Assembly (NCBI GenBank): GCA_028280115.1
Contig: JANQMJ010000010.1
Coordinates: 100,226-164,225 of the forward strand
DNA length: 64,000 nt
Direction of reading: 5' to 3'
Source of the DNA: Parvularculaceae bacterium
GTDB lineage: Bacteria > Pseudomonadota > Alphaproteobacteria > Caulobacterales > Parvularculaceae
Shown here piece by piece: positions 1 to 64,000 of the stretch (within the stretch, counting starts at the first letter, position 1; the number at the start of each line of letters is the position of its first letter). Both the position numbers and the translations under genes were made by a program. Under the pieces are notes generated by a model, which ran no database searches, was not told the DNA's origin, and worked only from the letters and a program-made list of their open reading frames with translations.

Positions 1-2
1 CA

Positions 3-137
3 GATCTTACCGCTCGACCAATTGGATTGAGCGTACTTCGCCCAGGGCAGCCTAATCGAGCATATGATACCATCAAACCAAAAATAAGACGGGGTCCACG
101 CGGAATAACTGGCTTTGGGCTTAAAGTTTTTCCCTAA
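3..137 (+). pseudogene. Possible remnant of a tyrosine-integrase N-terminus
   Basis: One open frame crosses the window edge and stops at 135-137. Its last residues, GFGLKVFP, resemble the start of the N-terminal domain of phage-type integrases (consensus GFGLRVxPSG). Nothing recognisable follows in any frame, and the base composition is visibly less GC-rich than the neighbouring genes. It could equally be a chance frame. The window begins mid-sequence, so what lies to the left is not visible. Confidence 0.2.
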
Positions 138-143
138 AGCAAA

Positions 144-166
144 GGGCCCCGACTTAGCCGAGACCC
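144..166 (-). terminator. Hairpin downstream of rlmN, probable terminator
   Basis: On the minus strand a 10-bp stem closes on a TAA loop and is followed by TTTGCTTT. Three of the pairs are G-U, so the stem is complete only in minus-strand RNA. That is the direction of rlmN, which ends 86 bases upstream. A second, 7-bp stem with loop CATA (173-190) also needs a G-U pair on the same strand. The two could be the end of the rlmN transcript or part of a structured RNA. Confidence 0.5.
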
Positions 167-252
167 TTCGCCGACCGGATATGTCCAGTCCGTAGCTGCC
201 TATTCAATAGTCATTTTTGGGCGATTTGTCAAGGAATCCAGTAGGTTCTGTC

Positions 253-1392
253 TCAAACCGCCGCTTCCCGCCTTGCCTCGCTCGCGCGTTTCTTGACGCT
301 GGCGGATTTGAGCTGCCCACAGGCGGCGAGAATGTCGCGGCCGCGGGGCGTTCGGATCGGCGAGGCGTAGCCGGCGCGATAAACAATGTCGGCGAAGGCT
401 TCGATGCGGCGCCAGGTCGAACATTCATAAGGCGCGCCGGGCCAGGGATTGAACGGGATCAGATTGATCTTGGCGGGCACGCCCTTGAGCAATCGCACCA
501 GTTCGCGCGCTTCGGCGTCGGTGTCGTTGACGCCCTTGAGCATGACATATTCGAAGGTGATGCGCCGCGCATTGCCGACGCCGGGATAGGTCCGGCAGGC
601 GCTTAACAGTTCCGCAATCGGATATTTTCGGTTGATGGGCACCAGTTCATCGCGCAACGCATCATTGGTCGCATGCAGCGAAATCGCCAGCATCGCTGCG
701 GTGTCCTCGCCCAGGCGCTTCATCTGCGGAACGACGCCGCTGGTCGATACCGTGACGCGCCGGCGCGAAATCGAAATCCCGTCGCCGTCGGCGATCACCT
801 CGATGGCTTTTGCGACATTGTCGAGATTATAAAGCGGCTCGCCCATGCCCATGAAAACCACATTGGAAAGCCGGCGACGTTCGCCGCCCGACGGCCATTC
901 GCCAAGATCGTCTTTCACCGCCAGCACCTGGCCGACGATTTCCGCCGCGGTCAGATTGCGCACCAGCGCCTGGGTGCCCGTATGACAAAAGGTGCAGTTG
1001 AGCGTGCAGCCGACCTGGGAGGAAACGCATAAAGCCCCCGCCCGGCCCACATCGGGAATGAACACGCATTCAGCCTCGATCCCCGGCGCCATGCGCAAGA
1101 GATATTTGCGCGTGCCGTCGCTTGAAACCTGGCGCTCGACGACTTCCGGCCGGGCGATGACGAACTGCGCCGCCAGCGCCGCGCGCATTTCCTTGCCGAT
1201 ATCCGTCATGACGGAAAAATCCGTCGCGCCGTAATGATAGATCCAGCGCCAGAGCTGGCTCGCGCGCATGCGCGCGCGTTTTTCGTTCAGCGCGAACGCC
1301 TCGCCCAGGACCGATTGCAGCTCGGTCCGGGTCAGCCCGGCGAGATTGCGGCGCGGATCGTCCGCACGGAAAGAAAGGTCCGGTTCGGTCAT
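253..1392 (-). CDS. rlmN: Dual-specificity 23S rRNA A2503 / tRNA A37 C2-methyltransferase RlmN
   Basis: This cytoplasmic radical-SAM enzyme methylates C2 of A2503 in 23S rRNA and of A37 in some tRNAs. In the 379-residue form read from the ATG at 1392, the cluster motif CxxxCxxC is Cys129/133/136. The two catalytic cysteines of the family correspond to Cys122 (LCVSSQVGC) and Cys358 (ILAACGQ). The motif [10 protein letters not shown] lies in the middle. An upstream TTG (1413) would add seven residues, but the ATG is preferred. The length is normal for RlmN. The gene stands alone, read away from the intergenic repeat region on its right. Confidence 0.96.
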
Positions 1393-1638
1393 AGAAGACC
1401 GCCATATAGGCAATGGACCGCCTTGCGTCCATCGGCGCAGCGATGAAGGCTAAACGCTTGTGCGGATTGGGTCATTCCTATCTCCGCTCTTTCCGGCGTC
1501 CTTCGACAAGTTCGGTGTCCGATTCAAAATGCGCATGACCCCACGGATTGTCATGCCCGGACTTGCCTCGCTGTTGTCCGGTTTAGCGAAATGAATAGTT
1601 GATGATCGCTCCTGTCATGTTGAAAGCCGACCCCCTCC

Positions 1639-1757
1639 GTCCCCCGGATCAAGTCCGGGGGCTGCCTCCCCCGCAAGCGGGGGAGGAGCGGCGATTACCG
1701 CAAGGTTTTCTTCCCCCGCTTGCGGGGGAAGTGGCCCGAAGGGCCGAAGGGGGTATT
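1639..1757 (+). repeat. Intergenic palindromic repeat (family A)
   Basis: Two nearly perfect hairpins follow each other. One is CTCCCCCGCAAGCGGGGGAG. The other is CCCCCGCTTGCGGGGG, followed by GTGGCCCGAAGGGCCGAAGGG. A close copy of the second half lies on the minus strand at 40092-40138, inside the ATP synthase operon. The surrounding gap (1393-2052, 660 bases) has no convincing gene; short frames through it are read-throughs of this repeat. Confidence 0.75.
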
Positions 1758-1947
1758 GGGCTGATCGGCAAGCACAGACCCCGTCGGCCTCCATGTCCCA
1801 AAGGGCGATAATCGAGACAGATCCAATGAAAAGCCGGCAGTGCTTTGAAGCTCAAAATCTAAACCGGACAGCAGCAGACTTGTTCCGGGCATCCAGAAGC
1901 GTCAGATATTTGCCTGAAAATTCGGGGCGGAACTCACCGTTTCTGGA

Positions 1948-1986
1948 TTGCCGGGAGTTCATGGATGGGAACCATGAACCCGGCAA
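1948..1986 (+). promoter_or_regulatory. Stable hairpin in the leader of the MFS gene
   Basis: TTGCCGGG(AG)TTCATGG pairs with CCATGAACCCGGCAA across a 7-base loop. That makes a 15-bp stem with one 2-nt bulge, ending 66 bases before the MFS start codon. No U-tract follows, so it is not a standard terminator. It could be an operator, a leader structure or a repeat relic. Confidence 0.4.
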
Positions 1987-2052
1987 TAACGTCGTTGGTT
2001 TGAATTGAATTTCCGTTCAGACACTCAGGATGAGGAGCCGGAAGAAACCGCC

Positions 2053-3354
2053 ATGGACGCGCCCAACACCCGCAACGCCCCTATTCCGCCGGGGCCGACC
2101 ACGCCGCGCCGGCGCGCCATCGCCATTGCGGTGCTGCTCGCCGGCGCGGTGTGCGCGGGCATGGGCCAGACCATCGTCTTTTCGGTGCTGCCGCCGCTGG
2201 CGCGAGACATCGGCCTTTCGGAATTCCGCGTCGGCCTGATCTTTATGTTTTCGGCGATCTGCTGGGTGTTGCTCGGGCCGCGCTGGGGCCGGGCGAGCGA
2301 TAACCGCGGACGCAAACCGTTCATTCTGATCGGTCTGGGGGGATTTGCGCTTTCCATGGCGCTGTTCGGCGCGTCGGTGAAAGTCGGCCTGGCGGGCGCC
2401 CTGTCGGGCATGCCGCTTTATCTTCTGCTGGTCTTTACGCGCTCGCTTTACGGCATGATCGGCTCGGCGGGCCAGCCCGCGGCCCAGGCCTATATCGCCG
2501 ACCGCACCAGCGCGCTCGATCGCACCGCGGGCATTGCGAGCTTTTCCGTCGCTTTCGGCTTCGGCGCCATGCTCGGGCCGGGCTTCGGCGCGGCGGCGGC
2601 GGTGATCGGTCCGGTGGCGCCGTTCTTCGCCATGGCCGTACTCGCCGCGCTGATGGGCGTTGCGGTGCTGATCTTTCTTCCCGAACGCTCCCGCCCGATC
2701 AAACGGGAAAAAAACCCCAAAGTGAAACTGACCGATGCGCGATTGCGGCCGTTTTTGATCTTCGGTCTCGGTTTCGGCGTGGTCAATGCGATCCCCATAC
2801 AGACCATCGGCTTTTACTTCATCGACCGCCTGGGCCTGTCGACCCAGACGGCGCCGCAACTTGTGGGCGTCGGCCTGATGGCGAGCGCCATGGCCTCGCT
2901 GATGTCCCAGCTGGTGATCGTTCAGCGCTTTCGTCTGGCGCCGCGGCTGTTGATGCGCATCGCCCCGGCGCTGATCATTGTCGGCCATGCGCTGATCTGG
3001 CTGACGGCCGATCTCGGTCCGGTGATTTTCGGCATGATGCTCGGCGGCTTCGGGGCAGGGCTCGCCTTTCCCGGCTATAGCGCGGCGGCTTCGCTGAGCG
3101 TGACGGCCGACGAACAGGGCGCGGCGATCGGGCTTGCCAATTCCGCCGGCGCGTCCGGTTTCATCGTTTCCCCGCTGGTCGCGTTCAGTCTTTATGCGGT
3201 CGCGCCCCAGGCGCCCTATATCCTGACCACGTCCCTGGCGGCGGCGCTGTTGGCCTTCGCCCTCGCCAGCCGCGCGGTCGGCGCCGCCGATCCGGCCCGG
3301 CCCGAAGCGGCGGACGTGCAAACCCAAAAGCCGGCGTCGGCGCCTTATCAATAA
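2053..3354 (+). CDS. MFS transporter, TetA-like multidrug efflux type
   Basis: This 433-residue inner-membrane antiporter has about 12 hydrophobic segments. The MFS motif A is present after TM2 (GRASDNRGRKP, roughly residues 75-85), which favours the drug:H+ antiporter (DHA1/TetA) branch. A long polar loop (about 205-230) separates the two six-helix halves. The C-terminal tail is hydrophilic and Ala/Pro-rich. ATG 2053 was chosen because its first residues lead straight into TM1; an in-frame TTG at 2005 would add an acidic extension. No cognate regulator adjoins it. The substrate cannot be told from sequence. Confidence 0.9.
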   Translation: MDAPNTRNAPIPPGPTTPRRRAIAIAVLLAGAVCAGMGQTIVFSVLPPLARDIGLSEFRVGLIFMFSAICWVLLGPRWGRASDNRGRKPFILIGLGGFALSMALFGASVKVGLAGALSGMPLYLLLVFTRSLYGMIGSAGQPAAQAYIADRTSALDRTAGIASFSVAFGFGAMLGPGFGAAAAVIGPVAPFFAMAVLAALMGVAVLIFLPERSRPIKREKNPKVKLTDARLRPFLIFGLGFGVVNAIPIQTIGFYFIDRLGLSTQTAPQLVGVGLMASAMASLMSQLVIVQRFRLAPRLLMRIAPALIIVGHALIWLTADLGPVIFGMMLGGFGAGLAFPGYSAAASLSVTADEQGAAIGLANSAGASGFIVSPLVAFSLYAVAPQAPYILTTSLAAALLAFALASRAVGAADPARPEAADVQTQKPASAPYQ

Positions 3355-3399
3355 TTCATTCCGTGTCGAGCATGCGCCCTATGCAGGGCGGCAATTTGA

Positions 3400-3564
3400 T
3401 TTCCGCTTGCTCATAAGGCGCGCGACTTTCTCCGGCAGCGCAAGCTCTATCGAAACGACGCCGTCCGCCGAACCCATGTAAAGCGCTTTCGCGAATGGCT
3501 GGCGCATGAAAGCGCCATTACGCGCGACCGGCTAAACGCCTTTGTGGGGCGGCCCGCGCCCTGA
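3400..3564 (+). pseudogene. Possible C-terminal remnant of a LysR-type regulator
   Basis: An open frame bounded by stops at 3397 and 3562 contains VKRFREWLAHES. This resembles the C-terminal FRxWLxxE helix of GcvA-type LysR regulators. No start, HTH or effector domain is present. It lies in the 217-base gap between the MFS gene and the convergent HTH gene. I take it as a decayed fragment, but the resemblance is short. Confidence 0.3.
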
Positions 3565-3571
3565 CGGCGGC

Positions 3572-3778
3572 TCAATCCTCGTCAAAAAAAAGGATATCGC
3601 CCGGCTGGCAGTCGAGCTCCTTGCAGATCGCTTCAAGGGTTGAAAACCGGATGGCCTTGGCCTTGCCGGTCTTGAGAATGGAAAGATTGGCGATGGTGAC
3701 CCCGACGCGCTCGGACAGTTCCGTCAGCGACATGCCGCGGTCGAGAAGCACGCGATCGAGTTTCACCGAAATCCCCAT
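3572..3778 (-). CDS. Cro/C1-type (XRE) helix-turn-helix regulator
   Basis: A 68-residue single-domain DNA-binding protein of the YozG type. An HTH spans about residues 15-40 (SLTELSERVGVTIANLSILK), followed by the GKAKAIRFSTLEAICKELD element and the family ending CQPGDILFF. Its ATG overlaps the stop of the preceding DUF2975 gene by one base (TGATG), so the two are translationally coupled. Small XRE proteins of this type usually accompany DUF2975 membrane proteins. By analogy it probably regulates its own operon, with the membrane partner modulating it. Confidence 0.85.
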   Translation of the reverse strand: MGISVKLDRVLLDRGMSLTELSERVGVTIANLSILKTGKAKAIRFSTLEAICKELDCQPGDILFFDED

Positions 3779-4353
3779 CAGACGGTCAGATCCTGTTCGC
3801 GCCTGAGCCGCTCGCCCTCGCGAAACGCGGACGCCAAACTCACGAAAGTGATCGCCAGCAAAAGGCTCGCATAAACACCCGAGGCCGATCCGCCGGCGAA
3901 GCGAGCGCCAAACCCGCTATCGAGCACGACGTTCAGGAAATGCATGGCGGACAAAATCGCCGCTGCGCCGGCCGCACGGAAAAAACGCGATGCGTTTTTG
4001 GCTTCGAACGGCTTGGCCGCCGCCGTATCGAGCGCGATCCGCAAGACATTTTCCGCAATGAATATGTAAAGCGCGAGCGTCAGGATGACGCCGCCGGCGG
4101 CCCATGGATCCGCCAAACGCGGGCTTAAGAATTGCGCGGCGGATTGCACGGCGCCTTGCGTCTCGCCGCCGGACAACAAGAACAATCCTGAGCCGACGAG
4201 CGACAGCAGCAAGGAAATATAAAGGGCGAAGGTCAGTCCGAACAAAAGCCCGGGCGCGAACCAGGCGCCGCGGGAGCCAAGCCAGAAGGTCGGCGTTCGC
4301 CAGTCCGGCGTCGCTTCATGATCGAGCAAATCGAGAAATGTCGGGATCTTCAT
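3778..4353 (-). CDS. DUF2975-like membrane protein (second of pair)
   Basis: A 191-residue protein with four predicted membrane segments (about 35-60, 88-110, 128-148, 162-180). It ends in the DUF2975-like signature EGERLRREQDLTV. The mid-protein motif KPFEAKNASRFFRAAG matches the family's PFxxxNaxRlr. It lies 3 bases downstream of a paralogue and is coupled to the HTH gene. Its N-terminal 30 residues are longer and more polar than those of its partner. Function is unknown; a membrane partner of the small regulator is the usual inference. Confidence 0.75.
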   Translation of the reverse strand: MKIPTFLDLLDHEATPDWRTPTFWLGSRGAWFAPGLLFGLTFALYISLLLSLVGSGLFLLSGGETQGAVQSAAQFLSPRLADPWAAGGVILTLALYIFIAENVLRIALDTAAAKPFEAKNASRFFRAAGAAAILSAMHFLNVVLDSGFGARFAGGSASGVYASLLLAITFVSLASAFREGERLRREQDLTV

Positions 4354-4356
4354 GGG

Positions 4357-4863
4357 CTACACCGTCAAATCCTGCTCTTCCTTCATTCGGGCGCCTTCAT
4401 GGAACACCTCCGCCAGCACGAACACCGCAATGATGGCGAGCCAGGCGATCATGTTGGAATCGATATCCACGTCGGTGCGCGTCACCAGCGACAAAAACCC
4501 GAACGCGAATTTCGCACCCTCGCCCAGCAAGAGCGCATAGCCGACGGCGCGAAACCGGTCGGCGTTTTCTTTGACGAAGGGCGACCCGAAGCGCAGGGTT
4601 TTCAGAATCTCAAGCAGCCGGTTGACCACGAACAACATCACCACGGCGGTGACGAAGGGATAGGCGACGGCGATGAAAGCGCCGCCGCCCGTCTCGATGT
4701 CTATGTTGTCCGAGTCCCGGAAGGCGTCGGCGATCATCGGCGCGAAGGGCGAGATCACCAGGGCGATCCCGAGCGCGCACACAACGATCCACAAAATGAT
4801 CCGCGTGAAATGCAACCCCACCGCAAGCAACGAGGCCAGGGATCCTTTTCCGATCGCCCGCAT
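4357..4863 (-). CDS. DUF2975-like membrane protein (first of pair)
   Basis: A 168-residue protein with four membrane segments. It carries the family motif SPFVKENADRFRAVGYALL (about residues 95-113) and the C-terminal ending EGARMKEEQDLTV, which is nearly the ending of the downstream paralogue. The two genes are therefore a diverged tandem duplication within one three-gene operon. The region upstream holds a palindrome and two small ORFs on the same strand that may share its transcript. Confidence 0.78.
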   Translation of the reverse strand: MRAIGKGSLASLLAVGLHFTRIILWIVVCALGIALVISPFAPMIADAFRDSDNIDIETGGGAFIAVAYPFVTAVVMLFVVNRLLEILKTLRFGSPFVKENADRFRAVGYALLLGEGAKFAFGFLSLVTRTDVDIDSNMIAWLAIIAVFVLAEVFHEGARMKEEQDLTV

Positions 4864-4896
4864 CTTCCGTCTCCATGTGTTGTCGAATTCGCCGCG

Positions 4897-4942
4897 CCTA
4901 AAGCACGTCTTGTTTTATCGGATTCAACAGGCGCGCTTTAGG
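4897..4942 (-). repeat. Inverted repeat between small ORFs and DUF2975 operon
   Basis: CCTAAAGC (4897-4904) and GCTTTAGG (4935-4942) form 8-bp arms around a 30-base AT-richer loop. It lies between the second small ORF and the DUF2975 operon, so it may act as a weak terminator or be a dispersed repeat. No long U-tract follows. Confidence 0.4.
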
Positions 4943-5000
4943 TATTGTTTTGCCCCGTGTCTGTTGCGCATAACCGGCCCCCACTCATGCGCGACACGCT

Positions 5001-5156
5001 TTAGAAAATCGCCATGATGCAAAGCGTTTTGGCGCAGTCTACTTTTTGCGCCGATTCGGCGCCGTCGCGCGGCGCGGCCGTGGCGAGCCCCACGAGGCTC
5101 GCAGCGGCGACCGCCGCGAAGACGCACGCGGCGGCCAGATGAAGATAGCGGGACAT
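5001..5156 (-). CDS. Small exported peptide (51 aa), unannotated
   Basis: The ATG (5156) overlaps the TAA of the upstream 44-codon ORF by one base (TAATG), an arrangement typical of coupled translation. The N-terminus is a clear signal peptide: MSRY, a long Ala/Val/Leu core, and a likely cut after GLATA near residue 27. The mature part would be about 24 residues, polar and then ending DCAKTLCIMAIF with two cysteines five residues apart. I recognise no family. It may belong with the adjacent 44-aa peptide and, less certainly, with the DUF2975 operon 138 bases downstream. Confidence 0.6.
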   Translation of the reverse strand: MSRYLHLAAACVFAAVAAASLVGLATAAPRDGAESAQKVDCAKTLCIMAIF

Positions 5157-5290
5157 TAGGCTAGTCCGGCGAAAGCGCCGACCGCCGAAAGATAACCGGC
5201 GCCGATGACCGAAATCGTCACGAGAACGGCAAGGCCGTTGACAAATCCGCCAAATCCGCCAACATTATTCATCGAGCTATTGCGTGACAT
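5156..5290 (-). CDS. Small glycine-rich hydrophobic peptide (44 aa), unannotated
   Basis: Preceded by a strong ribosome site (AAGGAGAAACCCC before ATG 5290). The peptide has a polar start (MSRNSSMNN), a VGGFGGFVNG stretch, and one hydrophobic helix rich in Gly/Ala up to the end (IGAGYLSAVGAFAGLA). It would be a single-span membrane or membrane-active peptide; the GG at residues 11-12 also resembles a double-glycine leader site. It is coupled to the downstream 51-codon ORF and divergent from rdgB. I recognise no family. The good SD and coupling make a chance ORF unlikely. Confidence 0.62.
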   Translation of the reverse strand: MSRNSSMNNVGGFGGFVNGLAVLVTISVIGAGYLSAVGAFAGLA

Positions 5291-5474
5291 GGGGTTTCTC
5301 CTTTTCTTTTCCCTTGTTGAACCAACGCAACTCATTCTGATTTTCTGAGCGGTTAGGGATTTCCCTGCCGCTCTTTTTTTGTTGGCTCTTGCCGGCCCCG
5401 GCGCCGCCCGCTGCTTGCCCTCTTTGGGGTCTTTTTCGGGCTCTTCCGTGCGGCGGTGTGTCCGCCGTCTTGTT

Positions 5475-5551
5475 GATTATCGATATACACTTATCGAAAA
5501 ACGATGCAAGGGGTTTTTGTCGAAAAACGATAAATTTTTTTCGATAAGGGA
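5475..5551. promoter_or_regulatory. Cluster of TCGATA/TCGAAAAACGA elements, candidate operator
   Basis: The 80 bases before rdgB are AT-rich and hold four related sites. They are ATCGATAT (5479-5486), the palindrome ATCG-AAAAA-CGAT (5493-5505), TCG-AAAAA-CGATAA (5520-5533) and TCGATAAG (5541-5548). They sit in the divergent region between rdgB and the two small ORFs, next to the rdgB start. The repeated half-site suggests binding of a dimeric regulator; which one is unknown. Confidence 0.45.
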
Positions 5552-5558
5552 TAAAACC

Positions 5559-6176
5559 ATGGCCGAAAACCCGCGAAAACTGGTCGCTGAAAGGCTCGTC
5601 ATCGCCTCTCATAACGACGGAAAAGTCAAAGAGATCAATGAGTTACTAGAACCTTACGAGATTGTAATCATTGGCGCCAAAAAACTCGGCCTTTTTGACC
5701 CGGAAGAGACCGGAAAGACCTATGCCGAGAACGCAGCGATCAAGGCCCGGACCGCGGCAGTAGGATCCGGCCTACCGGCGCTGGCGGATGATTCCGGTCT
5801 CGACGTTGTCGCCCTCGGCGGCGCGCCGGGGATCTATTCGGCCCGCTGGGCGGGCTCCCCCCGCGATTTCGGCCGGGCCATGGTTCGGGTCGAAGAAGAG
5901 CTTCGAAAGACAGGGACAGAGGACTTTTCGGCCCGTTTCGTGTGCGTTCTTTGTCTTGCCTGGCCCGACGGCCATGAGGAGATCTTCGAAGGCGAGGTGC
6001 GGGGCCGCCTGACCTTCCCGCCCCGGGGAAAAAAAGGCTTCGGTTACGACCCGATTTTTATCCCCAACGGCCATGATATGACCTTCGGAGAAATGGAACC
6101 GGATGCGAAACACGCCATCTCCCACCGCGCCGATGCTTTCCGCAAGCTCAAAAAGGCCTGTTTGGAACAATTCTGA
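5559..6176 (+). CDS. rdgB: dITP/XTP pyrophosphatase RdgB
   Basis: This cytoplasmic house-cleaning enzyme hydrolyses non-canonical purine triphosphates (dITP, XTP) to monophosphates. The 205-residue length is normal for Ham1/RdgB. Visible family motifs are the N-terminal [11 protein letters not shown] nucleotide-binding loop, [20 protein letters not shown] near residue 77, and [10 protein letters not shown] near 158. The frame is open further upstream, but ATG 5559 fits the family start. In many alphaproteobacteria hemW follows directly; here 1.28 kb of repeats and a transposase relic separate them. Confidence 0.95.
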
Positions 6177-6409
6177 TCCCCTGCCTACAGGTCCGGGCTT
6201 TTATACTGAATCGCAGACCTTCCCCGCCGCTCATTCCCGCGCCCGCGCGCGAAGGCGCGCTAATTATAGTTTGACCGCATTCGCGGTCGGGCCGGGAATC
6301 CAGAAAGACCAAAGCGCAAATGGATTCCCGCCTTCGTATTTTATTTCGGATGATTGGCTTGATCGCGACTCGGTTCAGCGTGGTCTGAGTTTGCTTCGGG
6401 AGTTGGGCT

Positions 6410-7465
6410 ATGGACATTAAGCTGCACGCCAATGCGACGACGACGCCGAAGGTGCGCGCCTATATTCAAGCGAGCGCGGCCTCGGCGGCGGATTTGGCGC
6501 AAGAACTGGGGGGTCAGCGAGACAACGATCCGCCGCTGGCGGGGGCGGTCCGACACGGCGGACCGGTCTCACACGCCGCGCCGTCTTGGGCAATCGACAT
6601 CCCTGGAGGAAGAGGCGCTGATCTGCGCCTTGCGCAAGGATGCGCGGCTCAGCCTTGACGATGTGACGGAGGTCATGCGGCGCTGCGTGAACAAAACGCT
6701 CTCGCGCTCCTCAATCTACAGATGCCTGAAGCGCCATGGCCTGTCGCGTCTGCCGAAAGAAGAGGCGACGCAAAGGACGGGTCGTTTTGATGAGACCGCG
6801 TTCGGTTATGTGCACATCGATCTCAAACACCTGCCGAAGCTGGACCGCAGGCCGTCCTATGTCTTTGTCGCCATCGAGCGGACGACGCGTTTCGCCTATG
6901 GCGAAATTATCGACAACCGCCGGCAAGGGACGATCGCCGGATGTCTTGAGCGTTTCCTCGAAAGTTTTGGCCATCCCGTCCATACGATCCTCACCGACAA
7001 TGGCTCTGAGTTTACGGATCGGTTCGGCGGCGCCTACTGGGGCGCCAGGCCGGCCGGAACAGGCCGGCCGCCTTTGACCGCGTCTGCGCAGCCCACGGCA
7101 TTCGCCACAAGCTGACGCGCCCCTACACGCCCCAGACCAACGGCATGGTCGAGCGCTTTAATCGCAGGCTCGCAGAGGCGATCCGGACCGTACCGCCAAA
7201 CGGCGACAACGCCGGCAGAAACCGCTTCGCCAATCACCAAGACAGAAACGCCTTCATCAAAAACACCGTTGATGCGTACAATAGAACCAGACTGCAATGC
7301 CTTGGATACAACGCACCGCTCCAAAGGCTAAACAATCTCACGGAAGACAACACCTTCGCGGGAATGAGCGGGCCTTTGAACTTCACGCCGATCCCGATTA
7401 AGCGCCCGATGCCCCAGCCCTCCCCTTTTCAAGGGGAGGGGATAAAGTTGCGCTCATATGGATGA
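6410..7465 (+). pseudogene. IS481-type transposase, two frameshifts
   Basis: A DDE transposase is recoverable only across three frames. Frame 1 gives MDIKLHANATTTPKVRAY up to AQELG. One extra G in a G6 run (6508-6513) then shifts to a frame with the HTH (VSETTIRRWRG) and the first Asp (HIDLKHLP) and second Asp (LTDNGSEF). A second shift near 7066 is needed to reach FDRVCAAHGIRHKLTRPYTP and the catalytic Glu (MVERFNRRL). The expected end, near NTFAGM (about 7372), runs on to 7465 and overlaps the hemW start. I could not place terminal inverted repeats. The element is dead unless both shifts are sequencing errors. Confidence 0.85.
7418..7440 (+). repeat. Perfect 10-bp hairpin just before hemW
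   Basis: CCCTCCCCTT and AAGGGGAGGG pair across TTC. The right arm carries the only purine-rich ribosome-site candidate for hemW (GGAGGGG, about 16 bases before ATG), so the hairpin could mask it. It resembles the dispersed hairpins at 1639 and 40005. Confidence 0.55.
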
Positions 7466-8609
7466 CGCTTCCGAAACTTCCCTCGGCGTTTACGTGCACT
7501 GGCCCTATTGCGCGCGCATCTGCCCCTATTGCGATTTCAACGTCCATAAGAATCGCGAGATCGACGCGGCGCGCTGGGCCCGGGCGCTGACCCGCGACCT
7601 CGAATACTGGGCGCAGCGCACCGAAGGCCGAACGCTGACCAGCCTTTATTTCGGCGGCGGCACGCCGTCGCTCGCGCCGGTCCCGGTGATTGAGGCGGTG
7701 ATCGCCGCCTGCGCGCGCCTGTGGGGATTTGCGCCCGATCGGGAGATTACCCTTGAGGCCAATCCGACGGATGCGGAAGGAGCCCGTTTCGAGGCCTTCG
7801 CCGCCGCCGGCGTCAACCGTCTTTCCCTCGGCGTGCAGTCCCTGCGCGATGACGCGCTCGCTTTTCTCGGCCGCAATCATGGCGCGGATGAGGCGATGCG
7901 GGCGCTCAAGACGGCGATCAAAACCTTCCCCCGTGTGACGTTCGATCTCATCTACGCCCGCCCCGGCCAGGACCTTGAGGACTGGCGCGCGGAACTGAGC
8001 CAGGCGCTTTCATTGGGCGCGGGACATCTGTCGCTTTATCAACTCACCATCGAACCGGGCACGGCGTTTCACAAAGCCGTCGCCGCCGGGCGCTGGGCGC
8101 CGCCGGACGAGGGCGTTTGCGCCGACATGTACGATCTGACCCAGGAGATGACCGCGGCGGCGGGCCTTGCCGCCTATGAGATCTCCAATCACGCCGCGCC
8201 GGGCGAACAATCGCGCCACAATCTTCTTTACTGGCGCTATCAGGATTATGTGGGCGTCGGACCCGGCGCCCATGGACGATTGACGGTCGACGGGCAGCGC
8301 ATCGCTGCCGAAGCCTGCGCGGCGCCGGACGCTTATCTTAAAGCGATTGAAGAAGATCCCGCCGGCGCGGCGCGCATCGAAACGCTTAACGAAGACGCGC
8401 AGCTCGCCGAACGGCTGAGCATGGGCCTGCGCCTCGCCGAAGGGATCAAATTATATGCGGACGATTATTTCTATGCTGACGATGCGCGACCCGTCCGCTT
8501 GAAACGACTTGTCGATGACGGTTTTTTAACGCTTGACTGCGGCCGCCTGCGCGCGACGCCAAAGGGCCGGCGCGTTCTCAACACCCTGATTTACGAGCTT
8601 ATCGGATAG
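7458..8609 (+). CDS. hemW: Heme chaperone HemW (radical SAM, HemN-like)
   Basis: A 383-residue radical-SAM protein of the HemN/HemW family, believed to deliver heme to respiratory enzymes rather than to oxidise coproporphyrinogen. The [4Fe-4S] motif is Cys18-x3-Cys22-x2-Cys25 (YCARICPYCDF). GGGTPS follows near residue 65, and the C-terminal HemN domain is intact. The motif lacks the further Cys typical of true HemN (CxxxCxxCxC), supporting HemW. The likely ancestral coupling to rdgB has been broken by the transposase relic, and the gene now has a hairpin in its leader. Confidence 0.92.
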   Translation: MDDASETSLGVYVHWPYCARICPYCDFNVHKNREIDAARWARALTRDLEYWAQRTEGRTLTSLYFGGGTPSLAPVPVIEAVIAACARLWGFAPDREITLEANPTDAEGARFEAFAAAGVNRLSLGVQSLRDDALAFLGRNHGADEAMRALKTAIKTFPRVTFDLIYARPGQDLEDWRAELSQALSLGAGHLSLYQLTIEPGTAFHKAVAAGRWAPPDEGVCADMYDLTQEMTAAAGLAAYEISNHAAPGEQSRHNLLYWRYQDYVGVGPGAHGRLTVDGQRIAAEACAAPDAYLKAIEEDPAGAARIETLNEDAQLAERLSMGLRLAEGIKLYADDYFYADDARPVRLKRLVDDGFLTLDCGRLRATPKGRRVLNTLIYELIG

Positions 8610-8684
8610 GCGCAAAAGACCTTGATCGACGGCTTATCCTTTGTCGCCGGAAGCGCTAGGGTCGATTGCACATGAAACGGATCA

Positions 8685-8770
8685 CCCGCTCATCCCGGAC
8701 GCGCTGCAGCGCTCCGGATCGTAAGTCCGGGGTGATGCTGCGCAGAGCCGGGATCCAGCAAAAGAAAAAT
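8685..8770 (+). repeat. Dispersed repeat (family B), copy 1
   Basis: It begins CCCGCTCATCCCGGACGCG, contains a CTCCGGATC...GTCCGG hairpin and GTGATGCTGCGCAG, and ends GGATCCAGCA plus an A-rich tail. A second copy starts at 63901. The 268-base gap between hemW and the next gene consists mainly of this repeat and a second hairpin (CCCCCGATCAGGTCGGGGG near 8817-8836). I see no gene in it. Confidence 0.7.
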
Positions 8771-8877
8771 GACGGGCAAAGCCCGACTTTATTCATAAGA
8801 CTGGATTCCCGCTTTCCCCCCGATCAGGTCGGGGGGAATGAGCGGAGATATGAATTACGCGATCCGCAACGCCACGG

Positions 8878-10254
8878 CTAAAAGCTCGGGGCGAAGCTGC
8901 GCGGCGCCGGGTCGACGACTTGAATCCCGCCGGGCTGGATTTCCAAAATCGCCAGGCCCCGGTCGACCGAGCCGTCGCGGTTCAGACGGAAGAGGCCGTC
9001 GGCGCCGAAATAACCGTTGGGATCGGTGATCGCTGCTACGGAAAAGCGCCGGCGCCGGCTTTCAACGGTCCCGAGCCGGGCGGCCAGCAGCGTTCCGTCA
9101 TAGGCGAGCGAGGCGAGGCGGGGCGGCGGCGCGCCGAAAGCCCCGGCAAAACGCTCTTCGAAACTGCGGGTGATTTCCGGATCCGGCGCGGCGAACCAGC
9201 CGCCGCGCAATGCCGGCTCGCGGGTCAGGCGCGGATTGTTCCAGGCCGAAACACCCAGCAGTTTCACCTGGGTGATGTCCACATTGTAATAGGGCAGCAG
9301 CGGGGCGAGGGCGCGCAACAGCGTTCCCTGCTCGGGCATCAGCACCGCCTGATAGCCTTGGGTATAACCGAGATCTTCTTCCTCTTCGGTTTCTTCGGCA
9401 TCGTCGGAAATTTCCTCCCGGGCGCTGCGGTCGAATTCATGGCGCAGTTTGAGCGGCACGATCTTCGCCGAATAGGCCGCCAGGCGTTTAGCGGGCGCGA
9501 GCATGGCGTCGGGATTTTGCTCGTAGCGTTCTTCATGAACGACGACGCCGCCGCGGATAAAAACTTCCTCGGCGAACGCGCTTGAAACCCGTTCGCCGTA
9601 AACCGTCATCGGGGCGAGCAGGCCGAAGCGGGTCATTTCCTGACTGACCGCGTAATCGGTGATCCGCTCGATTTCCAGTTCCGGCGGAAAGCTGAGGAGA
9701 TAAACGCCGTCGCCGCCGGCGTTGAGGTCGGATGAAAACGCGATCATCGGCACATTCGCCGCGCGCGTGACCATGGCGGCGGAAGCGACCGATTCGGAAA
9801 ACAACGGCCCCAAAATGATCTCCGCCCCGTCGGCAAGGGCGGATCGCGCCGCCGCCGCGGCGCCGTCGGGCAGGCCCTTGGTGTCTTTGGGGATCAACAG
9901 GAAACGATCGCCGCCGGCGTCGAAGGCGGCAAGCTGAGCGGCGTCGAACATCGCCGAAGCGACTTTCTGGGCCGCTTCGCTATTGGCGGTAAACGGCAGC
10001 AACAGGCCGACGCGAACCGGCTCCGCGCCTTCCAGATGGGGCGGCCGGACATAGCCGCGCCGGTCATAGCTTCTCGTTTCCCGTTGGATTTCCGGGCCGA
10101 AGCGCGGCTCTTCGGCGGCCGGACGGTCGGGCCGCGCGACGGTTTGCGGGACCGGCGAACCCGGCCGGGAGGGCGTGCTGCCGCAGGCGGCTATGACGGC
10201 GGCGAGCCCCACAAACAGCGCCGCCTGAAAGATCTTGCCGAAGTCGAACCGCAT
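8878..10254 (-). CDS. LpoA-like penicillin-binding-protein activator lipoprotein
   Basis: A 458-residue outer-membrane lipoprotein with a type-1 periplasmic-binding fold. The signal peptide ends in the lipobox LAAVIAAC, with Cys24 the lipidated residue. A Pro/Arg-rich linker follows, and then the binding-protein core (PVRVGLLLPFTANSEAAQ, LIPKDTKG, IILGPLFSES, IAFSSD). In gammaproteobacteria LpoA stimulates PBP1A, and alphaproteobacterial members are annotated as PBP activators or ABC-type amino-acid binding proteins. It is divergent from rsmI, as the lpoA/yraM gene commonly is. An acidic insert (EETEEEEDLG, about residue 288) is unusual. Confidence 0.82.
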   Translation of the reverse strand: MRFDFGKIFQAALFVGLAAVIAACGSTPSRPGSPVPQTVARPDRPAAEEPRFGPEIQRETRSYDRRGYVRPPHLEGAEPVRVGLLLPFTANSEAAQKVASAMFDAAQLAAFDAGGDRFLLIPKDTKGLPDGAAAAARSALADGAEIILGPLFSESVASAAMVTRAANVPMIAFSSDLNAGGDGVYLLSFPPELEIERITDYAVSQEMTRFGLLAPMTVYGERVSSAFAEEVFIRGGVVVHEERYEQNPDAMLAPAKRLAAYSAKIVPLKLRHEFDRSAREEISDDAEETEEEEDLGYTQGYQAVLMPEQGTLLRALAPLLPYYNVDITQVKLLGVSAWNNPRLTREPALRGGWFAAPDPEITRSFEERFAGAFGAPPPRLASLAYDGTLLAARLGTVESRRRRFSVAAITDPNGYFGADGLFRLNRDGSVDRGLAILEIQPGGIQVVDPAPRSFAPSF

Positions 10255-10371
10255 TAAGCCGATCCCTCCCGTTTTGCGGCGCGAGACTAGCCTTCGCTGA
10301 CGCGCCCGTAAACAAGCCCTGACGCCGTCGGCAATTGACGGGCAAGCCGCGCGCGGCCATTGCTCGCCGCC

Positions 10372-11220
10372 ATGACCCGCGCGATGCTATCGCTTAAACC
10401 CGGCCTTTATGTGACGGCGACGCCGATCGGCAATCTCGGCGACATGACCTACCGCGCCGTTGACGCCTTAAAGGCCGCCGATCTGATCCTGTGCGAAGAC
10501 ACCCGCCATACGGCGAAACTGTGCGCGGTCTACGGGATCGAGACCGAACGTATGGCCTATCACGAACACAACGCCGCGCGCATGCGCCCGGAGATCATTA
10601 AAAAGCTGCAAGACGGCGCGCGCATCTGCCTTGTCAGCGATGCGGGCACGCCGTTGATTTCCGATCCCGGCTACAAGCTGGTGCGCGAGGCGCGCAACGC
10701 CGGCATCGCCGTCTTTCCCGTGCCCGGACCGTCCGCGGCGATCGCCGCGCTGTCGGCGGCGGGGGCGCCGAGCGATAAATTCTATTTCGCCGGATTTCCG
10801 CCGGTAAAACGCGACGCCCGCGCGGCGATGTTCAAGAAACTGGCGGCGATCGACGCGACCCTTGTTTTTTATGAATCCGGCGCACGGCTTAGCGCCAGTC
10901 TTACCGCCATGGCGCAAACGTTCGGCGACCGGCGCGCGGTGATCGCCAGAGAGATCACCAAGCTGCATGAAGAATTTCGCGAGGACCTTCTGCCGGCCCT
11001 TGCGGCTCATTACGAAAAGCACTCGCCCAAGGGGGAAATCGTGGTGCTGGTCTTTCCGCCTGAGAAAAGCATCGCCACGCAAAAGGATCTCGACGCCTTC
11101 CTGCGGCGCGCGCTCGGCGAGATGAGCGTCAAGGAAGCCGCCGCGACCGCCGCCGAAACGCTCGGCATTGCGCGCAAGGCGGCCTACGCCAGGGCGCTGG
11201 CCATAAAGGACGAAAAATGA
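10372..11220 (+). CDS. rsmI: 16S rRNA C1402 2'-O-methyltransferase RsmI
   Basis: This tetrapyrrole-methylase-fold enzyme methylates the ribose of C1402 in the ribosomal P site. Motifs: TPIGNLGDMTYRAV (residue ~15), CEDTRHT, VSDAGTPLISDPGY, VFPVPGPSA and the family ending EMSVKEAAA. ATG 10372 gives 282 residues; an upstream TTG adds four. Its stop overlaps the yraN start (ATGA), so translation is probably coupled. It is divergent from the LpoA-like gene. Confidence 0.95.
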   Translation: MTRAMLSLKPGLYVTATPIGNLGDMTYRAVDALKAADLILCEDTRHTAKLCAVYGIETERMAYHEHNAARMRPEIIKKLQDGARICLVSDAGTPLISDPGYKLVREARNAGIAVFPVPGPSAAIAALSAAGAPSDKFYFAGFPPVKRDARAAMFKKLAAIDATLVFYESGARLSASLTAMAQTFGDRRAVIAREITKLHEEFREDLLPALAAHYEKHSPKGEIVVLVFPPEKSIATQKDLDAFLRRALGEMSVKEAAATAAETLGIARKAAYARALAIKDEK

Positions 11221-11594
11221 GTCCCCGGCGCGACCGCAACGGCCGGCGCCGCGCCGAGACCGCCGGCCGGCGCTCGGAACGGCTCGCGGCGCTGGTGTTG
11301 CGGTGCAAGGGCTTTTCCATCATCGCCTCGCGCTACAAGGCTCCAGTGGGCGAAATCGATCTGATCGCCCGGCGCGGCGGCCTTGTCGTATTTGCCGAGG
11401 TCAAGGCGCGCGGCCGGCTCGACGATGCGGCGAGCGCGGTGACCCCGGCGGCGCGGCGGCGCATCGGCGCGGCCGCGGCCGCGTTTATCGCCCGCCATCC
11501 CCATCTTGCCCAATCGGACATGCGATACGATATCATCGCCGTCGCCGGCTGGCGCTGGCGCCATATTGCCAACGCCTGGCGCGAAGGCGATTAA
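11217..11594 (+). CDS. yraN: YraN/UPF0102 endonuclease-fold protein
   Basis: This 125-residue protein belongs to the UPF0102 family, with a restriction-endonuclease-like core: GEIDLIARRGGLVVFAEVK holds the D-x(n)-ExK active-site pattern near residues 44-60. Function is unproven; DNA recombination or repair roles have been suggested for the fold. The N-terminus is strongly basic (RRDRNGRRR). It overlaps rsmI by four bases and precedes the BON lipoprotein, a common alphaproteobacterial order. Confidence 0.9.
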   Translation: MSPRRDRNGRRRAETAGRRSERLAALVLRCKGFSIIASRYKAPVGEIDLIARRGGLVVFAEVKARGRLDDAASAVTPAARRRIGAAAAAFIARHPHLAQSDMRYDIIAVAGWRWRHIANAWREGD

Positions 11595-11616
11595 AGCGCC
11601 CAAGGGAGCAGTATCG

Positions 11617-12165
11617 ATGCGTATTGGATGGGTTCGTCTGGCAGTCGCGGCAGGCGCGCCGCTGTTGCTCGCCGCCTGCGCGTCGAGCCGTTCGCTTGAC
11701 CGGAGCGTGGCGGATCTGTCCGCCAACACACAAATCCAGGGCGTCCTTTTCAGCGACCGGACCCATGATTATTCAGACGTCGACATCACCATCTTCGAAG
11801 GCCGCCTGATGCTGACCGGGACGATGCGCAGCGAAGACGGGCGCGGAAAGCTGCTCGACAACGCCTGGAAAGCGCGAGGCGTTAGTCAGGTCATCGATGA
11901 AATCCTGATCGACGAGAAGACGTCTTTCGGCCAGGGCTTTGAAGATGCGCGCATCGACCAAACCTTGCGCGCCAAACTGATCGCCGCCGGCGACGTTGCC
12001 AGCACGCGCTATAAGTTTTCAGTGTCCAAAGCGATGGTTTACATCATCGGCGCGGCGCGCGATCAGGCCGAACGCGACCGCGCCCTCGAACTCGCCCGCA
12101 CCGTCGCCGGCGTTGAACAAGTCGTCAGCCACATCGCCCTTCGCCTGCCGGGCGACGCGCAGTAA
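11617..12165 (+). CDS. BON-domain outer-membrane lipoprotein
   Basis: A 182-residue protein with a lipoprotein signal (lipobox LLAAC, Cys21) and two BON-like segments (about 35-95 and 105-175). The second ends VAGVEQVVSHI, typical of the OsmY/DolP type. BON lipoproteins bind phospholipid and help keep the outer membrane intact. The frame is open upstream, but ATG 11617 has a good SD (AAGGGAG) and starts the signal peptide. It lies between yraN and gshB on one strand. Confidence 0.87.
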   Translation: MRIGWVRLAVAAGAPLLLAACASSRSLDRSVADLSANTQIQGVLFSDRTHDYSDVDITIFEGRLMLTGTMRSEDGRGKLLDNAWKARGVSQVIDEILIDEKTSFGQGFEDARIDQTLRAKLIAAGDVASTRYKFSVSKAMVYIIGAARDQAERDRALELARTVAGVEQVVSHIALRLPGDAQ

Positions 12166-12200
12166 GGCTGGACGAAACAAGGAAAGCGCCCGAACCCGCC

Positions 12201-13148
12201 ATGTTGAAAATCGCCATCCAGATGGACCCCATCGAACATGTCGACGTCGACGCCGACACAACCTTCGATCTGGCGCTCGAAGCGCACAGCCGCGGGCACG
12301 AAATCTGGGTTTACCCGCCTGCGCGGTTGCAGCTTTGCGGCGCGCGGGTCAGCGCGCGCGCCCAGCGCATCGAGGCGATCGCGCGCAAGCAGGGCGCGCA
12401 TGTGCGTCTTTCCGCGCCGGCGCTTGTTGATCTTCGCGCATATGACGTCGTGCTGATCCGCCAGGATCCGCCCTTCGACATGAGCTATATTACGGCGGCG
12501 CAAATTCTCGAACGGCTTCAGCCGGGCGTGATGGTGATCAACGATCCGCGCGGCGTGCGCGACGCGCCGGAAAAACTTTACGTCACCGAGTTCGAGGATT
12601 TAACGCCGCCGACCTTGATCACCAGCGACATGGACGCGGTCAAAGCGTTCCGCCAAGAGCATGGCGACATCATCCTGAAACCGCTTTACGGCAATGGCGG
12701 CGCCGGCGTATTCCGGATGGCGCCCGAAGACGGCAACTTCAATGCGCTGGTCGAGCTGTTCGCGGAAGCCTTCCGTGAACCGATTATCGCGCAAAAATAT
12801 CTGGCGGCCGTCAGCGGCGGCGACAAGCGCATCATTCTGCTCGACGGCGAGGCTGTCGGGGCTATCAACCGCGTGCCGGCGCAGGGCGAATATCGTTCCA
12901 ACATGCATGTGGGCGGGCGCGCCGAAGCGGTCGAGATGAGCGCCCGCGATCAGGAAATCTGCGACCGCATCGGGCCGGCCCTGTCCAAGCGGGGCCTTAT
13001 TCTCGCCGGCATCGATGTGATTGGCGACTTCCTGACCGAAATCAACGTCACCTCCCCCACCGGGATTCAGGAAGTGCGCCGTTTCGGCGGCGCGGATATC
13101 TCCGCCCTGTTCTGGGACTGGGTCGAGGGCCGCCGCGAGGACGCGTGA
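12201..13148 (+). CDS. gshB: Glutathione synthetase
   Basis: This enzyme adds glycine to gamma-glutamylcysteine with ATP in the cytosol. The 315 residues show the prokaryotic GshB domains: an N-terminal domain (1-120), NDPRGVRDAPEKLYVTEF at the domain joint, the ATP-grasp glycine loop GNGGAGVF (~170), and the metal and substrate motif GDFLTEINVTSPTG near the C-terminus. Last gene of the rsmI-yraN-BON-gshB run. Two large palindromes follow and probably end transcription. Confidence 0.95.
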   Translation: MLKIAIQMDPIEHVDVDADTTFDLALEAHSRGHEIWVYPPARLQLCGARVSARAQRIEAIARKQGAHVRLSAPALVDLRAYDVVLIRQDPPFDMSYITAAQILERLQPGVMVINDPRGVRDAPEKLYVTEFEDLTPPTLITSDMDAVKAFRQEHGDIILKPLYGNGGAGVFRMAPEDGNFNALVELFAEAFREPIIAQKYLAAVSGGDKRIILLDGEAVGAINRVPAQGEYRSNMHVGGRAEAVEMSARDQEICDRIGPALSKRGLILAGIDVIGDFLTEINVTSPTGIQEVRRFGGADISALFWDWVEGRREDA

Positions 13149-13164
13149 CGGCATTTATTTTCTG

Positions 13165-13241
13165 CTAGTGACCCGAATCCGAAATTCGTCCTATATATCC
13201 GGAGAGGCCGAAACGAATTTCGGATTCAAAAGGGTCACTAG
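13165..13241. repeat. CTAG-bounded long inverted repeat 1
   Basis: The arms begin CTAGTGACCC and end GGGTCACTAG, with inner arms ATCCGAAATTCGT / ACGAATTTCGGAT. A 4-base asymmetry interrupts one arm and the loop is about 23 bases. It is followed, 12 bases later, by a related element. It may act as a terminator for gshB or be a non-autonomous mobile element. Confidence 0.8.
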
Positions 13242-13253
13242 AAATTATAGAGT

Positions 13254-13331
13254 CTAGTGTGGCATTAAGGGTCCGAAATTCGCTTACCGCTCGCCGCAAT
13301 TACCGAGCGAATTTCGGACCCGCCACACTAG
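13254..13331. repeat. CTAG-bounded long inverted repeat 2
   Basis: The arms begin CTAGTGTGGC and end GCCACACTAG, with inner arms GGGTCCGAAATTCGCT / AGCGAATTTCGGACCC. The left arm has a 5-base insert (ATTAA). It shares the termini CTAGTG and the core TCCGAAATTCG with the preceding element, but the outer arms differ. The differences are matched on both arms. Confidence 0.8.
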
Positions 13332-13365
13332 CGTTCGAGCGCCGTTTAGGCTCTTTTGCCCGGCC

Positions 13366-14319
13366 ATGACCGGCCCGCGGCGCATCATCGATCAGGCGGC
13401 GGAACGCTGGCGCGGCCTGCGCCAACGTACCGAAGTTCAGCGCGCGCTCAGCATATCGCGCTGGACGCTGTTCGCCGTCATCGTCGCGTATCTTATCTAC
13501 CGGCTGAGCCAGGTCGGCTGGATCGACGTCTTGAACGCGCTGCCCGTATCTCCATGGTTTTATTTGTTCTTTGTACTGCGGTTTTTGGTCCATCCTTTCG
13601 CGGAACTGGCGCTTTATGAAATCGTGTGGGGCAAACCGCTGGTGCGTCACTTCTTCGTGTTCATCCGCAAGCGCGTTTATAACTTCGCGGTGATGGGCTA
13701 TTCCGGCGAGGCCTTTTTGACCTTATGGGCGCGCCGGCGGTTGCGCCTTTCCGACAAGACGATTCTGGTCAGCGTGAAGGACATCGCTTTAATCTCCGCC
13801 CTGGCCTCGAACACGGCGACCGTCATTCTTGTCGCTATCCTCGCCGCCACCGGCGGTCTGAAGGCGGGGATCGACGCGTTTCCGGGCGCCGGCTGGCTGT
13901 TCGCCATCGCGTTTCTCACCGCCGGCACGCTGGCCGTCGTCGTCACCGCCTTCCGCCGCAAGCTGCTGGCCTTGCCGCCGGGGGTTTTGCCCAAGCTGCT
14001 CGGCCTTCATGGCGGGCGTCAGGTGCTCATCATCGTGCTCCACGCCTCAATGTACGCCGCCGCCCTGCCCGGGGCGCCGCTCCTCGCCTGGCTCACCTTC
14101 ATCGCCTTGCAGCTGGTCCTGAGCCGAATTCCGTTCTTGCCAAATCAGGACATTGTCTATCTCACCGCGGCGCTGACCCTGGCGCCGATCGTCGGCGCGC
14201 CGGAAGCGGCGGTGGCCGGCATGCTGGTCGCCGAGGCCGGGTTGTCCCAGCTTTTCAACGCCATCATGTTCGCCGCCACGCTGCCCCTGGCCAGAACTGC
14301 AGTAAAGCCTGCGGAATAA
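13366..14319 (+). CDS. Polytopic membrane protein, LPG-synthase-TM/UPF0104-like
   Basis: A 317-residue integral membrane protein with about seven or eight hydrophobic segments. The arrangement (basic N-terminal amphipathic stretch, RLSQVGW after TM1, conserved-looking YSGEAFLTLWARRRL) is reminiscent of the flippase-like domain of lysylphosphatidylglycerol synthases (YbhN/UPF0104). There is no soluble synthase domain. It sits just before lptF-lptG, which hints at an envelope-lipid role. The family call is tentative. Confidence 0.5.
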   Translation: MTGPRRIIDQAAERWRGLRQRTEVQRALSISRWTLFAVIVAYLIYRLSQVGWIDVLNALPVSPWFYLFFVLRFLVHPFAELALYEIVWGKPLVRHFFVFIRKRVYNFAVMGYSGEAFLTLWARRRLRLSDKTILVSVKDIALISALASNTATVILVAILAATGGLKAGIDAFPGAGWLFAIAFLTAGTLAVVVTAFRRKLLALPPGVLPKLLGLHGGRQVLIIVLHASMYAAALPGAPLLAWLTFIALQLVLSRIPFLPNQDIVYLTAALTLAPIVGAPEAAVAGMLVAEAGLSQLFNAIMFAATLPLARTAVKPAE

Positions 14320-14409
14320 CGCACCGCCGCCTTCCGATCTGGCCCGGAATTCGCTACAGACGCGAGACCGGGCGCGGCGCGCATCGCCCGCCCGGGGCAG
14401 CTACCCTTG

Positions 14410-15624
14410 GTGAGTTCGACGCCTCGCGTGAACCTAGTCGATCGATATATTCTGCGTGCGGTGGCGACGCCCCTGCTCTTGGCGCTGGGCGTGGCGGTGA
14501 TGCTGCTGGCGCTGGAAAAGATGATGCGGCTGTTCGACTTCGTGCTGGCCGAGCAGGGGCCGATCAACGTCGTCTGGCGCATGCTCGCGAATTTGACGCC
14601 GCATTATTTCAGCGTGGCCTTGCCGCTAGGCACGTTTCTCGGCGTCATGCTGGCCTTTCGCAAGCTGTCGCTGTCGAGCGAGCTAGACGCTTTGAGTTCG
14701 AGCGGCGCGTCGTTTTTTCGCCTGCTGCGCCCGATATACATTCTGATCTTCTTCCTGATGGTGTTCGATTTCCTCTTGGTTTCCTACATCCAGCCCTATG
14801 CGCGTTACACCTACCGCCAGATCCAATTCGACGTGACCAGCGGGGCGCTGGGGATCAAAATCCCCGCCGGCGAATTCATCGACATCTCCGACAACGTCAC
14901 CATCCGCCTCGGCGCCATCAACAAGGAAACAAGAGAAGCAGAGGACATTTTTCTGGAAACCCGGGCGCGGGATGGCGGCAAGACGGTCGTCACCGCGCGT
15001 CACGCCGCGATTTCCACCACCCCCGACATCAGCACCCTCTTGTTAAAGCTCGAACAGGGACGCCAGGTTCTGATCGATGGACGGGGCGAGCGCATTCAGG
15101 CGCTCAATTTCGATTCCTTCGATCTTGAAATCGACTTGCCGGCGATCGGCGTCTTCCGCCCGCGCGGCGGCGACGAACGCGAAGCGACCATCAACGAGAT
15201 CTATGCGCTTCTCAACGCACCCGACGCACAAACCTCGCCGCTCTATAATGATTACCGGGCCGGCTTTCATTGGCGGATCATCCATCCCCTGACCTATCTG
15301 GTCATGCCGATCCTGGGGATCGCCATGGGCGTAACGGGCCGGCGGCGCGCCTCGTCGCTCAAGCCGGTCATCGGCGTGGGCATCCTGATCGTCTATCACG
15401 AAATGCTCGACGAATGGGGCAAGGTCGTCGCCAGCAACGGTCAGTTCTCGCCGTATATTTCCATGTGGGGCATTTTTATCGTGTTTCTGGCGGTGTCGGT
15501 TTATCTTTACAGCGGCTCGATCGAGAAGGCCCGCACCACCAAGGTGATGAATCGCCGGCAGGAAGAAGAGCCGCTGCGCCTGGCCGCCGCTGAGACGCCG
15601 GCCGGCGCGGGCGGCGCGTCGTGA
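14410..15624 (+). CDS. lptF: LPS export ABC transporter permease LptF
   Basis: One of the two inner-membrane permeases that, with the LptB ATPase, extract LPS for transport to the outer membrane. About 404 residues from GTG 14410: TM1 (VDRYILRAVATPLLLALG), two further TMs, a periplasmic beta-jellyroll (about 130-280), then three C-terminal TMs. The motif LSSSGASFFRLLRP after TM3 matches the coupling region. No ATG is available; a TTG lies one codon earlier. Its stop overlaps the GTG of lptG. Confidence 0.9.
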   Translation: MSSTPRVNLVDRYILRAVATPLLLALGVAVMLLALEKMMRLFDFVLAEQGPINVVWRMLANLTPHYFSVALPLGTFLGVMLAFRKLSLSSELDALSSSGASFFRLLRPIYILIFFLMVFDFLLVSYIQPYARYTYRQIQFDVTSGALGIKIPAGEFIDISDNVTIRLGAINKETREAEDIFLETRARDGGKTVVTARHAAISTTPDISTLLLKLEQGRQVLIDGRGERIQALNFDSFDLEIDLPAIGVFRPRGGDEREATINEIYALLNAPDAQTSPLYNDYRAGFHWRIIHPLTYLVMPILGIAMGVTGRRRASSLKPVIGVGILIVYHEMLDEWGKVVASNGQFSPYISMWGIFIVFLAVSVYLYSGSIEKARTTKVMNRRQEEEPLRLAAAETPAGAGGAS

Positions 15625-16712
15625 ATCCGGCGAAGGGCGTTTTCACGCTGTATGTCGGGCGGATGTTTCTCATCCGCTTTATCGGCGTGTTGTTGTTTGT
15701 CTTTATCATTTTGCAGATTCTCGATCTCTTGAATCTGTCGAGCGACATCCTCGCGGTCGAAGGCGCCGACCGCAGTTCACTGGTCCGTTACGTCAGTCTG
15801 CGCGCGCCGCAGATCGTCAGCCAATTTATCCCGTTCGCCGCCCTGCTCGGCGTCGTCCTGACCCTGGCGGGCCTGAGCCGCACCAGCGAAATCACCGTCA
15901 TGCGCGCCGCCGGCATGTCCGCGCACCGGGTCCTGTTTCCGCTCGGGATCGTCTGCGCCGGCGTCGCCGTTGCACATTTTATTTTTCATGAAACGGTCAC
16001 GGTGAAATACGCCGAGGAACTCGATTACTGGGTCGCGAACGATTTTGCGCTCGATTTGCCGGAAGACGCGGGCACGCGCGCCAATATCCGCATCAATTAC
16101 GACGGCGAGTTCATCGACGCCCAGAGCGCGGCGCGATTCGGCGACGCCGTCCTTTTGTCGAATGTGACGATTTACGATTTTGACGACGCCGGTCTGACCT
16201 CGCATGTCGTCGAGGCCCGCGCGGCGCGCCATGAAGACGGCGTCTGGCGATTGTTCGGCGTCAAGTCCATGGACGCCAATACGCTCGAAGTCGCCGCAAG
16301 CGAAGACGTCATCTGGACCAACCGTCTTGATCCGGAGCTTTTGTTCGCCCTGACGCTCAAGCCGGATCAAACCACCCTGGGCGAGTTGATGCGCAAGCTG
16401 CGCCAGTTGCGCAACGACCGGGCCGACACGCGCGAGGCCATGACGTCCTTTCTTGCCCGGTTTTCAAAACCGCTGGCGACGCTGGTGATGCCGCTTTTAG
16501 GGGCCATTGCCGGGTTCGGGGTTCATCGCCAGGGCGTTCTCTTGGGCCGCGCGATCGCCGGCGCGACCATCGGCTTTACCTATTTCATCGCGGAAAATCT
16601 CGCCCTGGCGCTGGGCAAACTCGGCGTCATTCCGGCGATAATCGGCGCGTTTTTTCCCTTCGCCCTGTTCATGCTGGTCGGCTTCGCCATCCTGCTCGCC
16701 ATGGAGCGCTGA
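15621..16712 (+). CDS. lptG: LPS export ABC transporter permease LptG
   Basis: The partner of LptF: 363 residues with the same 3TM-jellyroll-3TM layout and the coupling-region motif SEITVMRAAGMSAHRVLFPL. It starts with GTG in a GTGA overlap with lptF. In many alphaproteobacteria lptD, surA, pdxA and rsmA follow; here the pair is followed instead by a lone flbT, so the usual cluster is broken. Confidence 0.93.
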   Translation: MNPAKGVFTLYVGRMFLIRFIGVLLFVFIILQILDLLNLSSDILAVEGADRSSLVRYVSLRAPQIVSQFIPFAALLGVVLTLAGLSRTSEITVMRAAGMSAHRVLFPLGIVCAGVAVAHFIFHETVTVKYAEELDYWVANDFALDLPEDAGTRANIRINYDGEFIDAQSAARFGDAVLLSNVTIYDFDDAGLTSHVVEARAARHEDGVWRLFGVKSMDANTLEVAASEDVIWTNRLDPELLFALTLKPDQTTLGELMRKLRQLRNDRADTREAMTSFLARFSKPLATLVMPLLGAIAGFGVHRQGVLLGRAIAGATIGFTYFIAENLALALGKLGVIPAIIGAFFPFALFMLVGFAILLAMER

Positions 16713-16754
16713 CGCGCCTGGGGCGGCGCAGGCCTAAAAATACTCTACTTATAG

Positions 16755-16768
16755 TTGCATATATGCAA
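16755..16768. promoter_or_regulatory. Perfect 14-bp palindrome upstream of flbT
   Basis: TTGCATATATGCAA is a perfect palindrome in a strongly AT-rich island (16735-16790), 57 bases before the flbT ATG. A partial second copy (AGTTGTATACT) lies 8 bases further on. It looks like a dimeric repressor site overlapping a promoter; the binding protein is unknown. Confidence 0.45.
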
Positions 16769-16825
16769 TTTTTAGTTGTATACTCGACGCAGCCCGCCTG
16801 GAACCTGGCGCTGAGAGGACAGAAC

Positions 16826-17227
16826 ATGCCCGGCCTGATCCTGAAGCTGCGTCCTCATGAAGAACTGATGATCAACGGCGTCGTGGTCGAGAACGGCGGG
16901 CGTAAGGCATGGCTCAGGGTCAAGACCGAGGGCGCTCATATCCTGCGCCTGCGCGATGCGCTCTGCGCCGAGGAAGCCGACACGCCGCTGGCGCGCGCTT
17001 ATTACATCGCCCAGCGGGCGGTCGCCGGACAGTTGTCGGAACGGGCGGCCGCGGCTCAGCTTCACCGCGCCTTGGATGGGCTCGGCGAGCGGGCGCAAGA
17101 TGTTCGCGACATGATCGCCGACCCGGTCGCGGAAGGCGATTTTTACCGGGCGATGCGCACGCTCGGCGCATTGATGGCGCAGGAAAGCGCTGCGCCAGGC
17201 GAAACCAACGCCCCTGCAAACGTTTAA
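16826..17227 (+). CDS. flbT: Flagellin mRNA regulator FlbT
   Basis: In Caulobacter FlbT binds the flagellin mRNA leader and lowers its translation and stability until assembly proceeds. The 133-residue form from ATG 16826 begins LILKLRPHEELMINGVVVENGGRK, fitting the FlbT consensus LKLxPxExxxINGxVxxNGxR, and keeps the C-terminal YRAMRTL helix. An SD (GAGAGGAC) precedes it; the open frame from 16763 starts inside the promoter island. It is an orphan here: flaF and flagellins, its normal neighbours, are not in the window. Confidence 0.83.
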   Translation: MPGLILKLRPHEELMINGVVVENGGRKAWLRVKTEGAHILRLRDALCAEEADTPLARAYYIAQRAVAGQLSERAAAAQLHRALDGLGERAQDVRDMIADPVAEGDFYRAMRTLGALMAQESAAPGETNAPANV

Positions 17228-17274
17228 AAACCCGCCTTGTCCTTAGCGCGCCCATGGCCCAAATAGGCGCGGCC

Positions 17275-18534
17275 ATGACCGCAGCGACGCACATCATCAC
17301 CCTGGGCTGCCGGCTCAACGCCGCCGAAAGCGCCGCCATGCGCCGTCTCGCCGGCGAAGCGGGCCTTGCGGACGCCGTGGTGGTCAACACTTGCGCCGTC
17401 ACCAACGAGGCCGTGCGCACCGCGCGCCAGACCATTCGCCGCGCCCGCCGGGAACGACCCGGCGCGCGCATCATCGTCACCGGCTGCGCCGCCCAGACCG
17501 CGCCGGAAGCCTTCACCGCCATGGGCGAAGTCGACGCCGTCATCGGCAATCAGGAAAAGCTGAACGCACACGAATGGCGCGCCCTGGCGGCGAATGACGA
17601 TCCGGTCGTGCGGGTCGACGACATCATGTCGGTGCGCGAAACCGCAGGTCATATGATCGACGGCTATGGCGACCGGGCGCGGGCGTTCCTGCAGGTGCAA
17701 AACGGCTGCGATCACCGCTGCACGTTTTGCATCATTCCTTACGGGCGCGGGAACGCCCGTTCGGTTCCCCTCGCCGAAGCGGTCGCGCAAGCGCGCCGGC
17801 TGGTCGACGCCGGTCACCGGGAAATCGTGCTCACCGGCGTGGACCTCACCTCCTGGGGAACCGATCTCGACGGCGCCCCGCGCCTGGGCGCCCTGGTCGG
17901 CGCCATCCTCGATGCGGCGCCCGATCTTTATCGCCTGCGCCTGTCGTCCATCGACGGCGCGGAAATCGACGCCGAACTTTTCGAGCGCATTACCAGCGAC
18001 GAACGCGTCGCCCCGCATCTGCATTTATCCTTGCAGGCCGGCGACAATCTCATCCTCAAGCGCATGAAACGCCGCCACAGCCGCGAGCAGGCGATCGCCC
18101 TGTGCCAGGCAATCCGGGCGCGGCGGCCGGACGTTGCGTTCGGCGCGGACATCATCGCCGGCTTTCCCACCGAAACCGAGGCCATGTTCGTCCGCAGCCT
18201 CGACCTTGTGGACGACGCCGGCCTGTCGTTCCTGCATGTCTTTGGGTTTTCGCCGCGGGAAGGAACCCCTGCTGCGCGCATGCCGCAACTGGCCCGCACA
18301 GTCGTCAAAGAGCGCGCAGCGCGGCTGCGCGCCAAGGGTCGCGCGGCGCTGCATGGGTTCCTCGACGGATTGGTCGGGCGCGAGGCCGACGGCGTCATCG
18401 AATCCGGCGGCCGGGCGCGGCTCGGCAACTTCGCCAGCGTGCGCCTGCCTAAAACCGGCGAAACCGGCGCTGTTGCACGTCTTCGCCTTAGCGCCCGCGA
18501 CGGCGACGCGCTAGTCGGGGAGATCGTTTCATGA
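17275..18534 (+). CDS. mtaB: tRNA t6A37 methylthiotransferase MtaB
   Basis: This radical-SAM enzyme converts t6A37 to ms2t6A37 in tRNAs reading ANN codons. From ATG 17275 (419 aa), the N-terminal auxiliary cluster Cys are 12, 40 and 71 (GCRLN, NTCAVT, TGCAAQ). The radical-SAM Cys are 145, 149 and 152 (NGCDHRCTFC), and a TRAM-like tail follows. GCRLN rather than GCQMN separates MtaB from MiaB. An ATG at 17254 could add seven residues. It precedes ftsY, a usual alphaproteobacterial order, although dapF, often upstream, is missing. Confidence 0.93.
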   Translation: MTAATHIITLGCRLNAAESAAMRRLAGEAGLADAVVVNTCAVTNEAVRTARQTIRRARRERPGARIIVTGCAAQTAPEAFTAMGEVDAVIGNQEKLNAHEWRALAANDDPVVRVDDIMSVRETAGHMIDGYGDRARAFLQVQNGCDHRCTFCIIPYGRGNARSVPLAEAVAQARRLVDAGHREIVLTGVDLTSWGTDLDGAPRLGALVGAILDAAPDLYRLRLSSIDGAEIDAELFERITSDERVAPHLHLSLQAGDNLILKRMKRRHSREQAIALCQAIRARRPDVAFGADIIAGFPTETEAMFVRSLDLVDDAGLSFLHVFGFSPREGTPAARMPQLARTVVKERAARLRAKGRAALHGFLDGLVGREADGVIESGGRARLGNFASVRLPKTGETGAVARLRLSARDGDALVGEIVS

Positions 18535-18591
18535 TCTCGACACCGCTTCCCGATTAGACCGTATAGAAACTTTCCAGGAGAGCGAGCGCGC

Positions 18592-19764
18592 GTGGCGAAG
18601 AACCTTTTTTCCGGCCTGTTCAAACGCAAGGACAAAGAAGACGGCGGCGATGGGCCCGAAGAACCGTCCGTCCCGACGCAAGAGGCCGAACCGCCCGAAC
18701 CCTCGGAACCGGAAGTCCCGCTCGCGTCTGAGCCGCCCGAAGAACCGGAAACGCCGCCGGCTCCTGAACCAGCGGCGGAAGAGCCCGCGCCGGCCCCTGA
18801 ACCGGCGCAGGCCGAACCCGAGCCGGCGCCGAAAAAAGAGGGTTGGTTTTCGCGGCTCGCCCGGGGCCTTTCGAAATCCTCAAGCCGGCTCTCTGACGGC
18901 GTCGCGGCGATCTTCACCCAGCGCACGCTCGATCAGGAAACCCTGGACGAGCTCGAAGAACTGCTGATCACCGCCGATCTCGGCGTCAAGGCCGCCGAAC
19001 GCATCACCGACGCTCTCGCCCAGGACAAGTTCGACAAGGAGATCAGCGACGAGGAAGTGCGCGCCGCCCTCGCCGCGGAAGTCGCCGACACCCTGAAGCC
19101 GCTGGAAAAGCCCCTGGCGCCGGATCCCGACCGTAAGCCCCATGTCATTTTGATGGTCGGGGTCAACGGTTCGGGCAAGACCACGACCATCGGCAAGCTC
19201 GCCCGCAAATTCAAAGACGAAGGCCGCAGCGTGATGCTCGCCGCCGGCGATACGTTCCGCGCCGCCGCGATCGAACAACTTGCCGCCTGGGGCGAGCGCA
19301 GCGGCGCGCCGGTGATCGCCCGCGATGTCGGCGCCGATGCGGCGGGGCTCGCTTTCGACGCCTTGAAACAGGCCCAAGCGACGGGGACCGACGTCCTCAT
19401 CATCGACACCGCCGGCCGGCTGCAGAACAAGACCGCGCTGATGGACGAACTCGCCAAGATCGTGCGCGTTCTTAAAAAGATCGACGATACGGCGCCCCAT
19501 GACGTCGCCCTGGTGCTCGACGCCACGGTGGGCCAGAACGCCGTTTCCCAGGCCCAGGCCTTTTCCGACATCGCCGGCGTGACCGGCCTTGTCATGACCA
19601 AGCTCGACGGCACGGCGCGGGGCGGGGTTTTGGTGGCGCTGGCCGATAAATTCGCCTTGCCGATTCATTTCATCGGCGTCGGGGAAAGCGTCGACGATCT
19701 TCAGCCCTTTGAGGCGGACAGCTTCGCCCGCGCCCTTGCCGGGGTCGGCGCGGCGGCGGTCTAA
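18592..19764 (+). CDS. ftsY: Signal recognition particle receptor FtsY
   Basis: This GTPase docks SRP-ribosome complexes at the inner membrane. The N-terminal ~85 residues are Glu/Pro/Ala-rich (the acidic A domain). The NG domain follows, with G1 GVNGSGKT at residues 190-197, DTAGR near 272 and TKLDG near 336. GTG start at 18592, 390 residues. Its RNA partner's gene (ffs) is 42 kb away in this window. ispZ follows closely. Confidence 0.96.
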   Translation: MAKNLFSGLFKRKDKEDGGDGPEEPSVPTQEAEPPEPSEPEVPLASEPPEEPETPPAPEPAAEEPAPAPEPAQAEPEPAPKKEGWFSRLARGLSKSSSRLSDGVAAIFTQRTLDQETLDELEELLITADLGVKAAERITDALAQDKFDKEISDEEVRAALAAEVADTLKPLEKPLAPDPDRKPHVILMVGVNGSGKTTTIGKLARKFKDEGRSVMLAAGDTFRAAAIEQLAAWGERSGAPVIARDVGADAAGLAFDALKQAQATGTDVLIIDTAGRLQNKTALMDELAKIVRVLKKIDDTAPHDVALVLDATVGQNAVSQAQAFSDIAGVTGLVMTKLDGTARGGVLVALADKFALPIHFIGVGESVDDLQPFEADSFARALAGVGAAAV

Positions 19765-19782
19765 CATGGACGGAGCAAACCG

Positions 19783-20469
19783 ATGAGCGATACGCCAAGC
19801 CAGCCGCACCGCCTTTCCGGCCCCGCCAAAACCGCTGTCGATATGGGCCCCCTGGCGGTTTTTTTCATCGCCTATTTTTTCGGACGCCGGCTTGCGCCGT
19901 TGATCGGCGGACTCATCGGGCAGGATTGGGCGATCGCGGAGGGAGAGGAAATGTTCCTCGCGGTCGGTCTGTTCATGCCGGCGTTTTTCGTCGCTTTTGT
20001 TTTTTCCGTCTGGAAGGAGCGGCGCATCGCGCCGATGCTGCTGGTCTCCGGCGTCATTGTCGGCGTGTTGGGCACGCTCACCCTGGTGCTCCACAATAAG
20101 ACGTTCTTCTATATGAAGCCGACGATCGCCTATGCGATGTTCACCGCAACGCTGGCCGGCGGGCTGATCGCCAAGCGCAACTTTCTTAAAATCGTATTCG
20201 ACGGCGCGCTGCACCTGCCCGACGACGCCTGGCGGGTCCTGACCAAACGCTTTGCAATCTTTTTCGCCGTCCTCGCCGTCGCCAACGAAATCGCCTGGCG
20301 ATATTTCATGCGCGAGTGCGACCTTGGCGGCGAGGGCGGCTGCCCCGGCGAAAAACACTGGGTCAATCTGAAAGTGTTCGGCTTTACGATTCTCAGCTTC
20401 GCCTTCACCGCGCTTCAGCTGCCGTTCATCGCCAAGCACATGCCGGAGGAACAAAAACCGGAAGGCTAA
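19783..20469 (+). CDS. Inner-membrane septation protein IspZ/YciB
   Basis: A 228-residue multi-spanning inner-membrane protein of the YciB/IspZ family, linked to intracellular septation and envelope elongation. Five or six TMs are visible. Family motifs include GPLAVFFIAYFF near the start, the TLVLHNKTFFYMKPTI block, and the PDDAWRVLTKRFAIFF region. It follows ftsY by 18 bases and its stop overlaps that of the convergent Nudix gene. Confidence 0.92.
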   Translation: MSDTPSQPHRLSGPAKTAVDMGPLAVFFIAYFFGRRLAPLIGGLIGQDWAIAEGEEMFLAVGLFMPAFFVAFVFSVWKERRIAPMLLVSGVIVGVLGTLTLVLHNKTFFYMKPTIAYAMFTATLAGGLIAKRNFLKIVFDGALHLPDDAWRVLTKRFAIFFAVLAVANEIAWRYFMRECDLGGEGGCPGEKHWVNLKVFGFTILSFAFTALQLPFIAKHMPEEQKPEG

Positions 20470-20999
20470 AGCCCCTCGACCGGATTGGAAAACGGCGCGA
20501 AGTCGGTTTTCCCCAGGGCCTCACGATAATGACGCAACGCCCAGCCCACCGTGGGAAAAGCGATGTCCGCCCAGGGCAGGTCATCCCAGGCGAACAGGCC
20601 GACCTCGGCGCTTTCCGGCCCCGGCGCGACATCGCCGGTTTCGAGCCGGGCGCGGAACATGAGCTGCGCCTGGGATATGCGCGGCACGGAGTAAACCGCA
20701 AGCAGACGGTCGAGATCCAGCCGGGCGCGCGCCTCCTCCCAGGCCTCGCGCCGCACGCCGTCTTCGACTGTCTCACCCAATTCCAGATAGCCCGCCGGCA
20801 GCGTCCAAAAGCCCTTGCGCGGTTCGATCGCCCGGCGACAGAGCAGGATCTTGCCGTCCCAAGCCGCGACCGCGCCGACGACGATTTTCGGATTGCGATA
20901 GTCGACAAATCCGCATGCGGCGCACACCGCGCGCTCGCGATCGTCGCCAAGCGGTATTTTGTGCTCAAAATTTTGTTTCAGTTCGTATTTTTCGCTCAT
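20466..20999 (-). CDS. Nudix hydrolase with N-terminal CxxC
   Basis: A 177-residue Nudix protein. The Nudix box fits G-x5-E-x7-REAWEEA (starting GYLELGETVED, about residue 66). One CAACG knuckle precedes NPKIVVG, as in the zinc-ribbon subgroup related to NudC, but only a single Cys pair is visible. The substrate is not predictable; NAD(H)- or ADP-ribose-like compounds are possible. ATG 20999 is preferred to an upstream in-frame start at 21071. Convergent with, and overlapping, ispZ. Confidence 0.85.
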   Translation of the reverse strand: MSEKYELKQNFEHKIPLGDDRERAVCAACGFVDYRNPKIVVGAVAAWDGKILLCRRAIEPRKGFWTLPAGYLELGETVEDGVRREAWEEARARLDLDRLLAVYSVPRISQAQLMFRARLETGDVAPGPESAEVGLFAWDDLPWADIAFPTVGWALRHYREALGKTDFAPFSNPVEGL

Positions 21000-21275
21000 G
21001 GCATGGTCCGTCCGCATCCGTCCGTATACGCAACCTGTGGAAGACTCTTCCAGGGCGCCGATCGCAACCATTTGTGAACGCCTGCGGCGATTTTGTCGAT
21101 GACGAAACGGCGACAGCGGCTTATGACGAGCGCAGACGAAACCGTCCGCGTCGGGCGTAATTTTGCAATTCCGTCAGAGTTGCGCTATTCACGCCCGGGA
21201 CAAATCGCCGTTGTCGGATCATCGGATTGCGGCGCACCCGCCGAAATTTTTTACCAAGCCAATCAGGAGAAAAGC

Positions 21276-21833
21276 ATGGCTTACTCGCTTAAGAGCTCGC
21301 CGGGGCATCTGTTGCGCCGGGCGCAGCAATATGCGCACGACCTCTATTCGAAAGAAGTGAGCGCATCCGGTCCGACCCCGCGTCAGTTCGAAGTTCTGCA
21401 TGTGGTTTCCCAGAACGAAGGCCTGAGCCAGACCGACCTTGTCCGCCATACGGGCATCGACCGCTCGACGCTCGCCGACATGATCGCGCGCATGATGAAA
21501 AAGGGCCTGCTTTCCCGCAAGCGCACAAGAGAGGACGCGCGGGCCAACGCCGTCTCGATCACCGCGGCCGGCCGGCGCATGCTGCGCGCGGCGGAAAGCA
21601 AGGTGAACAAATCCGACAAGGCCGTGCTGGCGGCGCTGCCCAAGACCCAGCAGGCCGGTTTCATGAAAGCGCTCAAGGCCTATGCCGACGCGCTCGACAA
21701 GCTTGACGCCGCCGCCGCGGCGCCGAAAAAGCGCGCCCGCCGCAAGGCCCCCGCCCGCAAAACCGCGGCAAGAAAAACGGCTAAGCGTAAAACCGCCAAG
21801 CGCAAAACCAAACGCAAGACCCGCCGCCGCTGA
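21276..21833 (+). CDS. MarR-family regulator with lysine-rich histone-like tail
   Basis: A 185-residue protein. Residues 1-145 are a MarR winged helix (SQTDLVRHTGIDRSTLADMIARM recognition region, wing KRTREDARANAVSIT). From about 150 on the sequence is Lys/Arg/Ala/Thr repeats (AARKTAKRKTAKRKTKRKT), as in histone H1-like and HU-like tails. ATG 21276 follows a good SD (AGGAG); upstream in-frame codons are unconvincing. It is a single gene with its own terminator. The tail should give non-specific DNA affinity or bridging. Confidence 0.85.
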   Translation: MAYSLKSSPGHLLRRAQQYAHDLYSKEVSASGPTPRQFEVLHVVSQNEGLSQTDLVRHTGIDRSTLADMIARMMKKGLLSRKRTREDARANAVSITAAGRRMLRAAESKVNKSDKAVLAALPKTQQAGFMKALKAYADALDKLDAAAAAPKKRARRKAPARKTAARKTAKRKTAKRKTKRKTRRR

Positions 21834-21860
21834 CAGCGCGCGCTTTGAACCCTTTGCGAA

Positions 21861-21889
21861 CGCCGCCGGCTTTCCGGCGGCGTTTTTTT
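21861..21889 (+). terminator. Rho-independent terminator after the MarR gene
   Basis: CGCCGCCGG-CTTT-CCGGCGGCG followed by T7: a perfect 9-bp stem with a clean U-tract 27 bases after the stop. It also sits just past the end of the convergent RNA methylase gene. Confidence 0.92.
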
Positions 21890-21902
21890 CATATTCGTTT
21901 TT

Positions 21903-22421
21903 TCACGGGCGTTTCTTGCGCACCGGCCGCCAGCCTTCCGCCGGGGGCGGACCGCCCGCGCCGACGGGCCTGGGGCGATGGCCGCCCATGCTGAGCGCCC
22001 GGTCATACATGATGAGCGCCGCGGCGACGGAAAGATTGACGCAGAACTTTGTCGGGATCTGAACGAGATGAGCGCAGCGCGCTTGCGCCTCGGCGGACAG
22101 ATCGCCTTTTTCCGGCCCCAGAATATAGGCCGCGTTCAACGGATGGCGAAAGCTCGGCAGGTCGACCGCCTCATCGTCAAGCTCGACGCCGACCAGGACG
22201 CAGCCTTGGGGCAGGCGCATGTCTTCGATCCGGTCCCATTCGTAAAACGGCAGATGCGACGCGCTTTTGGCTGTGTCCGACAGATGGACCTCGCGGGCGC
22301 GGTGATGGGCGCCGACGCTGAACGCAAAGCTCGCCCCGAAGGCGTGTCCCGTGCGCAAAATCGCCCCGAGATTCATCGCCTTTGAGATGCGCTCCGCGCC
22401 GATGCCGAAATAGCCGCGCAT
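21903..22421 (-). CDS. TrmH/SpoU-family RNA 2'-O-methyltransferase
   Basis: A 172-residue SPOUT methyltransferase. The three family motifs are in order: motif 1 NLGAILRTGHAFGA (about 17-30), motif 2 ILGPEKGDLS, and motif 3 IPTKFCVNLSVAAALIMYDR. The last contains the NLSVA knot segment. It lacks the N-terminal L30e-like substrate domain of RlmB/TrmH and has a Pro/Arg-rich C-terminal tail. The target (tRNA or rRNA) cannot be assigned. Confidence 0.87.
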   Translation of the reverse strand: MRGYFGIGAERISKAMNLGAILRTGHAFGASFAFSVGAHHRAREVHLSDTAKSASHLPFYEWDRIEDMRLPQGCVLVGVELDDEAVDLPSFRHPLNAAYILGPEKGDLSAEAQARCAHLVQIPTKFCVNLSVAAALIMYDRALSMGGHRPRPVGAGGPPPAEGWRPVRKKRP

Positions 22422-22510
22422 GCCGATTTTCCTTGCCTTGCCAGCGGTTAGCGGCTTGTCGCGCGCATGGTCAAGTGGACCGGCCCCTCGTTTCGAGGCA
22501 TGCTGGCCCG

Positions 22511-23023
22511 ATGAGCGCCGGCGATGAATCGAGCAAAGAGCCCAGGGAAGACTCGCGCATCAAGTTTCTGGTCATTGCGACCGACTGCCCGGAAGCGCGC
22601 CTTGCAGCGTTCTTTTCCGGCCGCCGGGCCAAGCGCACCGAGGCCCGCGTCGTCCTGTTGCATGTCATCGAGCCGCCGGAATTCGGCCATTGGGCGACGG
22701 TCGCCGAGACCATGCGCGCCGAAGCGATGGAGCAGGCCGAAGCGGTGCTTCGCGAATTCGCCGCCGAAGTGAAAGCCCAATCCGGCGAGGATCCGGAAGA
22801 GATCATTCGCGAAGGCGAGGTGGTCGATGAAATCCGCAAGCTGATTGAAGAAGACCCGCGCATCGCGTTTTTGTTTCTCGGCTCCTCGACCGAGCCGAGC
22901 GGACCCGGCCCGCTGGTTTCCGCCCTCGCCCACAAGCCGGCCTATCTCGGCGCACGGGAGATCCCGGTCGTCGTCGTGCCCGGTTCGGTGACCCGCGAAG
23001 AACTGCGCAAGCTTTCAGGCTGA
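22511..23023 (+). CDS. Universal stress protein (UspA family)
   Basis: A 170-residue Rossmann-like USP domain: IKFLVIATDCPEARLAAFF at the N-terminus, VVLLHVIEPPEF in beta2, and the C-terminal strand IPVVVVPGSV. The usual ATP-binding G-x2-G-x9-G-S/T signature is only loosely visible (FLFLGSSTEPSGPGPL), so nucleotide binding is uncertain. It ends two bases before the next gene, implying an operon with the kynureninase-like enzyme. Confidence 0.82.
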   Translation: MSAGDESSKEPREDSRIKFLVIATDCPEARLAAFFSGRRAKRTEARVVLLHVIEPPEFGHWATVAETMRAEAMEQAEAVLREFAAEVKAQSGEDPEEIIREGEVVDEIRKLIEEDPRIAFLFLGSSTEPSGPGPLVSALAHKPAYLGAREIPVVVVPGSVTREELRKLSG

Positions 23024-23025
23024 AC

Positions 23026-24135
23026 ATGGACCGCAACAGTTTTCACCTGCCCGCGCGGCGCTATTTCCTGTCCCATTCCGTCGGCGCGCAGCCCAAAAGC
23101 TGGAACAGCGCGGTCGCGGCGGGATGGTCCGATCCCTGGCGCGAGAACGGCGCCAATGTCTGGGAGTCGTGGTTTCAGACCCTTGACCGGTTCTGCGCCG
23201 GGCTTGCCCCGCTGATCGGGGCCCACGCCAAGGATATCTGTCCGCAGTCCAATGTTTCGAGCGGGATCGCAAAAGTCCTCTTTTCCCTGCCCGAGCGCGC
23301 GCGGCGCGCCAAGATCGTCTTGACCGAGGACGATTTTCCCACGGTCGGTTTCGCCTTGGCCCAGGCGCGGCGCATCGGCTACGAACTCGTCTTTCTGCCG
23401 GGGGGAAAGCGCCTGGCCGATCCCGACGCCTGGGCGCCGGCGTTTCATGACGACGTCCAGCTGGTGGTCGCCACGCAGGTCTATTCCAATTCGAACGTCA
23501 TGGCACCCTGCGCGGAGATCGCCCGGCGCGCCCGCGAACGCGGCGTATTCTGTCTCCTCGACGTCGCCCAAGCGGCAGGCGCTGTGCCGATCGATCTCAA
23601 CGAATGGGGGGCGGACTTCGCAGTCGGCACCTCTTTGAAATATCTTTGCGGCGGGACCGGAGCGGCGTTCTTATGGGCCGAACCGGACGCCGCCGCGCGC
23701 TCGGCACCGCTTGATGTGGGCTGGTTCTCCCATAAGGAACCCTTCGAATTCGATATCCATCATTTCGAATACGCCCCCGGCGCGGCGCGCTATATGGGCG
23801 GCACGCCGTCGATCGCGCCGTTCGCCGGGGCCTGCGCCGGCCAGGAGATCATCGCCGCCCGCGGGGTTAAGGCGATTTATGCCTATAATCAGGCGCTGCT
23901 CGACCGATTGTTCGAAAAACTGCCCGAAGAGGCCGTCCTGTCGGCGACCGCGGCGGGCGGGCGTGGTTCGGGGGCGCTGATCAGGGTCCGCGATTTCGAC
24001 TCAGCCTCGGCGGCGCTTTCAGAGGCGGGCATCGCGCATGATTCCCGCCTCGGCGCGGTGCGGGTTTCGGTTCATCTTTATAATGACGAAGACGATGTCG
24101 ACGCGCTGGCGGGCGCGCTTGCGCCATACCTATAA
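23026..24135 (+). CDS. Kynureninase-like PLP enzyme (aminotransferase class V fold)
   Basis: A 369-residue fold-type-I PLP protein. The PLP lysine is Lys205 in GTSLKYLCGG, with the preceding Asp in LLDVAQAAG. YMGGTPSIAPFAG near residue 260 resembles the kynureninase phosphate-binding segment. It is shorter than typical kynureninase (about 400-420) and no other tryptophan-catabolic gene is nearby, so the substrate (kynurenine or another amino acid) is open. Co-directional with the stress-protein gene; the last bases overlap the convergent xth. Confidence 0.75.
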   Translation: MDRNSFHLPARRYFLSHSVGAQPKSWNSAVAAGWSDPWRENGANVWESWFQTLDRFCAGLAPLIGAHAKDICPQSNVSSGIAKVLFSLPERARRAKIVLTEDDFPTVGFALAQARRIGYELVFLPGGKRLADPDAWAPAFHDDVQLVVATQVYSNSNVMAPCAEIARRARERGVFCLLDVAQAAGAVPIDLNEWGADFAVGTSLKYLCGGTGAAFLWAEPDAAARSAPLDVGWFSHKEPFEFDIHHFEYAPGAARYMGGTPSIAPFAGACAGQEIIAARGVKAIYAYNQALLDRLFEKLPEEAVLSATAAGGRGSGALIRVRDFDSASAALSEAGIAHDSRLGAVRVSVHLYNDEDDVDALAGALAPYL

Positions 24136-24933
24136 GGCCAGCTTCAGCGTCACCGGAGCATGGTCCGAAGGCCGCTCCCAGCCGCGCGCGTCATCATGAA
24201 CGGCGAACGCCGCGCGGCCGCCGCTGAGCGCGGCCTTTTTCAGCGCCGGGCTGACCCAGATATGATCGAGCCGCCGGCCGCGATTGGAGGCGCGCCAGTC
24301 GCGCGCCCGGTATGACCACCACGTATAAAGCTTTTCCGGCTCCGGAATGAGTTCGCGGGCGACATCGACCCAATTATGGGCGGCCTGAACCGCATCGAGC
24401 CGTTCCACCTCAACCGGCGTGTGGGACACCACTTTCAAAAGCTGCTTGTGGGACCAGACATCGTGCTCCTTCGGCGCGACATTGAGATCGCCGACCAGAA
24501 CCGATTTGGAGCGCGGCCCGAATTCGGCGCACCAGCCCCTGAGTTCGTCAAGAAAATCCAGCTTGTGGGCGAACTTGTCGTTCTTCTTCGGATCGGGTTC
24601 GTCCCCGCCCGAGGGCACATAGAAATTATGTACGCGCACGCCGCCGGGCAGGGTGGCGGCGACATGACGACAATCGCCCTTATTGCAGAATTCGCGCTTT
24701 TCTATCTTGGTCAGCGGCAGGCGCGAGGCGATGGCGACTCCGTGATAGCCGGCCTGACCGGAAACCGCGAGGTGGCCATACCCGGCGTCGCGAAACGCCT
24801 TGGCCGGAAAACTGTCCTCAAGACATTTGATTTCCTGAAGACACAAAACGTCCGGCGCCTGTTCGTTCAGGAAACGCTCGACCAATTCTATGCGTAAACG
24901 GACGGAATTGATGTTCCATGTGGCGATTTTCAT
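24130..24933 (-). CDS. xth: Exodeoxyribonuclease III / AP endonuclease
   Basis: This base-excision-repair enzyme (267 aa) cleaves at abasic sites and has 3'-5' exonuclease activity. Family motifs: WNINSVRLR, CLQEIKC (metal Glu), GYHGVAI, VGDLNVAP (catalytic Asp/Asn) and SDHAPV (catalytic His) near the end. ATG 24933 matches the canonical start MKIATWN. In alphaproteobacteria it is often next to lolA; here about 1.8 kb with a TauE permease, a hypothetical gene and a candidate RNA lie between them. Confidence 0.94.
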   Translation of the reverse strand: MKIATWNINSVRLRIELVERFLNEQAPDVLCLQEIKCLEDSFPAKAFRDAGYGHLAVSGQAGYHGVAIASRLPLTKIEKREFCNKGDCRHVAATLPGGVRVHNFYVPSGGDEPDPKKNDKFAHKLDFLDELRGWCAEFGPRSKSVLVGDLNVAPKEHDVWSHKQLLKVVSHTPVEVERLDAVQAAHNWVDVARELIPEPEKLYTWWSYRARDWRASNRGRRLDHIWVSPALKKAALSGGRAAFAVHDDARGWERPSDHAPVTLKLAL

Positions 24934-25054
24934 GCGAGCAACAAGGTCAGGACGAAACAAAGCCGGCGGCGCCAGGCTTGCCTAAGGGCGGGGCCGCAAG
25001 CCGTCAATACGGGCGCGATTGCCGGCAAGTGCAGCGCGCCCTAAGACGCCGATA

Positions 25055-25822
25055 ATGGACATTTCCGCCTTTCTGCCCGAGGCCCTTCCCCTATGGGCCG
25101 CGATCATTGCGGTCGTCGCCGCGTTCTTCACTTCCGCGCTCACGGCCGCCTTCGGGCTCGGCGGCGGGCTGGCGCTGCTTGCGGTGATGAGCACGGTCTT
25201 TCCCGCGCCGGCGGTCATACCCTTGCACGGGGTCGCCCAGATCGGCTCCAGCGCCAGCCGGCTCTATCTCCAGCGCCATGACGCGGTATGGCCGATCGTT
25301 TTATGGTTCGCCGCCGGCGGGGTGATCGGCGCGGGCCTGGGCGGGCGACTGGCGGTGGAAATGCCGGTCTGGGCCATGCGCGCCGGGGTCGGCGGCTTTA
25401 TCCTCGTCACTGTCTGGGGACCGCGCCCCAAGAGCTTTTCCCCGGGGGTGAAGACGTTTTTTCTGACCGGCGCGGTCGGGTCGTTCCTCACCATGTTTTT
25501 CGGCGCCACCGGGCCGATCGCCGCGGCCATGCTCTCGGCGACGGGTCTGGACCGGCTCAATATCGTGGCGACCCACGCCGCCTGCATGGTGGTGCAGCAT
25601 GGGCTAAAAATCCTCGTCTTCGGCATTTTGGGCTTTGCCTATGGCGAATGGGCGGTGCTGATCGCGGCGATCCTGCTGGCGGGATTTGTCGGCGCCGTGG
25701 TCGGCACGCATTATCTGCGAGCGATGCCGGAAGAGACTTTCAAGCGGGGTTTTAAATACATACTCAGCGCCGTTGCGGTTTATCTCCTGCTCGCCGCAGC
25801 GATAGAATTCAGAACAGGTTGA
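25055..25822 (+). CDS. TauE/SafE (TSUP) family permease
   Basis: A 255-residue membrane protein with about eight TMs in two repeated halves. The repeat motif is FGLGGGLALLAVMST in the first half and GATGPIAAAMLS in the second, characteristic of TSUP carriers of sulfite, taurine-derived sulfonates or other organic anions. ATG 25055 is chosen over an upstream start at 25019. Its end overlaps the end of the convergent hypothetical gene by 14 bases. The substrate is unknown. Confidence 0.87.
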   Translation: MDISAFLPEALPLWAAIIAVVAAFFTSALTAAFGLGGGLALLAVMSTVFPAPAVIPLHGVAQIGSSASRLYLQRHDAVWPIVLWFAAGGVIGAGLGGRLAVEMPVWAMRAGVGGFILVTVWGPRPKSFSPGVKTFFLTGAVGSFLTMFFGATGPIAAAMLSATGLDRLNIVATHAACMVVQHGLKILVFGILGFAYGEWAVLIAAILLAGFVGAVVGTHYLRAMPEETFKRGFKYILSAVAVYLLLAAAIEFRTG

Positions 25823-26405
25823 ACGACGAGCCGGCGATCCCCACCGGCCAGCGGCCGAATTCAAAAAGCTGAAACTTCGCCGCGAAAGCATGCCGGCCGG
25901 CGTCGAACGCAGGATCGCTCGATGCGATCAGCGTCAGCGCGGCGCCATGGGCGGCCTGCACCGCAGCCCCGATGGCGAGCGTTTTCGCCGCTTCGTCTTC
26001 GACGTCGAAAATCACCGCGGCCTGCTCCATGCCTTCGCGCGCCGGCGCCATGAGGCGCTGGGCGATCAGGGTCATGCCGATTCGCAAGGCGTCTTCGGAC
26101 AGAACCTCAAGCGCCCGCCCCGTCAGATCGGCGCGCAGGAGTTCTTCGGCCTCCCAGGCCGGGCTCTGCCAGTCGAGGCTTTCCGCCGCCGCAGCGGCGT
26201 CATCCCAGTCGATCAGGATGGCCACATCGGCCTCGGGAAAACCCAGGCTTTCCACAAAGCGTTCGGCCGCCGCCTGGGCGCCGGGCGTCAGCGGTTCGCC
26301 CAGATTGGCGAACCATGGGAGGCGGTCCAATGAGCGGGAAAACCGCGCCAGCGTCGACAGGCCGGGCAGTTCCCGCTCCAGCGCTTCAAGCTCGTTTTCG
26401 TCCAT
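25809..26405 (-). CDS. Conserved-looking hypothetical protein
   Basis: A 198-residue soluble, acidic, Ala-rich protein with no signal peptide or TM. I recognise no domain. Readable features: MDENELEALERELPGLSTLARFS at the start, AVLIDWDDAAAAAESLDW in the middle and SSDPAFDAGRHAFAAKFQLFEFGRWPVG near the end. It reads downstream of the candidate RNA (terminator 80 bases before the ATG), so the RNA could be its leader. Codon use looks like the neighbours'. Confidence 0.7.
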   Translation of the reverse strand: MDENELEALERELPGLSTLARFSRSLDRLPWFANLGEPLTPGAQAAAERFVESLGFPEADVAILIDWDDAAAAAESLDWQSPAWEAEELLRADLTGRALEVLSEDALRIGMTLIAQRLMAPAREGMEQAAVIFDVEDEAAKTLAIGAAVQAAHGAALTLIASSDPAFDAGRHAFAAKFQLFEFGRWPVGIAGSSFNLF

Positions 26406-26479
26406 CGCGCGCCTTTCCGCCCTACTAAGCCCGTCCGCCGGCCATACCGCGCCCCGCCGCCCAGAAAAACTGCCCCCAA

Positions 26480-26513
26480 GAAAAAGGCGTCCGACCCGGG
26501 TGGATCGGACGCC
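26480..26513 (-). terminator. Rho-independent terminator of the candidate RNA
   Basis: On the minus strand GGCGTCCGA and TCGGACGCC form a perfect 9-bp stem with a 10-base loop, followed by TTTTTCTT. The U-tract exists only in that direction. Confidence 0.88.
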
Positions 26514-26624
26514 AAGCTGCGCTGTTGCGCCTACGCCGGGAGGGGATTATCCGGCGACGCGACTGGCTTTCGGACCTGCAAGCGGGGGGGCAACGCCGGT
26601 CCGACTGAGATGCCCATCGCGTAG
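26480..26624 (-). ncRNA. Candidate structured small RNA or leader (about 145 nt)
   Basis: Minus-strand sequence has a sigma70-like promoter (26630-26659) and a terminator. The predicted 5' end CCTACGC (26619-26625) pairs perfectly with GCGTAGG (26530-26536), closing a ~95-nt domain. Inside, TCGGACC and GGTCCGA form another 7-bp helix. A 16-nt linker leads to the terminator. It contains no credible ORF. It may be an independent sRNA (size near 6S RNA, but I cannot show 6S features) or a regulatory leader with terminator for the gene at 26405. It is not rRNA or tRNA. Confidence 0.55.
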
Positions 26625-26629
26625 GTGTT

Positions 26630-26659
26630 ACATTAACGCATCACTGGCCGGCTTTTCAA
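26630..26659 (-). promoter_or_regulatory. Sigma70-type promoter of the candidate RNA
   Basis: -35 TTGAAA (26659-26654), an 18-base spacer and -10 TAATGT (26635-26630) on the minus strand. They place transcription start near 26624, exactly at the 5' arm of the closing helix. Confidence 0.55.
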
Positions 26660-26733
26660 TAGGCGTGGATAAAAAAATGCTTGCTTGTGGCCAAGCAACA
26701 AAGCCGGAAAGCCCCGTCGCGGCTCATCGTTTG

Positions 26734-27513
26734 CTAATTTTTAAGGAACGCGCCGCCGGCGTCAGGGGTTTCGAACAGGCGGTTGGCGAGCCGCATGCCC
26801 GCCTTCACATTATCGAGATCGACCACGGTAATACCGTGTTGCAGGTCGCGCACGATCCATCGGGCGAGTTTCATTTCCGGCGCTTCGACGATGACGGTGA
26901 GCTCGCCTTCGGTTTCTTCCTTTTGCGAGGCGAAGGTCACAGCCACCGAATCGACGCCGCGATCGACCGCGATCGCCTTGGCGTCGTTAAGATCGACCTT
27001 CTTGCGCAACAGGAATTTGAGCGGCGTGCGGCCGAGGGGATAGGAGTCGGTGGTGTCGAGCGCGTCGTCGCGCACATAGACCATGCCGCCATTGGCGACG
27101 ATCAAAAGCGGCGTCGGCGGGTCATACTCGAAACGCAATAAGCCCGGCCGGCGCAGATAGAACCGGCCCGTGGACACCGCGCCCGACGGCGCGATCTGGG
27201 TAAAGTCGCCTTGCAGCGTGCCGACGCCTTCGAGATAGTCGACCAATCGGTCGACCACGGCGGGATCGCTTTCGCCGTCAAAGACCAGCGGACCCAATGG
27301 CTCTTCCTCTTCCGAAATGAATTCCCGCGGCGCGATCTTAACCGTTGCGGCGTCAAGATCATCGGCCGGAGGTGGCGCCAGCGGTTCGGGAGCGGCTTGG
27401 TCGGTCTGCGTGGCGGCGACATCGACCGCCGCGATGGCCGGCCAGGACGGCGCAACGCCCGCGACATCGACGCAGACCAATGACAGAATCGAAAACGCCG
27501 CAAAAAAGCTCAT
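26734..27513 (-). CDS. lolA: Outer-membrane lipoprotein carrier protein LolA-like
   Basis: This periplasmic chaperone ferries lipoproteins from LolCDE to the outer membrane. The 259 residues have a signal peptide (1-~28) and an acidic Pro-rich linker (about 35-75) that is longer than usual. The LolA fold follows: VDRLVDYLEGVGTLQGDFTQ, GRFYLRRPGLLRFEYD, DPPTPLLIVANGGMVYVRD and TPLKFLLR are all LolA landmarks. It ends about 75 bases upstream of the candidate RNA promoter on the same strand. Confidence 0.9.
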   Translation of the reverse strand: MSFFAAFSILSLVCVDVAGVAPSWPAIAAVDVAATQTDQAAPEPLAPPPADDLDAATVKIAPREFISEEEEPLGPLVFDGESDPAVVDRLVDYLEGVGTLQGDFTQIAPSGAVSTGRFYLRRPGLLRFEYDPPTPLLIVANGGMVYVRDDALDTTDSYPLGRTPLKFLLRKKVDLNDAKAIAVDRGVDSVAVTFASQKEETEGELTVIVEAPEMKLARWIVRDLQHGITVVDLDNVKAGMRLANRLFETPDAGGAFLKN

Positions 27514-27648
27514 CGGTCAGACCCTTCACCCTGGCGGGCAATCGCTTCCCGCTGCGCTGTCATAGCTAGGAACGGGCGGTGACGAAAGGAAGGCGTCTTG
27601 CGGGCGGCGCTGAGGCGGCGCCCACGAATGCGTGATCGCCGCCCCGCC

Positions 27649-29463
<1,815 letters not shown>

Positions 29464-29497
29464 GCAGTGGTGGCGTTTTGCCCTTACGGTTCCTATC

Positions 29498-30145
29498 TTG
29501 ACGCCTGAGCAACGTTCCGGACCCTTGTCTTTGCCCTCAACCGACCAGCCAGAACCGCGCCGAATCGGACTGCTCGGCGGCTCCTTCAATCCCGCCCATG
29601 CCGGCCATCGCGAAATCTCGATCGCCGCGCGCAACCGTCTCGGGCTCGACGCCGTGTGGTGGCTGGTCACGCCCGGCAATCCGCTTAAGGACGAAAATGT
29701 CTATGCGCTCTATGACGAGCGGCTACGCCAGGCCCGGCAGGCCGCCGACTGCCCCGACATCGTGGTCAGCGATTTCGAACGCCGCCACAATCTTCAGTAT
29801 ACGGTCGATACGCTGGAGCGTCTGCAAGAAACTAATCCCAACGCTCTTTTTATTTGGCTGATGGGCGCGGACAGTCTTGAAAACTTTCACCGCTGGAAAG
29901 ACTGGCGGCGCATCGCCCAACTGGCGCCCCTGGCCGTGTTCAACCGTCCCGGTTACGGCGACGCCGCGCTAAACAGCGAGGCCGGCGCCGCGCTCGCCGC
30001 GTTCCGCATCGATACGGCGCAGGCCCAGTCGCTGATCAATAAGGTTCCGCCTGCGTGGATATTTTTCGACGACGCCGACAACCCATTGTCATCGACCGCG
30101 CTTAGACAGAAGAAAGATGATTCCATGGAGACGCCCGATACGTGA
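29498..30145 (+). CDS. nadD: Nicotinate-nucleotide adenylyltransferase NadD
   Basis: Transfers AMP from ATP to nicotinate mononucleotide in NAD synthesis. Motifs: GLLGGSFNPAHAGH (nucleotidyltransferase HxGH-type), LMGADSLENFHRW, and the C-terminal SSTALRQ (ISSTxIR type). No ATG or GTG lies in frame between the obg stop and the first motif. TTG codons at 29498, 29525 or 29531 are the only candidates, and I list the longest plausible form. Its stop overlaps the GTG of the next gene. The proA gene often found before nadD is absent. Confidence 0.87.
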   Translation: MTPEQRSGPLSLPSTDQPEPRRIGLLGGSFNPAHAGHREISIAARNRLGLDAVWWLVTPGNPLKDENVYALYDERLRQARQAADCPDIVVSDFERRHNLQYTVDTLERLQETNPNALFIWLMGADSLENFHRWKDWRRIAQLAPLAVFNRPGYGDAALNSEAGAALAAFRIDTAQAQSLINKVPPAWIFFDDADNPLSSTALRQKKDDSMETPDT

Positions 30146-31125
30146 CCGATCTGATCGCACCATACGGCCCGCTCGCCTTTTTTCTCGACCTGCATCCCGA
30201 TCTCGGCGATTTCAGGTCCGACGCGATCGCCGGGCTGTCCGCTCCGCAAAAATGGATTTCCGCGAAATATTTCTACGATGAAAACGGCTCCAAGCTGTTT
30301 CAAAAGATCACCGAGCTTGAAGAATATTATCCGACGCGCACGGAAAAAGAGATTTTTTCCGCGAACGCGCCGGCGATCACGGCGGGCGTCGGACCGCGCG
30401 CGGCGATTTTCGAATACGGCTCCGGCGCCAGCGAGAAGATCGAATGGCTTTTGAACGGCCTTGCGAACCCGACCGCCTATGTGGCGATGGACATTTCAAA
30501 AGACCATCTGATCGAAAGCGCGTCCGCTTTAGCGCGCGATCACGCCCTGCCGGTGGCGGCGGTGTGCGCCGATTTTCATGCGCCGGTCGACCTGCCGCAG
30601 AACGCCCTGCCCGCCCCGGCGCACTGGCTTGGGTTTTTTCCCGGCTCCACCATCGGCAATATGCTGGCGGAAACTGCCGTCGCGTTTTTGAACCGCGCCG
30701 CAAAAACCCTCGGGCCCGGCGCCAAATTCCTGCTCGGTGTCGATCTTGAAAAGGACCCGACGGTTCTCAATGCCGCCTATAATGACCGCGACGGCGTCAC
30801 CGCGGCGTTCAATCTCAATCTCTTGCGGCGGTTTCGGCGCGAACTCGATGCGCGGTTCAATATCGAGGACTTTGAACATTACGCCTTTTACAACGCCGCC
30901 GAGTTTCGGATTGAAATGTATCTGCGCGCCCGCCGGGCGACAGCGATTGAAATCGACGGTCTTGTTTTTCCATTCCGAAAGGGTGAAACGCTGCACACCG
31001 AGAACTCGCACAAATATTCGCTCCCGCGCCTTACGGCCCTGATCGCCAAGACGCCCTGGCGGCTGGACGCGGTCTGGACCGACGAGCGAGACTGGTTCGC
31101 AGCGTGCCTTTTGAGCAACAGTTAA
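30142..31125 (+). CDS. egtD: L-histidine N-alpha-methyltransferase, EgtD-like
   Basis: EgtD trimethylates histidine to hercynine, the first step of ergothioneine synthesis. The 327 residues show the family marks YFYDENGSKLFQKITELEEYYPTRTE (in part), EYGSGASEKIEWLL for SAM, LGFFPGSTIGNM, and ETLHTENSHKYS near the C-terminus. GTG start overlaps the nadD stop (GTGA). It interrupts the conserved nadD-rsfS adjacency. EgtB, which is needed for ergothioneine, is not in the window, so a related methyltransferase role cannot be excluded. Confidence 0.85.
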   Translation: MTDLIAPYGPLAFFLDLHPDLGDFRSDAIAGLSAPQKWISAKYFYDENGSKLFQKITELEEYYPTRTEKEIFSANAPAITAGVGPRAAIFEYGSGASEKIEWLLNGLANPTAYVAMDISKDHLIESASALARDHALPVAAVCADFHAPVDLPQNALPAPAHWLGFFPGSTIGNMLAETAVAFLNRAAKTLGPGAKFLLGVDLEKDPTVLNAAYNDRDGVTAAFNLNLLRRFRRELDARFNIEDFEHYAFYNAAEFRIEMYLRARRATAIEIDGLVFPFRKGETLHTENSHKYSLPRLTALIAKTPWRLDAVWTDERDWFAACLLSNS

Positions 31126-31211
31126 TTTTCGCCGCGCCGGTTGGAGTGGGTTTTGAACAGCCTTATATTTATCAAGCGAGGGTCGTCTCGCGAAGCATAT
31201 GGAGGAAGACG

Positions 31212-31685
31212 CTGAGTTCACAGCACGGCGCCGCGGCCGCCGGTAAAGCCGCATTGAGACTCGTCTCTGGGGGCGACAAAAACGACCAGGGCGCCGATGC
31301 CTTGCGGGGCGCGCTTTTGGGTCTGACGCCGGAAGAGCAAAGTCGTAAAATCCTTTCCCTGATTTTGAAAGAACTCGACGACGACAAGGCCGAGGACGTG
31401 GTCACCATCGATCTCGCCGGCAAGTCGGATATCGCCGATTTCATGGTCGTCGCTTCGGGCCGCTCCCAGCGCCATGTGGGCGCCATGGCCGACAAGGTGA
31501 TGCGCCGCCTCAAGGAAGCAGGGCTCGGGCGCGCCCGGGTGGAAGGGGCGACAGCCTGCGATTGGGTGCTGATCGACGCCGGCGATGTGATCGTCCATCT
31601 CTTCCGGCCCGAAGTGCGCGCCTTTTACAATCTCGAGCGCGTCTGGTCGGAAGCCGCGCGGGCGCCGATAAAAGCCGACGCCTAG
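31212..31685 (+). CDS. rsfS: Ribosomal silencing factor RsfS
   Basis: RsfS binds uL14 on the 50S subunit and blocks subunit joining in slow growth. The core DKAEDVVTIDLAGKSDIADFMVVASGRSQRHV, with CDWVLIDAGDVIVHLF and FYNLERVW, is unmistakable. The start is unclear. The frame is open back to 31104 inside egtD and has no ATG. CTG 31212 lies six bases after a strong SD (GGAGGA, 31201), and TTG 31254 is the other option. The true start could be any of these; the end is certain. Confidence 0.85.
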   Translation: MSSQHGAAAAGKAALRLVSGGDKNDQGADALRGALLGLTPEEQSRKILSLILKELDDDKAEDVVTIDLAGKSDIADFMVVASGRSQRHVGAMADKVMRRLKEAGLGRARVEGATACDWVLIDAGDVIVHLFRPEVRAFYNLERVWSEAARAPIKADA

Positions 31686-31710
31686 ATACGCTAGCAAAGG
31701 AACCATGCTG

Positions 31711-32190
31711 ATGCGGCTCGCAATCGCCGCGGTCGGCAAGATGCGCAGCGGCCCTGAAGCCGCGCTGGTCGAAGATTATCTGCGCCGCGCCAATGGGCTC
31801 GGACGCCGGATCGGCTTTAGCGGACCCGAACTCAAAGAAGTCGAAGCGCCCAAATCGCTTAGCGGCGCCAAACGCCGGACGCGCGAAAGCGACCTTTTGC
31901 GCGCCGCCGCACCTGATGCTTATCTCATCGTCCTTGATGAGCGCGGCAAACAACAAACCAGCGCCGAATTCGCCGCCATGCTCGCCAAAATACGCGACGG
32001 CGGCGTGCGACAAGCGGCTTTTCTCATCGGCGGCGCCGACGGCCATGACCAATCGTTAACGCGGGCGGCGGATTTTTCCCTGTCCTTGGGCGCGGCGACT
32101 TGGCCGCACATGCTTGTCAGAACCATGCTGGCGGAGCAACTATACCGGGCCATGACGATTCTGACCGGCCACCCCTATCACCGCGCATGA
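31711..32190 (+). CDS. rlmH: 23S rRNA pseudouridine1915 N3-methyltransferase RlmH
   Basis: This small SPOUT methyltransferase modifies Psi1915 of 23S rRNA on assembled 70S. 159 residues from ATG 31711, which gives the usual start MRLAIAAVGK with an SD (AAAGGA) at proper spacing; another ATG lies two codons upstream. Motifs: FLIGGADGH (SAM knot) and the C-terminal MLAEQLYRA...GHPYHRA. Its stop overlaps the ATG of the next gene (ATGA). Confidence 0.94.
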   Translation: MRLAIAAVGKMRSGPEAALVEDYLRRANGLGRRIGFSGPELKEVEAPKSLSGAKRRTRESDLLRAAAPDAYLIVLDERGKQQTSAEFAAMLAKIRDGGVRQAAFLIGGADGHDQSLTRAADFSLSLGAATWPHMLVRTMLAEQLYRAMTILTGHPYHRA

Positions 32191-33401
32191 TCCGAGCTTT
32201 CCTTATCCTTGCCTGCCTTGCACTCGTCGCGCCGGCGCGGGCGCAGACAGAACCGGACGATCTGTCCGAAGTCGAACGCCGGCTTAAGGAAAGCGACGAA
32301 GAGGAAAAGCGTCTGCGCCGGGAAGCCCAGAAGCGCGATCAGGAAGTCGCCGCCCTGCGCTACAGTCTGATCGAAACCGCCAACTCGATTCAGGAAGCCG
32401 AGCGCAAAATCACCGCGCTGGAAAACTCCATCGCCGAACTGGAAACCGAAAAAGCCGACGCCGAGGCGGCGCTGCGCGCGGAAAGCGACAATCTCAGCGA
32501 CGTCCTCGCGGCGTTGCAGTCGCTTGAAATGTCAAAGCCGCCCGCCCTTCTGGTTTCGCCCGATGACGCCAACGAGGCGGCGCGCGCCGCGATGCTGCTT
32601 TCCGACGCCGCGCCGGAAGTCGAAGCGCGCGCCGCGCGCCTGCGCGAAGCTGTCGAACGTCTCAACGGCCTGGCGCGCGATCTTGCAACCGAACGCGCCG
32701 CTTATGAATCGACCAATCAGGAGCTCGCCGCCCGCCGCAGCGTGCTCTCCGGTTTGATGGCGGAAAAGGAAAAAGAGCGCGACGTCGCCGCCAGCCTGGC
32801 CGCAGCGGCGCAACGGGAAACCGCGCGCCTTGCCGTCCGGGCGGAAACCTTGCGCGAATTGGTGCGCCGGCTCGAACGCATGGCGCATTCCGTCACGCCG
32901 CGTCTCAAACCGCCGCGGCAGTCCCCGCTGGCCGCCGTCGCCGACGCTCCGCCGCCCACCGTCAAGCCCGCCGAGGCGGCCCCGTTTGCCGCTGCTGCGT
33001 CCTTCGCCGAGGCGCTGGGCGCGCTGCGCCCGCCGGTTGCGGGACGGTTAACGGGCGCGTTCGGAAAGCCCCGCCCGGAGGGCGGAGTCTTTGAAGGGCT
33101 GCGGTTTTCCGCCCGCGATCAGGCGATCGTGATCGCCCCGTTTGAGGGGCTGGTCCGGGTCGCCCGGCCCTGGCGGGTGGGCAATATAATCATTCTGGAC
33201 GTCGGCGAAGGCTACCATATATTGTTGCAGGGCGTAGACTCCATTCTGGTCGAGGAGGGCCGGCGCGTCGCCGCCGGCGAACCGGTCGCCAGGATGGCCG
33301 CAGGGGGCGCGAATTTGGACCTGGAGGTCTACAAAGACAGCGAGCCTGTTAACCCCGCGTTGTGGCTCTCCAGGAAAAGTATCGAGGAGCTGGCCTTATA
33401 G
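32187..33401 (+). CDS. EnvC-like murein hydrolase activator with degenerate LytM domain
   Basis: A 404-residue periplasmic protein: signal peptide (1-~19), a long heptad-rich coiled coil (about 25-240), a Pro/Ala linker, and a C-terminal LytM/M23 fold (about 285-395). The zinc ligands of active M23 peptidases are not seen: where HxxxD and HxH are expected the sequence reads FSARDQAIVIA and ILLQGVD. Like EnvC it should therefore activate amidases rather than cut peptidoglycan. It is coupled to rlmH and followed by ctpA, the usual alphaproteobacterial order. Confidence 0.87.
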   Translation: MIRAFLILACLALVAPARAQTEPDDLSEVERRLKESDEEEKRLRREAQKRDQEVAALRYSLIETANSIQEAERKITALENSIAELETEKADAEAALRAESDNLSDVLAALQSLEMSKPPALLVSPDDANEAARAAMLLSDAAPEVEARAARLREAVERLNGLARDLATERAAYESTNQELAARRSVLSGLMAEKEKERDVAASLAAAAQRETARLAVRAETLRELVRRLERMAHSVTPRLKPPRQSPLAAVADAPPPTVKPAEAAPFAAAASFAEALGALRPPVAGRLTGAFGKPRPEGGVFEGLRFSARDQAIVIAPFEGLVRVARPWRVGNIIILDVGEGYHILLQGVDSILVEEGRRVAAGEPVARMAAGGANLDLEVYKDSEPVNPALWLSRKSIEELAL

Positions 33402-33423
33402 CCGGCAAAGCATGGTGCAATAG

Positions 33424-34878
33424 ATGACTAAGACTTCGCTTCGCTCTCTCTCCCGCCGTCCGGCCCAGCAACAGGGCTGGTCGACCGGCGCGCTTATCGC
33501 CGCGGCCTGCGTCGGCGCGGTCCTTTTCGCCGCGCTTTCCAGCGCCGTGTTCGCCCGCGCATCGATTTCAGCCGATACGTTCCGCCAGATCGATCTTTTC
33601 GGCGAGGTTTTCGAACAGGTTCATGAAAATTACGTCACCGACCCCGACGACGCCGAACTGATCAAGGGCGCCATCAACGGCATGCTGTCGACCCTCGATC
33701 CGCATTCGAACTACCTGTCGGCGGAAGATTTTCTGACCATGCAGGAACAGACCCGCGGCAGCTATGCAGGCCTGGGCATTCAGGTGGTCATGGACAATGA
33801 GGGTCCCGACAAAGGTTATGTCAAAGTCGTCGCGCCGATCGACGACACGCCGGCCGCGCGCGCCGGCATGCAGACCAACGATTTGATCGTCGAGATCAAC
33901 GGCAAGGACGTGCTCGGCATGTCGCTCGACGAAGCGATTTCGCACCTGAAGGGCGAAAAAGGCACCAAGGTCGACATCAAGGTTCTGCGCGACCGCGACG
34001 ATGAGCCGTTCCCGTTGACGCTGATGCGGGACATCGTCACCGTGAAATCGGTCAGATCACGCGTGGAAGGCGATCTTGGCTATATTCGCGTTACGACCTT
34101 CAGCGAACAGGCCGATGAAGGCATCAGGGACGCGATCAAACAACTCAACAAGGACATCCCCGGCGGCCCGAAAGGCATTGTCCTTGATCTACGCTCCAAT
34201 CCGGGGGGCCTTCTCGATCAGGCGGTCGCTATCGCTGACACCTTCCTTGAAGGCGGCGAGATCGTATCGACCCGCGGCCGGCGCGCGCGCGACACGCTGC
34301 GCGAAATGGGAACGCCCGGCGACAAGCTCAACGGCAAGCCGATCGTCGTCTTGATCAACGGCGGCTCGGCCTCGGCTTCGGAAATCGTCGCCGGGGCCCT
34401 GCAGGACCGCAACCGCGCCCTGGTCCTGGGCACCAAGTCTTTCGGCAAGGGCTCCGTGCAAACCGTGATCCCGCTGCAGAACGGCCTCCAGGGCGCCCTG
34501 CGCCTGACGACCGCGCGCTATTACACGCCGTCGGGACGAGCGATCCAGGCGCTCGGCATCGAACCGGACATCCTCATGCCGGTGACCTATCCCGGCCAGG
34601 ACGGCGAGACCGGCAAACGCCCTGCCGAGCGCGATCTGCCCGGCGCGCTTGATGTCGATCCGGATGGGGAAAACGGTCCTGACCTTGTGGAGGACGCCGT
34701 CGAAGCGGAAGACGCCGCCGAAGAAGGCGAAGAGGGCGGCGTCGAACCGTTCATGTGTTCGTTCAAGGAAGACGGCGAAACGCCCAACGACTGTCAGCTC
34801 GACCGTGCGCTGGAGATTCTCGCTGACGGCACGTCCTATCGCCAGTTGCTCGCCGACGCCGGCGCGGCGCGTCAATAG
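33424..34878 (+). CDS. ctpA: C-terminal processing peptidase CtpA (S41)
   Basis: This periplasmic serine protease trims envelope proteins. 484 residues: N-terminal signal anchor (about 20-45), a PDZ domain (about 105-190, GLGIQVVMDNEGPDKGYVKV to KVLRDRDDEPF), and an S41 catalytic core. By alignment with Prc the Ser/Lys dyad is Ser317 (GGSASASEI) and Lys342 (KSFGKGS). The C-terminal tail is strongly acidic (about 420-440), followed by a CSF...DCQ segment. It follows the EnvC-like gene by 22 bases. Confidence 0.94.
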   Translation: MTKTSLRSLSRRPAQQQGWSTGALIAAACVGAVLFAALSSAVFARASISADTFRQIDLFGEVFEQVHENYVTDPDDAELIKGAINGMLSTLDPHSNYLSAEDFLTMQEQTRGSYAGLGIQVVMDNEGPDKGYVKVVAPIDDTPAARAGMQTNDLIVEINGKDVLGMSLDEAISHLKGEKGTKVDIKVLRDRDDEPFPLTLMRDIVTVKSVRSRVEGDLGYIRVTTFSEQADEGIRDAIKQLNKDIPGGPKGIVLDLRSNPGGLLDQAVAIADTFLEGGEIVSTRGRRARDTLREMGTPGDKLNGKPIVVLINGGSASASEIVAGALQDRNRALVLGTKSFGKGSVQTVIPLQNGLQGALRLTTARYYTPSGRAIQALGIEPDILMPVTYPGQDGETGKRPAERDLPGALDVDPDGENGPDLVEDAVEAEDAAEEGEEGGVEPFMCSFKEDGETPNDCQLDRALEILADGTSYRQLLADAGAARQ

Positions 34879-35032
34879 GATCTGAAACGGCCGATAAACG
34901 GGCCTTTCCGGCCGCCGGCGGCCGGTTGGGCGCTGGCTTGTTTTCAATTGGTTAACCCTATTTTCCCTAAACAAGTCCCTTGAGCAATCAGGGACGCGCC
35001 GCCGCAACGGATGGGGCGTCCGATGAGATGTG

Positions 35033-36277
35033 ATGGGCGCCCGACGACGCAGCATCTTCCGACGTCCGGTATTGAGCCGGCTTGCCTGGGCCTGGATCGG
35101 TTCTTTGGCCGCGCTCAGCCTGATCGGCGGGGTTTTCGGCGTGCTCGAACTGAACGGCCGCAAGGACTCGCGCATTTCCCTGCCGGTCAACGAAATCGAA
35201 ACCATGGCGCGCGCCGAAGACCTTGTCCTGCGCAACGAAGAACGCCTTGAAAGCCCCGAGGACGGGCTGCGCCTGACCGCCCCGGCCCTTCCCCCCGCCG
35301 GCGAACCGGCCGAAGGCGAAGAGGCCGCAGATAGTCTTCTTTACCCGGAAGAATTCGATTTGGCTGAAAACGCCGAGCCGGAATACAGCGCCGATGATAT
35401 CGTCATTACGATTCCCGGCGCCGAAAAGCCGGCGGTGCGCCCGACCCAGGCCGCGCTGACGCCGCCGGTCCAGTCCATCGCCGACCCCGACCCGGCGCTG
35501 ATGCGCGCGGGCCCGTTCGGCAAAATTCCCGGTATCAGTCCCGACGGCCGCAAGGCGATGCAGGTTTACGCCAGGCCGCGCGGCAATCCCGACGGCCGGC
35601 CGGAGGTCGCCGTCATCATCGGCGGGCTCGGTCTTAACCCGGCGCTGACCGAACGGGCGATCGACGACCTGCCGCCGGAAGTCTCCCTTGCCTTCGCCCC
35701 TTACGCCAAGGACCTTGACTATTGGACGCAAAAAGCGCGCAGGGCGGGCCACGAAGTGCTCATCGAACTGCCCATGGAAGGTTATGGCGACAGCGCGGAA
35801 GCGCTCGGCAGGGCCGGGCTTTTGACCTCGCGCAGCGCCGAGGAAAATCTCCAGCGCCTTGACTGGCTGATGTCGCGCTTTGCCGGCTATTTCGCCGCGA
35901 CCAATTATATGGGTCAGAAATTTTCAGCGGACCAGGCCGCGCTGGCGCCGGTCTTGACCAAGCTGCGCGAAGCGGGCGTCGCCTATATCGACGACACCGG
36001 CGCGGCGCGCATCGCCGCGGGTAAAACCGGCGCCGCGCTCGCCACCGTGAACCGCATCGTGCCGCCCGCACCCGACGACGCGGCGCGCAATGCGGTGCGC
36101 CGCGAATTGCGCGCCCTTGAAAAAATCGCCGAACGCGACGGCGCGGCGCTGGGCAAGACCTACGCCTACGCCGTCACGCTTGACGAGATCGCCGCATGGA
36201 TCGACACGCTGGAGGAAAAAGAGCTTTCCGCCGCGCCGGCGTCGGCGGTCTTGCAGAGGCGCGCCGCGACCCGCTAA
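35033..36277 (+). CDS. Divergent polysaccharide deacetylase family protein (YibQ/DUF610)
   Basis: A 414-residue protein with one N-terminal membrane anchor (about 18-38), a long acidic low-complexity linker (about 45-170), and a DUF610 domain from EVAVIIGGLGLN to the end. DUF610 is a diverged NodB-like deacetylase fold. GYFAATNYMGQKFSADQAAL and GVAYIDDTGAAR are typical landmarks. Its position after envC-ctpA is conserved in proteobacteria and suggests an envelope or cell-division role. ATG 35033 is used; a GTG immediately precedes it. Confidence 0.87.
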   Translation: MGARRRSIFRRPVLSRLAWAWIGSLAALSLIGGVFGVLELNGRKDSRISLPVNEIETMARAEDLVLRNEERLESPEDGLRLTAPALPPAGEPAEGEEAADSLLYPEEFDLAENAEPEYSADDIVITIPGAEKPAVRPTQAALTPPVQSIADPDPALMRAGPFGKIPGISPDGRKAMQVYARPRGNPDGRPEVAVIIGGLGLNPALTERAIDDLPPEVSLAFAPYAKDLDYWTQKARRAGHEVLIELPMEGYGDSAEALGRAGLLTSRSAEENLQRLDWLMSRFAGYFAATNYMGQKFSADQAALAPVLTKLREAGVAYIDDTGAARIAAGKTGAALATVNRIVPPAPDDAARNAVRRELRALEKIAERDGAALGKTYAYAVTLDEIAAWIDTLEEKELSAAPASAVLQRRAATR

Positions 36278-36288
36278 GGGATCGCGCC

Positions 36289-36798
36289 ATGACGCCAAAG
36301 AAAATTCTCAGGGATTACCGGCCCAATGTGGGCGTTGCACTGTTCAATCGCGCAGGCGAGGTCTGGTACGGCCGGCGCGCGGGCGATTTCGCCGACCTCG
36401 GCGAACCGGCGGACCTTTATCGCTGGCAGATGCCTCAGGGCGGGGTCGACAATGGCGAGGATATTGTCGGCGCCGCGTACCGCGAACTCGAAGAGGAAAC
36501 CGGGATCGTTTCAGCGCGGCTGTTGACCGTGACGCCGGGCTGGCTCGCTTATGATTTTCCCGCCGGTTACAAAAAGAAGAACTGGATCGGCCAGCGCCAG
36601 AAATGGGCGGCGATGCTGTTTGAAGGCGATGAAACCGAAATCGATCTCGTCCATGACGGCAAGCAGGAATTCGACGACTGGCGGTGGGGCGAACTCGAAG
36701 AGGCGCCGTCGCTGATCGTGCCGTTCAAACGCCATATCTATCAGGAACTGATGGCGGCGTTTGTACCGCTTAGGGATTATCTGCGGCAGAGGTCGTAG
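36289..36798 (+). CDS. rppH: RNA pyrophosphohydrolase RppH
   Basis: This Nudix enzyme removes pyrophosphate from mRNA 5' ends, starting decay. 169 residues, beginning YRPNVGVALFN as in RppH/Ap4A hydrolases. WQMPQGG precedes the Nudix box (GGVDNGEDIVGAAYRELEEE in part). The WIGQRQKWAAMLFEG and FDDWRWGELEEAPSLIVPFKR segments are RppH-specific. It is the last gene of the run from obg. A large heptad-repeat inverted structure separates it from convergent atpC. Confidence 0.95.
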   Translation: MTPKKILRDYRPNVGVALFNRAGEVWYGRRAGDFADLGEPADLYRWQMPQGGVDNGEDIVGAAYRELEEETGIVSARLLTVTPGWLAYDFPAGYKKKNWIGQRQKWAAMLFEGDETEIDLVHDGKQEFDDWRWGELEEAPSLIVPFKRHIYQELMAAFVPLRDYLRQRS

Positions 36799-37146
36799 GG
36801 ATTAGGTGTTAGGTTTTAGGGATTAGGTTGCAGGTTGCAGGTTGCAGGTTTTAGACCTTCGGGCGATTAATGTGCATCGCTTCGTCCTCTCGCCTGGGCG
36901 AAGCGATTTCTGTTTTTCGCCGAAGCTTTAAGACTGGATTCCGGCTCCTCATCCTGAGCTTGCCGAAGGGCGCCGGAAAGAGCGGTTGGAAAGGTCTGTG
37001 ATTCAGAATAAAAATCGGAAGGTTTATTCCCTATTCCCTATTCCCTATTCCCTATTCCCTATTCCCTATTCCCTATTCCCTATTCCCTATTCCCTATTCC
37101 CTATTCCCTATTCCCTATTCCCTAAAACCTAAAACCTAATCCCTAT
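36799..37146. repeat. Heptanucleotide repeats forming inverted arms between rppH and atpC
   Basis: The left arm (36799-36853) is a run of 7-mers: GGATTAG, GTGTTAG, GTTTTAG, GGATTAG, three GTTGCAG, GTTTTAG. The right arm (37026-37146), read on the minus strand, is GGATTAG, GTTTTAG, GTTTTAG and then 14 exact copies of GGAATAG (98 bases, 37026-37123). About 32 bases of the arms pair with two mismatches. The 170 bases between hold a GGATTCCGG-type dispersed hairpin (36930-36980). No gene is present. The last bases overlap the atpC stop. Confidence 0.9.
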
Positions 37147-37538
37147 ATCGCCGCCTGAACCTCTTTGAGCCGGTCAAGCGTCTCCTGGGCGGTCAGTTTT
37201 TTTTTATCATTTTCCGCGTCGGCGAGATCTTCTTCGGCGTCCTTGATGCGGCGGGCGATTTCATCGGCATCGAGCGCATCGGCGGGCGTTGCTTCTTCCG
37301 CCAGCACCGTCAGACCGGCCGGGGACATCTCCGCAAAGCCGCCGCGAACGAAAAAGCGGGTCTCCTCCCCGCCATTGACGATGCGCAGCATACCCGGCGC
37401 CAGCGCGGTCATCAGGGGGGCGTGGTTCGGCAACACGCCGATCCATCCTTCCGTCCCCCGAATGTCGACCTGGTCGACATCGGCGGACATCAATTGCCGT
37501 TCCGGCGAAACGAGGTTGAAATGAAGTTTGTCAGCCAT
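37143..37538 (-). CDS. atpC: ATP synthase F1 epsilon subunit
   Basis: The central-stalk subunit that couples rotation and can inhibit ATP hydrolysis. 131 residues: an N-terminal beta sandwich (LHFNLVSPERQLMSADVDQV, GVLPNHAPLMTALAPGMLRI) and a C-terminal two-helix hairpin. Last gene of atpHAGDC, 94 bases after atpD. The gap holds a second heptad-repeat structure. Its stop codon abuts the repeats at 37146. Confidence 0.95.
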   Translation of the reverse strand: MADKLHFNLVSPERQLMSADVDQVDIRGTEGWIGVLPNHAPLMTALAPGMLRIVNGGEETRFFVRGGFAEMSPAGLTVLAEEATPADALDADEIARRIKDAEEDLADAENDKKKLTAQETLDRLKEVQAAI

Positions 37539-37544
37539 AATTCA

Positions 37545-37632
37545 GGTGAATGGTGAATGGTGAAATCGTGAGTAGCGGGCCGACGGCTGCGGTTGACGCC
37601 ATTCACAATTCACTAGTTCACAATTTTACTCC
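37545..37632. repeat. GTGAATG heptad inverted repeat inside the atp operon
   Basis: Left arm GTGAATG GTGAATG GTGAAAT CGTGAGT (37546-37573). Right arm, on the minus strand, GTGAA-CTA, GTGAA-TT, GTGAATG (37599-37630). It has the same style as the larger element 400 bases away, with a different 7-mer. It fills almost the whole atpD-atpC spacer and would form a hairpin in the mRNA. Confidence 0.75.
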
Positions 37633-39971
<2,339 letters not shown>

Positions 39972-40004
39972 GGCGTTATTCTCCGATCACGCCGCTCATT
40001 CCTC

Positions 40005-40138
40005 CCCCATTCATGGGGGAGGTGTCCGCAAAGCGGACGGAGGGGGCAGGACCCCAACTGCAAAACAATGCGTTCGCCGCAGGTTTTCGCCAACCCCCTT
40101 CGGCCCTTCGGACCACTTCCCCCGCCAGCGGGGGAAGA
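40005..40138. repeat. Two palindromic repeats inserted between atpA and atpG
   Basis: 40010-40049 is a CTCCCCCATTCATGGGGGAG hairpin followed by GTCCGC/GCGGAC arms. 40092-40138 is the minus-strand copy of the family-A repeat seen near 1710-1757 (CCCCCGC...GCGGGGG with CCGAAGGGCCGAAGG). Together they make up most of the 257-base spacer, inside an operon where spacers are normally short. Confidence 0.8.
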
Positions 40139-40154
40139 ACAAGCGTGCACGCAG

Positions 40155-40212
40155 TCTTCTGCGTCGGCTTCACGCTGGTAATGCGATTTCTGAGGTCCTT
40201 GAGGAAGGGCAT
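40155..40212 (-). pseudogene. Diverged remnant of an atpG 5' end
   Basis: From ATG 40212 the minus strand encodes MPFLKDLRNRITSVKPTQK, close to the real AtpG start [22 protein letters not shown] identity is only about 80%, with most changes at synonymous positions. After codon 19-20 it runs into the palindromic repeat. It lies 17 bases after the atpA stop, the spacing expected for the original atpG. Its frame continues through the repeats to 39976 but encodes nothing known. Confidence 0.85.
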
Positions 40213-40228
40213 GGGCGGGCGTCAACCT

Positions 40229-41758
<1,530 letters not shown>

Positions 41759-41763
41759 AGCCT

Positions 41764-42321
41764 TTAAGCCCCTTTCATCACGGTTCTGATGCGGTTGAGT
41801 TTGGTTCGAAGTGATGAGTCGATCATTTTCGAACCGATCCTGACGACGAGCCCGCCCAAAAGATCGGGGTCGACGGCGGTTGACAGATTGACGGCATGGC
41901 CGACCTCGCGCTCGATTTCCAGGCGCAGCGTCTTGACCTGATCTTCGTTCATGGGCGCGGCGGAAGTCGCCTCAGCCAAAACTTCGCCGCGGTGTTTCGA
42001 GGCCAGCGCGGCAAAGGCGGCGATCATGGCCTCGAGCGCGAACAGGCGCCGGTTCGACGCGACAAGCTTTAGAAAGTTCGTGGTCAGCGCCGAATAGCCC
42101 GCCTTTTCGGCGATCGCCGAAAGCGCCTTGAGCTGATCGGCGCTGTCATAGACCGGGCTTTTCAAAAAGCCGCGCAGGTCCGGCGCGGCGGCGATAGCGG
42201 CTTTGAGGCTCTTAAGGTCGGCCTCGACGGTTTCCAGCGCGCCTTCTTCCTGCGCCAGATCGAACAGCGCCGCCGCATAGCGGCCGGCGACGCCGGTTGT
42301 CGGGGCGAGGTCGCGGGACAC
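41764..42321 (-). CDS. atpH: ATP synthase F1 delta subunit
   Basis: The peripheral-stalk subunit (OSCP) linking F1 to the b subunits. 185 residues, GTG start at 42321 ([23 protein letters not shown]). It has the helical N-domain and the C-terminal segment [29 protein letters not shown]. It opens the F1 operon; F0 genes are not in the window, as expected for alphaproteobacteria, where they lie elsewhere. A GC-rich hairpin (42349-42366) is in its leader. Confidence 0.95.
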
Positions 42322-42348
42322 TTGGGCGCAATGCTCCTGTTGGAACGG

Positions 42349-42366
42349 ACGCCGCGAACGCGGCGT
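42349..42366 (-). promoter_or_regulatory. Leader hairpin of the atp operon
   Basis: ACGCCGCG/CGCGGCGT form an 8-bp palindrome about 30 bases before the atpH GTG. Just upstream on the minus strand is an AT-rich patch (TATGATAGTATTTT, around 42378-42393) that could hold the -10 element of the operon promoter. Confidence 0.4.
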
Positions 42367-42509
42367 TTAACCGACTGAAAATACTATCATATTGAAGGGA
42401 CCGCGCGACCCGCAGCCGCCGCCCCCATGGGGATCGCGCGAGGGGGTAGCATGGGCCTCGCCGCGACGCAACAATTGCGCGCCGCGACGGATTGGCGGGA
42501 ACGGCGCCG

Positions 42510-42662
42510 GCCGATGCTTGCCTTGCGCTGAAAGGATCAGGCCGGCCGCACGAATTCGTCGATCTGAAAGGCGAGGACCATTGGCTTTCCAACGGCGAAA
42601 CGCGCACGGAAATGCTGCGCCGTTCGATCGACTTCATCGACAAACATATCGGCGGCGAATAA
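42510..42662 (+). pseudogene. C-terminal remnant of an S9 prolyl-oligopeptidase-type hydrolase
   Basis: The plus strand encodes LKGSGRPHEFVDLKGEDHWL and then SNGETRTEMLRRSIDFIDKHIGGE, ending TAA at 42660. This matches the C-terminus of S9-family peptidases, including the catalytic His in EDHWL. No start or upstream catalytic domain remains. It lies in the 368-base gap between atpH and priA, genes that are commonly adjacent. The rest of the gap holds the atp leader and nothing else I recognise. Confidence 0.6.
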
Positions 42663-42689
42663 GCGCCGGCGCCGGATTTCGCCCCGCGG

Positions 42690-44885
42690 TCACAGAAAAC
42701 TGTAGGGATCGATGTCGACGACCCGGCGGATCGAACCGCCGATCTTCACCCGCCCCAGCCAGTCGCCGAGAAAGCGCTGGACATGGACGTTGCGCCGCGC
42801 CTTGACGAGAAAGCGCATGCGCAACTGACCGCGCAGGCGATAGATCGGCGCCGGCGCCGGGCCCCACACGTCAACGCCGTCGGCGCCGGGAATGGCGGCG
42901 CGATGGGCCGTCGCACAGGTTTTGAGCGCGGTTTCGTCCTTGCCGCGCAAAATCACCGCCGCAAGCCGGCCGTAGGGCGGAAATCCCAACGCCCGGCGGC
43001 TTTGCGCTTCGGCGGCAAGAAAGGCGTCGCGGTCGCCGCCGATCAGCGCCTGAAGCACGCCGGCGCCTGGCTGATAGGTCTGCAACAGCGCGCGGCCGGG
43101 CTTTGCCGCGCGGCCCGCCCGGCCGGTCACCTGGCTTAACAGCTGATAGGTGCGTTCGGCGGCGCGCAAATCGCCGCCGGAAAGGCCAAGATCCGCATCG
43201 ATGACGCCGACCAGGGTCAATCCGGGAAAATGATGGCCCTTCGCCGCCATCTGCGTGGCAATGAGAATGTCGATGTCGCCGCCGCTCATCGCGCTGAGGA
43301 TTTCGCGCACGGCCTGCGCCGTCGGCGCGGTGTCCGATGAAAGGATTTCAACCGCGGCGTCGGGCCAGCGCGCGCGCGCTTCCTCGGCGACCCGTTCAAC
43401 GCCGGGCCCGCACGGGGCGAGCGCGCCGACCGCGTTGCAGGCGGGGCAGGCCGCGGGCTTTTGCATGGAAAACCCCGTGTGATGGCAGACCAGCCTGTTT
43501 TCAAACCGATGCTCCACCAGCATGGTGTCCGAGCCCGGCGCGGTCATTTTGTGCCCGCAGCGCCGGCACAGGGTGAGCGGCGCATAGCCCCGGCGATTAA
43601 GAAACAGCAAAGACTGTTCGTTTACGGACAATGTCTCTTCGACGGCGCGCGCCAGCGTCGGCGACAGCCAGCGGCCTTGCTCAGGCGGGTCTTCGCGCAT
43701 GTCGATCAGGTCGATCGCGGGCAGCGACGCGCCGGCATAGCGCGCCGGCAGGCCGACAGCGCCATAACGACCCTCATCGACATTGACGACGGTTTCCAGC
43801 GACGGCGTCGCCGAGGCGAGGATAACGGGAAAACCGCCGCGCGCTCCGCGCGCCACCGCAAGGTCGCGGGCATGATAGATCACCCCGTCTTCTTGCTTGT
43901 AGGCGCCGTCATGTTCTTCATCGACAATGATCAGGCGCAGCCGCGCAAAGGGCAGGAACAGCGCCGAGCGCGCGCCGACCACCAGCCGCGCCTGACCCTC
44001 GGCGACCCGCCGCCAGGCGCGCCGGCGCTGGGCGGCGGTAAGATCGGAATGCCACGGCGCGGGCGCGGCGCCGAAACGCTCTTCGACGCGTTTGAGGAAG
44101 GGCTGGGTGAGCGCGATCTCGGGGATCAGGATCAGCACCTGCGCCTGGCGGTCGCGTGAAAGCGCCTCGGCGGCGGCTTCGAGATAGACTTCCGTCTTGC
44201 CGGCGCCGGTGACGCCGTCGATCAGCGTCGCCCCGTGACCGCCGGCGCTTATATTGCCGGCGATCTGTTGCGCCGCGGCGGCTTGTTCCGCCGAGAGGAC
44301 GCGGCCCGGCCGGGAAAGATCCGGCGGCGCGAAAGGCGGATCGGGATCGATGCCGACGGCGCGAAGCGCGCCGGCTTTTTCAAGGCCGCGGATGACGCCG
44401 TCGCTGACGCCGGCCGCTTCGGCAAGCGCGGCCGCCGACATCGGTGCGTCGCCCGCCGCCGACAAGACCGCCTGGCGCTGGGGCGTCAGGCGCGCCGGCG
44501 CAGCGCCGCCACGGACATAACCGGTCTGCATTTTCGGCGGCGTCAGCCAGTCGCCCGCGCGCATGGTCATGCGCAGGATCGAGCCCGCCGGGAACGTCGT
44601 ATAGCGCGCCGTCCAGTCGATGAAATCGATGAGTTCGGCGCTCAGACTGGGCGCATCAAGGGCGCTAAGGACGGTTTTGAGTTTTAACGCCGGCGCATCT
44701 TCGCCTTCGCCGGGCCAGACCACGCCGACCGCTTCGCGCGGACCGAACGGCGCAACCACGAATCGCCCTGGCGCAAGATCCACGCCCGGCGGCGCGCGAT
44801 AATCGAAGGCGGTGAAAAGCGGTAGCGGAAACAACACCTTGATGCGAGCGCCAGCGGGGCCGTTAAGATTCTCGCTTTCGTTCAT
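42690..44885 (-). CDS. priA: Primosomal helicase PriA
   Basis: Restarts stalled replication forks. 731 residues: an N-terminal DNA-binding domain (PLPLFTAFDYRAPPG), Walker A GVTGAGKTEVY near residue 220, DEEHDGAYKQE (DEEH box), a zinc-binding insert with the Cys pairs CRRCGH, C-H and CPACN, then the second helicase lobe (GDIDILIATQMAAKGHHFP, QVTGRAGRA). The spacing of the first Cys pair and ...VCHHTGF...CPAC is the usual PriA pattern. Confidence 0.95.
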   Translation of the reverse strand: MNESENLNGPAGARIKVLFPLPLFTAFDYRAPPGVDLAPGRFVVAPFGPREAVGVVWPGEGEDAPALKLKTVLSALDAPSLSAELIDFIDWTARYTTFPAGSILRMTMRAGDWLTPPKMQTGYVRGGAAPARLTPQRQAVLSAAGDAPMSAAALAEAAGVSDGVIRGLEKAGALRAVGIDPDPPFAPPDLSRPGRVLSAEQAAAAQQIAGNISAGGHGATLIDGVTGAGKTEVYLEAAAEALSRDRQAQVLILIPEIALTQPFLKRVEERFGAAPAPWHSDLTAAQRRRAWRRVAEGQARLVVGARSALFLPFARLRLIIVDEEHDGAYKQEDGVIYHARDLAVARGARGGFPVILASATPSLETVVNVDEGRYGAVGLPARYAGASLPAIDLIDMREDPPEQGRWLSPTLARAVEETLSVNEQSLLFLNRRGYAPLTLCRRCGHKMTAPGSDTMLVEHRFENRLVCHHTGFSMQKPAACPACNAVGALAPCGPGVERVAEEARARWPDAAVEILSSDTAPTAQAVREILSAMSGGDIDILIATQMAAKGHHFPGLTLVGVIDADLGLSGGDLRAAERTYQLLSQVTGRAGRAAKPGRALLQTYQPGAGVLQALIGGDRDAFLAAEAQSRRALGFPPYGRLAAVILRGKDETALKTCATAHRAAIPGADGVDVWGPAPAPIYRLRGQLRMRFLVKARRNVHVQRFLGDWLGRVKIGGSIRRVVDIDPYSFL

Positions 44886-44963
44886 GCAAGCCCGCGCTTG
44901 ATCCTGGCGTCGGTTTCGGGTGAATTATCGCCCGCTCTTTCGGCAAATTGCGGACCCGGCGCA

Positions 44964-45974
44964 ATGCGTATCGTTTTTCTTTCCATTTTCCTACTTGCGC
45001 TTACCGCAGGCGGCGCCAACGCCAAATACAGCCTATGCAACAAAACAAGCTATGCGCTTTCCGCGGCGATCGGCTATGTCGACAGCGACCGTCTGGCGAC
45101 GCGCGGCTGGTGGCGGCTCAGGCCCGGCCAATGCAAGGTGGTGCTGACCGAACAGACCAATCCGGGGCGCTATTTCGTCTATGCCGAAGCCATTCCCGGC
45201 CACAAGGGGGCGCTGCGCACCTGGTCCGGCGATACGCCGCTTTGCGTTGAGAATTTCGGCTTTTTCAATCTGCGAAACCAGGAAGTCTGCCGCGACGATC
45301 CCCTGCGCCAGCGCAAATTCTTCACCGTCGACGTCACCGAAAAGGCCGGCGGCAACTGGCAGACCGATTTCGCCGAGGCGAGCAATTACACCGTCTATTC
45401 CGCCGAAGTCGCCGGGGTCCAGCGGCTCCTGAGCGATCTGGACCGGAAAGTCGGCCGCATCGACGGCGCCATGGGGCGGACCACCCAGCAGGCGGTCGCC
45501 GCCTATCGCAGGGAAAAGGGTCTGACGGAAAGCACCTCGATCGACGACGAGTTGATCGACGCGCTGATCGAAGAGGCCAATGCGCATGAGGCCAAGCTCG
45601 GCTTTTTCTACTGCAATAAGACCGACGATCCGGTGTGGAGCGCAATCGCTGAAGAAATCGAGGACGAAAAATACGAGTCCAAAGGCTGGTGGAAAATCGA
45701 GCCGGGCGATTGCGCCAAGATCATCAAGGGCGAATTGGAGCGCGACCATTATTATGTTTACGGCGTCATCGAAGAGGGCCTGAGCGAACGGCCCATTGTC
45801 GGCGGCGGCAAGGCGTTCTGCATCAATGCGGTCGTCTTCACCGCCAAGAACGAACTTGGTTGCGCCGATCAGGACCTGGACGAGGCCTCCTTCCGCCGCG
45901 TCGAAATCGGCGGGGCGACGTCGGCGACATTCGAGTTTCTGCCCGACATGTTCGTGCAGCCCCCGACACAATAG
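44964..45974 (+). CDS. Secreted protein with two DUF1036 domains and a peptidoglycan-binding-like linker
   Basis: 336 residues with a clean signal peptide (MRIVFLSIFLLALTAGGANA). Two DUF1036 domains follow. Domain 1 (about 22-130) reads YSLCNKTSYALSAAIGY, GWWRLRPGQC, YFVYAEA. Domain 2 (about 225-325) reads FFYCNKTDDPVWSAIAEE, GWWKIEPGDC, YYVYGVI. Between them VQRLLSDLDRKVGRIDGAMGRTTQQAVAAYR looks like a PG_binding_1 motif. DUF1036 is an uncharacterised periplasmic domain with conserved Cys. ATG 44964 begins the signal peptide. Confidence 0.82.
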   Translation: MRIVFLSIFLLALTAGGANAKYSLCNKTSYALSAAIGYVDSDRLATRGWWRLRPGQCKVVLTEQTNPGRYFVYAEAIPGHKGALRTWSGDTPLCVENFGFFNLRNQEVCRDDPLRQRKFFTVDVTEKAGGNWQTDFAEASNYTVYSAEVAGVQRLLSDLDRKVGRIDGAMGRTTQQAVAAYRREKGLTESTSIDDELIDALIEEANAHEAKLGFFYCNKTDDPVWSAIAEEIEDEKYESKGWWKIEPGDCAKIIKGELERDHYYVYGVIEEGLSERPIVGGGKAFCINAVVFTAKNELGCADQDLDEASFRRVEIGGATSATFEFLPDMFVQPPTQ

Positions 45975-45987
45975 GCCGCCGGCTTTC

Positions 45988-46701
45988 GTGATTGATTTGC
46001 GCCATATCGACGCCTGGGTGTTCGATCTCGACAATACGCTCTATGCGGCCGAATGCGCGCTGTTTGCGCAGATCGACGCGCGCATGACGGCGTTCATCCG
46101 CGAACGGTTTACGCTTGGCCATGACGAAGCGCGGCGCCTGCAAAAAGATTATTACGTGCGCTACGGCACGACCATGTGCGGCCTGATGGTCGAGCACGAT
46201 GTCGAACCCGATGAATTTCTGGACTACGTCCATGATATCGATCTCGCGCCGATCGAGCCCCATCCAGCGTTGGCCGACGCCATCGACGCCCTGCCCGGAC
46301 GCAAATATATCTACACCAACGGCTCGGTGCGCCATGCGGAAAACGTCGCCGGCGCGCTCGGCGTGTTTCATCTTTTCGACGATGTTTTCGACATCAAGGC
46401 TGCGGGTTATGCGCCCAAGCCGCGCCGCGAGCCCTATGAGGCGTTTTTGCGTCAATACGAACTGACGCCGAAACGCGCCGTCATGTTCGAAGATCTCGCG
46501 CAGAACCTGGAAACGCCTTTCGCCCTCGGCATGACCACCGTGCTGGTTTGTTCCGATGCAGCCTGGCTCGCCGACGAGCCCCATGAAAAACGTCCCGCGC
46601 GGCTTGGCGAGGGGGCCGATCACATTCATTACGCGACCAACGATCTGGCCGCTTTTCTCAATGCGGCGGCGACCGCCGACCTTGCCGCGCAAGCGGACTG
46701 A
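45988..46701 (+). CDS. HAD-superfamily pyrimidine 5'-nucleotidase-like hydrolase
   Basis: A 237-residue HAD phosphatase of the SDT1/YjjG-like type. Motif I is DLDNTLY (near residue 12), motif II is IYTNGS, motif III is the Lys of [14 protein letters not shown], and motif IV is [13 protein letters not shown] start at 45988. It probably dephosphorylates pyrimidine nucleotides. The gene lies 13 bases after the DUF1036 gene and before dapD on the same strand, an arrangement seen in other alphaproteobacteria. Confidence 0.87.
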
Positions 46702-46715
46702 ACGGGCTTATTTGC

Positions 46716-47546
46716 ATGACCGATTTCGCCGATATCGAAGCGACCATCAATGCGGCGTGGGAAGATCGCGCAGCGATTTCCACAGCGACCCAAGGGGCCG
46801 TGCGCGACGCCGTCGCCGCGGCGATCGACGCGCTCGACAGCGGCGCTGCAAGGGTGGCGGAAAAGACCGACGGCGCCTGGCGCGTTCATCAGTGGCTCAA
46901 AAAAGCGGTGCTGCTGTCGTTTCGTCTCTACGCCAATGAAGCGATCCCCGGCGGGCCCGGCGCGGCAGGCTGGTGGGACAAGGTCGCGCCGAAATTTCGC
47001 GGCTGGACGGCGGCGGATTTTGCCCGCAGCGGGGTGCGCGCCGTGCCGCCCTGCGCCGTGCGCCGCGGCGCCTATCTCGCGCCCGACGTCGTTTTGATGC
47101 CGTCCTTCGTCAATATCGGCGCTTATGTGGGCGCGGGAACCATGATCGACACCTGGGCGTCGGTCGGCTCCTGCGCCCAGATCGGCGCAAACTGTCACAT
47201 CTCCGCCGGCGCCGGCATCGGCGGGGTTTTAGAGCCGTTGCAGGCCAATCCGACGATCATCGAAGACGGATGCTTTATCGGCGCACGCTCCGAAGTCGTC
47301 GAGGGCGTCATCGTCGGCGAAGGCTCGGTCCTGGGCATGGGGGTTTTCATCACCGCCTCGACCAAGATCGTCGATCGCAAGACCGGCGCGATATCTTATG
47401 GCGACGTCCCGCCATATTCCGTCGTGGTTTCCGGCAGCCTGCCCTCGGACAAGGGCGGGCCGAACCTTTACTGCGCGGTCATCATCAAACAGGTCGATGA
47501 AAAGACCCGAGCAAAGACCTCCGTGAACGAACTGTTACGGGGTTAA
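46716..47546 (+). CDS. dapD: Tetrahydrodipicolinate N-succinyltransferase
   Basis: Succinylates tetrahydrodipicolinate in the succinylase branch of lysine and meso-DAP synthesis. 276 residues: an N-terminal helical domain, then a left-handed beta-helix of hexapeptide repeats ([23 protein letters not shown] in part, [20 protein letters not shown] in part), and the C-terminal [10 protein letters not shown] segment. dapE, the next enzyme used from this pathway, is 540 bases downstream beyond a reversed cupin gene. Confidence 0.95.
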
Positions 47547-47572
47547 GGCGCCCGGCTTGTTTCAGGATGCGC

Positions 47573-48037
47573 CTAATACGCCTCGCCATTCTTGTGTAAG
47601 GTCTTCCAGCCGTCGCCTGCATTGACCATCCGCAAATCGACATCGGGGTCGGTATAGGTGCAGACTTCTTTAGCGGCGCGGGCGCCGACTTCCAGAAAGA
47701 CCGCGTCCTTGCCGGAACGATTGACCAGCATATGCCCCAGCGGCGCGCCCGCCTTGAACGTTGCGACATCGCCCGGGCGCAACACAGCCTCGCCGTCGTC
47801 CTCGACCAGCACCGCCTCGCCTTCGAGCATATAGACGAATTCGTCCTCGTTCTGGTGCCAGTGTCTGTGCGCCGAGGCCGCGCCGGGGGCGAGCCGCGTC
47901 AGGTTGACGCCGAACTGGGTAAGGCCGCCAAGATCGCCCAGGGCGATTTTCGACCGGCCGGCGCAATGATCCTTATAGGGCGCCGGATAAGCGCAGCCGG
48001 TTCGCGCGGACGCGGTTGTGAGGTCGACTTTCGGCAT
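47573..48037 (-). CDS. Cupin-domain protein
   Basis: A 154-residue single-cupin protein. Motif 1 contains HRHWHQNEDEFVYMLEG with the metal ligands H-x-H-x4-E. Motif 2 is PLGHMLVN with the second His. The C-terminal part (YTDPDVDLRM) resembles the DUF-type cupins of unknown substrate often annotated as transcriptional-regulator-like cupins. It lies reversed between dapD and dapE and looks like a later insertion into that pair. Confidence 0.82.
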   Translation of the reverse strand: MPKVDLTTASARTGCAYPAPYKDHCAGRSKIALGDLGGLTQFGVNLTRLAPGAASAHRHWHQNEDEFVYMLEGEAVLVEDDGEAVLRPGDVATFKAGAPLGHMLVNRSGKDAVFLEVGARAAKEVCTYTDPDVDLRMVNAGDGWKTLHKNGEAY

Positions 48038-48089
48038 TTTAAGCCCCGCTTATCTTGTTAACTTCCCGCACCTAGACTAGCCGAAAGCC

Positions 48090-49277
48090 ATGAGCGAAAT
48101 CGATCCCGTCGACCTTGCCCGCGCGCTGATCCGCCGACCGTCCGTCACGCCGGCGGACGAAGGCGCGCTCGACATTCTCGAAGCCGCCCTTGCCGGGCTC
48201 GGCTTTGAATGCACGCGGCTGAAATTCGACGACGTCGACAATCTCTTCGCCCGCATCGGCGCCGGCGCGCCGCATTTTTGCTTCGCCGGCCATACCGACG
48301 TGGTGCCACCCGGCGACGCGGACGCCTGGTCGGTTCCGCCCTTTAAGGCGGAAATCAAAGACGGTCGGCTGTGGGGCCGCGGCGCGGCGGATATGAAAAG
48401 CGCCGTCGCCGCGTTTACCGCCGCGGCCGGGCGCGCGATCGCATCGAACGCGCTCACGGGAACGCTTTCCTTCATGATCACCGGCGACGAGGAAGGCCCT
48501 GCCGTCAACGGCACGCGGAAAATGCTTGACTGGCTGCGCGCGCAACAGATCAACATCGATCATTGCCTGATCGGCGAGCCCTCCAATCCGGAAACCCTCG
48601 GCGAGACGATCAAGGTCGGCCGCCGCGGCTCGATCAATTGCTGGCTCACGGTCATGGGCCGTCAGGGCCATGTCGCTTATCCGCACCGCGCGGAAAACCC
48701 TGTCCCGGCGCTGTTGCGCAAGCTTCTCTATCTCAGCGAAACCCCGCTTGATGACGGCTACGAACGGTTCGATCCTTCCAATCTCGAAGTGACGGACATT
48801 CACATCGGCAATCCTGCGCATAATGTCATTCCGGAAAAGGCGACGGCGCGGTTCAACATCCGCTTCAACCCGAACTGGAGCGGCGCCGCGATCAAAGCCT
48901 GGCTGAACGATCAGATCGACGGCCTCGCAACCGAACTCGGCGCGCGCTACGAACTCAAGACCATTCTTTCAGGCGAAGCGTTTTTAACCACCGATACGGG
49001 CTTTATCGGCCTTCTCGCCGACTGCGTCGAGGAAAAGACGGGACGCCGCCCGGCATATTCCACGTCCGGCGGCACGTCCGACGGACGCTTTATCAAGGAC
49101 GTCGCCCCGGTGGCGGAATTCGGCATGGTCGGCGCGACCATGCATCAAACCGACGAGCATGTCGCGATTTCCGATATTCATCAGCTAACGGATATTTATG
49201 CGCTGATGATCGAGCGCTATTTTATGCGGTACGGACATGCGCCGCGCCGAAGCGGCACTGGCGGGAGGCCGGCGTGA
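48090..49277 (+). CDS. dapE: Succinyl-diaminopimelate desuccinylase
   Basis: This di-zinc M20 peptidase-family enzyme releases succinate to give LL-diaminopimelate. 395 residues. Metal-site motifs: FAGHTDVVPPGD, GRGAADMKSAVAAF and TGDEEGPAVNGT (catalytic Glu), then RRGSINCWL and the late STSGGTSDGRF. The lid/dimer domain is intact. A GTG-started membrane-protein gene overlaps its stop by four bases. Confidence 0.95.
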   Translation: MSEIDPVDLARALIRRPSVTPADEGALDILEAALAGLGFECTRLKFDDVDNLFARIGAGAPHFCFAGHTDVVPPGDADAWSVPPFKAEIKDGRLWGRGAADMKSAVAAFTAAAGRAIASNALTGTLSFMITGDEEGPAVNGTRKMLDWLRAQQINIDHCLIGEPSNPETLGETIKVGRRGSINCWLTVMGRQGHVAYPHRAENPVPALLRKLLYLSETPLDDGYERFDPSNLEVTDIHIGNPAHNVIPEKATARFNIRFNPNWSGAAIKAWLNDQIDGLATELGARYELKTILSGEAFLTTDTGFIGLLADCVEEKTGRRPAYSTSGGTSDGRFIKDVAPVAEFGMVGATMHQTDEHVAISDIHQLTDIYALMIERYFMRYGHAPRRSGTGGRPA

Positions 49278-49891
49278 TTGATTTTGAATATGCCGGCCGG
49301 CATGTGCGCGGCGTCTGGCGCATGGCGCAGGGCGATCATGCCTGGGCCGAGGACATCGACAGTTCGACCGACGGCGTCTTCAAATCATTCTGGGCGATCG
49401 CATTTGCCGCCCCGTTCGCACTGTTGGTCATTCGCGCCGCCCAGCGCGCCACCGCGCGCGCAGACGGCTATGGCGCGGAGATTTTCGAGCAGATCCCGGC
49501 GCTGGCGGCCTTCGTCGCGCTGATGCTGGCGTTTTTGACGTCCTGGCTGGCCAGCGTCGCCGCGCTGGCCTTCATCGCCAGGGGCCTGAACGCCCAGCGA
49601 AAGGCCGGCGCGCTGATCGTGACGTTCAACTGGAGCCAGCTGATCGCCATTGCAGCGGCGACGGTTCCCGCGGTCGTGCTGGCGCTGACCGGCAACGAGC
49701 AGATCGTGATGCTGCTGGCCCTGCCGGCGGTGTTTGTCAGCGTCTATGTTTTGTGGGGCGTCTTGCGACGCAACCTGCCGATCACCGTCGGCGTCGCCAT
49801 CGCCGTGATGGCGCTGCTCGCCTTCATCGATCTCGGCGTCAACGCCGTTGCGACTCAAGGCGCGGTGGGCCTGTTTCACCTGCTTTCATAA
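49274..49891 (+). CDS. Hypothetical membrane protein
   Basis: 205 residues with five hydrophobic segments (about 40-58, 72-95, 115-135, 140-160, 165-190) after a short polar start. I recognise no family, though the fold size resembles small Yip1-like proteins. GTG start overlaps the dapE stop, so it is probably cotranscribed. Its 3' end overlaps the end of convergent truA by 16 bases. Confidence 0.75.
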   Translation: MIDFEYAGRHVRGVWRMAQGDHAWAEDIDSSTDGVFKSFWAIAFAAPFALLVIRAAQRATARADGYGAEIFEQIPALAAFVALMLAFLTSWLASVAALAFIARGLNAQRKAGALIVTFNWSQLIAIAAATVPAVVLALTGNEQIVMLLALPAVFVSVYVLWGVLRRNLPITVGVAIAVMALLAFIDLGVNAVATQGAVGLFHLLS

Positions 49892-50622
49892 TCGGCGCGC
49901 AGAAAATAGAGCCCTTCGGCCGGCGCGACGGGGCCGCAGCTTGCGCGGTCTTTGGCTTTGAGCGCCGCTTTGACGTCGCGAACCCGCCATCTGTCCCTGC
50001 CGACCTCGGCGAGCGTGCCGGCGAAGGAACGAACCTGATGGTGCAGGAACGAACGCGCGGCGCAGCGGATGAAGATCTCCTCGCCGGCGCGCGAGACGGA
50101 AATGTCGTCGAGTGTTTTCAGCGGCGAGTCCGACTGGCACGAGGCCGCGCGAAATGTCGTAAAGTCATGCTTGCCGACAAAGACCTGGGCGGCCGCATGC
50201 ATGGCCTCGGCGTCGAGCGGGGTTCCCACTCGCCAGGCTCGGCCCGCATCAAGCGTCAGCGGCGCGCGGCGATTGACAATGCGGTATTCATAGGCGCGCC
50301 GGATGCAGGAAAAGCGCGCGTGAAAATCATCGCTCATGATTTGCGCGGAAAGCACCGCAATCGGCGCGGGCCTGAGATGCTGGTTGAGCGCATCGCGCAC
50401 CGTATCGGCGGGAAAGTCCCGCGCAAGATCGATATGAACGGTCATGGCGCGAGCGTGCACCCCGGCGTCGGTGCGTCCGGCCGCATGCGCCGTTACGGTC
50501 TCGCTGCAAAACCCCAGGACGGCGGTTTCGAGCGCTTCCTGGACCGAGGGGCCGTTTTCCTGGCGCTGCCAGCCCGAGAACGGCCCGCCGTCATATTCGA
50601 GAATGAGCCTATAACGCGGCAT
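49876..50622 (-). CDS. truA: tRNA pseudouridine(38-40) synthase TruA
   Basis: Isomerises U38-40 in the anticodon arm of many tRNAs. 248 residues with the catalytic Asp52 in AAGRTDAGVHA, the YDGGPFSGWQRQ start, and FLHHQVRSFAGTLAEVG near the end. Last gene of def-fmt-truA, five bases after fmt. Confidence 0.96.
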   Translation of the reverse strand: MPRYRLILEYDGGPFSGWQRQENGPSVQEALETAVLGFCSETVTAHAAGRTDAGVHARAMTVHIDLARDFPADTVRDALNQHLRPAPIAVLSAQIMSDDFHARFSCIRRAYEYRIVNRRAPLTLDAGRAWRVGTPLDAEAMHAAAQVFVGKHDFTTFRAASCQSDSPLKTLDDISVSRAGEEIFIRCAARSFLHHQVRSFAGTLAEVGRDRWRVRDVKAALKAKDRASCGPVAPAEGLYFLRADYESR

Positions 50623-50627
50623 CGCCC

Positions 50628-51545
50628 CTAAAGCCGGTCGCCGATGCTTAAAGGATAGCCCCGCAAAAACTTCGCCGCGCCCTGAGGGCGCTTGCCGGCG
50701 CGCTGCAAAGTGACAAGCTCGACCGCGCCTTCGCCGCAGGCGACGATCAGTTTTCCATCCGTATTAAGAATATCGCCCGGCGCGCCGGCCCCTTCGGCGA
50801 GGCGGGAAAACAACGCTTTCACGCGTGCGCCGCCCGCCTCGAACCAGGCGCCGGGATAGGGCGAAAGCCCGCGGATATGACAGTCGACCTCAGCGGCCGG
50901 CCGCGCCCAGTCGATGCGCGCTTCTTCCGGCGTGATTTTATGGGCGTAAACGACGCCGTCTTCGGCTTGGGGCGTTTCGACCAGCGCGCCGCGCGCCAGC
51001 GCCGCCAGCGCCCGCGGGGCGAGCTGGCCGGCGACCAGTGAAAGACGGTCATGCAGGGTTCCCGCCGTCTCGTCGGGCCTGATGTCGACGGTTTCGGAAA
51101 GCAACACGGGCCCGGTGTCGAGCCCCGCCTCCATGCGCATGACCTGAACGCCGGTTTGCTTGTCGCCGGCCATAATGGCGCGCTGGATCGGCGCCGCCCC
51201 GCGCCAGCGCGGCAACAGCGAGGCATGAAGATTAAGACAGCCATGGCGCGGCGCGTCGAGCACGGCCTGGGGCAGGATAAGGCCGTAAGCGGCGATCATC
51301 GCCGCATCGAGATCAAGCGCGGCGAAGGCCTCGCGCGTCTTTTCGCTTTTGAAAGTCTTCGGCGTTCGCACCTCGAGCCCGTGCGCCTTGGCGAATTCAT
51401 GAACCGGGGAAGGCTTTTTCTTTTTGCCCCGTCCCGACCGCGCCGGCGGACGCGTATAGACCGCGGCGATCTCATGACCGGCGGCGAGCAGTTCGCTTAA
51501 GGCGGGAACGGAAAACTCCGGCGTTCCCATAAAGGCCAGGCGCAT
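50628..51545 (-). CDS. fmt: Methionyl-tRNA formyltransferase
   Basis: Formylates initiator Met-tRNA with 10-formyl-THF. 305 residues: [11 protein letters not shown] at the start, the catalytic segment [20 protein letters not shown] with Asn/His, and DTGPVLL, followed by the C-terminal beta-barrel domain. A Lys-rich loop ([10 protein letters not shown], about 43-52) matches the initiator-tRNA-binding loop. It is preceded by def, 30 bases away. Confidence 0.96.
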
Positions 51546-51575
51546 CGGGATGCCGTCTCCTTGACGCGCTTGCCG

Positions 51576-52103
51576 CTATTCCGCAGCGGCAAGCGCGCGT
51601 TCTTTTTTCTCTTTGCGGAGCTTTTTCAGCACGCGATCGCGCTTAAGCCGCGAGAGATGATCGATGAACAAGACGCCCTCGAGATGATCCATTTCATGCT
51701 GGATGCAGGTCGCGAGCATGCCTTCGGCGTCGAGGATCTGCTCGGCGCCGTCATAATCGAGATAGCGCACGCGGCAACGCGCCGGTCGCTCCACCTCGTC
51801 AAAATACTCAGGAACCGAAAGACAGCCTTCCTCATGCACGCTTAGGTCGTCGGACGGGTCTAAAATCTCCGGATTGACGAAATAGCGCGGCGCGGGCTCT
51901 TCGCCCTCGCCGGCCAGGTCCATCACGATGACGCGGAGAGGAACGCCGACCTGGATGGCGGCAAGGCCAATGCCCGGCGCGTCGTACATGGTCTCCAGCA
52001 TGTCATCCATCAGCGCGCGCAATTCATCGTCGACCCGCTCGACGGGCTTTGACACCTCGCGCAGCCGCGGGTCGGGCGCGGTGATGATCGGTCTGATCGC
52101 CAT
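51576..52103 (-). CDS. def: Peptide deformylase
   Basis: Removes the formyl group from nascent proteins. 175 residues with all three PDF motifs: [10 protein letters not shown] (about 44-53), EEGCLSVP with metal Cys94, and HEMDH with His136, Glu137 and His140. Opens the def-fmt-truA operon and is divergent from the coiled-coil/rmuC genes, as in many alphaproteobacteria. Confidence 0.96.
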
Positions 52104-52248
52104 GGCGTTGAGGTATGGCCCGCGCCCGGTTGCGTCAAGATGGCCGGCGCGGCGAACGCGGATCCAAGGTTAATGCTAAGCCCTCGCTTTTTTTGGCTTT
52201 TTCTTTTAAAAGCGCGGGTGGGTGGAGTTCGGTTTGGGGGTTTTTGGA

Positions 52249-53760
52249 ATGCAAACGCTTTGGCCGCCGGCGTCGGGGCCGTTAGCGCAAGACGGCGGCG
52301 CGGGCGCGCAAACAATCGAAGAAACTGCTATGCCGGGCCCAATGCTGGAAGGGCCGGCGCCGGCGCTGTGGACCTTTTTCGCTGCGGTCGCCGTCATCTT
52401 TATCGTGGTTTTATGGATCTTGATCCGCGGCCGGGTGATTGCACCGGCGCGCCGCAAGGCGACGAACCCGCAATTTTTCGAGCCGGCTGGCGCCGATGCG
52501 GACATCACCTTCGATGCGCCTGACGCCGCCGCCGCTAGAAAAGAAACATCAAACGACCGCACGCATAGCGCGCCGGCGCCGGAAGAAGCCGATGCGAGCG
52601 ATGTCGGCGAACCGGAGCCTGCGCCCGAGCCAGAGATCGAATCCCAAGCCGGATCCGAGGCTGCGTCGGCGCCCGAAGCCAGGCCCGAACAGAAAAAGTC
52701 GCGATCGCCCTTCGCCGGTCTTTTTAAGAAGAAAAGGACCGAGCGGCCGGCGCCGGAAGCGCAACGCGATGAGGAAGAGTTCGCCGAAATCGAAATCGCC
52801 ACCGAGACGGGCACCCATGAAGAGTCGCAAGACTATATAAACGCCGAGGGCTTTGATGATCGCTTTGCGGCGGAGGAAACCGAACCGCTCCGTTATGCGC
52901 ACGCGCCGGCTGAAGACGCTCGCGGAAACGCCGACTGGAGGCGCGACGAGGCCGCCGCCGCCGGCCCCGCTTCCGACGACGGATCCGACGCGCTGGCGCG
53001 CGCATATGAGCGCCAAGCGCAAGCGGAAGCCGCTGCCCGCGAGGCGGAATTCGAACGGCGCAAGGCCGAGGCCGCCCTTGAACTGCGCATGCAGACCCTC
53101 GCCGCCATGGAGCGCGAGAACGCCGGCCGGGCGGAATCGGACGAGCGCGCCGCGGAGGCCATGGAAGGCCGTCTGAACGCCTCCCTTGAAGAGCGTTTTG
53201 CGGCGCTGAGCCACGAACTGAACGCACGGCTTGAAAGCGTCGCGGGCGCGCAAGCCGATCCGGATCTCGCCAGATCCGTCGCCGCGGAAGTCGCCCATGT
53301 TCTCGCCCAGGACATGAATCTCATGCACCGGTCGATGCACGAGGCCTTCGCCGCCGTGATCGACCGCCTAGACGCCATCGACGCCGCCGCGGCGGAAGAG
53401 ACAGAACGCCCGTCGCCGGAAGAGCAGACGGAAGATCAAACCGCCGGCGCGCCGCCCGCCGATGACAGGCGCGACGCGCTGCTCGATGAAATTGACGCCC
53501 TGCGGCGGCGCGTGGCGGCGCTCGAAGACACGCTCGAACGCGCCCGTGCAGAAGCGCCGCCCCCGGCGGCGGCGCAGGAGATTCATCCGTTTGCGGAGGA
53601 GGCGGACGCCCCGCCGCCGGAAGAGGCCGATGACGCCAACAGCGCGCTTGCGGAATCGGTGGAGGACGCCTTTGAACGGCTCCAGCAGGAAGAAGCCCTC
53701 ACCGAGGCGCGCCGCGACTCGTCCGGCCGACCGGTCTTTCCCCTGCGCTCGCAGGATTAG
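52249..53760 (+). CDS. Membrane-anchored acidic coiled-coil protein of unknown function
   Basis: About 503 residues from ATG 52249 (a GTG at 52222 and an ATG at 52330 are alternatives). One TM (ALWTFFAAVAVIFIVVLWIL, about 39-58) is followed by a long Glu/Ala/Pro-rich disordered region. It contains one basic patch (FAGLFKKKRT), a coiled coil (about 245-345) and a second one near 410-440. The organisation recalls FtsY-like or polar-organiser adaptor proteins, but there is no recognised domain. It sits between def and rmuC, which are often direct neighbours. Confidence 0.65.
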   Translation: MQTLWPPASGPLAQDGGAGAQTIEETAMPGPMLEGPAPALWTFFAAVAVIFIVVLWILIRGRVIAPARRKATNPQFFEPAGADADITFDAPDAAAARKETSNDRTHSAPAPEEADASDVGEPEPAPEPEIESQAGSEAASAPEARPEQKKSRSPFAGLFKKKRTERPAPEAQRDEEEFAEIEIATETGTHEESQDYINAEGFDDRFAAEETEPLRYAHAPAEDARGNADWRRDEAAAAGPASDDGSDALARAYERQAQAEAAAREAEFERRKAEAALELRMQTLAAMERENAGRAESDERAAEAMEGRLNASLEERFAALSHELNARLESVAGAQADPDLARSVAAEVAHVLAQDMNLMHRSMHEAFAAVIDRLDAIDAAAAEETERPSPEEQTEDQTAGAPPADDRRDALLDEIDALRRRVAALEDTLERARAEAPPPAAAQEIHPFAEEADAPPPEEADDANSALAESVEDAFERLQQEEALTEARRDSSGRPVFPLRSQD

Positions 53761-53936
53761 GCCGCCTGGTTTCGATCTTCGACGATTTCAGGCCGCAAAG
53801 ACCGCACCCGGCGCGCCGTCCCTTGTCTCCTGTTGAAAACCGAAGACTTGCCGGCCTCGACAAGCCGCCGGAATGATGCGATATTCATGTTTTGTTCTCA
53901 TTGTTGGCGCATGGGGAATCGGCGCCAGGGTGGACC

Positions 53937-55403
53937 ATGGCTGACTATGCGATCATTGCTGGCGTGGTTTTCCTCGCGGCGCTTGCCGCCGGCGGGGTGC
54001 TGCTCGCCGCGATCAATATGTTTCGCCCCGGCCGAGCGCAGGGCCACGCATCCGTCATCGAAAAATTGAAGAAAGAACACGCCAGCCTGCAAACGGAGAA
54101 GGCGACTTTAGAGGCCGATCTGCGCCATGCGAGCGCTAAGGTCGAAGAATTGTCCGAAGAGAAACGACAACAATCAAAACAACTCGAAAACACCATCACC
54201 GAACGCAATCAACTCAGAGAGCGGGCCGCCCAAGATATCGAAGCGGCAAGGCATCTTGATCAGCGACATAAGGATTTGCTCGACGCGAAAGAACAGATGC
54301 GCCGAGAGTTCAATGAAATCGCCGGCCAGTTAATGCAGCGTCACGGCGAGACATTCAAGGCGCAGAACAGCCAACAGATCTTAAACCTGCTCACGCCGTT
54401 TAAAGATCAAATCGACAAGTTCGAAAAGCAAGTGGCGGAATCCAACCGCGCCAGCCGCGACCAGCATGTGGCGCTCACCGAAAACATCAAGTCGCTGACC
54501 AAACGGTCCGCCGAAATGTCGGAGGAAACCCAGAATTTAACCCGCGCGCTTAAAGGCAATGTGCAAATGCAGGGCGCGTGGGGCGAGATGGTGCTGGAAA
54601 CCATTCTCCAGAGAAGCGGGCTGCGCGAAGGCGAGGAATATACCCGCCAGGAAACGCACAGCGCCGATGACGGCGGCCGGTTGCGCACCGATTATATCGT
54701 TCATCTGCCCAACGGCGAACGGATTATCATCGACGCGAAAGTATCGCTGACAGCCTTCGAGGGCTATGTCGGGGCGGAAACGGACGAGGAACGTTCAGCG
54801 CGGCTGGCCGGCCACGCTGCTTCCGTAAAAGGTCATATTAAAAAACTCGCCGGCAAGGAGTACCACGCGACAGCCGGCGGCAAGCTTGATTTCGTCATCA
54901 TGTTCATGGCGATCGAACCGGCGCTCGGCGCCGCCTTGCAGCACGATGAAGCCATCGTTCTTGATGCGGCCGAAAACAAAGTCGCCATTGCAACCCCTAC
55001 AACATTGACGATCGCGCTCAAAACCATTGCGGCGATCTGGCGCGTCGAGCGGCAAAACCGCAACGCCGAGGAAATCGCCAGCCGCGCGGGCAAGCTCTAT
55101 GACAAGTTCGTCGGCTTTCTCAAAGATATGGGCGAAATCGGCAATCGCCTGAAACAGGCGGAAAACGCCTATGACGGCGCCATGAACAAGCTTTCGCAAG
55201 GACGCGGCAATTTGGTGCGGCAGATCGAAGACTTAAAGAGCATGGGCGCTGACGCCAACAAGTCCATTCCGCCTGAGTTTCTGAGCGATGCGCCGGATGA
55301 CGCGCTAGTCCTGCCGGATAGCGAACAAGACCCTTACGATGAGGACGAGGACGACATGACGCCCCAGGATCATATCGCCCGCCGACTCTCCGCCGGCGGG
55401 TAA
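53937..55403 (+). CDS. rmuC: DNA recombination protein RmuC
   Basis: A membrane-tethered nuclease-fold protein that limits inversions at short inverted repeats. 488 residues: TM (about 5-26), a long coiled coil (about 40-160), the RmuC domain from NVQMQGAWGEMVLETIL, with IIIDAKVSL as the PD-(D/E)xK-like core (D and K visible), and LDFVIMFMAIEPAL. The C-terminal tail is acidic. ATG 53937 is chosen because it leads directly into the TM. The abundance of inverted repeats in this window makes its presence apt, but that link is inference. Confidence 0.92.
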   Translation: MADYAIIAGVVFLAALAAGGVLLAAINMFRPGRAQGHASVIEKLKKEHASLQTEKATLEADLRHASAKVEELSEEKRQQSKQLENTITERNQLRERAAQDIEAARHLDQRHKDLLDAKEQMRREFNEIAGQLMQRHGETFKAQNSQQILNLLTPFKDQIDKFEKQVAESNRASRDQHVALTENIKSLTKRSAEMSEETQNLTRALKGNVQMQGAWGEMVLETILQRSGLREGEEYTRQETHSADDGGRLRTDYIVHLPNGERIIIDAKVSLTAFEGYVGAETDEERSARLAGHAASVKGHIKKLAGKEYHATAGGKLDFVIMFMAIEPALGAALQHDEAIVLDAAENKVAIATPTTLTIALKTIAAIWRVERQNRNAEEIASRAGKLYDKFVGFLKDMGEIGNRLKQAENAYDGAMNKLSQGRGNLVRQIEDLKSMGADANKSIPPEFLSDAPDDALVLPDSEQDPYDEDEDDMTPQDHIARRLSAGG

Positions 55404-55428
55404 TCGCGGCCTAAAGCGGCGTAAGAAT

Positions 55429-56034
55429 TTAAAACGGCCGCCGCGCCTTCATAGCGGCGCTAAGCGTGCCCTCGTCGAGATAGTCGAGTTCGCCGCCCAC
55501 GGGCACGCCTTGGGAAAGCCGCGTCACCGTTACTTTCGCGGCTTCAAGATGTTCGGTGAGATAATGGGCCGTGGTTTGACCGTCGACCGTGGCGGCGAGC
55601 GCGAGGACGACTTCGGTCACCGCGTCGTCTTTGGCCCGGGCGATCAGCCCGCCGACATTAAGATCATCTGGGCCGATACCGTCGAGGGGCGATAAAAGCC
55701 CGCCAAGCACATGATAGCGGCCCTTATGGGCGCCGGCGCGTTCGAGCGCCCAAAGATCGCCCACGTCTTGCACCACACACAGAACCGCCGCATCGCGCTC
55801 GGGATCGGCGCATACCGCGCAAGGATCAATCGAATCCCAGTTGCCGCACACGCTGCAAGCTTTGACCTTCTTCGCCGCGTCGTCGAGCGCATAGGCGAGC
55901 GGGCCCATCACCTGTTCGCGCTTTTTTAAAAGATAAAGCGCGGCGCGCTTGGCCGAGCGCGGCCCCAGCCCCGGCATTTTCGCCAGGAGATCGATAAGAC
56001 GCTGTAACTCAGGACCAATCGTTGCGGCGGGCAT
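55429..56034 (-). CDS. recR: Recombination mediator RecR
   Basis: Works with RecF and RecO to load RecA at gaps. 201 residues: an HhH segment ([17 protein letters not shown] type, [10 protein letters not shown]), a C4 zinc site ([16 protein letters not shown]), a Toprim domain ([16 protein letters not shown]), and the Walker-B-like C-terminal part ending [15 protein letters not shown]. In most proteobacteria it directly follows ybaB; here an MFS gene and two others intervene, and a decayed second recR start lies at 57331-57394. Confidence 0.95.
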
Positions 56035-56051
56035 CGGCGACGTTCACTCAT

Positions 56052-57263
56052 TCATTCTGCGGCGACCGGCGAGGAGGGCGCCAATACGGTTTCGAGCCCC
56101 GGTTTCGGATGGCGCGGGATCAAAGACGAAAGCGCCAGCGACACCGCCGCCATGCCGGCGCCGAGCAGAAACACCAAAGACGGGCTCGCAAGCCAGATCA
56201 AGCCGAAAGTCGCCGGCACGAACACCGCCGCAATGTGATTGATCGTGAACGAAACGCCCGCCGACCCCGCCATATCGGAAGGATCGGCGATCTTTTGGAA
56301 ATAGGTGTTCATAGCGATCGCCAGGGCAAAAAATGCATGGTCGACAATGTAAAGCAGCGCCGCGATGAACGGATTCGAAACAAATGCATAGGCGACAAAC
56401 ACGCCGATCAAGCCGACATATTCAAGCCGCAACGCATTGCGCTCGCCGAAGCGGCCGATCAACGCGCCGATCTTTGACGCGAATACCATGTTGAAGGCGG
56501 TGTTGATCAGGAATAAAAGCGCCACTTCGTGCACGTCGTAGCCGAACTTTTCCACCATCAGCAGCGCCGCAAACACCATGAAAACCTGCCGGCGCGCGCC
56601 GCCCATGAACTTCAACGCGTAAAAAAGCCAATAGCGTTTGCGGATGATGAGTTTCTTGTGCTGCGGCGTCGCCTCCTTAAAGGCGGGAAAGGCGCGCCAC
56701 AGATAAAAAACAATGACCAGCGATAAGAGGCCGAAGATCGCGAACGCGCTTTCAAAATTGAGCGCAAAGGTTTTCCAGATAAGCGCGATCAAACCAAAGA
56801 CGACGAGCTGGGCGGCAGCGGCGACGGCGATCAGCCGCCCCATCATATGCGGCGCCTTATCGAGCGGCAGCCATTGCAGCTTCAACGACTGATTGACCGT
56901 TTCAAAATAATGAAATCCGACGGACATCAAAAATGTCGTCAGGTAAAACGCCCACACGCTCGGGAAAAATCCTGTAACGCCGACCCCGACCGCCAGCAGC
57001 GTAAGAGAGACGAGCGCCAGGGTCTGCTCGCGCATGACCAGCAATATATAAACGGCAAGGAAAGCAAGAAAGCCCGGAATCTCGCGGATCGTTTCCTGCA
57101 GGCCCACCTCGGCGCCGGTCATGCCGATCCCGTCGACGGCGAAGTTCTTAGCAAGCGCGTACCAAGCCGCGAACGCCATCTGCATGGCGACCGTCATCAG
57201 CGCCAGGGCCATAAAGGGCGACCGGTCAGCGGCGAGACGTCGAAACGTTGCAAGAAGGTTCAT
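56052..57263 (-). CDS. MFS transporter
   Basis: A 403-residue protein from ATG 57263 with about 12 TMs. The start MNLLATFRRLAADRSPFMALALM leads into TM1; an upstream in-frame codon (57293) adds ten residues. A basic loop with PQHKKLIIRKRYWLFY lies between the halves. The classical motif A is weak, and the substrate is unknown. It separates recR from the recR 5' remnant, so it probably arrived with the event that displaced or replaced the recR start. Confidence 0.82.
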   Translation of the reverse strand: MNLLATFRRLAADRSPFMALALMTVAMQMAFAAWYALAKNFAVDGIGMTGAEVGLQETIREIPGFLAFLAVYILLVMREQTLALVSLTLLAVGVGVTGFFPSVWAFYLTTFLMSVGFHYFETVNQSLKLQWLPLDKAPHMMGRLIAVAAAAQLVVFGLIALIWKTFALNFESAFAIFGLLSLVIVFYLWRAFPAFKEATPQHKKLIIRKRYWLFYALKFMGGARRQVFMVFAALLMVEKFGYDVHEVALLFLINTAFNMVFASKIGALIGRFGERNALRLEYVGLIGVFVAYAFVSNPFIAALLYIVDHAFFALAIAMNTYFQKIADPSDMAGSAGVSFTINHIAAVFVPATFGLIWLASPSLVFLLGAGMAAVSLALSSLIPRHPKPGLETVLAPSSPVAAE

Positions 57264-57330
57264 GACAGGGGCCGACCCGAAAAGGGACCGCATGATGGCT
57301 CAGCGCCGCCTCAACAATCAAGGACGGCCC

Positions 57331-57394
57331 CCGGGCATTTCGCCGGGAGATCGATCAGGCGCCGTAACGCGGGACCGATGGTTGCGGTGGGTAT
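57331..57394 (-). pseudogene. Diverged remnant of the recR 5' end
   Basis: On the minus strand, 64 bases align with the first ~60 bases of recR ([16 protein letters not shown]) at roughly 83% identity. The start codon is changed to ATA and one A is lost near the end. After that the match stops. It lies on the ybaB side of the MFS gene, where recR would be expected to begin. Confidence 0.85.
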
Positions 57395-57397
57395 TGG

Positions 57398-57850
57398 CTA
57401 AAACTCGAACGTAAACGTTCCATTCTGGCGAATCTTCAGGTCGCCCTGGGAAATGACGTCCATGCCGAGAAGAATGTCAAAGGCGAATTCATTCGGGTTC
57501 AGCTCCGTCCCCGATATTGCTTTAGGAAGAACATAGAAAGGCGGCGCATCGCCTGACTCACCTCCAATCATCGCAACCTGAAAGTTGTACACCCTTGACC
57601 TTCGCGGCCCGTTCGCAGTCATCATGTCGCGTTTGCCGACTGGGGCCAAATTCAGGCGCTTCGCTGTTAGCTGCGAGATGCTTGTCGCCGTCGCGCCATT
57701 GTCAATCAAGGCCTTAACGGGCTCGCTAATCACACAAGCGGCGGACTCCATATCACCGGCAAAAGCAGGCGCAGCAGTTATTGACACCCCAACGACGGCG
57801 ACATCGACGAGAACGCGCCTGCCGTCATGACGACCCGCGACCAATGACAT
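57398..57850 (-). CDS. Retropepsin-like aspartic protease
   Basis: A 150-residue single-domain aspartic protease fold: ALIDNGATATSISQLTAKRLNL in the position of the DTGA flap start, then an FxVAMIGG strand, and FDILLGMDVISQGDL near the end (the hydrophobic-G-x-D/N turn). The canonical Asp-Thr-Gly is Asp-Asn-Gly here, so activity is in doubt. A hydrophobic stretch ending AAPAFAG (about residue 31) could be a signal peptide. It overlaps the preceding small gene by 26 bases; such pairs with a DUF5678-like gene are common in bacteria. Confidence 0.78.
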   Translation of the reverse strand: MSLVAGRHDGRRVLVDVAVVGVSITAAPAFAGDMESAACVISEPVKALIDNGATATSISQLTAKRLNLAPVGKRDMMTANGPRRSRVYNFQVAMIGGESGDAPPFYVLPKAISGTELNPNEFAFDILLGMDVISQGDLKIRQNGTFTFEF

Positions 57851-58094
57851 GCGAAAGCACCCCCAAGTAAACCGGTTCGTCAGTTACTTCCTGCACGGAA
57901 AATAGATCATCGTTGAATAATCTCCACCCGGCCAGATGCGCGTCACGAATGGTGTCATAAGCGTCCAGCACCTTTTCGTCGCGCACGATAACGTATCGTC
58001 CTGCGTGATTTTTCAGGAGCTCTGGCAACGCCGCGCTGAAGGCATTGTAATTTTTGTCGAGTTCTTCGTCTGTGAGATAACGTTGCTTCGGCAT
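57825..58094 (-). CDS. DUF5678-like small protein
   Basis: 89 residues from ATG 58094 (MPKQRYLTDEELDKNYNAF). The block LLKNHAGRYVIVRDEKVLDAYDTIRDA resembles DUF5678 (pattern: GxYVxVxDxxVxxxG/AxD). It ends YLGVLSHVIGRG. No catalytic residues are evident. It is the first gene of an overlapping pair with the aspartic protease, and a functional partnership is likely though unproven. It has no signal peptide or TM. Confidence 0.7.
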   Translation of the reverse strand: MPKQRYLTDEELDKNYNAFSAALPELLKNHAGRYVIVRDEKVLDAYDTIRDAHLAGWRLFNDDLFSVQEVTDEPVYLGVLSHVIGRGSS

Positions 58095-58158
58095 GGCCCT
58101 GCCTCCCATCCGAAGCTTGAACCTTATCTGATTTGCCGCATCAGCAATAGCCTCGACA

Positions 58159-58488
58159 TCAAAACGGCAGCTTCATGCCCGGCGGAAGGGGAAGACCCGC
58201 GGTCATTTCTTTCATTTGCTCTTGAGACTGGGTTTCCAGTTTCGCCTTGGCGTCATTGATCGCCGCGGCGACGAGGTCTTCGAGAATTTCGCCGTCGTCT
58301 TCTTTTAAAAGCCCGCGCTCAATGGCGACGGCCTTGGCGTAGCCCTTGCCGTTCAAGACGACCTTGACCATGCCGCCACCGGCCTCGCCGGTCACTTCAA
58401 GCGCGGCGAGCTTTTCCTGCATTTCCTGCATCTTGGCCTGCATCGCGCCAGCCTGTTTCATGATTTCGCCGATATCCATTTTACTCAT
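58159..58488 (-). CDS. ybaB: YbaB/EbfC nucleoid-associated protein
   Basis: A 109-residue DNA-binding protein that forms tweezers-like dimers: a long helix MKQAGAMQAKMQEMQEKLAAL, GGGMVKVVLNGKGY, and LEDLVAAAINDAKAKL. Normally between dnaX and recR. Here a methyltransferase separates it from dnaX (overlapping ATGA) and three genes separate it from recR. Confidence 0.94.
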   Translation of the reverse strand: MSKMDIGEIMKQAGAMQAKMQEMQEKLAALEVTGEAGGGMVKVVLNGKGYAKAVAIERGLLKEDDGEILEDLVAAAINDAKAKLETQSQEQMKEMTAGLPLPPGMKLPF

Positions 58489-59186
58489 CCGTTTTCAGCG
58501 CCGGAGGGCGCATCGTCATCGAACTCATATAGGCACACAAAACGGTTATTGCCCGAATACGCGCAGTTTTCTTCTCTGACGGCCTCGACCATAGATTCTG
58601 CGAGATCGAAAGGCGGCAAGTTGAGATTGATTTTGTAGAACCCCCAACCGTCAATTTGCACGAAATTTCTCACCTGATCTTCTCCGGTGAAACCGAGAAA
58701 CGATGTAGAAATGAGATATCGTGCGCTCTTTTTCGCACGCTCGACAACGCCGACGGCCAGCGCTTGCGGCAGATGGAACAAAACATCTCGCGCAATGATG
58801 AGATCGACGCGCGGCATCGCATTGGCGGTGATGTCCTTGACCTTGAAGGAAATACGCTCCCGCCCATAGTCCGCATTCAATTGGTCGATCGCCTTTTCAT
58901 TCGCGTCCCAACCCTCATAGGCGACATTGAGATTTTCGCCGAGATCGGGAAGACCGAGACGCCGCATCCAATGCCAATCGCCGCAACCAAGATCGAGGAT
59001 CGAACGGATATTGCGGCGTATGACAGTGTTGCGAATAAGCTCAAGCGATTCCTTCGCCGAATGCAGACTGCTGCCGGGACCGGAGGCGGATTCCCAGCGC
59101 CCCTCGGCCTTTTTGCGCAAACCGAGCTCCACGAACTCTTTCGCAGCTCGAAACATACGCTGATGCTCGTCCATCATCTTATCCAA
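58485..59186 (-). CDS. Class I SAM-dependent methyltransferase
   Basis: A 233-residue Rossmann methyltransferase. SAM motif I is ILDLGCGDWHWM (near residue 60) and motif II YEGWDANEKAI. RVDLIIARDVLFHLPQAL follows as motif IV/post-motif. No substrate domain is recognised, and the substrate is unknown. It fits tightly between dnaX (4-base gap) and ybaB (4-base overlap), so it belongs to that operon even though it is not part of the usual cluster. Codon use is slightly less GC-rich than that of dnaX. Confidence 0.83.
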   Translation of the reverse strand: MDKMMDEHQRMFRAAKEFVELGLRKKAEGRWESASGPGSSLHSAKESLELIRNTVIRRNIRSILDLGCGDWHWMRRLGLPDLGENLNVAYEGWDANEKAIDQLNADYGRERISFKVKDITANAMPRVDLIIARDVLFHLPQALAVGVVERAKKSARYLISTSFLGFTGEDQVRNFVQIDGWGFYKINLNLPPFDLAESMVEAVREENCAYSGNNRFVCLYEFDDDAPSGAENG

Positions 59187-59190
59187 ACCG

Positions 59191-60972
59191 TTAGCCCGTC
59201 GATTCTGAATTTGCGTCCGTGTTGTTCACAACAACATCGTCAGGATCAACCGGACGCTCGGCTTCATTTTCATCGGGCGCGGGCTCGGCCGTCGCGGCCG
59301 GCTCACGAATGGCGGTCACTTCCGCGCCGGGAAAGACCTCCAGCGCCTTTTTGACCAACGGGTCGGCCATCACCTCGGCAAGGCGCGCATCGCGCAGCGT
59401 CTTTTCGCCTTCTTCATTGGCGTTGACGGAAACGATCCATTGCCGTCCGGTCCACGCCTTAAGCGCTTGCGTCAGCCGCCCGGCGAGATCGGCGGGCGCA
59501 TCGGCATGCAGGCGTAGTTCGATATGGCCCGGCGCGAAAGACACAAGATGCACGTAGCTTTCAAGTTCGGTGCGCATTTTTGCGTCGCGCTGGGCCCCGG
59601 CGAGGCGAACGACGTCGGAAAAGCTGTTCAGGACGACATTTTGCGGCGCGCGCGCGCGCGCGGCCTCGAGCAGCGCCCCCTGACGGTCGCCCGCCGCCGG
59701 CGCGCTTTTTCCGCCTAATTCCGTATCGGCACTATTTTTTTTTAAGGCTTTAAGCGCCTCGTCGGGGGTCGGCAGATCGGCCGCAAAGCAAAGCCGGATC
59801 AGCGCCATTTCTCCCACGGCGGCGGGATCGGGCGCGATATTGGTTTCGCCAAGGCCCTTCATCAGGAGCGCCCAGGCGCGGGTGAGCGCGTTCATTTCAA
59901 GCCCGCCGGCTATCGTGTTGGCGCGTTCGGCGTCGGCGGCGCCGGCGGGTCCGTGCGCGGCCGCTTCCGGGCCCGCCGCCTTGATGCGCGTTAAAAGATG
60001 GATGAGGTCGAGCATGTCGCGCAGGATCACCGGCGGCTCGGCGCCGGCGTCATACTGGGCGCGAAACCCTTCCAGCGCCGCCTTGGCGTCGCCTTTAAGG
60101 GCCGCATGAAGCAATTCCCAGACGCCGGTGCGGTCGGCGAGCCCGAGCATGTCGCGGATCATCTCCGCGCCGACTTCTTCAGCGCCCTCTTTCTGACTGA
60201 TATGCGCCGCATGCTGAACGATCGCCTGGTCGAGGATCGACAAGGCGTCGCGCACCGATCCTTCCGCCGCCCGCGCGATCATCCACAATCCCTCGCGGGA
60301 AACGCTCACATGTTCCTTTGCGGCGATCCCGGCGAGATGATCGGTCAGGGTTTCCGGATCGATGCGGCGCAAGTCGAAACGCTGGCAGCGCGACAGCACC
60401 GTCACCGGCACTTTGCGTATTTCCGTCGTCGCGAAAATGAATTTCACATGAGGCGGCGGTTCTTCCAGCGTCTTTAACAGCGCGTTGAACGCCGCCGTCG
60501 ACAGCATGTGCACTTCGTCGATGATGTAGACCTTGTAACGCGCCTCGATGGGCGCATAGCGCACGCCCTCGATCAGCTCGCGAATATCGCCGACGCCGGT
60601 GCGCGAGGCGGCGTCCATTTCCAGAACGTCCGGATGGCGGCTTTCGGCGATCGCCCGGCAATGGCGGCCCTCGGCCGGCATTTCCATTTGCGGGCCGTTA
60701 TCCTCGCCCCCATTGTCGCCTGAATCCGGGCCCGCATAGTTGAGCGCCCGGGCGAGAATGCGCGCCGTCGTGGTTTTCCCCACGCCTCTGACGCCGGTGA
60801 GGATATAGGCGTGGGCGATGCGGTCCGCGGCGAAGGCGTTTTTGAGCGTCTTCACCATGGCCTGATGGCCGATCAGATCGTCAAAGCTTTGCGGGCGGTA
60901 TTTGCGCGCCAGCACCTGGTAGGGGCGCGCCTTGTCCGCAGTGGCGTTGTTATCGACCGGAAGATCGCTCAT
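59191..60972 (-). CDS. dnaX: DNA polymerase III subunits tau (and predicted gamma)
   Basis: The clamp-loader ATPase. 593 residues: Walker A at 60-67 (GVRGVGKT), DEVHMLS Walker B, the SRC-box-like TVLSRCQRF, an AAA+ lid and collar domain III to about 370, then a variable tau C-terminus. The four-Cys zinc site of the E. coli protein is reduced to one Cys (GRHCRAI). At codons 410-413 an A9 run is followed in the -1 frame by TAG, so a 413-residue gamma-like form is predicted. First gene of dnaX-methyltransferase-ybaB, downstream of the SRP RNA gene. Confidence 0.95.
   Translation of the reverse strand: MSDLPVDNNATADKARPYQVLARKYRPQSFDDLIGHQAMVKTLKNAFAADRIAHAYILTGVRGVGKTTTARILARALNYAGPDSGDNGGEDNGPQMEMPAEGRHCRAIAESRHPDVLEMDAASRTGVGDIRELIEGVRYAPIEARYKVYIIDEVHMLSTAAFNALLKTLEEPPPHVKFIFATTEIRKVPVTVLSRCQRFDLRRIDPETLTDHLAGIAAKEHVSVSREGLWMIARAAEGSVRDALSILDQAIVQHAAHISQKEGAEEVGAEMIRDMLGLADRTGVWELLHAALKGDAKAALEGFRAQYDAGAEPPVILRDMLDLIHLLTRIKAAGPEAAAHGPAGAADAERANTIAGGLEMNALTRAWALLMKGLGETNIAPDPAAVGEMALIRLCFAADLPTPDEALKALKKNSADTELGGKSAPAAGDRQGALLEAARARAPQNVVLNSFSDVVRLAGAQRDAKMRTELESYVHLVSFAPGHIELRLHADAPADLAGRLTQALKAWTGRQWIVSVNANEEGEKTLRDARLAEVMADPLVKKALEVFPGAEVTAIREPAATAEPAPDENEAERPVDPDDVVVNNTDANSESTG
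59732..59745 (-). promoter_or_regulatory. A9 slippery run in dnaX with -1 stop (programmed frameshift candidate)
   Basis: Minus-strand TTA AAA AAA AAT AGT in the tau frame. One extra A in the transcript, or a -1 ribosomal slip, reads TTA AAA AAA AAA TAG. The product would end after residue 413, just past domain III, matching the size logic of E. coli and Thermus gamma. Confidence 0.6.
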
Positions 60973-61052
60973 GGGGCGTTATTATGCGGGCTTGAGACGC
61001 GCGGATCAAAGGCGGCGGGCGGTCCGGGGAAAATTAGTCGAAGAAAATTAGT

Positions 61053-61143
61053 GGAAGGCTGAAACGACCCGCGCCGAAACTCGTTACGGCTGCTTCCTTC
61101 CGGACCTGACCGGGTTGGCGAGGAGCGCGTCCGCCAGCCTTCC
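61053..61143 (-). ncRNA. ffs: Signal recognition particle RNA (small bacterial type)
   Basis: About 91 nt. The SRP hallmark GGTCAGGTCCGGAAGGAAGC, followed by AGCC, is present on the minus strand, giving the conserved GGAA tetraloop hairpin and asymmetric loop that bind Ffh. The ends GGAAGGCTG (61143-61135) and CAGCCTTCC (61061-61053) pair perfectly and define the gene limits. It lies just upstream of dnaX, a widespread arrangement. Its receptor FtsY is encoded at 18.6 kb. Confidence 0.95.
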
Positions 61144-61150
61144 GCGAGGG

Positions 61151-61179
61151 AATATCCGCATTCGGCGCGGCGATTGCAA
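61151..61179 (-). promoter_or_regulatory. Promoter of the SRP RNA gene
   Basis: On the minus strand, -35 TTGCAA (61179-61174), a 17-base spacer and -10 GATATT (61156-61151), ending 8 bases before the predicted RNA 5' end. Confidence 0.55.
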
Positions 61180-61262
61180 GACCGTCCGGGGCTGATTGCG
61201 TCCGCGCCGCCGATCCTGTAGCGGTGGCGATTGCCCCAAATCCCAACACGCTTTGATCGATT

Positions 61263-62324
61263 ATGCCGGATATCACCAAGCACTCGCCCGACGAATTCCT
61301 CGACAATTTCCGCGCCCAGCCCCGCAGCGCACCGGTGGCGCTTTATGCCGGCGCCGCGCTGGACAGGGCGGGCCGGCTTGAAGAAGCCCTGGCGGTCTGG
61401 ACGCTGGGCGACGACGCCGATCCGCTCTTGCGCACCGTACACAAGCACCCCCAGGCCAGCGCCGATCTGCGCGCCCATTCCAAACGCGCCGACGAGGCGA
61501 TCCGCGCGCATTTCACCGCACTGCACCAGAATACGGTCGCCGATTTCGCCAGGACCAGGCCCGGCGAAGATATCGACCGCGTGCGCAACGGCATCTGGGT
61601 TCAGTACGCGGTTGAACCGTTTCAGTTCCGAGAGCCCAAACAGCGTCCGTTCGTCTTTTACATGCCGGACCTGCCGGCCCAGCCGGTAACGCAGGCCGAC
61701 GCCCTGCCCTGGGCCGGCGCCGTCGAGGCGGCCTATGGCGACATTCTCGCCGAATACGAAGCCGCCGTTGCGGCCGATGCGACCCAATACCCTTACGTGC
61801 CCGAGAACGAACCGAATGCGCATTGGGAAAAGCTGCGCGGCAAGATGGACTGGTCCGCGCTTTACATAAATTTCAACGCTGAGGTCACGGACGAAGCCGC
61901 GCATTTTCCCAAAACCATTGACGCGCTGAAAAACGCCCCATTGGTCAATCGCGACGGCGTGCCGCTGGAAACGTTCTTTTCTCGGCTTCAACCGGGCGCC
62001 CATATCCCGCCCCATTGCGGCCTGACCAACAGCCGGTTGACGGTTCACCTGCCGATCATTGCGCCCGAAGACTGCGAGATCCGCGTCGGCGACACGATGA
62101 ACAGGTGGGAAGAAGGCAAGATTATCGCCTTCGACGACAGCTACGAACACGAAGCCTGGAACCGGTCCGACCGGGACCGCATCGTCCTGATTTTCGAGAC
62201 CCATCACCCCGATCTCAAACCGGCGGAGATCGAAGCCATCGAACTGGTCTATTCGGTGTTCGACAAATGGGTGCGGGCCCGCGCGGACGTTCTCGACATG
62301 AAGATCGAGGGGCTCAACGTCTAA
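61263..62324 (+). CDS. Aspartyl/asparaginyl beta-hydroxylase family protein
   Basis: A 353-residue Fe(II)/2-oxoglutarate-type dioxygenase. The N-terminal ~100 residues are helical (a short TPR-like start, VALYAGAALDRAGRLEEAL). The hydroxylase domain follows (about 180-320): TFFSRLQPGAHIPPHCGLTN holds the first His, RLTVHLPI follows, and FDDSYEHEAWN holds the second His. The family lacks the usual carboxylate ligand. Bacterial members may modify proteins or lipid A; the substrate is unknown. Divergent from the SRP RNA gene. Confidence 0.87.
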   Translation: MPDITKHSPDEFLDNFRAQPRSAPVALYAGAALDRAGRLEEALAVWTLGDDADPLLRTVHKHPQASADLRAHSKRADEAIRAHFTALHQNTVADFARTRPGEDIDRVRNGIWVQYAVEPFQFREPKQRPFVFYMPDLPAQPVTQADALPWAGAVEAAYGDILAEYEAAVAADATQYPYVPENEPNAHWEKLRGKMDWSALYINFNAEVTDEAAHFPKTIDALKNAPLVNRDGVPLETFFSRLQPGAHIPPHCGLTNSRLTVHLPIIAPEDCEIRVGDTMNRWEEGKIIAFDDSYEHEAWNRSDRDRIVLIFETHHPDLKPAEIEAIELVYSVFDKWVRARADVLDMKIEGLNV

Positions 62325-62448
62325 ATCCGCGCTGGCGCACAGCGGCGTGATCGCTCGCGAACAATCGTGAAATGCCATCGGGGCGGAAACCGGTTACATC
62401 CGCGGCGACGTCTTTTGACGTGCGATGCGGGCTTAACGGAGTTCATCA

Positions 62449-62922
62449 ATGCAACGGATATTGGCGCTGCTGCCCTGGGCGGGTGGACTGTTCATCTCGG
62501 GCGTTTTTCTCGATTCCCTGCGATTTAAGTTCACCGGTCACCCGACGCCGCAGCACATATTCACTACCCTGAAAGAATGGTCGGGGATCGGCCTTTTCTA
62601 TCCGGCGGGCCCGTGGATCATCGGCCTTGGCGAACTCCTCGCCTCGCTTTTGCTGATCGGCCTGCCGCTGGTCTTTTTGCTGACCGGCGCGAAACAATGG
62701 ATCGGCAAATCGCAACTGGCCGGCGCGGCCATCGCCGTCGCCATCATGACAGGCGCGATCGGCTTTCACCTGTTCACGCCGCTGGGGGTCGACACCCCGA
62801 CCGAATGGGACGGCGCGACGGTGACGCAATCCGCGCCCAATCTCTTTATCGCCGCCTGCATCACCTGGGTTTTTGCGGTCGCGATCGTGGTGTTGCGCAA
62901 AGACAGCCCCAAGCGCGCGTGA
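62449..62922 (+). CDS. Small DoxX-like membrane protein
   Basis: A 157-residue four-TM protein. The pattern (LRFKFTGHPTPQHIFTTLKEW after TM1, GPWIIGLGELLASLLLIGLPL in TM2, then two further TMs) resembles DoxX/DoxD-like proteins of unknown redox role. An SD is not obvious. It is co-directional with nudC, 40 bases downstream. Confidence 0.65.
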   Translation: MQRILALLPWAGGLFISGVFLDSLRFKFTGHPTPQHIFTTLKEWSGIGLFYPAGPWIIGLGELLASLLLIGLPLVFLLTGAKQWIGKSQLAGAAIAVAIMTGAIGFHLFTPLGVDTPTEWDGATVTQSAPNLFIAACITWVFAVAIVVLRKDSPKRA

Positions 62923-62961
62923 GCATTGCGCGGGCCGGCACGGTCCGCGTAAGAGGGGCCC

Positions 62962-63876
62962 ATGAAGCCCGGCGACAATCCCAACTGGTTTGCGCATTCC
63001 CCGCTGACCCGGGTCAACAGCGAAAAAGACCGCAGCGCGTTTATCGAAACGCGCCTTAAGGACCCGAACAGCATTCTCGTTCCCTTGTGGCGCGGCGATC
63101 CGCTGGTCGCGGGCGGCAAGGCGGCGTTTTTATCAGCGGCGGCACTACCCGAATGTCCCAAAGACGCGCCGGTCGTCTTGCTCGGGCTGAAGGAAGGCCG
63201 GGCCTATTTCGGCGTCGATCTTTCCTCGGCGGCAAAGGACCGCGCCCAGGCGCCGTTCGCTGAGATGGGCGAATATCTGCCGATCCGCGCCGCCGCCGGC
63301 GTCGTCGGCCGGGACGATCTTGCGATTATCGGCCATGGGCGCTGGCTCTTTGAATGGCGCCGCAAGCATCTTCATTGCCCGATCTGCGGCGCGCGGACCG
63401 AACTGAAAAACGGCGGCGCCAAGAGCGCGTGTCCCGCTTGCGAAAGCGAGCACTTTCCCCGCTGCGATCCGGTGGCGATCGTACTCCCGGTCCATGAGGA
63501 CCATTGCCTGCTCGCCCGCGGCCCGCATTTCCCGCCGGGATTTTTGTCCGCACTCGCCGGTTATGTGGAGCCCGCCGAAACCCCGGAAGAGGCCGCAAGG
63601 CGGGAGATATTCGAGGAAGCCGGCGTCGTTCTTTCAAGCATCCGCTATCAGTTCTCCCAGCCCTGGCCGTTTCCGACATCGCTGATGATGGGGTTCATCG
63701 CCGACGCCGAGGCGCGCACGCTTGATCTTGATACGGATGAACTAGAGGAAGCGCGCTGGATATCCCGGCAAGACATCGATGCGCTGCGCGCCGGCGAAGC
63801 GCGCGACGGCATATTCCTGCCGCCGCCATTCACGATCGCGCGGCAATTAATCGAACGCTGGGCAGGCGGCGCCTAG
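62962..63876 (+). CDS. nudC: NAD(H) pyrophosphatase / RNA deNADding enzyme NudC
   Basis: 304 residues: an N-terminal domain, a C4 zinc ribbon (CPICGARTELKNGG and then CPAC), FPRCDPVAI, and a Nudix box (GYVEPAETPEEAARREIFEE in part). The NudC-specific SQPWPFPTSLMMGF (SQPWPFPxS) is present. This last motif distinguishes NudC from other Nudix enzymes. It hydrolyses NADH and can remove NAD caps from RNA. It is the third Nudix enzyme in the window. Confidence 0.95.
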   Translation: MKPGDNPNWFAHSPLTRVNSEKDRSAFIETRLKDPNSILVPLWRGDPLVAGGKAAFLSAAALPECPKDAPVVLLGLKEGRAYFGVDLSSAAKDRAQAPFAEMGEYLPIRAAAGVVGRDDLAIIGHGRWLFEWRRKHLHCPICGARTELKNGGAKSACPACESEHFPRCDPVAIVLPVHEDHCLLARGPHFPPGFLSALAGYVEPAETPEEAARREIFEEAGVVLSSIRYQFSQPWPFPTSLMMGFIADAEARTLDLDTDELEEARWISRQDIDALRAGEARDGIFLPPPFTIARQLIERWAGGA

Positions 63877-63900
63877 GATTGGTTACGGACCAGACAGACC

Positions 63901-64000
63901 CCCGCTCATCCCGGACGCGCTGCAGCGCCCCGGATCATAATCCGGGGTGATGCTGCGCAGGTTCGAAGCATGCTTCGAACGGATCCAGCAAACAAAAAAT
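63901..64000 (+). repeat. Dispersed repeat (family B), copy 2
   Basis: It matches the copy at 8685 in its first 60 bases (CCCGCTCATCCCGGACGCG ... GTGATGCTGCGCAG) and in the tail GGATCCAGCA plus A-rich end. In between, this copy has a perfect 20-bp palindrome (63961-63980, GTTCGAAGCA mirrored) where copy 1 has five bases. The window ends inside or just after the element. Confidence 0.75.

Follow-up and report, generated by a model that had tools for sequence, protein, structure and literature searches.

Why bacteria keep a short form of the clamp-loader subunit DnaX beside full-length tau is unsettled, and the reviews consulted use Thermus as the worked example of RNA polymerase slippage as its source. 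The window analyzed here, a 64-kb stretch of DNA from a Parvularculaceae bacterium, carries a dnaX gene with nine consecutive adenines (A9) inside its reading frame, raising the question of whether this run is a site for making such a short form. In Thermus thermophilus, dnaX undergoes transcriptional slippage on an A9 run, with stops in both shifted frames (Larsen et al. 2000, as cited in PMC1088944 and PMC5009743). In Caulobacter crescentus, gamma forms are cut from tau by ClpXP (PMC5009743, PMC5422525, PMC7566177), and its dnaX is described as having no frameshifting site (PMC7566177). According to PMC3290774, frameshift signatures in dnaX are not maintained by most other bacteria. A described alphaproteobacterial dnaX slip site was not found in the open-access literature searched, including PMC3711429, which is no proof of absence. 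Judging from sequence comparison, the A9 run of the window's dnaX is probably a conserved site of transcriptional slippage that would give a gamma-type subunit beside tau.

The gene is identified as dnaX by matches above cut-off to the AAA+ domain, the lid, domain III and the tau C-terminal domain in Pfam and NCBIfam (Table 1). Codons 410-414 read TTA AAA AAA AAT AGT, and reading of the ORF bears out the initial annotation, which had placed the A9 in the tau frame at these codons with a -1 TAG directly after it. Its prediction of a 413-residue product ending just past the AAA+/collar domains also held, as in silico extension of the run to ten As (A10) gives 413 residues ending in LKKK, and domain III ends at residue 410 in Pfam. 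Shortening the run to eight As (A8) gives 418 residues, while adding or removing three As retains the tau frame. The tau frame runs open for another 180 codons past the A9, and no zero-frame stop of the kind expected in a two-ORF dnaX lies right after the run. Domain borders were taken from Pfam and from PDB sequence matches. The domain III model (DNA_pol3_gamma3) covers residues 267-410 and DUF3646 covers residues 448-555, with the A9 run between them, and solved E. coli gamma/tau cores align to the window's DnaX up to residue 404-406. Because domain III ends at 410 and the tau domain starts at 448, the short product would hold the clamp-loading part and no tau-only domain. In the neighborhood of the gene, a bacterial small SRP RNA gene (RF00169) lies just upstream at 61048-61145 on the minus strand. 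Between dnaX and a ybaB-type gene (58159-58488) lies an ORF of 233 aa (58485-59186, minus strand), which matches a methyltransferase below threshold.

Table 1. Positions in the window of dnaX, its adenine run and the predicted short products
Feature	Position	Strand	Basis
dnaX, tau frame, 593 aa	59191..60972	-	ORF; Pfam PF13177, PF22608, PF12169, PF12362; NCBIfam NF006585 above cut-off
A9 slip run, codons 410-413 (TTA AAA AAA AAT), phase 2	59735..59743	-	Identical in 26/26 readable genus genomes
TAG stop reached immediately in the A+1 (-1) frame; predicted product 413 aa	59732..59734	-	Stop within 0-2 codons in 26/26
TAG stop in the A-1 (+1) frame; predicted product 418 aa	59715..59717	-	Distance 4-27 codons across 26 genes
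Part of dnaX coding for the predicted gamma-type product, 413 aa	59734..60972	-	In silico A10; end of domain III at residue 410
Tau-only C-terminal domain (DUF3646, residues 448-555), missing from the short product	59308..59631	-	Pfam

In the proposed mechanism, RNA polymerase likely adds or drops As along the run, and a share of the mRNAs would meet a stop right past it, yielding the gamma-type subunit beside the 593-residue tau. Tau would be translated from transcripts with nine As or with a number of As differing from nine by 3n, and the short form from transcripts of all other lengths.

Conservation was assessed in a family search of 62 genomes from nine genera, with 28 genomes in the window's own genus and 34 in the other eight. 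A readable dnaX linker was obtained from 26 of the 28 genus genomes, the exceptions being G041 and G045, in which no dnaX linker was found. The dnaX of L033 is identical to that of L113, and L033 was omitted from the genus counts and from the tree described below. All 26 readable genomes carry exactly nine As in the same phase with the tau frame open. Read in the A+1 frame, 8 genes have a stop directly after the run, 17 after one codon and 1 after two codons; the stop is TAG in 12 genes, TGA in 12 and TAA in 2. A stop this close in the A+1 frame is found at 10.7% of codon positions in the dnaX genes of the genus, compared with 26 of 26 at the run. The A-1 frame is closed 4-27 codons past the run in all 26 genes, and both shifted frames thus have nearby stops. 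The codons downstream of the A9 vary among these genes. The initial annotation had proposed asking whether relatives with varying flanks still share the A run and the -1 stop. The window's genus passes this test, since all 26 genes retain A9 and meet a -1 stop no more than two codons later. Stops that are always present yet differ in kind and place point to upkeep rather than mere descent. Beyond the genus, 30 of the 34 genomes, from seven genera, gave dnaX (G003, G013, G014 and G017 did not, G017 being the sole genome of its genus), and a run of even seven As is absent from the 210-nt dnaX linker in all 30 readable genes.

Codon choice at the run is considerably more constrained than the encoded peptide. 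The Leu codon preceding it is TTA in 20 genes and CTA in 6, although these two codons account for 5.7% of the other Leu codons in the same genes. Both Lys codons are AAA in 26/26, compared with 59% AAA among Lys codons elsewhere in these genes. Codon 413 is AAT in 14, AAC in 11 and AAG in 1, and it stays AAN where Asn becomes Lys, indicating that its two As are retained despite the residue change. Among 34 conserved Leu columns, that of the run alone is entirely xTA, the next column reaching 40%; among 13 conserved Lys columns, the run's two and one other are all AAA. The longest nucleotide stretch identical in every aligned dnaX of the genus is TA9 (10 nt), the next longest being 5 nt. These genes are otherwise well diverged: the pairwise amino-acid identity of DnaX has a median of 74% (range 62-97%), and the third codon position of residues shared by two genes differs in a median of 45% of cases.

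Such conservation could also arise if the run were kept for the peptide LKKN, for a slow poly-Lys folding stretch or for a DNA or RNA A-tract, with the frame change as a side effect. The residues L, K and K are indeed conserved in 26/26, but the codon choice is fixed far beyond the needs of the peptide. A run kept for these purposes needs no -1 stops, yet all 26 genes have them, at varying places. This explanation is therefore considered improbable, and peptide-level conservation as the cause is rejected by the codons used at Leu, Lys and AAN.

The abundance of long A runs by itself argues little. The initial annotation had called a nine-A run notable in such GC-rich DNA, a statement weaker than it sounds, as A runs in the window occur at shuffled level, the eight-A pattern having 5 matches in the 64-kb window against 3.76 in shuffles. 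Six A9 runs are present in the 2.99-Mb genome, counting both strands. One of them lies in atpC (named from sequence; 37143-37538, minus strand) as an in-frame A9 at 37197-37205 near the 3' end. It is retained in 1 of the 26 genus genes covering that place, and this lack of conservation made it the control for the dnaX run, which is retained in 26 of 26. A chance run without function, the reading favored by the shuffled-level frequency in the window, is hardly credible in view of this contrast and of the 0.22 A9 runs expected from shuffles in the 26 genus linkers where 26 were observed. The genus comparison and the atpC control refute it as far as conservation goes. By raw count the dnaX A9 is no more than chance, and by conservation it is beyond chance. 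The 26 genes are related, and nominal probabilities treating them as independent overstate the case; the argument rests on these contrasts instead. A third in-frame coding-strand A9 of the same genome is located at C29:150435-150443 (L273), in a 191-codon ORF that no search identified.

The distribution of the run was then surveyed in an evenly drawn class sample of 143 alphaproteobacterial genomes, each at least 80% complete, which gave 135 DnaX genes; the order of G108, whose dnaX has such a site, comprises a single genome. Of 134 loci not belonging to the window itself, 129 were fetched (G067, G072, G130, G142 and G201 were left out), and 126 of these were analyzed as linkers of 210 nt each. 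The 126 linkers hold 13 A9 and 6 A10 runs against 1.8 and 0.6 in shuffles (19 against 2.4). Conversely, shorter runs are not in excess, with one A8 against 3.5 expected and nine A7 against 7.6 expected. Upstream of the linker, the dnaX genes of this sample (141,747 nt in total) contain no A9, one A10 and one A11. Run-bearing lineages are mostly AT-richer, and the shuffles take composition into account. The A9 and A10 runs fall in 18 genes. In 15 of them, the tau frame is open and stops occur in both other frames (within 16 codons for A+1 and 12 for A-1), whereas the remaining three (L240, L250 and L252) reach a zero-frame stop after 2-5 codons and carry the tau C-terminus in the A+1 frame. Nine or more consecutive As also occur in three of 79 other named loci (L083, L102 and L111); in L083 and L102 the run is an A9 in the same phase as that of the window, and a -1 stop follows one codon later.

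In a FastTree phylogeny of 262 DnaX cores, for which two loci were too short, presence of the run requires 14 changes of state, of which well-supported branches force 8. The number of gains is unsure, since several long branches come together in this phylogeny. The window's genus forms one clade (25 rows, support 93). The enclosing clade (support 99) adds nine rows, including records titled Caulobacteraceae, Maricaulis and Hyphomonas, and the run is present in none of these nine.

Two further families carry the run throughout the loci read. Family f46 (the family of G105, loci L274-L303) comprises 48 genomes, 46 of them with DnaX, of which the best 30 were read. The run is located at one place in 30/30 of these best 30 of 46, as A9 in 29 and A10 in one, with an A+1 stop one codon on in each. 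Ten of these best 30 of 46 loci carry, 11 to 26 codons downstream, an additional run of 9 or 10 As that lies in a different phase. The sole A10 locus bears on the idea of a phase-variable (contingency) run, in which changes of DNA length would switch tau on and off. An A9 can in principle mutate by replication slippage, but the A10 locus of f46 (among the best 30 of 46) retains an open tau frame and all 26 genus genomes have A9 with tau open, making this explanation very improbable. It was rejected because no off-phase allele occurs among the 26 genus genomes.

Family f7 (the family of G066, loci L305-L319) comprises 17 genomes, 15 of them with DnaX, all 15 of which were read. The run is A9 in 7 and A10 in 8; in all 15 the zero frame closes 2-4 codons later, while the A+1 frame is open for 64 to 186 codons. 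In L240 and L252, the translated A+1 frame holds tau C-terminal sequence, and the other 13 were judged by the open frame alone. Production of tau in f7 would thus depend on slippage. The family shares the two-ORF layout of Antonov et al. 2013, in which, according to PMC3711429, the shift is required for tau, whereas in the window it would be required for gamma. The poly-A site of those two-ORF genes, mostly A10, is aligned in PMC3711429 with the Thermus motif, a likeness that extends to the window's run.

Whether slippage would occur in transcription or in translation was weighed on the same data, as both would give the same protein from this gene. In programmed -1 ribosomal frameshifting of the E. 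coli kind, ribosomes would slip at A_AAA_AAA and make the 413-residue product from unaltered A9 mRNA. This heptamer is present in frame in dnaX, and the sole Lys tRNA among the 40 tRNA genes found has the anticodon UUU, as in E. coli. The list of tRNA genes may be incomplete, since tRNA-Ile is missing from it. Nine As are nevertheless conserved in 26/26, two beyond the seven of the heptamer, and the class-wide excess begins at nine As, not at seven or eight. Stimulatory elements were also sought. GAGG, which would serve as an upstream Shine-Dalgarno-like stimulator, is present in 16 of the 26 genus genes, but this is the codon-usage background (p 0.12) and it is missing in 10/26, so that no conserved upstream element was found in the genus. 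Downstream, the 50 nt past the run have a somewhat lower absolute folding energy than windows elsewhere in the gene (mean z -0.86), a difference accounted for by composition. Measured against shuffles in single-strand folding, the mean z is -0.55 compared with -0.46 for other windows of the gene, and no conserved downstream hairpin was found in these genes. Ribosomal frameshifting is accordingly regarded as unlikely. The excess starting at nine As, together with the lack of conserved ribosomal stimulators, favors transcriptional slippage. The Thermus layout assigned to the site in the initial annotation fits the sequences better than that of E. coli, the length being held at nine, no stimulator being conserved and close stops lying in both frames.

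The window's site resembles that of Thermus in having tau in one open frame, a sense-strand A9, close stops in both other frames and a predicted short product without the tau C-terminus. It differs in position, as the Thermus run lies seven-eighths along the gene (PMC1088944) and the window's run at codon 413 of 593. Thermus also has two tRNA-Lys species, which PMC5009743 suggests may explain its use of the polymerase, whereas one, with anticodon UUU, was found in the window's genome; the two-tRNA-Lys argument for polymerase slippage does not carry over. Slippage is demonstrated in Thermus and predicted in the window's genus. The E. coli dnaX, which uses -1 ribosomal frameshifting at A_AAA_AAG, shares with the window a slip site past domain III and a -1 stop directly after it, although the window's run is longer. 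E. coli also has an upstream Shine-Dalgarno-like element and a downstream hairpin according to PMC3711429, while neither is conserved beyond background in the window's genus. Transcriptional slippage is hence the preferred reading of a site that is real, conserved and arranged like a transcriptional slip site. From the site we infer the product, including slippage itself, its occurrence in transcription rather than translation, its yield and a role of the short protein in clamp loading.

Caulobacter belongs to a related lineage and likewise has a short DnaX form beside tau, which in the window's genus is predicted; in Caulobacter the form arises by proteolysis, whereas in the window's genus it would arise at a slip site. 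The window's site thus represents a Thermus-type case in a lineage with a best-studied relative that makes its short form differently. Linker composition also differs within the family. Glycine makes up 6.0% of the linker in the window's genus, half of the 12.6% in the other family genera, and GGG occurs in 1/26 linkers compared with 12/30. In the class sample, GGG is present in 0 of 13 readable linkers with the run (of 18) and in 36 of 91 readable linkers without it (of 111). Glycine tracts help ClpXP to stop. Gly-poor linkers would fit the loss of a proteolytic route, with composition and shared descent as confounders.

The structural arrangement of this gene carries a wider significance: a genus related to Caulobacter, where proteolysis makes the short form, preserves no nucleotide stretch of its dnaX more strictly than a slip signal resembling that of Thermus. 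The threshold at nine As serves as a sequence sign of transcriptional slippage. A broader reading is put forward tentatively: it is possible, if somewhat doubtful, that several alphaproteobacterial lineages independently evolved a polymerase slip site of 9-10 As at this one domain border in place of ClpXP cutting, and that the essential tau of one entire family or more exists only through miscopying by RNA polymerase. If the site in the window's genus works as predicted, selection would act on having both DnaX forms and not on one way of making them. The sets of dnaX genes with, without and with inverted sites allow slippage and proteolysis to be compared.

Several further loci of the survey are of note. 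At the end of the 401-codon DnaX frame of L246 (G161), A5G5 is followed by immediate zero-frame stops while tau-like sequence goes on in another frame, perhaps reflecting a mixed-homopolymer slip site or an assembly error. The 427-codon DnaX frame of L245 (G116) also ends early, with tau-like sequence in another frame and without a long A run, which may reflect a slip site or a sequence error. In L109, L263 and L266, DnaX is short (about 420-430 codons), with a mere C-terminal remnant before the next gene.
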